DNA of 21,880 nt, from positions 1 to 21,880 of IMG/VR virus record IMGVR_UViG_3300031884_002044. One strand, 5' to 3'. Shown here one piece after another: positions 1-21,880 of the stretch. A program made the translations under genes and the position numbers. The notes beneath the pieces are model-generated. The model ran no database searches and had not been told where the DNA came from. It worked only from the letters and a program-made list of their open reading frames with translations. Within the stretch, counting starts at the first letter, position 1, and the number at the start of each line of letters is the position of its first letter. This DNA comes from a virus.

Positions 1-26
1 ACTGCGGAACCATTATTCTTAATCAT
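1..26 (-). CDS. 5' end of an unknown leftward gene, cut by the window edge
   Basis: Only about eight codons are visible (M-I-K-N-N-G-S-A), running off the left edge. I infer a gene because motif M (35-77) lies just upstream, as it does before five other leftward start codons. The ATG at 26 gives the same 15-nt spacing from the motif's GG as radC does. An in-frame ATG at 32 is also possible. Nothing can be said about the product. Confidence 0.35.
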
Positions 27-34
27 AATCATCT

Positions 35-77
35 ACCGTTGCCTTACGGATTTATTTTGGCATCTGGCTCGCCGGTT
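35..77 (-). promoter_or_regulatory. Motif M, copy 1 (start-codon-proximal conserved element)
   Basis: First of six copies of a ~44-nt sequence found immediately 5' of leftward start codons. On the minus strand it reads CCGGCGAGCCAGATGCC, AAAATAAATCC, GTAA, GG, CAACGG. The CC-GTAA-GG part can form a minimal hairpin with a GNRA loop. This copy lies between R copy 1 and the edge-truncated gene. Its function is unknown. Position suggests a translation-initiation, mRNA-processing or operator role. Confidence 0.6.
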
Positions 78-101
78 ATACTTAAATTACGGGCATTTAA
101 T

Positions 102-273
102 ATTGAGCCAGTCGGATAGTGTCAAGGGCGTATGTCAGTTTCTCAACCGGCAATTCGACTCCGCTCATTGTCCGGTTGGGAAACTGAATAAGCACGAAGT
201 GCCGGGAGGCGAAACGCTAAAAGAATAACTTGTTTCGCCGGACGGCCCTTTACATTTCCGGCTGGCGATCAAT
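102..273. ncRNA. Structured RNA element R, copy 1
   Basis: One of three related elements. The outer helix pairs 102-116 (ATTGAGCCAGTCGGA) with 257-273 (TCCGGCTGGC, then GATCAAT). AAGGGC near 125-130 pairs with GCCCTT near 246-250. An internal 15-bp hairpin pairs CAGTTTCTCAACCGG with CCGGTTGGGAAACTG across a variable loop, and a second hairpin pairs GGCGAAAC with GTTTCGCC. The stretch GCACGAAGTGCCGGGAGGC is identical in all copies. The element lies between the terminator of the 361-678 gene and motif M, so it may be a leftward leader or free-standing RNA. The sequence alone does not settle the strand. No known family was recognised. Confidence 0.6.
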
Positions 274-328
274 AACTTTGCCCCGAATTTGAGTGTAAAA
301 GGGTATTTCTCAGAAAAAAATCGAACAC

Positions 329-356
329 AAAAAAACCCTGATTAGAGGGTTTTTTC
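329..356 (-). terminator. Intrinsic terminator of the 361-678 gene
   Basis: AACCCT (334-339) pairs with AGGGTT (346-351), flanked by A-runs and T-runs on both sides. It therefore looks usable in both directions. It follows the small gene's stop codon by only a few bases on the minus strand. Confidence 0.75.
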
Positions 357-360
357 ATCT

Positions 361-678
361 TTAGAAGGGAAGATCGGCTACTTCATCGATGCTCTCCTTT
401 ACTTTTTTAGCCGGCCTTTTCATTTTCGGTTCCGGTTTGTTTTCTATTTCAGTTTCCGGTTCGTCGGTAACTTCTTCTTTGCGGCTTACATAGACTGTAA
501 ATTCGCGACCGAACTGGTCTGCTGTTTTCATTTTTGCAACTTCAAAAGTGGCGTAAGTTTCGCCGTTGAACTCGTAAGAGAGATCGTTCAGATCATCCAT
601 GTTTACGGTTACTTTGATAATTTGAAGACCTTCTACCTGTTTGCCTTTTCCTACAAAATGTTTTTGAAACTTTTTCAT
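361..678 (-). CDS. Small protein with SSB-like acidic C-terminal tip
   Basis: A 105-residue protein. It has a compact N-terminal domain of about 65 residues with alternating hydrophobic stretches (QIIKVTVNM, TYATFEVAKM, FTVYVSR), then a charged K/P/E-rich linker, and ends in EVADLPF. This ending resembles the DDLPF tip by which bacterial single-stranded DNA-binding proteins recruit partners. I do not see a standard OB-fold SSB sequence, so an SSB-like or DNA-metabolism role is inference. The ATG at 678 is chosen over an upstream one at 828 because the extension would run back through the conserved non-coding leader L1. The gene has its own leader and terminator, so it is probably monocistronic and possibly strongly expressed. 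Confidence 0.75.
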   Translation of the reverse strand: MKKFQKHFVGKGKQVEGLQIIKVTVNMDDLNDLSYEFNGETYATFEVAKMKTADQFGREFTVYVSRKEEVTDEPETEIENKPEPKMKRPAKKVKESIDEVADLPF

Positions 679-696
679 GATACTTAATTTTAAGTG

Positions 697-840
697 AAAA
701 TTATATGCAAGATTTTTAAAGGGTGTCACTGAAGGGCAGTCAAGAAACCGTGGAATACCGGAAGGAGGTAGGATAGAGGATATGCCGCGAAAGTTCTTGA
801 ATGAGGGGACCGTTACCGGATGGGGCATTCTATCTTCGCA
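697..840 (-). promoter_or_regulatory. Leader element L, copy 1
   Basis: A 144-bp element directly upstream of the SSB-tailed small gene and closely similar to 3302-3446. The block at 735-763 is identical over 29 nt in both copies (starts GGCAGTCAAGAAACCG). Also shared are ATATGC plus GCGAAAGTTCTT, GATGGGG, and a distal CTTCGCA that can pair with TGCGAA. At its gene-proximal end both copies share TGCATATAATTTT (minus strand), a possible -7 region. In this copy CCG-GTAA-CGG forms a GNRA hairpin on the minus strand. It is likely a promoter plus structured leader or a protein-binding region. Confidence 0.55.
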
Positions 841-1168
841 TTGAATTTGATTTAAAATATCAGTGAAATAGGATCAATCTACAGTTGGGAAAGGGTTAGG
901 TTAAGGGATCAATCCAAAGTTACCCCATGTATGAGCTGCTCTCTGCGGAAGATAATGGTGAAGACCACAAATTATTGCAAAAAAAAGCAGATCAGTTTGG
1001 GAATTGCCAGGATAAGTCGAAAAGGTGGTGACTAAACGGCTGAAAAATTACCGGACTAATAAAATTGCCGGATAGTAAGGGTTGCATTGAAGTTTACTGA
1101 TCCCTGTAAGATGAAAAAAAGCAATCAGGGTTTTACTAAGGGAGATTTACCCTGGGAGTTTTGTGGAA
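841..1168. other. Gene-free interval between leader L1 and the Zn-ribbon gene's terminator
   Basis: No convincing gene. A 34-codon plus-strand frame at 927-1031 (MYELLSAEDNGEDHK...) has a protein-like composition, but I see no ribosome site or neighbours supporting it, and it could be a remnant. TAACTTTG on the minus strand (915-922) matches the Bacteroidota -7 box, but no -33 TTG lies at the right distance. The interval presumably holds upstream control sequence for the leftward small gene. Confidence 0.4.
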
Positions 1169-1216
1169 CAAAAAAATACCGCCGTGCAGAGGTTTTCTTT
1201 ACCTCTTGCACAGCGG
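1169..1216 (-). terminator. Intrinsic terminator of the radC operon
   Basis: A strong hairpin at 1179-1216: CCG, GTGCA and AGGT on one side pair with ACCT, TGCAC and CGG on the other, with an A-rich loop. On the minus strand it is followed by a run of seven T (1169-1177 region). It starts within 10 nt of the stop codon of the 1223-1444 gene. Confidence 0.85.
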
Positions 1217-1222
1217 ATTAAA

Positions 1223-1444
1223 TTAATTGGCATAAGGATATCCACATCCATTGTAAACATCTTCGTCTGCAGCTGCAGACAGGAATTGCCGGTAAGAAGC
1301 ATCACCACAAGTCATGCAGAATACTTCTTTGGAGGAGGGCCAATAGTAGATATTGACACCTTTATCCAGTTTAGCCTTGCATTTTGAGCAGCAAGAGCTA
1401 AACTTCGCTTTGATCATTCGTGGATCATTGGCATATTGGGACAT
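1223..1444 (-). CDS. Small zinc-ribbon protein
   Basis: A 73-residue protein with CCSKC near residues 18-22 and CMTCG near residues 43-47, a two-CxxC zinc-ribbon pattern. These flank a short hydrophobic stretch (VNIYYWP), and the C-terminus is rich in Gly, Tyr and Asn. Similar very short Zn-ribbon proteins occur in Bacteroidota mobile elements beside ArdC/RadC genes, though I cannot name a family. It is the last gene of the radC operon, and its start overlaps the end of the upstream gene by 20 nt. Motif M copy 6 lies inside that upstream gene's 3' end. Role unknown; nucleic-acid or protein binding is possible. Confidence 0.75.
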   Translation of the reverse strand: MSQYANDPRMIKAKFSSCCSKCKAKLDKGVNIYYWPSSKEVFCMTCGDASYRQFLSAAADEDVYNGCGYPYAN

Positions 1445-1745
1445 CTGTTTTACCGACGCCTTTCGGATTTATTTTGGCTTCTGGCACGCCGTTGTTAGTA
1501 ATAAATTCATTTGATAATCTTAAGATATTAGCGCATTTATTTGAATTATAACTTCTTAGAAGCTTAACCCATTCACCGGTTAGTGTAATATTCGCTGAAA
1601 AGCTTTCAACTGTTTTGTAAAAAGTGCTGTCATAAGAAGGATTTTTATTGATGAATTCCTTCATATCCTTGATGATAGCGCGGTGTAACCGTTCAAATCT
1701 GCGCTGATAAAAAGACATTTCTTCCCGGAACTGATTTTCTGTCAT
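1425..1745 (-). CDS. Unknown 106-residue helical protein with motif-encoded C-terminus
   Basis: The protein begins MTENQFREEMSFYQRRFERL and is mostly charged and predicted helical (YQRRFERLHRAIIKDMKEFI). No domain was recognised. The ATG at 1745 is chosen because motif M copy 5 ends just upstream and a TGA from the motif's reading frame overlaps it (ATGA). Its last 20 or so codons read through motif M copy 6, giving the tail GVPEAKINPKGVGKT, so the C-terminus is set by the regulatory repeat rather than by the ancestral gene. It sits between the DUF6573 gene (61-nt gap) and the Zn-ribbon gene (overlap), so it is presumably co-transcribed with them. Confidence 0.65.
   Translation of the reverse strand: MTENQFREEMSFYQRRFERLHRAIIKDMKEFINKNPSYDSTFYKTVESFSANITLTGEWVKLLRSYNSNKCANILRLSNEFITNNGVPEAKINPKGVGKTDVPICQ
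1451..1493 (-). promoter_or_regulatory. Motif M, copy 6 (within the end of the upstream gene)
   Basis: On the minus strand it contains GGCGTGCCAGAAGCC, then AAAATAAATCC-GAAA-GG, then CGTCGGTAAAA before the Zn-ribbon gene's ATG at 1444. The GNRA loop sequence (GAAA) and the CC/GG flanks are kept. It is translated as the C-terminus of the preceding gene. Confidence 0.65.
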
Positions 1746-1752
1746 TGATTTA

Positions 1753-1796
1753 GCACCCTGCCCAGGGGACTTATTGTGGCTTCTGGCACGCCGGTT
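1753..1796 (-). promoter_or_regulatory. Motif M, copy 5
   Basis: On the minus strand: CCGGCGTGCCAGAAGCC, then ACAATAAGTCC, CCTG, GG, then GCTAAATCA and the ATG at 1745. The first half is conserved, the loop is not GNRA, but the CC...GG pairing is kept. It fills most of the 61-nt gap between the DUF6573 gene and the next gene. Confidence 0.6.
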
Positions 1797-1806
1797 AATT
1801 AATTTT

Positions 1807-2232
1807 CTAATCTTCATCCGGAAACAGGATCGTGATAGCCGGGGATGGATCATCCAGATCAAGCGGACCAATCACTGCTCTGAGGGTAACTTCTCTAAGC
1901 TGCCGGTTTCCTTCGCAAACTTTCTCGTATTTGGTCCAATCACCTTTATCGGGAAGCTGGCAACAGAACCCAAATTTCAATTCTTCCCCTGAACATCTTC
2001 GGGCTGAGAGTGAAAACATATACAGGATATCCCAAAGCCGACCTTGTTCACTCTGATCAGGCATTTCAAAGGGAACCAGAACATACTTGTCATAAACTCT
2101 GCGTGTAAGAAAAACGGGAAATTTGATTCCTGCCTCTTTGGAAATATCCGGACTAATGGGTACCTGAATTCCATCGGCAACAGCTTCCATCCGGGTGTAA
2201 CTTGCAATAATTTTCCAATCGATTAAATCCAT
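1807..2232 (-). CDS. DUF6573 family protein
   Basis: A 141-residue protein that matches what I recall of DUF6573, found in plasmids, ICEs and phages. Recognisable features are an N-terminal 'IIASYTRMEAVADGIQVPIS' type segment, 'KEAGIKFPVFLTRRVYDKYV', the central 'GRLWDILYMFSLSARRC', and the C-terminal 'LRAVIGPLDLDDPSPAITILFPDED'. The molecular function is not established; accessory-element genes of this family usually lie beside ArdC, RadC or replication genes, as here. The ATG at 2232 is preferred to an in-frame GTG at 2277, because the extra 15 codons are simply motif M copy 4. Second gene of the radC operon, 65 nt after radC. Confidence 0.75.
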   Translation of the reverse strand: MDLIDWKIIASYTRMEAVADGIQVPISPDISKEAGIKFPVFLTRRVYDKYVLVPFEMPDQSEQGRLWDILYMFSLSARRCSGEELKFGFCCQLPDKGDWTKYEKVCEGNRQLREVTLRAVIGPLDLDDPSPAITILFPDED

Positions 2233-2240
2233 AATTTTAT

Positions 2241-2284
2241 TGCCCGTGCCCTCGGGACTTATTTTGGCTTCTGGCACGCCGGTT
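2241..2284 (-). promoter_or_regulatory. Motif M, copy 4
   Basis: On the minus strand: ACCGGCGTGCCAGAAGCC, AAAATAAGTCCCGAGGG, CACGGGCAATAAAATT, then the ATG at 2232. The hairpin part reads CCC-GA-GGG or CC-CGAG-GG. It fills the gap between radC and the DUF6573 gene. The frame is open into the gene, so an extended protein is formally possible. Confidence 0.65.
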
Positions 2285-2297
2285 TGTAAATTTTAGT

Positions 2298-2741
2298 TTA
2301 AAGAATACCTTCATCTGCCATGGAGTAATAGCCTTCAGAGGAGAGAATCAGATGATCAAGCAGGGGAATTTCAAGGATAAGACCGGCCTCTTTGAGATTC
2401 TGGGTAATCTTTCGGTCTGCTGAACTAACATCCAGATTACCTGACGGGTGGTTATGTGCAACGATAATTGAAGTAGCACAGGCTTTGAGTGCAACCTGGA
2501 AAACAACCCGGATATCTATTATTGTTCCGGTCATCCCACCTTTGGAAATCTGATGATAACCAAGAACCTGGTTCTGGCGGTTAAGCATGAGCATGTACAT
2601 GAATTCAATGTGGTCATAAGCGGGCCAGAACAACTTGAAAGCGCAGTAGGATTCAGTTGACCCGGTAATTTTCATTCGGTCACGCGCTTTAATAATTGAA
2701 GAATACGAAATCTGAACTTCGGAGATAATCTCTGGAATCAT
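2298..2741 (-). CDS. radC: RadC-like JAB domain protein (putative Zn metalloprotease fold)
   Basis: A 147-residue short RadC-type protein lacking the N-terminal helix-hairpin-helix region of chromosomal RadC. The JAB/JAMM signature is clear: a Glu in EFMYMLMLN near residue 46, AHNHPSGN at about 95-102 and the Asp at about 109 (SSAD). The family's fold can bind zinc. Its role in RadC proteins is unsettled, and the old DNA-repair label is doubtful. Short versions are common in mobile elements of Bacteroidota. It is first in a four-gene leftward operon ending at the terminator 1169-1216. R copy 2 and motif M copy 2 lie directly upstream. The motif frame's TGA overlaps this ATG, which may couple translation. 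Confidence 0.85.
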   Translation of the reverse strand: MIPEIISEVQISYSSIIKARDRMKITGSTESYCAFKLFWPAYDHIEFMYMLMLNRQNQVLGYHQISKGGMTGTIIDIRVVFQVALKACATSIIVAHNHPSGNLDVSSADRKITQNLKEAGLILEIPLLDHLILSSEGYYSMADEGIL

Positions 2742-2748
2742 ACGTTTT

Positions 2749-2791
2749 GACCGCTGCCTTGCGGGTTTATTATGGCATCTGGCTCGCCGTT
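2749..2791 (-). promoter_or_regulatory. Motif M, copy 2 (before radC)
   Basis: On the minus strand: ACGGCGAGCCAGATGCC, ATAATAAACCC, GCAA, GG, CAGCGGTCAAAACGT, then the ATG at 2741. It has a GNRA loop (GCAA) between CC and GG. It is the 3' neighbour of R copy 2. Confidence 0.65.
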
Positions 2792-2816
2792 ACAGTTAAA
2801 TTAATGAGCTTACCAG

Positions 2817-2979
2817 ATTGAGCCGGGCGGATTCTGTCAAGGGCGCATGTCAGTTTCAAACCAGTTTGGACAGATAGATCCAGGAAAGTGACCGAGCACG
2901 AAGTGCCGGGAGGCGCTATGTCAAAACGTGACCTGCCAGGCGCCGGAAGGCCCTTTACTTTTCCGCTCCGGCGATCAAT
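2817..2979. ncRNA. Structured RNA element R, copy 2
   Basis: The outer helix pairs 2817-2831 (ATTGAGCCGGGCGGA) with 2962-2979 (TCCGC, bulged T, CCGGC, then GATCAAT). The GCCGG/CCGGC here replaces GCCAG/CTGGC of copy 1, a compensatory change. The invariant GTCAAGGGC and GGCCCTTTAC blocks pair at long range. A variable hairpin inside carries GTCA-AAACG-TGAC within a GGCGC/GCGCC closing stem. The element lies between the terminator at 3053-3080 and motif M before radC. The strand is not settled. Confidence 0.65.
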
Positions 2980-3052
2980 AAATTTGCTCACGAATTTGAG
3001 TGTAAAAGGAAACTTCCTCAAAAAAAAGACGAACAGCAGCGAATGAAAGGGC

Positions 3053-3080
3053 ATAAAAAAAACCTCCGGAGAGGTTTTAA
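3053..3080 (-). terminator. Intrinsic terminator of the 3097-3282 gene
   Basis: AACCTC (3061-3066), loop CGGA, GAGGTT (3071-3076), followed on the minus strand by eight T. It separates the small gene from R copy 2. Confidence 0.8.
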
Positions 3081-3096
3081 AGGAAAGTGAGAGAAG

Positions 3097-3282
3097 TTAA
3101 TTATTCTCATATTTTGCGAGAAGTTCTTCTGCTATCTTTTCTGTTAAATCAGGGTTTGAATCATATTCTTCATTTTCTGAATTCCAGGTGTTGATTGCAG
3201 AATCGGTGTTGTTTGTGTTCCAGTAATTAGATACTTTTTCATTTTTCGTCCGGTCTGATTGAGTTAAAAAAGAAGTTTTCAT
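3097..3282 (-). CDS. Small acidic, Asn-rich protein of unknown function
   Basis: A 61-residue protein, MKTSFLTQSDRTKNEKV..., with a low-complexity Asn/Thr/Ser middle and an acidic helical end (DLTEKIAEELLAKYENN). No family was recognised. The ATG at 3282 is chosen because the upstream extension would enter the conserved leader L2. It is not homologous to the 361-678 gene, yet both have leader L upstream and a terminator plus R element downstream. That shared frame supports it being a real expressed gene. Confidence 0.6.
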   Translation of the reverse strand: MKTSFLTQSDRTKNEKVSNYWNTNNTDSAINTWNSENEEYDSNPDLTEKIAEELLAKYENN

Positions 3283-3301
3283 GGTATAAAATTTAAGGGT
3301 A

Positions 3302-3446
3302 AAAATTATATGCATGGTCTTTAGGGGTGCCACAGAGAGGCAGTCAAGAAACCGTGGAATACCGGAATAAGTATAGGGAGTGAGGATATGCTGCGAAAGT
3401 TCTTTACTGAAGAGACTGGATCGTGATGGGGTACCCCACCTTCGCA
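3302..3446 (-). promoter_or_regulatory. Leader element L, copy 2
   Basis: A 145-bp counterpart of 697-840. The segment 3339-3367 is the 29-nt identical core. TGCATATAATTTT (minus strand) lies at the gene-proximal end. The distal TGCGAAGG...CTTTCGCA pairing is kept. Near the distal end GGTGGG-GTAC-CCCATC forms a hairpin not present in copy 1. It probably drives or controls the 3097-3282 gene. Confidence 0.55.
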
Positions 3447-3759
3447 GGGAATTTTCCTTAAATGCTATTACCTGAAATACTTTGGAGTTTGACAGACAGA
3501 AGTAAAAAATCAGAATCTAATCATGGAAAAAAACTGAGGATGCAGGAACTGGAAAAGGTAAAAAAGATAAGATGATTTATCGATATGGCAATCAATTAAT
3601 TGCAGAAGAAAAGATGAATAACGAAATAAAAAAGTGAGATTTAATTGCAATCTTTCTCAGAATTGAGACTGGAATAAAAAAATAAACCCCACATGAGCAA
3701 GGGGGCTCGGATTTAGATTAGGCTGGATTTTTAGGCTCGGCTGTAGCTATTGAACAGAT
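3447..3759. other. Gene-free interval upstream of leader L2
   Basis: AT-rich. It contains only short frames (for example a 21-codon plus frame, MIYRYGNQLIAEEK..., around 3570-3640) without support. I found no TAnnTTTG box, tRNA or repeat in it. It separates the R-M operon's terminator from leader L2. Confidence 0.4.
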
Positions 3760-3816
3760 AAAAAAAAGCTGCAGGAATTAAAAATGAAAATCACCAATAA
3801 CATTTAATTTCTGCAG
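3760..3816 (-). terminator. Terminator of the restriction-modification operon
   Basis: CTGCAGGAATTAAA (3769-3782) pairs with TTTAATTTCTGCAG (3803-3816) with one G/T mismatch. The loop is about 20 nt, and an 8-T run follows on the minus strand (3760-3767). It begins within 10 nt of the Bro-N gene's stop. Confidence 0.75.
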
Positions 3817-3823
3817 GGCATTA

Positions 3824-4663
3824 TCAGGTTAGTTCTTTGTTTTCGGGGTTTTTATCTAATCCTTTTGCATTAATTTTTGATACTATTTTTTTACCGGTTT
3901 TTGCCTCAATTTCTTTTCGGGTATTACCTGCAATTGTTCCACCTTGTTTGGCTATCTTTCTGTTTTGGGGAAATGTTTTTGGTTTCTTTTCTTTCGAAAT
4001 TTCAGTAGTAGTGGCTTCGGCCAGCATATTGAGCACCAATTCGAGATTGGTCATATGGTCACGAAGGTTTTCTTTTTTCAGATCTTTGAATTGCTTATAC
4101 TGTTTGGTTGTAAGCCCACTCCAGGCATTGGTGATATCATCAGTAAGGATTGCAAATTCCTTTCCTTTTTGAACTCCACGATTTTCCCATTCGTCGGTCA
4201 GTTCTTTCCGGATTTCGATGCTTTTAAGCCGCTGATTGATCCATTCTTTGGAGTATCCCTTACGCAAATAGGTTTCCATCAATCGGTCGATACCAATTTC
4301 CGGATCTTCTATTTCATCAATGCGTTCGCGGGCAACATTGGCTATCCATACTTTAAGGGGCTCGGCTTTTGGTGAAGGGATACTTTGTATAAGTCTGAAT
4401 AACTGTTCTGTATCGGCTACATCAGTCATACGCATTTTCCCATCGGCTGCAACCATTTTCAAACCGTGACAATTCGTCACGGTTTCATTTCCTTCTTCCC
4501 TGAGCCGTTGTTTCAATTTGCGCCAGTATGCTTGTGGATCAACACTTTCCGAAAGTACCCCTACCACATCGACAATCGAAAAATACCATTTTTCCTGTTC
4601 ATCATCCCAGACCGAACGGACCTGCTTTTGCTCAAAAAGCTTAATTGATGTCTCTTTATTCAT
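3824..4663 (-). CDS. Bro-N domain protein (phage antirepressor-like)
   Basis: A 279-residue protein. Residues about 1-115 match the Bro-N/antirepressor pattern: KQVRSVWDDEQEKWYFSIVDVVGVL, a YWRKLKQRLREEGNE segment, and TDVADTEQLFRLIQSIPSPKAEPLKVWIANVARERIDE. The C-terminal third is Lys/Thr-rich with helical segments. Bro-N domains bind DNA and occur in phage antirepressors and mobile elements. Here the gene is last in the operon, 11 nt after res, so it may regulate the operon, sense a state, or be a passenger. A DNA-binding role is family knowledge. Its link to the restriction system is inferred from position only. Confidence 0.8.
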   Translation of the reverse strand: MNKETSIKLFEQKQVRSVWDDEQEKWYFSIVDVVGVLSESVDPQAYWRKLKQRLREEGNETVTNCHGLKMVAADGKMRMTDVADTEQLFRLIQSIPSPKAEPLKVWIANVARERIDEIEDPEIGIDRLMETYLRKGYSKEWINQRLKSIEIRKELTDEWENRGVQKGKEFAILTDDITNAWSGLTTKQYKQFKDLKKENLRDHMTNLELVLNMLAEATTTEISKEKKPKTFPQNRKIAKQGGTIAGNTRKEIEAKTGKKIVSKINAKGLDKNPENKELT

Positions 4664-4674
4664 CCTATGGAATG

Positions 4675-7329
4675 TTATTCAATTAATTGCCCTACCTTAT
4701 TTACAACTCGATATTCCAGGCTGTCAAACTCATTAAAATGTGCTTTACCACACTTGATTTTAAGTTGTTCGTCTCCGCTAAGTTTGGATAAATCAACCCG
4801 CGGTGTTCCGGTATCTTTGGTTTCAGCAACGAAATAAATTTTCTTATCATCCTCAAAAACTAGGGCCCAATCAGGATTGTAATTACCTATTGGTGTAGGA
4901 ATTTTGAACCAATTTGGTAATTTAAAGTAAAACTTGACCTGGTCGCTGGTTTCACAATCTTTGGCAAATTGACTTTCAACTCCGGAGTCCAAAGGCATAA
5001 ACTCTTCATAAATGGTTTTGTTTGGGTCAGATACCTTGAATGAAAAATCATTGAGGTATACTTCTAATTCCTGTGCTTCAAACAATGCCATTTCGTATTC
5101 TGTAGTTCCAATTTTTTGATATTTTATGCCATCGATCATCAGTTCGAACAACGTTCGCTTAATGGTTTTTGAGGCTAAGTCTAAGAATAACTGAGGGTTA
5201 ATCAAAATGTCGTTGATTCTGCCCGATTTACTTAAGATCGCATGAATTGTCGATCTTGTTAATTCTGTTTTACTTTGAATGTATCCCAATACATCTGGGA
5301 TTTTCCAGGAGTAAGTGTCATAAGATTCAATTTTATCGCCTAAATAGGAAGTTCCTACACCTTCATCGGACATAGTTACAGATACTTTTGTCGAACGAAT
5401 TGAAGGGGATTTAATTTCGGGAATTTCATGAATTGCTTTCGATGCTAAATCGATAAGATCGTTTGTTAAATAATTAACCCGGTAAGTTGTTTTCTTTTTA
5501 ATCTTCTCCCAGATTTCAAGGAATTTTGGGTCTGCTTCAAAACCTTTCCGGTAATTAATTGCTGTCCGCTCGCGCTTATTTTTAATCCGACCTTTAAATT
5601 CAACTCCGCAATCGTCTTCAATCTCTTTTTGTAGGGCTTTGGCAAAATCGTCATAAGATTCATTGGCCACAACAGTCAGTCGGTTTATATTCTGGTCGTA
5701 AATCCTTTTGCCACTTTGATCGACTGCCAAACGTAAACCTCTGCCAATTTCCTGACGCTTCTTAATCTCTGATTTTGTTTCGTTTAGCGTACAGATTTGA
5801 AAAACATTTGGATTATCCCAACCTTCACGCAATGCAGAGTGGGAAAAGATAAAACGCAATGGATTCTCAATATCCAATAGTTTTTCCTTGTCTTTCATAA
5901 TCAGATTATATGTATCATCATCGGCTTGTGTTTCGCCGGATGTATCTTTCATTTTACCCTTTTTATCTTGCGAAAAATAGCCGTTATGAATTTGCTCTAT
6001 CGGGAATTTATCCAATGATTTAAAATGAGATTTAGAAACAAACTCTGCGTAAATTTCTTCAAACCATTTCGCAAACTTACCATGGCCTGGATTTCCGGCT
6101 TCATCGTATTGCCGATAGTTTACTACTCGGTCAATGAAGAAAAGTGATAACACTTTAATTCCTTTAGGATTCAGCCGAATTTCTTTTTTCAGGTGTTCTT
6201 CAACAGTTTTACGAATTTGGAATTTCATTACTTCATCCGTTAAACCACCCTGAGTGTCACCTTTGTACAGGATATTGCCATTCGAAAGTGAAATACAATT
6301 ATTTGCTGCATCAATTTCTTCAATGATGTAGCCTTCTGAATATATTTCCCGTTCATTTGATAGTTTATAAAGGTCATCGCCAACTTTGACGGCGACTGAT
6401 TTCTTCTTTACGCCTCCTGTATCGTTTGAATTAATTGTAAGCTTTGCTGTCACCTTTGTTTTAGTGGCGGTAATGGATTCAACAGACACGAAAGCATCAT
6501 TAAATGCATTTTCTTCAACAATGGAGTCAACCTCGATTTGTTTTACCAAACCAAGGTCATACGCTTTAACCGGATTAAGGCTGTATGTTAAATTGTATTG
6601 ATTTTTGTGGGTTGCAGAATAGCGTAGCGTGCAAAGTGGTTTTAAATTTTCGATGGCAGTTGCACGTTTCTCCGTTTCCATGTTTTGCGGTTCGTCAACA
6701 ATTACAAAGGGATTGGTCGATTGAATAAACTCAACCGGTCGTTGTCCGTTTAACTTATCGTTCGGTTTATTGATAATATTTTCATCTTTGGCAAAAGCAT
6801 CAATATTGATTACTAAAATCTCAATGTTATTACCCGTTGCAAAACCTCTTAGGGATGAGACTTTTGTGCTGTCATATACTTGAAAATGAACAGGAACATT
6901 ATCGTACAGATTTTGGAAATGCTCGTGCGTAATTTCAAGGTTTTTCAGAACCCCTTCACGGATAGCAACCGATGGAACAACAATTACAAATTTCTTGAAA
7001 CCATACTGCTTAAACAGTTCATAGATGGTTCTTAGGTACACATACGTTTTGCCTGTGCCTGTTTCCATTTCGACGGAAAAGTGCATCCCATCCAGCTGAT
7101 TGGCTTTGTTTATTTCATTTTCGATTTGAATTATCTGAAGATTCGAAAGGATTTGTTGCTCAGACAATATCAGGTTATTACCAACGCCGTTAATCAAACT
7201 TAAAGTTGCCTTTTCATTTAACTGATATTCGGTAATTGAATCTTCCATTGGCTGACCTTCAAACAAGCCAGTAATCGACTTTATGGCATCATCCTGGTAT
7301 TGGAGATTGGATTCGAAGGTTAGCTTCAT
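4675..7329 (-). CDS. res: Type III restriction enzyme, helicase/endonuclease subunit (Res)
   Basis: An 884-residue protein. Superfamily 2 helicase motifs: Walker A METGTGKT (88-95), a Walker B-like VIVDEPQNME (DEPQ instead of DEAH, 212-215), FSHSALREGWDNPNVFQI (495-511) and motif VI QEIGRGLRL (526-534). The C-terminus has a PD-(D/E)XK nuclease pattern: NPDWALVF (818-825) and FVAETKD (833-839). With Mod it forms the Type III complex, which translocates or signals along DNA and cuts near head-to-head unmethylated sites. It starts in a 4-nt ATGA overlap with the upstream nuclease gene, so the two are translationally coupled. All key motifs and full length are present, so it looks intact. Confidence 0.92.
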   Translation of the reverse strand: MKLTFESNLQYQDDAIKSITGLFEGQPMEDSITEYQLNEKATLSLINGVGNNLILSEQQILSNLQIIQIENEINKANQLDGMHFSVEMETGTGKTYVYLRTIYELFKQYGFKKFVIVVPSVAIREGVLKNLEITHEHFQNLYDNVPVHFQVYDSTKVSSLRGFATGNNIEILVINIDAFAKDENIINKPNDKLNGQRPVEFIQSTNPFVIVDEPQNMETEKRATAIENLKPLCTLRYSATHKNQYNLTYSLNPVKAYDLGLVKQIEVDSIVEENAFNDAFVSVESITATKTKVTAKLTINSNDTGGVKKKSVAVKVGDDLYKLSNEREIYSEGYIIEEIDAANNCISLSNGNILYKGDTQGGLTDEVMKFQIRKTVEEHLKKEIRLNPKGIKVLSLFFIDRVVNYRQYDEAGNPGHGKFAKWFEEIYAEFVSKSHFKSLDKFPIEQIHNGYFSQDKKGKMKDTSGETQADDDTYNLIMKDKEKLLDIENPLRFIFSHSALREGWDNPNVFQICTLNETKSEIKKRQEIGRGLRLAVDQSGKRIYDQNINRLTVVANESYDDFAKALQKEIEDDCGVEFKGRIKNKRERTAINYRKGFEADPKFLEIWEKIKKKTTYRVNYLTNDLIDLASKAIHEIPEIKSPSIRSTKVSVTMSDEGVGTSYLGDKIESYDTYSWKIPDVLGYIQSKTELTRSTIHAILSKSGRINDILINPQLFLDLASKTIKRTLFELMIDGIKYQKIGTTEYEMALFEAQELEVYLNDFSFKVSDPNKTIYEEFMPLDSGVESQFAKDCETSDQVKFYFKLPNWFKIPTPIGNYNPDWALVFEDDKKIYFVAETKDTGTPRVDLSKLSGDEQLKIKCGKAHFNEFDSLEYRVVNKVGQLIE

Positions 7330-8333
7330 TGTTTCAATGCCATTCGTTGATCAATTCTTTCTTTTGCTTCAACTAGCAACAGGTGCAATTTTTGTTCCAA
7401 TTCGATTTTAGGGGGGAGATCCGTCCAATATTCAGCAACTACAATGCTGTCTTTATGCATTTCAAGCAACTCAATTTGTTCGGTGCTTTTACCGGTACAA
7501 AGTATCAAACCAATGGGGCTGTTTTCATCTTCATGCCGATCGTATTTGTCGAGCCATTTAAGATAAAGTTCCATCTGCCCTTTATAAGCAGCCTTAAATT
7601 TCCCGATTTTTAATTCAATGGCAACCAGGCGTTTTAATTTTCTATGAAAAAAAAGCAAATCCAAATAAAAATCTTCGCTGTCGATTATCATACGCTTTTG
7701 GCGTTCAACAAAGGTAAATCCCTTGCCAAGTTCCAGAATAAACTGTTCCAGTTCCTTCAGGATTGCTGATTCCAAATCGTTTTCGAGATATCCCTCTTTA
7801 AGCCCCAAAAAGTCTAAAAAATAGGGATCTTTAAATGTATGTTGTAATTCAGGCATATTCAATGAAACTTGAACATTGGCTATCTCACCACGTTCGTAAG
7901 CTTTTTGCTCTATTTGTTTGCGGGTTTCTCTAATGCTCCAGTACTCTTCGGCAATTTTCTGTGCATAATACATTCTTGCCTCACTGCTTTTAATTGGCAA
8001 TAATTCCACAAAATGCGACCAACTCAATTGTTGTGCCAATGGCAAGACAATTTCGAAATCGGTAAAAAGTTCAGAAAACTGCATCATTCTGCGTAAATTT
8101 CTTTCCTCAAAGCTTTTCCCATAAACTTGTTTCAATTGTGTCGACACTGTCGACACAATCTCTTTTGCATATTCAGCTCGCTGATTATTAAGAATATGCT
8201 CGTTTATTTTTTTGCCAACTTGCCAATATACCAAAGTAATGGTGCTATTGACTTGTTTGACCAATTGATTTTTACCTTGTTCGATAATATGAGCAAGGTC
8301 GTGAAACAACATTACGTCTAAATGCATGCTCAT
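7326..8333 (-). CDS. DUF1016/YhcG-type PD-(D/E)XK nuclease domain protein
   Basis: A 335-residue protein. The N-terminal half is helical (DUF1016-N type; 'LVYWQVGKKINEHILNNQRAEY', 'FEERNLRRMMQF', 'LSWSHFVELLPIKS'). The C-terminal half carries the nuclease core SEDFYLDLLFFHRKLKRLVAIELKIG with Asp 225, Glu 240 and Lys 242. The family is a predicted nuclease, often found beside restriction-modification genes. It lies 2 nt after mod and overlaps res by 4 nt, an unusual insertion between the two core Type III subunits. This suggests it is an accessory to the system. An independent defence or regulatory function is equally possible. Confidence 0.85.
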   Translation of the reverse strand: MSMHLDVMLFHDLAHIIEQGKNQLVKQVNSTITLVYWQVGKKINEHILNNQRAEYAKEIVSTVSTQLKQVYGKSFEERNLRRMMQFSELFTDFEIVLPLAQQLSWSHFVELLPIKSSEARMYYAQKIAEEYWSIRETRKQIEQKAYERGEIANVQVSLNMPELQHTFKDPYFLDFLGLKEGYLENDLESAILKELEQFILELGKGFTFVERQKRMIIDSEDFYLDLLFFHRKLKRLVAIELKIGKFKAAYKGQMELYLKWLDKYDRHEDENSPIGLILCTGKSTEQIELLEMHKDSIVVAEYWTDLPPKIELEQKLHLLLVEAKERIDQRMALKQ

Positions 8334-8335
8334 CG

Positions 8336-10303
8336 TTATATGGTTTTAAATTCAATACCGGCATCTCTCATTTGCAATGCAGTATTGGTTTTCAATTGGT
8401 CGTTTCCGGTGAAAAGCCGGTCTAAAGCAATAACCTTTTGTGGTTGTTCTTTTAAAACTGAGTCCACAATCTCCTGCGTGGCTATTTCAAGCATAATAAC
8501 CAACTCATTGTCGTTAACGCAATAATACCCCAAGGTATCACTATGGGATGCCGGCTTGTGCTCTATCTTGCTATTCAGGTCTTTACCACTTTTAAGCAGC
8601 AATTCATAAACCATATTTTCAATGGTTGCAGATTCTGAAACCGGATCAACAAACAGTTTCATTTGTTCTTCAAGTGCATTGGCATCTTTACCAATAATTT
8701 GCTGCCATTGTTTAAAGTTACTGTCAGAGAGTTTTAGGACTTTAAAACCAGTATCCTGAACTTTAAGTTTTTCAATTTCAGAATTAAGATTTTTGATTTG
8801 TACAAGCACTTCTTCGGTTGGTAATTCACCCTCTAATTTTTGGATCTGGGATAGAAGGTCTGTAATTTTAGATTGTATTTCCATATTAATCACCACTGCA
8901 GCCCTACGAATTCGCTCTTTGGCTATATCCGCAATGGTCTTATAACCGTCTTTAAATGCTTCACTTTTTTCGTCACAAAGTTCTGGTAATTGCACGCAAA
9001 TATACTTGCGGTTGCCACCATCGTCTTTGTTCAAATCCATAAGAGCATGTGCGGTCGTACCAGAACCAGAGAAAAAGTCAAGAATAATATCAAATTCATT
9101 AATTACTTGTTTAAAAAATACTTTAAGTAGTTCTGTAGGTTTGGGAAAATCAAATAATTTATCTCCCATTAAATTGATTACTGCTCGGGTTCCATTCGTA
9201 GTAAAACCAACATCTTTAGAGTCAAGCCAAGTAGAAAATCCAGTGATATCTTTCTCAAGATCTTCAAGAAATTTTTTTTCTCGTGGTCTTCCGGTAGGAG
9301 ATTTTGGAAACAATATTTTTCCCTCACTAATCATTGATGTAATTGTTGAAGAAGACTTTGACCAACCTCTTTTGGGATTTGGTGGATAAGATATTCCAGT
9401 TTCTGGATCGATTAAATCATAATGTAAATTGGGTCTTTGGTCTATTGTAGCTAAGCCAGATAAATCTATACTCGCCCATGGCCCACGAGCATCGTTATCT
9501 GGATTTTTATATTTGGTTTTATCTATATCCCTTCCTCCAAATATAACAATATCAAGTTTGCCAAAGCATAATAAATACTCATGATCTGTTGAGACGTTAG
9601 ATTGATTTCTACTATCAGCATTTTGCCTTCTCTTCCATATGAATTGACCAATAAAATTCTCCTCCCCAAAAACCTCATTCATCAATAACCTCAGATTATG
9701 TACCTCGTTGTCATCGATAGAAACAAAAATAATACCATCTTCTTTCAATAAATTCTTTGCCATAAACATACGAGGATACATCATATTCAGCCAATTACTG
9801 TGGTATTGGCCGTTTTCTTTACTGTTCTTACGGAACATACCATCTTTGGTCATATAGCCTTCTTCGTCTTTGTCTCCTACACGTTTTAAGTATTCTTCTT
9901 TGGTTTCTGAGAATTTATCAGGATAAATAAAAGAATCGTTTCCAGTATTATAAGGTGGGTCAATGTATATCATCTTTACTTTACCGAAGTAACTTTTTTG
10001 CAATACTTTAAGCACTTCAAGGTTTTCGCCTTCAATAAAAATATTTTCAGTTTGGTCAAAGTTTACTGATTCTTCTTTAACAGGAATCAGGGTTCTTGTG
10101 CTCGACGCCTGCAATACTTTAAAAGCCTCGCTTTTGCCGGCCCAATTTAAAACGTAACGCTCGTTGCTAAAGGTAATATCTTCACCTAGTGTGGCTTTTA
10201 ACTTTTCCCAATCTATCTTTCCGTCGCTAAATGCCTCCGGTAAGAGTTCTTGTAATTGTTGTAGTTTAATTTTATTAGGGGTTAGGCTCTGTCCATCCAT
10301 CAT
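8336..10303 (-). CDS. mod: Type III DNA adenine-N6 methyltransferase (Mod)
   Basis: A 655-residue protein with beta-class motif order. The catalytic motif IV IDPPYNTGND (114-123) comes first and the SAM-binding motif I DFFSGSGTTAHA (409-420) comes later. The specificity region is in between, and a coiled coil-like segment (about 478-515) follows motif I. Mod recognises the target site, methylates one strand and directs Res. The start is ATG-ATG (MMDGQ); the outer ATG at 10303 is 23 nt from the predicted transcription start. First gene of the operon mod - DUF1016 nuclease - res - Bro-N. No truncation seen. Confidence 0.93.
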   Translation of the reverse strand: MMDGQSLTPNKIKLQQLQELLPEAFSDGKIDWEKLKATLGEDITFSNERYVLNWAGKSEAFKVLQASSTRTLIPVKEESVNFDQTENIFIEGENLEVLKVLQKSYFGKVKMIYIDPPYNTGNDSFIYPDKFSETKEEYLKRVGDKDEEGYMTKDGMFRKNSKENGQYHSNWLNMMYPRMFMAKNLLKEDGIIFVSIDDNEVHNLRLLMNEVFGEENFIGQFIWKRRQNADSRNQSNVSTDHEYLLCFGKLDIVIFGGRDIDKTKYKNPDNDARGPWASIDLSGLATIDQRPNLHYDLIDPETGISYPPNPKRGWSKSSSTITSMISEGKILFPKSPTGRPREKKFLEDLEKDITGFSTWLDSKDVGFTTNGTRAVINLMGDKLFDFPKPTELLKVFFKQVINEFDIILDFFSGSGTTAHALMDLNKDDGGNRKYICVQLPELCDEKSEAFKDGYKTIADIAKERIRRAAVVINMEIQSKITDLLSQIQKLEGELPTEEVLVQIKNLNSEIEKLKVQDTGFKVLKLSDSNFKQWQQIIGKDANALEEQMKLFVDPVSESATIENMVYELLLKSGKDLNSKIEHKPASHSDTLGYYCVNDNELVIMLEIATQEIVDSVLKEQPQKVIALDRLFTGNDQLKTNTALQMRDAGIEFKTI

Positions 10304-10333
10304 CTATTGTTTTACTTTAGGCTATTAATTCCA

Positions 10334-10363
10334 CAAATTTACATTTTTATAGAGTTATCCAAT
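10334..10363 (-). promoter_or_regulatory. Promoter of the Type III R-M operon
   Basis: On the minus strand ATTG (10363-10360), an 18-nt spacer, then TAAATTTG (10341-10334). This fits the Bacteroidota primary sigma consensus TTTG-N~19-TAnnTTTG closely. Transcription should start about 7 nt further on, leaving a short A-rich leader before the ATG at 10303. Confidence 0.75.
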
Positions 10364-10473
10364 CCTGAAAAAATGTTTATTATGGATTGATTTGATAGAT
10401 AAATTAATCACATTTACTCTAATTTTATTAGTACTAATTGTTGTTAATCACATTTTATAAAAAGACAAATGAA

Positions 10474-10498
10474 CAAAAAAAGGCCCCGAAGGACCTTC
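10474..10498 (-). terminator. Intrinsic terminator after ardC
   Basis: On the minus strand AAGGTCC, loop TTCG, GGGCCTT, then a run of T. The UUCG loop closed by C-G is a very stable terminator hairpin. It begins 2 nt after the ArdC stop codon. Confidence 0.85.
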
Positions 10499-10500
10499 TT

Positions 10501-11382
10501 TTAGTTAACCATTTCAGCCACTGGGGCAGGTTCCAATTTTTGATTGAGTATGTAATTAACAGCATTCTGTGCCTGGGCTGCTGCCATTACCAGAATTTTG
10601 GGATCATCTTTGAATGTTCTGATCCAGCTTTTAATATAGGCAGCATTATTTTGAATGGTTTGCTGCTCAATATGTGTTATTCCGCAAAGAAAAGCGGCAC
10701 CCATCTCGGCAACCAATTCTTCTTGCGAATAATCAGAGGAAACGAAAGAATGATTTTTAATTTTGTCATGTCTGCCAAGCCTGGTAGAATGACCGGATGA
10801 ATGGATAAGTTCATGATACAGTGTACTATACATCTGTTCGTCGTGAAAGAATGTCCGTTTTGGAGGCATGTTAACTATATCCGAATCCGGGGAATAGGAA
10901 GCATGATCACAATTCCAGTTAATCGGTGGACAATCTTCCCATTCTGCAATTATCTTATCTGCCTCTGCAATTGGATTGAAGTCATGATCATGAGCTTCTG
11001 TGGCAGGGATATGTTTGGGATCTACTCCTTCTGTCTGGGAGATATTGAAGACGTTGTAATATCTGAGAAATGGCGTTTTCTTGAGTGTTCCATCTTTCTC
11101 TTTGCCTTCAAGTATCTTCCAAAAGACAACCATGGTACCATGTTCACCTTTTCGTACTGTTCCACCGGCTGCATGTGCCTGTTCAAAAGTAAGGTAAAAT
11201 GGAAGTTCATAAGGTTTACAGATAAGCATCCATAGATTGATTCCTCTGTAAGGTTTATGCGAGATCAGGTTACGGGGCATTCCGTTTGCGGATCTCCATG
11301 GGACCTGCCAGGGGACGACCCCGGTTTCGAGCAAGTCGATAATCTTTTGAGTAACGACTTCGTACAAATCTTGTTTGTTCAT
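10501..11382 (-). CDS. ardC: ArdC family antirestriction protein (ssDNA-binding + zincin-like domain)
   Basis: A 293-residue protein. Residues 1-130 are the ArdC N-terminal ssDNA-binding domain (TQKIIDLLETGVVPWQVPW, MPRNLISHKPYRGINLWML, VRKGEHGTMVVFW). Residues about 135-290 are a zincin-like metallopeptidase domain with HELIHSSGH (190-198) and a downstream Glu in EELVAEMGAAFLC (about 221-233). ArdC proteins of plasmids and ICEs protect incoming single-stranded or unmodified DNA from restriction. The gene is monocistronic, with R copy 3 and motif M copy 3 in front and a strong terminator behind. It sits next to a complete restriction system, so the element carries both attack and protection. 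Confidence 0.92.
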   Translation of the reverse strand: MNKQDLYEVVTQKIIDLLETGVVPWQVPWRSANGMPRNLISHKPYRGINLWMLICKPYELPFYLTFEQAHAAGGTVRKGEHGTMVVFWKILEGKEKDGTLKKTPFLRYYNVFNISQTEGVDPKHIPATEAHDHDFNPIAEADKIIAEWEDCPPINWNCDHASYSPDSDIVNMPPKRTFFHDEQMYSTLYHELIHSSGHSTRLGRHDKIKNHSFVSSDYSQEELVAEMGAAFLCGITHIEQQTIQNNAAYIKSWIRTFKDDPKILVMAAAQAQNAVNYILNQKLEPAPVAEMVN

Positions 11383-11391
11383 GTATTTTTT

Positions 11392-11435
11392 GCCGTTTAC
11401 CTTACGGACTTATTTTGGCATCAGGCACGCCGGTT
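11392..11435 (-). promoter_or_regulatory. Motif M, copy 3 (before ardC)
   Basis: On the minus strand: ACCGGCGTGCCTGATGCC, AAAATAAGTCC, GTAA, GG, TAAACGGCAAAAAATAC, then the ATG at 11382. It has a GNRA loop (GTAA) between CC and GG. Its own reading frame hits a stop inside the motif, which argues against a coding role. Confidence 0.65.
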
Positions 11436-11456
11436 AAACTTTATTGGGCAATAAAG

Positions 11457-11617
11457 ATTGAGCCAGGCGGATTCTGTCAAGGGCAAATGTCAGTTTCGGC
11501 ACACGTATAAATGTTGATTTTAAGAAAGTGACCAAGCACGAAGTGCCGGGAGGCGGTATGACAAAACTTGTCATAGTATAGCCGGACGGCCCTTTACTTT
11601 TCCGCCCGGCGATCAAT
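11457..11617. ncRNA. Structured RNA element R, copy 3
   Basis: The outer helix pairs 11457-11471 (ATTGAGCCAGGCGGA) with 11601-11617 (TCCGCCCGGC, then GATCAAT); one A/C mismatch is flanked by GGCGGA/TCCGCC and GCC/GGC. The variable hairpin ATGACA-AAACT-TGTCAT sits inside GGC/GCC. The invariant GCACGAAGTGCCGGGAGGC and GGCCCTTTAC are present. Beside it, CTTTATTG-GG-CAATAAAG (about 11439-11456) forms an extra hairpin toward motif M. It precedes ardC on the minus strand. The strand is not settled. Confidence 0.65.
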
Positions 11618-11639
11618 AAATTTGGCCAAGAATGAGTAA

Positions 11640-12154
11640 CCATTTACACTTTAAACTGTAACTTGTTTTTCGTTTCTTTTTGCCAGTTGAAAATTAAAGA
11701 ATATTAAATGAATAAAATATTGCATTCACAATTTACATAATATATGAATAAATAGGAATATTTAAAGAAAGGATTTTGAAAAAATTCTTTCTTTAAAAAA
11801 GAAGAATTGCAGAAAAACTCCATTATTTGGAGTTTGGTTTATTATTTCTTAAAACTTTATCTTCTAATTCTGTGGGGGCAAATTTCATATTGAAATTTGC
11901 CCCCACAGAATTAGAAGTCCCCCAATGACCTATCCGGGTCGTCGGGGCTCAAAGAGTTTCGATAGGATATATGATATTAACATAATGTAAATAAATAGTT
12001 CATAATAAAAAAAGAGAAGAAAAACTTTAAAATAAAGTGAGTCCTATACGAATTACGAAGTAAGAGGAAGAAAATCTGACTTGGTTGGCGTCCAGTTTAT
12101 TTGTCCTTTAACAGATACGAATTGAATAATATTTTTAGTCCTAAAATTGTAAGA
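11640..12154. promoter_or_regulatory. Divergent intergenic control region, rich in inverted repeats
   Basis: AT-rich, no gene seen, between leftward ardC/R3 and the rightward virion operon. It contains an 11-bp inverted repeat (11761-11771 / 11787-11797), an 8-bp hairpin (11815-11822 / 11828-11835), a perfect 27-bp inverted repeat (11861-11917) and a hairpin with possible pseudoknot (11919-11966). No perfect TAnnTTTG box was found for the rightward operon; the nearest is TTTATTTG about 12095-12102. It is likely to hold operators, late promoters or a packaging/replication site. Confidence 0.5.
11861..11917. repeat. Perfect 27-bp inverted repeat with 3-nt centre
   Basis: The left arm 11861-11887 (CTTCTAATTCTGTGGGGGCA...) is exactly complementary to the right arm 11891-11917, with TAT between. 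It can form a long hairpin or cruciform. No T-run follows on either strand, so it is not a typical terminator. Confidence 0.9.
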
Positions 12155-12439
12155 ATGGAATCAAAACCACTGATCAGAAGGTATGAAGCCTTAAAAGAAT
12201 TCCAGGTAAAAGAAGATCCTGATGGTAATCAGGTTGTCTTCTCGATAAAGTTTATAAAAAAAAGCGGGGAGCTAGTTTTTTATCCAAGGGCTGTTGCTTC
12301 CGGATTACGCTTTAACATGAGTGATAAGCGGATGCGTGGTGTTTTGCCTGTTGACAAAGACAACAAGGCGAATGGTCATGTTACTCCGGTTCACATTGAT
12401 AGTATAATCGAATGGAATGGTAAACAACTCAAACTATAA
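12155..12439 (+). CDS. Small protein at the head of the virion operon, function unknown
   Basis: A 94-residue basic protein, MESKPLIRRYEALKEFQV..., with beta-rich segments (QVVFSIKFIKKSGELVFYPRAV) and a C-terminal HVTPVHIDSIIEWNGKQLKL. No family was recognised. The ATG at 12155 is preferred over a TTG at 12101. Its stop overlaps the portal start by 1 nt (TAATG), so it is tightly coupled to portal translation. Position suggests a portal-accessory or other morphogenesis protein, by inference only. Confidence 0.7.
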   Translation: MESKPLIRRYEALKEFQVKEDPDGNQVVFSIKFIKKSGELVFYPRAVASGLRFNMSDKRMRGVLPVDKDNKANGHVTPVHIDSIIEWNGKQLKL

Positions 12440-13797
12440 TGGCAGAGATCTTATTTAATAAAAGTGGTGTTCCTTTAATTGCTTACGGTAATAGTTACCA
12501 GGCAACAACGACTGGTGCGCCGGTTGAGAAGTTAAAGAAAACTTCACAGCCTAAAAATCCTGATGAAGATAAGTTCCTTGTTGGTGGCATCTGGGTATCT
12601 GACTGGAGCGGAAACAATGACTTTCCTACTATTGCAGAAGCGATCATAAACTCTGTTGGCGTACTGAATACCGGATTAAAGTTTACACGCAATTTCACAT
12701 TAGGTCAGGGAATTTTTGCCTGTAAGGTTTTGGATTACGACGAATCAGGCAATGAGGTTTTACAGCGGGTTACGGATAAGTCCTTGATTGGGTTTGCTAA
12801 TTCAAGGATTGTGCGTCGGTATTTGTCGAAAGCATTAAGGGATTACCTTAAGTTTGGTTGTGCATTCGTTCAGATCATGATGAATGCTGCTGGTGATCAA
12901 ATCGTGGGTATTAATACTATCAATGCCAAGTATTGCCGGCTGAGTGTGGCCAATGAGTTTGGAGTAATCGAAAAATGCGTTGTGTCGGGTAAATGGCCTG
13001 ACTGTCCGGCAGAATCGCAATATCAGGTGTTGGACGTTTTGGATGAATACGATCCGGTTTATGATCTGAATCAACGAAGATGGGGTAACAGGACCGGAGG
13101 CAAATCCTTTATCTATGTGATCAAGGATAGCTGGGGGAACGGGGAGTATTATTCACAACCTATTTGGTGGGCCTCTTATTTGGCCGGCTGGATTGATATT
13201 GCCAGGAGTGTTCCGGCATTTTTAAAGAAAGCGTATGAAAATCAGATTACCTGGAAGTGGCACATACAGATTCCTTATGCTTTTTGGGATAAACAATTTC
13301 CTGCACAGGATTATCCGGATACTGAATTACGGAAAATCGCCATTGAAAAGTACATGGATGACATCGAAGCCAATCTATGTGGGCCTGAAAATGCCGGGAA
13401 GCCGATCTTTACGTTCTTCGAGATCAATCCAAGTAGCGGAGCGACTGAGGAACAATGGATTATCAAGTCATTGGATAATAAATTAAACAATGAGCAAAAC
13501 CTGGTGACTTCGGCAGCTGCCAATTCTGAGATTATGTTTTCGATTATGGTAAATCCCAATGTGTTAGGGGCCGGTATGCCCGGGGGAACATACGCAGGTA
13601 ATCAGGGAGGAAGCAATATCCGGGAAGCTTACCTAGTCAATATTGCGAACTGCTGGCTTGACAGGCAGGATATTTTGGATCCGCTGGATCTTTATACCCG
13701 ATACAACGGCGCTGAACAGGATGTTGAATGGAGGTTTAGAAATACCGTTTTAACGACCCTTGATTCCGGGGCGGGGACTACCAAGACATTGAGTTAA
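12439..13797 (+). CDS. Putative phage portal protein
   Basis: A 452-residue protein. The pattern fits portal proteins of Bacteroidota phages: an internal beta/alpha region with YLKFGCAFVQIMMNAAGDQIVGINTI, a clip/stem-like helical stretch (YYSQPIWWASYLAGWIDIARSVPAFLKKAYENQITWKWHI), and a C-terminal NNEQNLVTSAAANSEIMFSIMVNPNVLGAGMPGGTYAGNQGGSNIREAYLVN, resembling the conserved portal segment where nascent heads are engaged. Portals form the dodecameric ring at one capsid vertex for packaging and tail attachment. The assignment rests on pattern and gene order and is not certain. No terminase gene precedes it in the window, which is unusual. Confidence 0.65.
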   Translation: MAEILFNKSGVPLIAYGNSYQATTTGAPVEKLKKTSQPKNPDEDKFLVGGIWVSDWSGNNDFPTIAEAIINSVGVLNTGLKFTRNFTLGQGIFACKVLDYDESGNEVLQRVTDKSLIGFANSRIVRRYLSKALRDYLKFGCAFVQIMMNAAGDQIVGINTINAKYCRLSVANEFGVIEKCVVSGKWPDCPAESQYQVLDVLDEYDPVYDLNQRRWGNRTGGKSFIYVIKDSWGNGEYYSQPIWWASYLAGWIDIARSVPAFLKKAYENQITWKWHIQIPYAFWDKQFPAQDYPDTELRKIAIEKYMDDIEANLCGPENAGKPIFTFFEINPSSGATEEQWIIKSLDNKLNNEQNLVTSAAANSEIMFSIMVNPNVLGAGMPGGTYAGNQGGSNIREAYLVNIANCWLDRQDILDPLDLYTRYNGAEQDVEWRFRNTVLTTLDSGAGTTKTLS

Positions 13798-13808
13798 GTT
13801 ATTTTATC

Positions 13809-14810
13809 ATGATACTAAGCAAAGAGAATAATCTTAAAATGGAGGAGATTCGTGAATTTATTCCGATCTCCAAGGCCGCCGAATTTGATTCATTGGCACC
13901 TCATATACGGATAGCGGAACAGGATTTCCTGATTCCGCTTATCGGAAGAGAGTTATACAATGATATGGTATTGATGTATAACGGTAAAAATGGAACCGGT
14001 TCCGGCGTTACTGATAATTCACTTATAAGTGAACTATTGAAGCTTATGCAGTCCTCAGTTATACATTTGGCCTATTGGATTGGATTTGATGTGCTTAATT
14101 CTCATGTTTCAGATGGTGGTTTTAAGCGTATTGAAAGTGATACCGTTAAAGGATTATACCGTTACCAGGAAGATAACTTAAAAAATTACCTAAAAAGCTG
14201 TGGGTTTAATCAGTTAGATCATGTATTGGAATTTCTTGAAAGTAACATTGCAGAATTTGAAGATTACCGGCAATCGGAAAATTACAGCCAGTTCCGGAGC
14301 ATGATCATTCAAACAACTGATCAGTTTAACCGGATTGTATTTATAAATAGCAGCCGGTTAACTTTTTTACGGATGAAGGCACATCTGAGTTACATTGAGG
14401 AAACTTCAATCCGAAGTACCCTGGGAGAGGTTGTTTATCTATCTGTTAAAAGTGAAATATGTAAAGATGTTCCTTCAACCCGGGTGAAAAATATCCTTCC
14501 TTATATTCAAAAGCCATTGGCTTTTCTGGCTAGTGCTTTATTGATGGAAGAGAGCGGAGCGGACCTGACAGATAACGGGCTTTACTTTGCTTCCACTAAG
14601 GTAGGTAACGTGAATACCGGTGAATGGTTACCCACCAATGAAAAAAGAATTGGTATCCTGGTTGCAAGAAACCGGAGTATTGGTGAAGCTTATCTGGACC
14701 AGTTAAGAACCTATCTTGAGCAGAATCAAGAAATATGGCCGGAAGCAACAGTAACGACAGGTAAACTTTTCAGAAGAGATAATACCGGCAAAAAAACATT
14801 CTGGCAGTGA
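13809..14810 (+). CDS. DUF6712 family phage protein
   Basis: A 333-residue protein. The N-terminal half has the features I associate with DUF6712: EFIPISKAAEFDSLAPHIRIAEQDFLIPLIGRELYNDM, then HLAYWIGFDVLNSHVSDGGFKRIESDTVKGLYRYQEDNLKNYLKSCGFNQLDHVLEFLESN. The family occurs in Bacteroidota prophage structural clusters right after the portal, and I infer a connector or head-completion role, though none is established. It begins 11 nt after the portal stop and ends in a 4-nt GTGA overlap with the next gene. Confidence 0.75.
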   Translation: MILSKENNLKMEEIREFIPISKAAEFDSLAPHIRIAEQDFLIPLIGRELYNDMVLMYNGKNGTGSGVTDNSLISELLKLMQSSVIHLAYWIGFDVLNSHVSDGGFKRIESDTVKGLYRYQEDNLKNYLKSCGFNQLDHVLEFLESNIAEFEDYRQSENYSQFRSMIIQTTDQFNRIVFINSSRLTFLRMKAHLSYIEETSIRSTLGEVVYLSVKSEICKDVPSTRVKNILPYIQKPLAFLASALLMEESGADLTDNGLYFASTKVGNVNTGEWLPTNEKRIGILVARNRSIGEAYLDQLRTYLEQNQEIWPEATVTTGKLFRRDNTGKKTFWQ

Positions 14811-15565
14811 TTACCATTGAAATCCGGTACCCGGGACTGATTTACAAACGGATTCTGAAAAGTAATATTCCTGAATCATGGAGTGAGATTAATGCTGATC
14901 AATTGATCAAAATTGTCCTATTAAATGAATGCCAGGATATTAATGGTGTTGATTTTATTGAATGTTTTACTGGAATTAAACCTAAGTTACTGATTAGACT
15001 TGATCGTTTTATAAATTTTAAGTTGTGTAATCTGCTTAATTTTCTGAGTGATGTTGAACCATGCACACATATTTTTTTCATAAAGAAAATTAAGGGGTTG
15101 AATCTTTTTGCTCCTGAAGATAAATTGAACGGGATGACTTTCGGACAATTTATATTTTGTGAAAGTTATTACAATGAATGGGTTAGGGAACCGGATAATG
15201 AATCGCTTATTCGGTTTGTTGGTGCGCTATATTTAGGAAAGAAAGAAACCTTCTCAGCTGAAGGTATTGAAAAGAGAAGTTTGCTTTTAAATAAATGCAG
15301 CAGGATAAAATTAAAAGCTATTGCGTTGAATTATTCCATGGTGATCCGCTGGATGCAACTAAGATACCCGATGGTTTTTACTGAAGGAAAAAACCAGGGT
15401 GACCAGGAGATTACTAAAAAGATGGTGAGTTCAGTATGGGTTAAATTGTTTGAATCAATTGTTGGGGATGATTTGATTCACCGTGATTCATATGCACAGT
15501 TACCTATTCATGCAGTCCTTAAATTTATGACACGTAAATACATTGAAGGATTAAAGGTTGATTAA
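14807..15565 (+). CDS. Unknown virion-operon protein
   Basis: A 252-residue protein starting at GTG within the GTGA overlap, no family recognised. It has no signal peptide. Notable are a hydrophobic-aromatic middle (LVFIKKIKGLNLFAPEDKLNGMTFGQFIFCESYYNEW type) and a C-terminal QLPIHAVLKFMTRKYIEGLKVD. Its place between DUF6712 and two small neck-like genes suggests a head-tail joining or assembly factor. That is inference from synteny only. Confidence 0.75.
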   Translation: MITIEIRYPGLIYKRILKSNIPESWSEINADQLIKIVLLNECQDINGVDFIECFTGIKPKLLIRLDRFINFKLCNLLNFLSDVEPCTHIFFIKKIKGLNLFAPEDKLNGMTFGQFIFCESYYNEWVREPDNESLIRFVGALYLGKKETFSAEGIEKRSLLLNKCSRIKLKAIALNYSMVIRWMQLRYPMVFTEGKNQGDQEITKKMVSSVWVKLFESIVGDDLIHRDSYAQLPIHAVLKFMTRKYIEGLKVD

Positions 15566-15575
15566 TTTTAATGCT

Positions 15576-16076
15576 ATGGATATAAAATTTTCTGATCTGG
15601 TTCAATATTTCAAGGATATTGCATCAAAACACAAGGGTATAGGTCAAAAGGCTAACGAAAAACATTTTTATCGGTTTGAGATTGAAGAGGTTTTGTCAGG
15701 ACTGAAAAATATTAATTACCCTGCTTTGATTTTGGAAAGTTACCGGTGCGACTTCACCGATGATCTTGGAGATAATATTTTGAAGAATCGTTCCGGTGCT
15801 TTCATTCTGCTGGATCATGTAAATGATATTGGAGATTTTGATCAAATACACCTGGTATGGGATAATCTGGAGAACATCGCAGATGATATACTGATTCGTA
15901 TTAAAAGGGATAAGAGGGATAGTTTCAACAAAACAATCAAGGATTTTAAAATTGGTTCCGTGGAATATAGTTTATTGGCCAATGAACAGGATAGAAATTA
16001 CGGTATCAGGTGCACATTTACAATTTCATCCCCATTAACAGCTGCAAGGGAGAATACGATTTGGATAACAGAATAA
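15576..16076 (+). CDS. Unknown virion-operon protein (possible tail-terminator/neck protein)
   Basis: A 166-residue protein, MDIKFSDLVQYFKDIASKHKGIGQ..., with an alpha/beta pattern, SGAFILLDHVNDIGDFDQIHLVWDNLENIADDILIRIKRD in the middle, and a beta-strand end (RCTFTISSPLTAARENTIWITE). Its length and position are what a tail-terminator or neck protein would have, but I recognise no domain. The ATG at 15576 is used; the in-frame TTG at 15558 overlapping the previous gene is less likely. Confidence 0.7.
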   Translation: MDIKFSDLVQYFKDIASKHKGIGQKANEKHFYRFEIEEVLSGLKNINYPALILESYRCDFTDDLGDNILKNRSGAFILLDHVNDIGDFDQIHLVWDNLENIADDILIRIKRDKRDSFNKTIKDFKIGSVEYSLLANEQDRNYGIRCTFTISSPLTAARENTIWITE

Positions 16077-16086
16077 GCGTAAAAAG

Positions 16087-16566
16087 ATGGCAGTTATTAA
16101 AAGTGGTAGTAATGGTATTGGTGCCGAGCAAGCTCCAGGGGTTGATCCGCAAAAACAAAATGAAATTGTACGGAAATGGTTACGCCTTGTCCAGGGAAGA
16201 TTGCAACAATCGACCAGTGGGTTTACTCATGGAAAAGCCGGAACGGTTTCCAAACGTTATCGTATTGAGAAAAAGCTTACTGCAAGTTTAAAATCAGAAA
16301 CGAAGCAAAATTACGGGGTTATAGACAGGGCTTCACTGGTTTTTGAGCGGCATGGAATATTTGTTCACAAGGGAGTTGGCAGAGGTTATAAAATGTCTGG
16401 AGGTGTTGTGACCCGGACAGCCAAATCTGTAAGTCCTGCCGTAACAAGAAGACCTGTTGAGTGGTTTAATCCGATCATTAAACAGTTGATTCCTGAGCTC
16501 GTGAAGGATCTGGAAGAGGTTAATGCTGATGCGGTGATCAATGCTACTAGGTTGGTTATTAAATAA
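16087..16566 (+). CDS. Putative neck / HK97-gp10-like minor virion protein
   Basis: A 159-residue basic protein. It has a helical N-terminus with 'NEIVRKWLRLVQGRLQQ', then 'KAGTVSKRYRIEKKLTASLKSETKQNYGVIDRASLVFERHGIFVHKGVGRGY' and a C-terminal 'RRPVEWFNPIIKQLIPELVKDLEEVNAD'. The small basic form and its site before the tail genes suggest a gp10-type tail-completion role. Confidence in that role is low. It is the last rightward gene before the reverse-oriented insertion. Confidence 0.65.
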   Translation: MAVIKSGSNGIGAEQAPGVDPQKQNEIVRKWLRLVQGRLQQSTSGFTHGKAGTVSKRYRIEKKLTASLKSETKQNYGVIDRASLVFERHGIFVHKGVGRGYKMSGGVVTRTAKSVSPAVTRRPVEWFNPIIKQLIPELVKDLEEVNADAVINATRLVIK

Positions 16567-16872
16567 TTAAATAACGTCTCGCAGGGCAGGAGTTAACCGA
16601 TGAACTTCTTACAAATAGTTGCTTTTCAAATACCAATTTTCTGTCAACGAAGCACAGAAACCCGACTTGCGGGAATTTTGCTGTTAGCGGTTAGGTTTTC
16701 GGTTGTTTGAATTATCAATATTTGTTTTACGTTTTTGATATTCTGGCTATAAAAATCTCTCAAACTACTCTGCTTTGACGAACCCCGAAATTGTCACAAG
16801 TAGCACAAAGTCAATTTAAAACCTTTTTCAAAACCCTATGCGCGTTAGTTGCAGTTCAAATCATAGACATTA
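16567..16872. other. Long non-coding flank of the DUF5685 cargo gene (3' side)
   Basis: About 300 nt with no gene. On the minus strand it contains CTAACAGC...TCCCGCA and, about 110 nt on, TGCGAGACGTTA. The TAAC/GTTA and TCCCGCA/TGCGAGA pairs give a weak resemblance to an integron attC site. It could equally be a non-coding tail transferred with the gene. Confidence 0.35.
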
Positions 16873-18234
16873 TTAGCAACACCCTTTTGCAGGAGCTTGA
16901 ATTACCTTTACAATAACTTTTGGTCCCTCCGAAGCACCTCCAGCACAACCGCCACATAGCCCAATTAAGCACATACAACCACAACAACTTGCACATGGGC
17001 ATCCATTCGCCATATCTGTCGCAGCATGGCCATTTGAACAAGTATCGCTACTGCCTTCTACTTTACAGCAATCATTAATGCATCCATCACAGCAAAAACC
17101 ACAACATGTACCACAGCAAGAGCAATGGTTTCCCCATTCAAAAAAATTACTGCAACAGTCGGCTTTATAGAGAGCATGGTTTTCAGCAGGAATCAAATGA
17201 GGGAATAAGATAAAAAGAAAAAGTAATGAAAAAGTAAGAATAGCAAAAGATAAATAGCGAATAATAATGTTTTTCCTTTTCAGTGAAATGATTCTGGCTG
17301 TGTTAATTGCAAATTGATAGCGCTCTTTTATTGAAAAAATTTTGTTTGTGCAATTCTTCAAAGTAGAACAACATTTTTTTGGTGCAATTTTATTATTAAT
17401 ATTCAAAAGAAGATTATTAATAAATGTTTTTTGTTTAGTTTCAGGAATTGGCAGGAGGTAAATAGACTTCTTAATTCTATCAAGTTGTTCATAAATAAAT
17501 GATGCAGCTGACTCAATTAAATTTGATTTGTCAGTCAGATTGTAAAGTAGAAATAAATTGAACCCTCTTCTCTTTTTATCTTTCTCATAGTCCTCAATTG
17601 CATCTATAAGATACACAATTTTTCCAAAATTTGCCCCGATCTTCCAAAAGGTTTTTGATAATTGTTCGTCATTAAATCTTGCAACACTCTGTTTAAATAC
17701 CAATCCAGTAATTTGCGCTGTTTGATTTGAGTAATAACTTAATGTTTCATAGAAATCTGGAAATATAACCTTTTGCTTTTCACGATTAAATTGTTCAAGT
17801 ACTTGTTTTTCAATAATATCTACATGTAGGTTTTGTTCGATTAGATATTTTTTTGCACTTTTAAAATTTGAATTGGTTAAGTATTTAAATAATGTCCAGA
17901 TATTTAATTTTTGCTTAGAGTCATTTATGTTGTCTACAATTTTGAAATGTCCAAGCAAAATGTTTATTGATGCAGTGTATTTTAGAAAATGTGGAATTTG
18001 CTCTTCTTTTTCTGGTAATGTCCAGCAAGTAAAAGGTTTGATGTAAATGAAGTCCTCTTTACAATTATTTACTGTCGCTAATAATTCGCTAAGGAAAACA
18101 ACATCAAAGTTTAACAGTACTCTTTCTTTATGTCCATATAGTTTGCCTATTGTTTTGCAAGTTCCACAGTAGTTTATGCGGAAATCATAATTCTCCTCTG
18201 TAGTTAATTTTCTATTTTGCAATAGTCCGAACAT
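16873..18234 (-). CDS. DUF5685 family protein with transmembrane segment and cysteine-rich tail
   Basis: A 453-residue protein. The N-terminal MFGLLQNRKLTTEENYDF, YCGTCKTIGKLYGHKERVLLNFDVVFLSELL (20-52) fits DUF5685. LIDAIEDYEKDKKRRGFN (209-226) resembles the second Asp-rich motif of squalene/phytoene synthase-type folds, an inference that does not prove catalysis. A hydrophobic segment at about 324-348 is a likely membrane anchor. After it come 23 cysteines in about 100 residues (CSCCGTCCGFCCDGC type clusters), suggesting metal binding or disulfide packing. It is opposite in direction to the virion genes, more AT-rich, and flanked by non-coding DNA, so it is probably horizontally gained cargo. 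Function unknown. Confidence 0.75.
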   Translation of the reverse strand: MFGLLQNRKLTTEENYDFRINYCGTCKTIGKLYGHKERVLLNFDVVFLSELLATVNNCKEDFIYIKPFTCWTLPEKEEQIPHFLKYTASINILLGHFKIVDNINDSKQKLNIWTLFKYLTNSNFKSAKKYLIEQNLHVDIIEKQVLEQFNREKQKVIFPDFYETLSYYSNQTAQITGLVFKQSVARFNDEQLSKTFWKIGANFGKIVYLIDAIEDYEKDKKRRGFNLFLLYNLTDKSNLIESAASFIYEQLDRIKKSIYLLPIPETKQKTFINNLLLNINNKIAPKKCCSTLKNCTNKIFSIKERYQFAINTARIISLKRKNIIIRYLSFAILTFSLLFLFILFPHLIPAENHALYKADCCSNFFEWGNHCSCCGTCCGFCCDGCINDCCKVEGSSDTCSNGHAATDMANGCPCASCCGCMCLIGLCGGCAGGASEGPKVIVKVIQAPAKGCC

Positions 18235-18536
18235 ATTATAGTATCTTCAATTTTATTGGTAAAATAAAATCAGAAAATTCATTCTTCTTATAACCAGATG
18301 CCTTCTCAAGCTGCACTTAAACTGACCGCTTCATTTTTATACACGCTAAAACCTTCCATATTGCTTCCTACGCAAGCTGTTTATACGAAACGATGTTGCG
18401 TATTATTTTTTGTAAAAATACAAAGTAATTTATTCCCAATTAAATTAAATGTATGTTATTTAATTCAATACGATCATATTTAATCTGTCCTTTCCTTCCT
18501 CTATCCATCCCGGTAACTTAGCCAAAAACAAAGCGA
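18235..18536. other. Non-coding flank upstream of the DUF5685 gene
   Basis: AT-rich, no supported gene. TACGCAA (near 18371) and TTGCGTA (near 18396) form an inverted repeat spaced by about 20 nt. No TAnnTTTG box was found for the DUF5685 gene. The phage-like sequence resumes just before the tape measure ATG. I see no strong ribosome site there. Confidence 0.4.
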
Positions 18537-21500
18537 ATGGCAGCAACTTACGATCGTAGGATTAGTTTTTACATCAATGGGAAAGAGATTTCGAATGATC
18601 TTAAAAGTATTCGATCCGAAATGACGAAGATGAATAATGAGCAGGCCCGGATGATCATTGGAAGCAAGGAATATATAAACCATGCCAAGGGGATCAGGGA
18701 ATTAAAAGGAATTATGGCAGACCATAACCAGCAGGTTGCTGCTATTGGTAAATCATGGAGTTTGGCAAAAATGGGAGATTCATTCAATCGGTATTTTTCC
18801 ATGCTTCAGGCCGGTACTGCTGCTGTTGTTGGTTTAGTCCTTGGGTTTAAGGCATTGGTTAAAGTTCACAATGATTTTGAAGAGCGGGTATCCAATCTTT
18901 CGGCGCTTACCGGTTTATCTGGTAAAAATTTACTATGGTTGGCAGATCAGGCAAAACTATTAAGTACAACTACTTTTGAAGGGGGTATCCGGGTTACTCA
19001 GAGCGCACAGGATATTGTTGATGCGTTTACCAAGATGGGATCGGCCCGACCGGAACTTTTACAAAATAAAGAAGATCTTGTTCAGGTGACTAAGCAAGCT
19101 TTGATTCTTGCTGCTGCTTCAAAAATGGAGATGGAACCGGCTATTAATGCGGTTGCAGCTTCAATGAATCAGTTTAATCTAGGAGCTGTTGAATCTCAAA
19201 GAATTATCAATGTTCTTGGGGCTGGCGCTTTGGCCGGTAGTGCGGAGGTGGAACATCTTACCAAATCTATGTCTACTGTTGGTACCGTGGCTTATAATTC
19301 CAATTTGACCCTCGAACAAACGGTCGGTATTCTGGAAACCTTGGGGGAACGTCAGTTAAAAGGAGAACAGGCGGGAACACAATTAAAAGCTTCCTTGATT
19401 AGTTTAAAAGCGGCACACCTGGGTTATGCCAGTGGAATATTCAATGTTCGGGATGCGCTTGTGGAATTAAGAGCCAAGATGGATGGTAGTGGTGATGCTA
19501 TTGAACGTGATGGTAAATTGATTGAAGTTTTTGGAAAGCGAAATATTACTGTTGGAACTATTTTAACCAGTAATATTGACCGTGTGGACTATTTTACCAA
19601 AGCGGTCACGGGAACTAATATTGCTTTATGGCAGGCTGCTGTTAATTCCGATAACAACAATGCGAAGCTTGCCCAGGCTGGGAACCGGATTACCAATATC
19701 GCCAATGAGTTAGGTGGTAAACTAACTCCGGCGATGCATACTGTTACCGGTTATTTTGGTATGTTTCTAAAAGGTTTGATCTTTATGATCGAAGCTTTTG
19801 GTACTTACGGAAGGGTAATAATTACGACCACATTAGCAATTATTGGATATTCTGTGGCTGTTAAGTTGCAGACTTTATGGCAAGGCAGAGCGAACCAGGC
19901 TACCTTATTACAGATTATCATGCAAAAAGCTCAGGCTGTTATGACTACCATATCAGCAGTTGCCAGCCAATTATGGGCAGCCTCCCTGATGCTTATTACC
20001 GGTAATTTAAAAGGGGCTACCGCTGCAATGAGAACCCTTACGGCTTCCATGAAATTAAATCCAATTGGCTTAATAACAGGGTTAATTATTGCAGGCGCGT
20101 CAGCGCTTCAGTATTATATTGAGAAAAAGAAAGAAGCTGCTGAGGCTGCAAATGTTTCAAATAACATTTTAAAAGAAGAGAAATCCCTAATGGCCGGATA
20201 TTCGGGTGATATTATTACTGAAAAGAATAATTTAAATGCGATGGTTGGTATGATTCTCCGGACCAACGAAGGGGAAGAGATGAGAGGTATTTTAATTGAT
20301 AAATTGAAAGAAAAATATCCGGGTTTATTATCATTTATAACGAATGAAAAAATTACCAATAGTGAATTACGAACCATATTAAAGGATGTAAATACGCAAT
20401 ACGATGAGAAATTAAGATATGTGGCACTGCGAGCCAGTAGCGATGCCATTACCAATGCTTCGATAAAAGCGGAGGAACGTAAATTGGTCATCGAAGATGA
20501 ACTTTTAGCTATTGAAAAACAACGATACCTTGTTGGTGATAAAAAATCGGATGCTCAGGTTACAGTCCTTAATGCAGAGTACATTAAGTTAAATGGAAAC
20601 CTTGCTGATTATAAAAAGAAACAGGTAGAGCTAGCTGAAACGATGGTTAAATTGAGTGAAAAGGACAAGCTTAATAAAAGTGTTGGTGGTATAGATCAGC
20701 AATTAGCTGCCCAATTGGTTTCACGGAATATTTATAATGCAAAATTAAAATTGTCCCGGGAGAGTGATAAAAAAGATGAGATTAAATTTTATCAGGATCA
20801 GATTGATTTGACTGATGCGCAGATCAATCTATTAAATATGAAAAAGAAGAATCTGATTGAAACGCGGGTTAATGAACCGGTTGATCATTCTAAAGGCACT
20901 GAACGAAGTGATTTGATTTTATTAAAAGAGCGTGAACTTAAAGCTGCCAATGAGTTACCTGGTGCTACTAAAAAAGAACTGATTTTTAGAAATCAAAAAG
21001 TGGAAGCCATTGAAAAGGAAATTGCTGCGTTAAAAGAACTGGGGAAATCTCATTCTGCTCTTCAGGATAAGGAAGATAAGCTAGAGGACAGAGAAAATAA
21101 AAAGATTCTGGAACGACTGCAGGCTGAGAACAGTAAGCAAATTGCGCTGATCAATGAGAATCATATGCTGGGATTATCCACCGATGAGCAATATAAAGCG
21201 CAGCTTGTTGCCCAGGAATTTCTATTCCAGAAAAGTAAAATTGACAACTTTAAAAAAGGGGGAAAGCTTTACGAAGAGGCGGTGGCTGCTTTTAATACGT
21301 TATTGGTCACTCAGAGTGAAGCTTTTAAACAGCATATGCTGGATGCTGAAAACGCGCTTGACCAGGCTAAAATTGACAATCTGAAGGATAAAATTGAAAA
21401 AGAAAAAGCTATTGAAGAGTTACGGTGGAAAAATGAATTGATCAGTTTGAAAAAGCAGATCATTGTCCGGGCCGAGTTAAAGAAAGAGGAGGTTTTATAC

Positions 21501-21880
21501 AATGAAAAGGTCAATGCAACCATTGTTGAAAAAACAAAGGAACATCTTGAAACTACGAATAAATTAAGTCAGGCCGGTTTGATTCAGGCACAAATGAATA
21601 AGGCTTTAATTCAGGAAGCAGGGGCCTACAGTGATGAACAAAAATGGGTGGCTAATAGCGCTAAAAACAAAGCGCAATTGGCTCAGGATCTTCTGGATTC
21701 AGATAGCAATGAAGTTCTTAAGGCTCAGGCTGAAAGACGTTATGCAGATAGTTCACAAAAAATAAAAGACGAGCAGATAACCAAAGAATATGGAATCAAA
21801 GAAGAACGACTGAAGAATATTTCCGACCTGACTGGTGCCATGATTACGGCAGTTGGTATTGAAAGTGATTTAGGTAAGGC
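18537..21880 (+). CDS. Phage tail tape measure protein, TP901 type (3' truncated by window)
   Basis: Open for 1114 codons from ATG 18537 with no stop, continuing past the window edge. The N-terminus is MAATYDRRISFYINGKEISNDLKSIRSEM. The TP901-type core spans roughly residues 110-330 (FEERVSNLSALTGLSGKNLLWLADQAKLLSTTTFEG..., ALAGSAEVEHLTKSMSTVGTVAYNSNLTLEQTVGILETLGERQLKGEQAGTQLKASL). Hydrophobic segments follow near residues 425-440 and 505-528 (NPIGLITGLIIAGASAL). From about residue 525 to the end are Lys/Glu-rich coiled coils. Tape measures set tail length and are ejected during infection, so this is a long-tailed phage. The DUF5685 insertion lies directly upstream. Confidence 0.92.
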   Translation, partial: MAATYDRRISFYINGKEISNDLKSIRSEMTKMNNEQARMIIGSKEYINHAKGIRELKGIMADHNQQVAAIGKSWSLAKMGDSFNRYFSMLQAGTAAVVGLVLGFKALVKVHNDFEERVSNLSALTGLSGKNLLWLADQAKLLSTTTFEGGIRVTQSAQDIVDAFTKMGSARPELLQNKEDLVQVTKQALILAAASKMEMEPAINAVAASMNQFNLGAVESQRIINVLGAGALAGSAEVEHLTKSMSTVGTVAYNSNLTLEQTVGILETLGERQLKGEQAGTQLKASLISLKAAHLGYASGIFNVRDALVELRAKMDGSGDAIERDGKLIEVFGKRNITVGTILTSNIDRVDYFTKAVTGTNIALWQAAVNSDNNNAKLAQAGNRITNIANELGGKLTPAMHTVTGYFGMFLKGLIFMIEAFGTYGRVIITTTLAIIGYSVAVKLQTLWQGRANQATLLQIIMQKAQAVMTTISAVASQLWAASLMLITGNLKGATAAMRTLTASMKLNPIGLITGLIIAGASALQYYIEKKKEAAEAANVSNNILKEEKSLMAGYSGDIITEKNNLNAMVGMILRTNEGEEMRGILIDKLKEKYPGLLSFITNEKITNSELRTILKDVNTQYDEKLRYVALRASSDAITNASIKAEERKLVIEDELLAIEKQRYLVGDKKSDAQVTVLNAEYIKLNGNLADYKKKQVELAETMVKLSEKDKLNKSVGGIDQQLAAQLVSRNIYNAKLKLSRESDKKDEIKFYQDQIDLTDAQINLLNMKKKNLIETRVNEPVDHSKGTERSDLILLKERELKAANELPGATKKELIFRNQKVEAIEKEIAALKELGKSHSALQDKEDKLEDRENKKILERLQAENSKQIALINENHMLGLSTDEQYKAQLVAQEFLFQKSKIDNFKKGGKLYEEAVAAFNTLLVTQSEAFKQHMLDAENALDQAKIDNLKDKIEKEKAIEELRWKNELISLKKQIIVRAELKKEEVLYNEKVNATIVEKTKEHLETTNKLSQAGLIQAQMNKALIQEAGAYSDEQKWVANSAKNKAQLAQDLLDSDSNEVLKAQAERRYADSSQKIKDEQITKEYGIKEERLKNISDLTGAMITAVGIESDLGK

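Follow-up and report, generated by a model that had tools for sequence, protein, structure and literature searches.

The stretch of viral DNA analysed here (21,880 nt, in the following called the window) contains two blocks in which a leader element L, a small gene, a terminator, an element R, an element M and an operon follow one another in the same order, around small genes that appeared unrelated. The original prediction offered two explanations for this arrangement, recombination among conserved non-coding sequences that swaps the cargo, or a selected regulatory architecture. Which of the two does the module represent, and what might such an architecture do?

The module in the window and in other elements

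Profile searches located L, R and M in the window, all on the minus strand, and bore out the predicted order of five elements followed by an operon in both blocks (Table 1); the direct repeats D1–D12 and D15 are consistent with this placement. While the order stood, the predicted starts of the blocks did not, as L begins near 849 and 3456. The copy at ardC consists, as had been proposed, of R and M with no L. In block 1, the contig end cuts into the first gene, and the same gene is present in the relatives L029, L030 and L060. Absent from the original prediction was that M precedes each of the four genes of the radC operon.

Table 1. Features of the module in the window (positions in nt)
Feature	Position	Strand	Evidence
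L, unit 1, before gene A	687..849	-	nhmmer E 2.2e-35
Gene A, 105 aa: small predicted beta domain, disordered linker, SSB-like C-terminal tip ..ADLPF	361..678	-	28 homologues behind L
Intrinsic terminator 3' of gene A: G+C hairpin and T-run	about 329..355	-	direct reading
R, unit 1	90..300	-	nhmmer E 1.6e-47
M before gene truncated by contig end	33..79	-	CM R1 67.4 bits
Incomplete gene behind R1-M, M cluster 0 type	1..26, ATG at 26	-	direct reading
L, unit 2, before gene B1	3288..3456	-	nhmmer E 1.4e-34 (iterated L profile), alignment A4
Gene B1, 61 aa, acidic, TDSAINTWNSENEEY core	3097..3282	-	homologues behind L, 11 other loci
Intrinsic terminator 3' of gene B1, AAAACCTC-TCCG-GAGGTTTTTTTT, T-run	about 3054..3078	-	direct reading
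R, unit 2, inverted-repeat hairpin	2806..3007	-	nhmmer E 3.1e-49, arm analysis
M before radC	2748..2794	-	CM R1 62.0 bits
radC-like gene (JAB domain), 147 aa, heads R2-M operon	2298..2741	-	PF04002 5e-36
M before DUF6573 gene	2240..2286	-	CM R1 71.0 bits
DUF6573 gene, 141 aa	1807..2232	-	PF20213 9.7e-16
M before 106-aa ORF	1752..1798	-	CM R1 57.6 bits
106-aa ORF (MTENQFREEMSF...), M cluster 6	1425..1745	-	homologues behind M elsewhere
M before 73-aa gene, overlapping 3' end of 106-aa ORF	1450..1496	-	CM R1 61.7 bits
73-aa CxxC protein, M cluster 2	1223..1444	-	23 homologues, all directly behind M
R, unit 3, without L	11446..11637	-	nhmmer E 4.4e-44
M before ardC	11390..11437	-	CM R1 57.1 bits
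ardC anti-restriction gene, 293 aa	10501..11382	-	PF08401 4.5e-30, PF18818 1.3e-32

The loci searched gave 53 matches to L, 99 to R and 216 to M. The module is not peculiar to the window: L, R and M were found together in dozens of Bacteroidales contigs, and because of this joint recurrence the combination is not due to chance. The recurring elements keep their order, and the strand is uniform within each locus (319 elements in 72 loci, no exception). About half of the R copies, those of the window included, belong to elements of phage type that carry portal and tail genes, and one ICE carries TraG, TraM, a relaxase and ArdC. The gene context comprises ArdC, ArdA, RadC, RecT and SSB-tailed genes; R lies upstream of ArdC, RadC and other early genes, and the SSB-tailed gene sits in the same cassette behind L. 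The genes behind the R-type cassette (SSB-tailed, ardC, radC) are of the kind typical of leading regions. The relaxase and M (with the R/M genes) share a strand in 12 of 13 ICE contigs, and the transferred strand may be the template there, although many copies of R are found in phages.

Pairing and promoter boxes in R and L

R is an imperfect inverted repeat of 200 nt with arms 130–150 nt apart. On the gene-complementary strand, in the non-template arm, a Bacteroidota promoter (TTKAC-N18-20-TAnnTTYG) was found in 74 of 86 R copies, compared to 0.16% of random 54-mers. In the window, its boxes lie on the plus strand, with TTTAC at 249–253, a 19-nt spacer and TAACTTTG at 273–280 in unit 1, TTTAC at 2954–2958, a 20-nt spacer and TAAATTTG at 2979–2986 in unit 2, and TTTAC at 11593–11597, a 19-nt spacer and TAAATTTG at 11617–11624 in unit 3. 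The other (right) arm lacked the −7 box in every copy (0/86). Pairing between the arms amounts to 86% at the −33 box, 85% just before the −7 box and 81% after it, and falls to 32–36% over the A-n-n of the −7 box. Judged by analogy to Frpo of plasmid F, arms that pair except across the −7 box correspond to the design of a single-stranded DNA promoter, and R would be active as a promoter on single strands.

Folded as single-stranded DNA, R of unit 1 reached −54.5 kcal/mol (z −7.9), and the median folding z was −3.35 for R, −2.13 for L and −0.85 for controls. Both the arms and the inner hairpins of R retain their pairs through two-sided changes, the wobble pairs of the arms are symmetric (GT 6, AC 7), as expected for DNA, and the comparison of cis with trans arms gave a z of −14, a value inflated by the relatedness of the copies. 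The strict pattern GCCTCCCGGCACTTCGTGCT had no match in viral contigs because the loop of R is variable. A reading of R as a transcribed leader RNA was dropped, given wobble pairs with no RNA bias and promoter boxes inside the arms. L appears to be built like R, although less clearly, and probably represents another hairpin promoter of different design. Its arms pair and it folds moderately better than shuffles (the window copy only slightly, z −1.2), and its −7 box is weak, with TAnnTTnG in 21 of 46 copies; its function would again be that of a promoter.

We consider it fairly probable that the module is an expression cassette of fixed layout for the establishment (early counter-defence) genes of mobile elements in Bacteroidales, built from the hairpin promoter R and the start-positioning element M, and not a cassette for cargo exchange. 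When the gene-complementary strand is single, R would fold such that its left arm supplies the non-template strand with the Bacteroidota −33/−7 promoter and its right arm the template strand, mismatched across the −7 box and running on into the genes. In duplex DNA, with no −7 box in the right arm, sense transcription from R should then be off. L would probably serve the two small genes as a second hairpin promoter, A being the one that ends like an SSB, and the transcripts would carry M 7–9 nt before nearly every start codon.

In the Frpo and ssi promoters of the leading regions of F and ColIb-P9, a hairpin rebuilds both promoter boxes from single-stranded DNA; like R, these are imperfect hairpins that occur in several copies before ssb-like and anti-restriction genes, with every copy on the same strand (PMC9849209, PMC11541004). 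The module differs from them in its boxes, which are of the Bacteroidota type (TTKAC/TAnnTTTG), in having two different designs, R and L, in the location of about half of the copies in phages, and in that each gene behind R also has M. A text search of PMC11541004 gave no mention of Bacteroidota. The EGeRS of the pLS20 plasmid family resemble the module in that a long conserved sequence recurs in front of establishment operons. According to their authors they contain no promoter when folded, whereas R has promoter boxes in its folded form, and the strand that pLS20 transfers is the non-template strand (PMC8708921).

Alternatively, R could be an ordinary double-stranded regulatory region, in which a long inverted-repeat operator binds a dimeric regulator and the left arm provides an outward antisense promoter. 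The left arm is a complete duplex promoter pointing away from the operon, and a single-stranded stage on entry is not obvious for the phages, both of which fit this reading. It nevertheless appears unlikely, as the inner hairpins between the arms covary too, which needs single-strand folding, the −7 box is consistently missing from the right arm, the arm mismatch is concentrated on that box, and an operator does not need 130–150 nt with conserved inner hairpins between its arms. For the phage-type elements we know of no single-stranded stage, so that R must be assumed either to be extruded from supercoiled DNA or to have a different role there. By analogy to the early promoters of phage N4, which function as DNA hairpins, R might be extruded from the supercoiled duplex in phages and conjugative elements alike, with A and other SSB-like proteins as co-factors. 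Such a mechanism would agree with promoter boxes that are equally intact in phage-type (34 of 39) and ICE-type (18 of 20) copies, and with the SSB-tailed gene sharing the cassette. The N4 hairpins are, however, tiny and read by the virion RNA polymerase, whereas R spans 200 nt and has host-type promoter boxes, and an imperfect cruciform of that size with such distant arms should extrude poorly, so that extrusion as the general mode is not probable either.

M, a folded RNA before start codons

M is an RNA element of 39 nt, made up of two covarying hairpins, the loops of which can kiss. In the alignment, 97% of the cells are paired and 125 two-sided changes were counted, compared to 38 ± 10 in shuffles, with a covariation score of 0.296 versus at most 0.062 when slid. 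The wobble pairs (GT 15, AC 5) are as expected for RNA, and the loop and linker residues GA and AUAA are highly conserved. When compensatory change was looked for with the kissing bases left free, all 50 places recovered had the same GCC/GGC; being invariant, these bases lend the kissing no covariation support. The end of M lies 7–9 nt from the ATG in 196 of 201 genes (38 sequence clusters), compared to 2.9% of random sites with an ATG-initiated ORF within 5–19 nt, and the spacer is A-rich and G-poor.

This is the position of a Shine-Dalgarno sequence, which M is not: the element is folded, and its consensus contains neither AGGAGG nor a purine-rich complement to the 16S rRNA 3' end. Bacteroidota rarely use Shine-Dalgarno sequences (PMC6847099), and M may replace the ribosome-binding sequence that these bacteria mostly lack. 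Rfam gave no match to M, and scans of the window returned only sub-threshold chance matches. M shares with the cis-regulatory DUF805b RNA (RF02914, clan CL00115) the core order GGCG-GCC-GA-GCC...GGCA, in which the GCC of a loop could pair with a GGC further downstream. It differs in presenting this GGC in a second covarying hairpin and in the fixed 7–9 nt to the start codon, and the DUF805 and DUF805b covariance models did not match M at E up to 10 (window block and locus L006) or E up to 1 (five loci). L006 matches the DUF805/DUF805b model at one separate, non-M site.

M would act in translation, as an enhancer or an operator, and its most likely role is to position or gate the ribosome where a Shine-Dalgarno sequence would lie. 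A possible, if somewhat doubtful, alternative is that M is the binding site of an element-encoded translational repressor or activator which co-ordinates an early regulon, instead of recruiting ribosomes. One element before every gene of several operons does resemble a regulon, and the factor could be encoded by A or B, which are driven by L and have no M themselves. On the other hand, M precedes a gene of about 300 aa in loci of gut Bacteroides and Phocaeicola that yielded neither R nor L, and the strict spacing across many gene families exceeds what an operator needs. A role of M in RNA processing or as an element of riboswitch type, with a ligand exposing or hiding the structure, is quite unlikely. 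The conserved GA and AUAA residues are reminiscent of an aptamer core, as is the likeness to DUF805b RNA of a cis-regulatory element, but the genes share no metabolic theme, there are several copies per operon, and no expression platform was seen beyond the start-codon spacing. Within the reading of M as a ribosome-positioning element, a bolder and rather doubtful proposal is that M founds an RNA class replacing the Shine-Dalgarno sequence, a portable kissing-hairpin ribosome dock 7–9 nt before starts in mobile elements of Bacteroidota, which together with single-stranded or extruded hairpin promoters would let invading DNA be transcribed and translated ahead of host genes.

Small genes behind L and the question of exchange

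Under the exchange explanation, the homologous flanks L and R would recombine and thereby swap unrelated small genes among elements. The small genes of the two blocks are unrelated as predicted, and not diverged paralogues: the A and B1 profiles aligned with an hhalign probability of 0.4%, although their L copies are similar. Across the 50-odd L copies of other Bacteroidales elements, L is followed by one of two slots, one for the SSB-tailed gene A and one for a 50–61-aa protein of the B1 or B2 family; the B1 and B2 profiles gave no match either, and two unrelated families thus share one slot. In some lineages, L copies of the same element are more alike than same-slot copies elsewhere (0.75 for the window pair versus medians of 0.64 and 0.66), and R copies are slightly more alike within a locus (0.661 versus 0.619). 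All of this could favour exchange. The variable genes anticipated between conserved flanks nevertheless did not appear: all L copies precede A or B, bar one exception and one gene-less copy. The occupant of the B slot is B1 or B2 according to lineage, and A is kept in all sampled lineages. Moreover, recombination alone leaves the promoter boxes and the conserved pairing of R unexplained, and exchange is in our view very improbable. Judging from the within-element likeness of L and R copies, the non-coding parts have likely been partly homogenised and the genes not shuffled. Between the two explanations offered at the outset, the selected regulatory architecture is supported and cargo-swapping recombination largely is not; the order of the module is a conserved expression architecture.

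Most A proteins carry D-[DE]-[LI]-P-F, or a sequence close to it, at their C-terminus, an acidic SSB-like tip ending in PF. Protein A had no Pfam match, and model comparison revealed no recognisable SSB fold and no clear fold match; the AlphaFold model of a relative is beta-rich (pLDDT 73.8) and likewise without a clear structural match. No plasmid match to protein A was obtained, a weak negative since the query sequence was approximate, with a partly guessed middle stretch. Gene B1 had no trusted Pfam match.

If the expression cassette is as proposed, single-stranded DNA promoters would extend to Bacteroidota, with the promoter boxes of that phylum, and phages would carry the same promoter elements. 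M also gives direct access to the long-standing question of how start codons are recognised by Bacteroidota ribosomes in the absence of Shine-Dalgarno pairing. As search keys, R and M may flag early counter-defence genes, uncharacterised ones included, in gut and environmental elements.

Module architecture and small genes

In the 21.9 kb IMG/VR contig, repeat search and iterated profile searches placed the non-coding elements at or near the positions originally predicted, with two copies of L, three of R and six of M, and every feature of this finding lies on the minus strand. As had also been predicted, two blocks share the order L, small gene, hairpin terminator, R, M and operon, and the ardC copy consists of R and M without L. 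Absent from the original prediction was the occurrence of M upstream of all four genes of the radC operon, which follows the second R and M (radC, DUF6573, a 106-aa ORF and a 73-aa CxxC protein).

The M pattern was matched in 11 viral contigs and in 88 stretches of genome contigs, nearly all of the latter from Bacteroidales. A covariance model placed 216 M copies in 100 sources, in which profile searches gave 99 matches to R and 53 to L. M was rare across a sample of the phylum, where strict filters left 1/296 genomes, but 12/41 genomes of one family had it, which makes it common there. All elements shared one strand in every locus with at least two of them (319 elements, 72 loci).

When the gene behind every L copy was read, it proved to be either the SSB-tailed gene A or a 50–61-aa gene of family B1 or B2, the exceptions being a 100-aa ORF in one locus (L067) and one L copy without a gene. 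Profile comparisons found A and B1, and likewise B1 and B2, to be unrelated. Many elements carry a tandem L-A-L-B-R-M, and others two separate units as in the window; the order is thus conserved, and each slot has its fixed genes. The module is widely distributed; the proposed swapping of genes between L and R flanks is not right, whereas the selected regulatory architecture suggested alongside it is. L copies within an element tend to resemble one another in B1 lineages, and a slight tendency of this kind is also seen for R; this fits non-coding parts that were homogenised or co-adapted while the genes were not swapped.

The R and L elements

An alignment of 64 R copies displayed conserved 5' and 3' blocks, which are inverted repeats of one another, with a variable middle between them. 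On the gene-complementary strand the first block reads CCCTTKAC-TTTTCCGG-nn-GGCGATCAATAnnTTTG. Nearly invariant here are TA and TT within TAnnTTTG, the -7 box of Bacteroidota promoters, and a TTKAC box lies 18–20 nt from it. This two-box promoter arrangement was found in 74/86 R copies, compared to 0.16% of random 54-mers, and is carried by all three copies in the window. The opposite arm carries TTGAC in 86/86 copies and the -7 box in 0/86. The arms pair well at the -33 box and on either side of the -7 box, but over the first bases of the -7 box pairing falls to about one third. Folded as single-stranded DNA, R1, the R of unit 1 in the window, gave -54.5 kcal/mol (z -7.9), and the median z of 40 R copies was -3.35, compared to -0.85 in random windows. 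In the inner hairpins, pairs are kept despite two-sided changes.

The anatomy of R is that of Frpo, in which folded single-stranded DNA rebuilds promoter boxes upstream of leading-region genes (PMC9849209, PMC11541004); a text search of PMC11541004 returned no mention of Bacteroidota. R is best read as a hairpin promoter of the single-stranded DNA kind, which would be active on single strands. The arms of L are also complementary (AAATTCTATGCAAAG with CTTGCATATAATTT, and TCAAGGA with TCCTTGA), its folding is moderate (median z -2.13; -1.2 for the window copy) and its -7-like box is weak. L is probably a second hairpin promoter.

Carriers and genomic setting

The module is carried by ICEs with TraG, TraM, DUF4138, relaxase and ArdC, where relaxase and M genes lie on the same strand in 12/13 contigs (p 0.0017), and by phages with tail, endolysin and radC genes, whose portal is 66–99% identical to that of the window. 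Promoter boxes are equally intact in both carrier kinds (34/39 in phages and 18/20 in ICEs). A model resting purely on conjugation is challenged most by the phage carriers, and extrusion of R in supercoiled DNA would be the simplest, though hypothetical, bridge between the two cases.

Features of the window and of related loci
Feature	Position	Strand	Setting	Remarks
R1	window 90–300	-		
M copy	within window 1425–1496	-	overlaps 3' coding end of upstream ORF	its translation: NNGVPEAKINPKG
Bro-N gene	window 3824–4663		after the 655/335/884-aa ORF row	PF02498
ORF row, 655, 335, 884 aa	window 4675–10303	-	between anti-restriction units	by eye, look like type III restriction-modification pair (mod, res), nuclease-like gene between
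Perfect 27-nt inverted repeat, 3-nt loop	window 11861–11917		between ardC unit and phage structural genes	looks like strong two-way terminator
453-aa protein, cysteine-rich C-terminal part	window 16873–18234	-	inside phage structural genes, opposite strand	PHROGs match marginal
M without R or L	L090 (Phocaeicola vulgatus ATCC 8482) 3804–3850		upstream of ~300-aa gene	
DUF805b RNA (RF02914)	L006 3504–3537	-	near M cluster, one case	above gathering score

The M element

Across 94 aligned copies, 97% pairing was seen in the three helices of M: a 3-bp stem 1, a 5-bp stem 2 with one bulge, and a 3-bp helix formed between the loops. These copies hold 125 two-sided changes, compared to 38 ± 10 in shuffles, and the covariation score was far above slid controls. 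The bulk of this signal comes from stem 2, the 3' half of which lay outside the search pattern, while three two-sided changes fall in stem 1. No covariation was seen between the two loops, where the kissing bases, left free in the search, were the same GCC and GGC at 50/50 places. M ends 7–9 nt before the start codon in 196/201 genes (38 sequence clusters), and an unguided scan gave 7–9 nt in 180/205; by chance, an ATG-ORF lies 5–19 nt from random sites 2.9% of the time. Genes behind M include ArdC, ArdA, RadC, RecT, a YspA-type SLOG protein, a DnaJ-like protein, DUF6573 and DUF4326. M also stands without R or L upstream of a ~300-aa gene in gut Bacteroides and relatives (L016, L026, L044, L078 and L090), and this gene had no Pfam match.

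The main rival explanation is that M is an operator for an element-encoded protein. Wobble cells, though small in count, are balanced in the R arms (6 G-T, 7 A-C) and not in M (15 G-T, 5 A-C), which gives R the look of folded DNA and M that of folded RNA. An Rfam search with M gave no match; in core layout M comes closest, among known RNAs, to DUF805b, whose model its copies nevertheless fail to match. We consider M to be best read as a new structured RNA located where translation starts. Since its fold is fixed at the Shine-Dalgarno position, and Bacteroidota rarely use Shine-Dalgarno sequences (PMC6847099), the data suggest that M positions or gates the ribosome. Four RadC copies (L009, L020, L025 and L047) have TTG as the codon at the M spacing and, if these starts are right, M could aid start-codon annotation.
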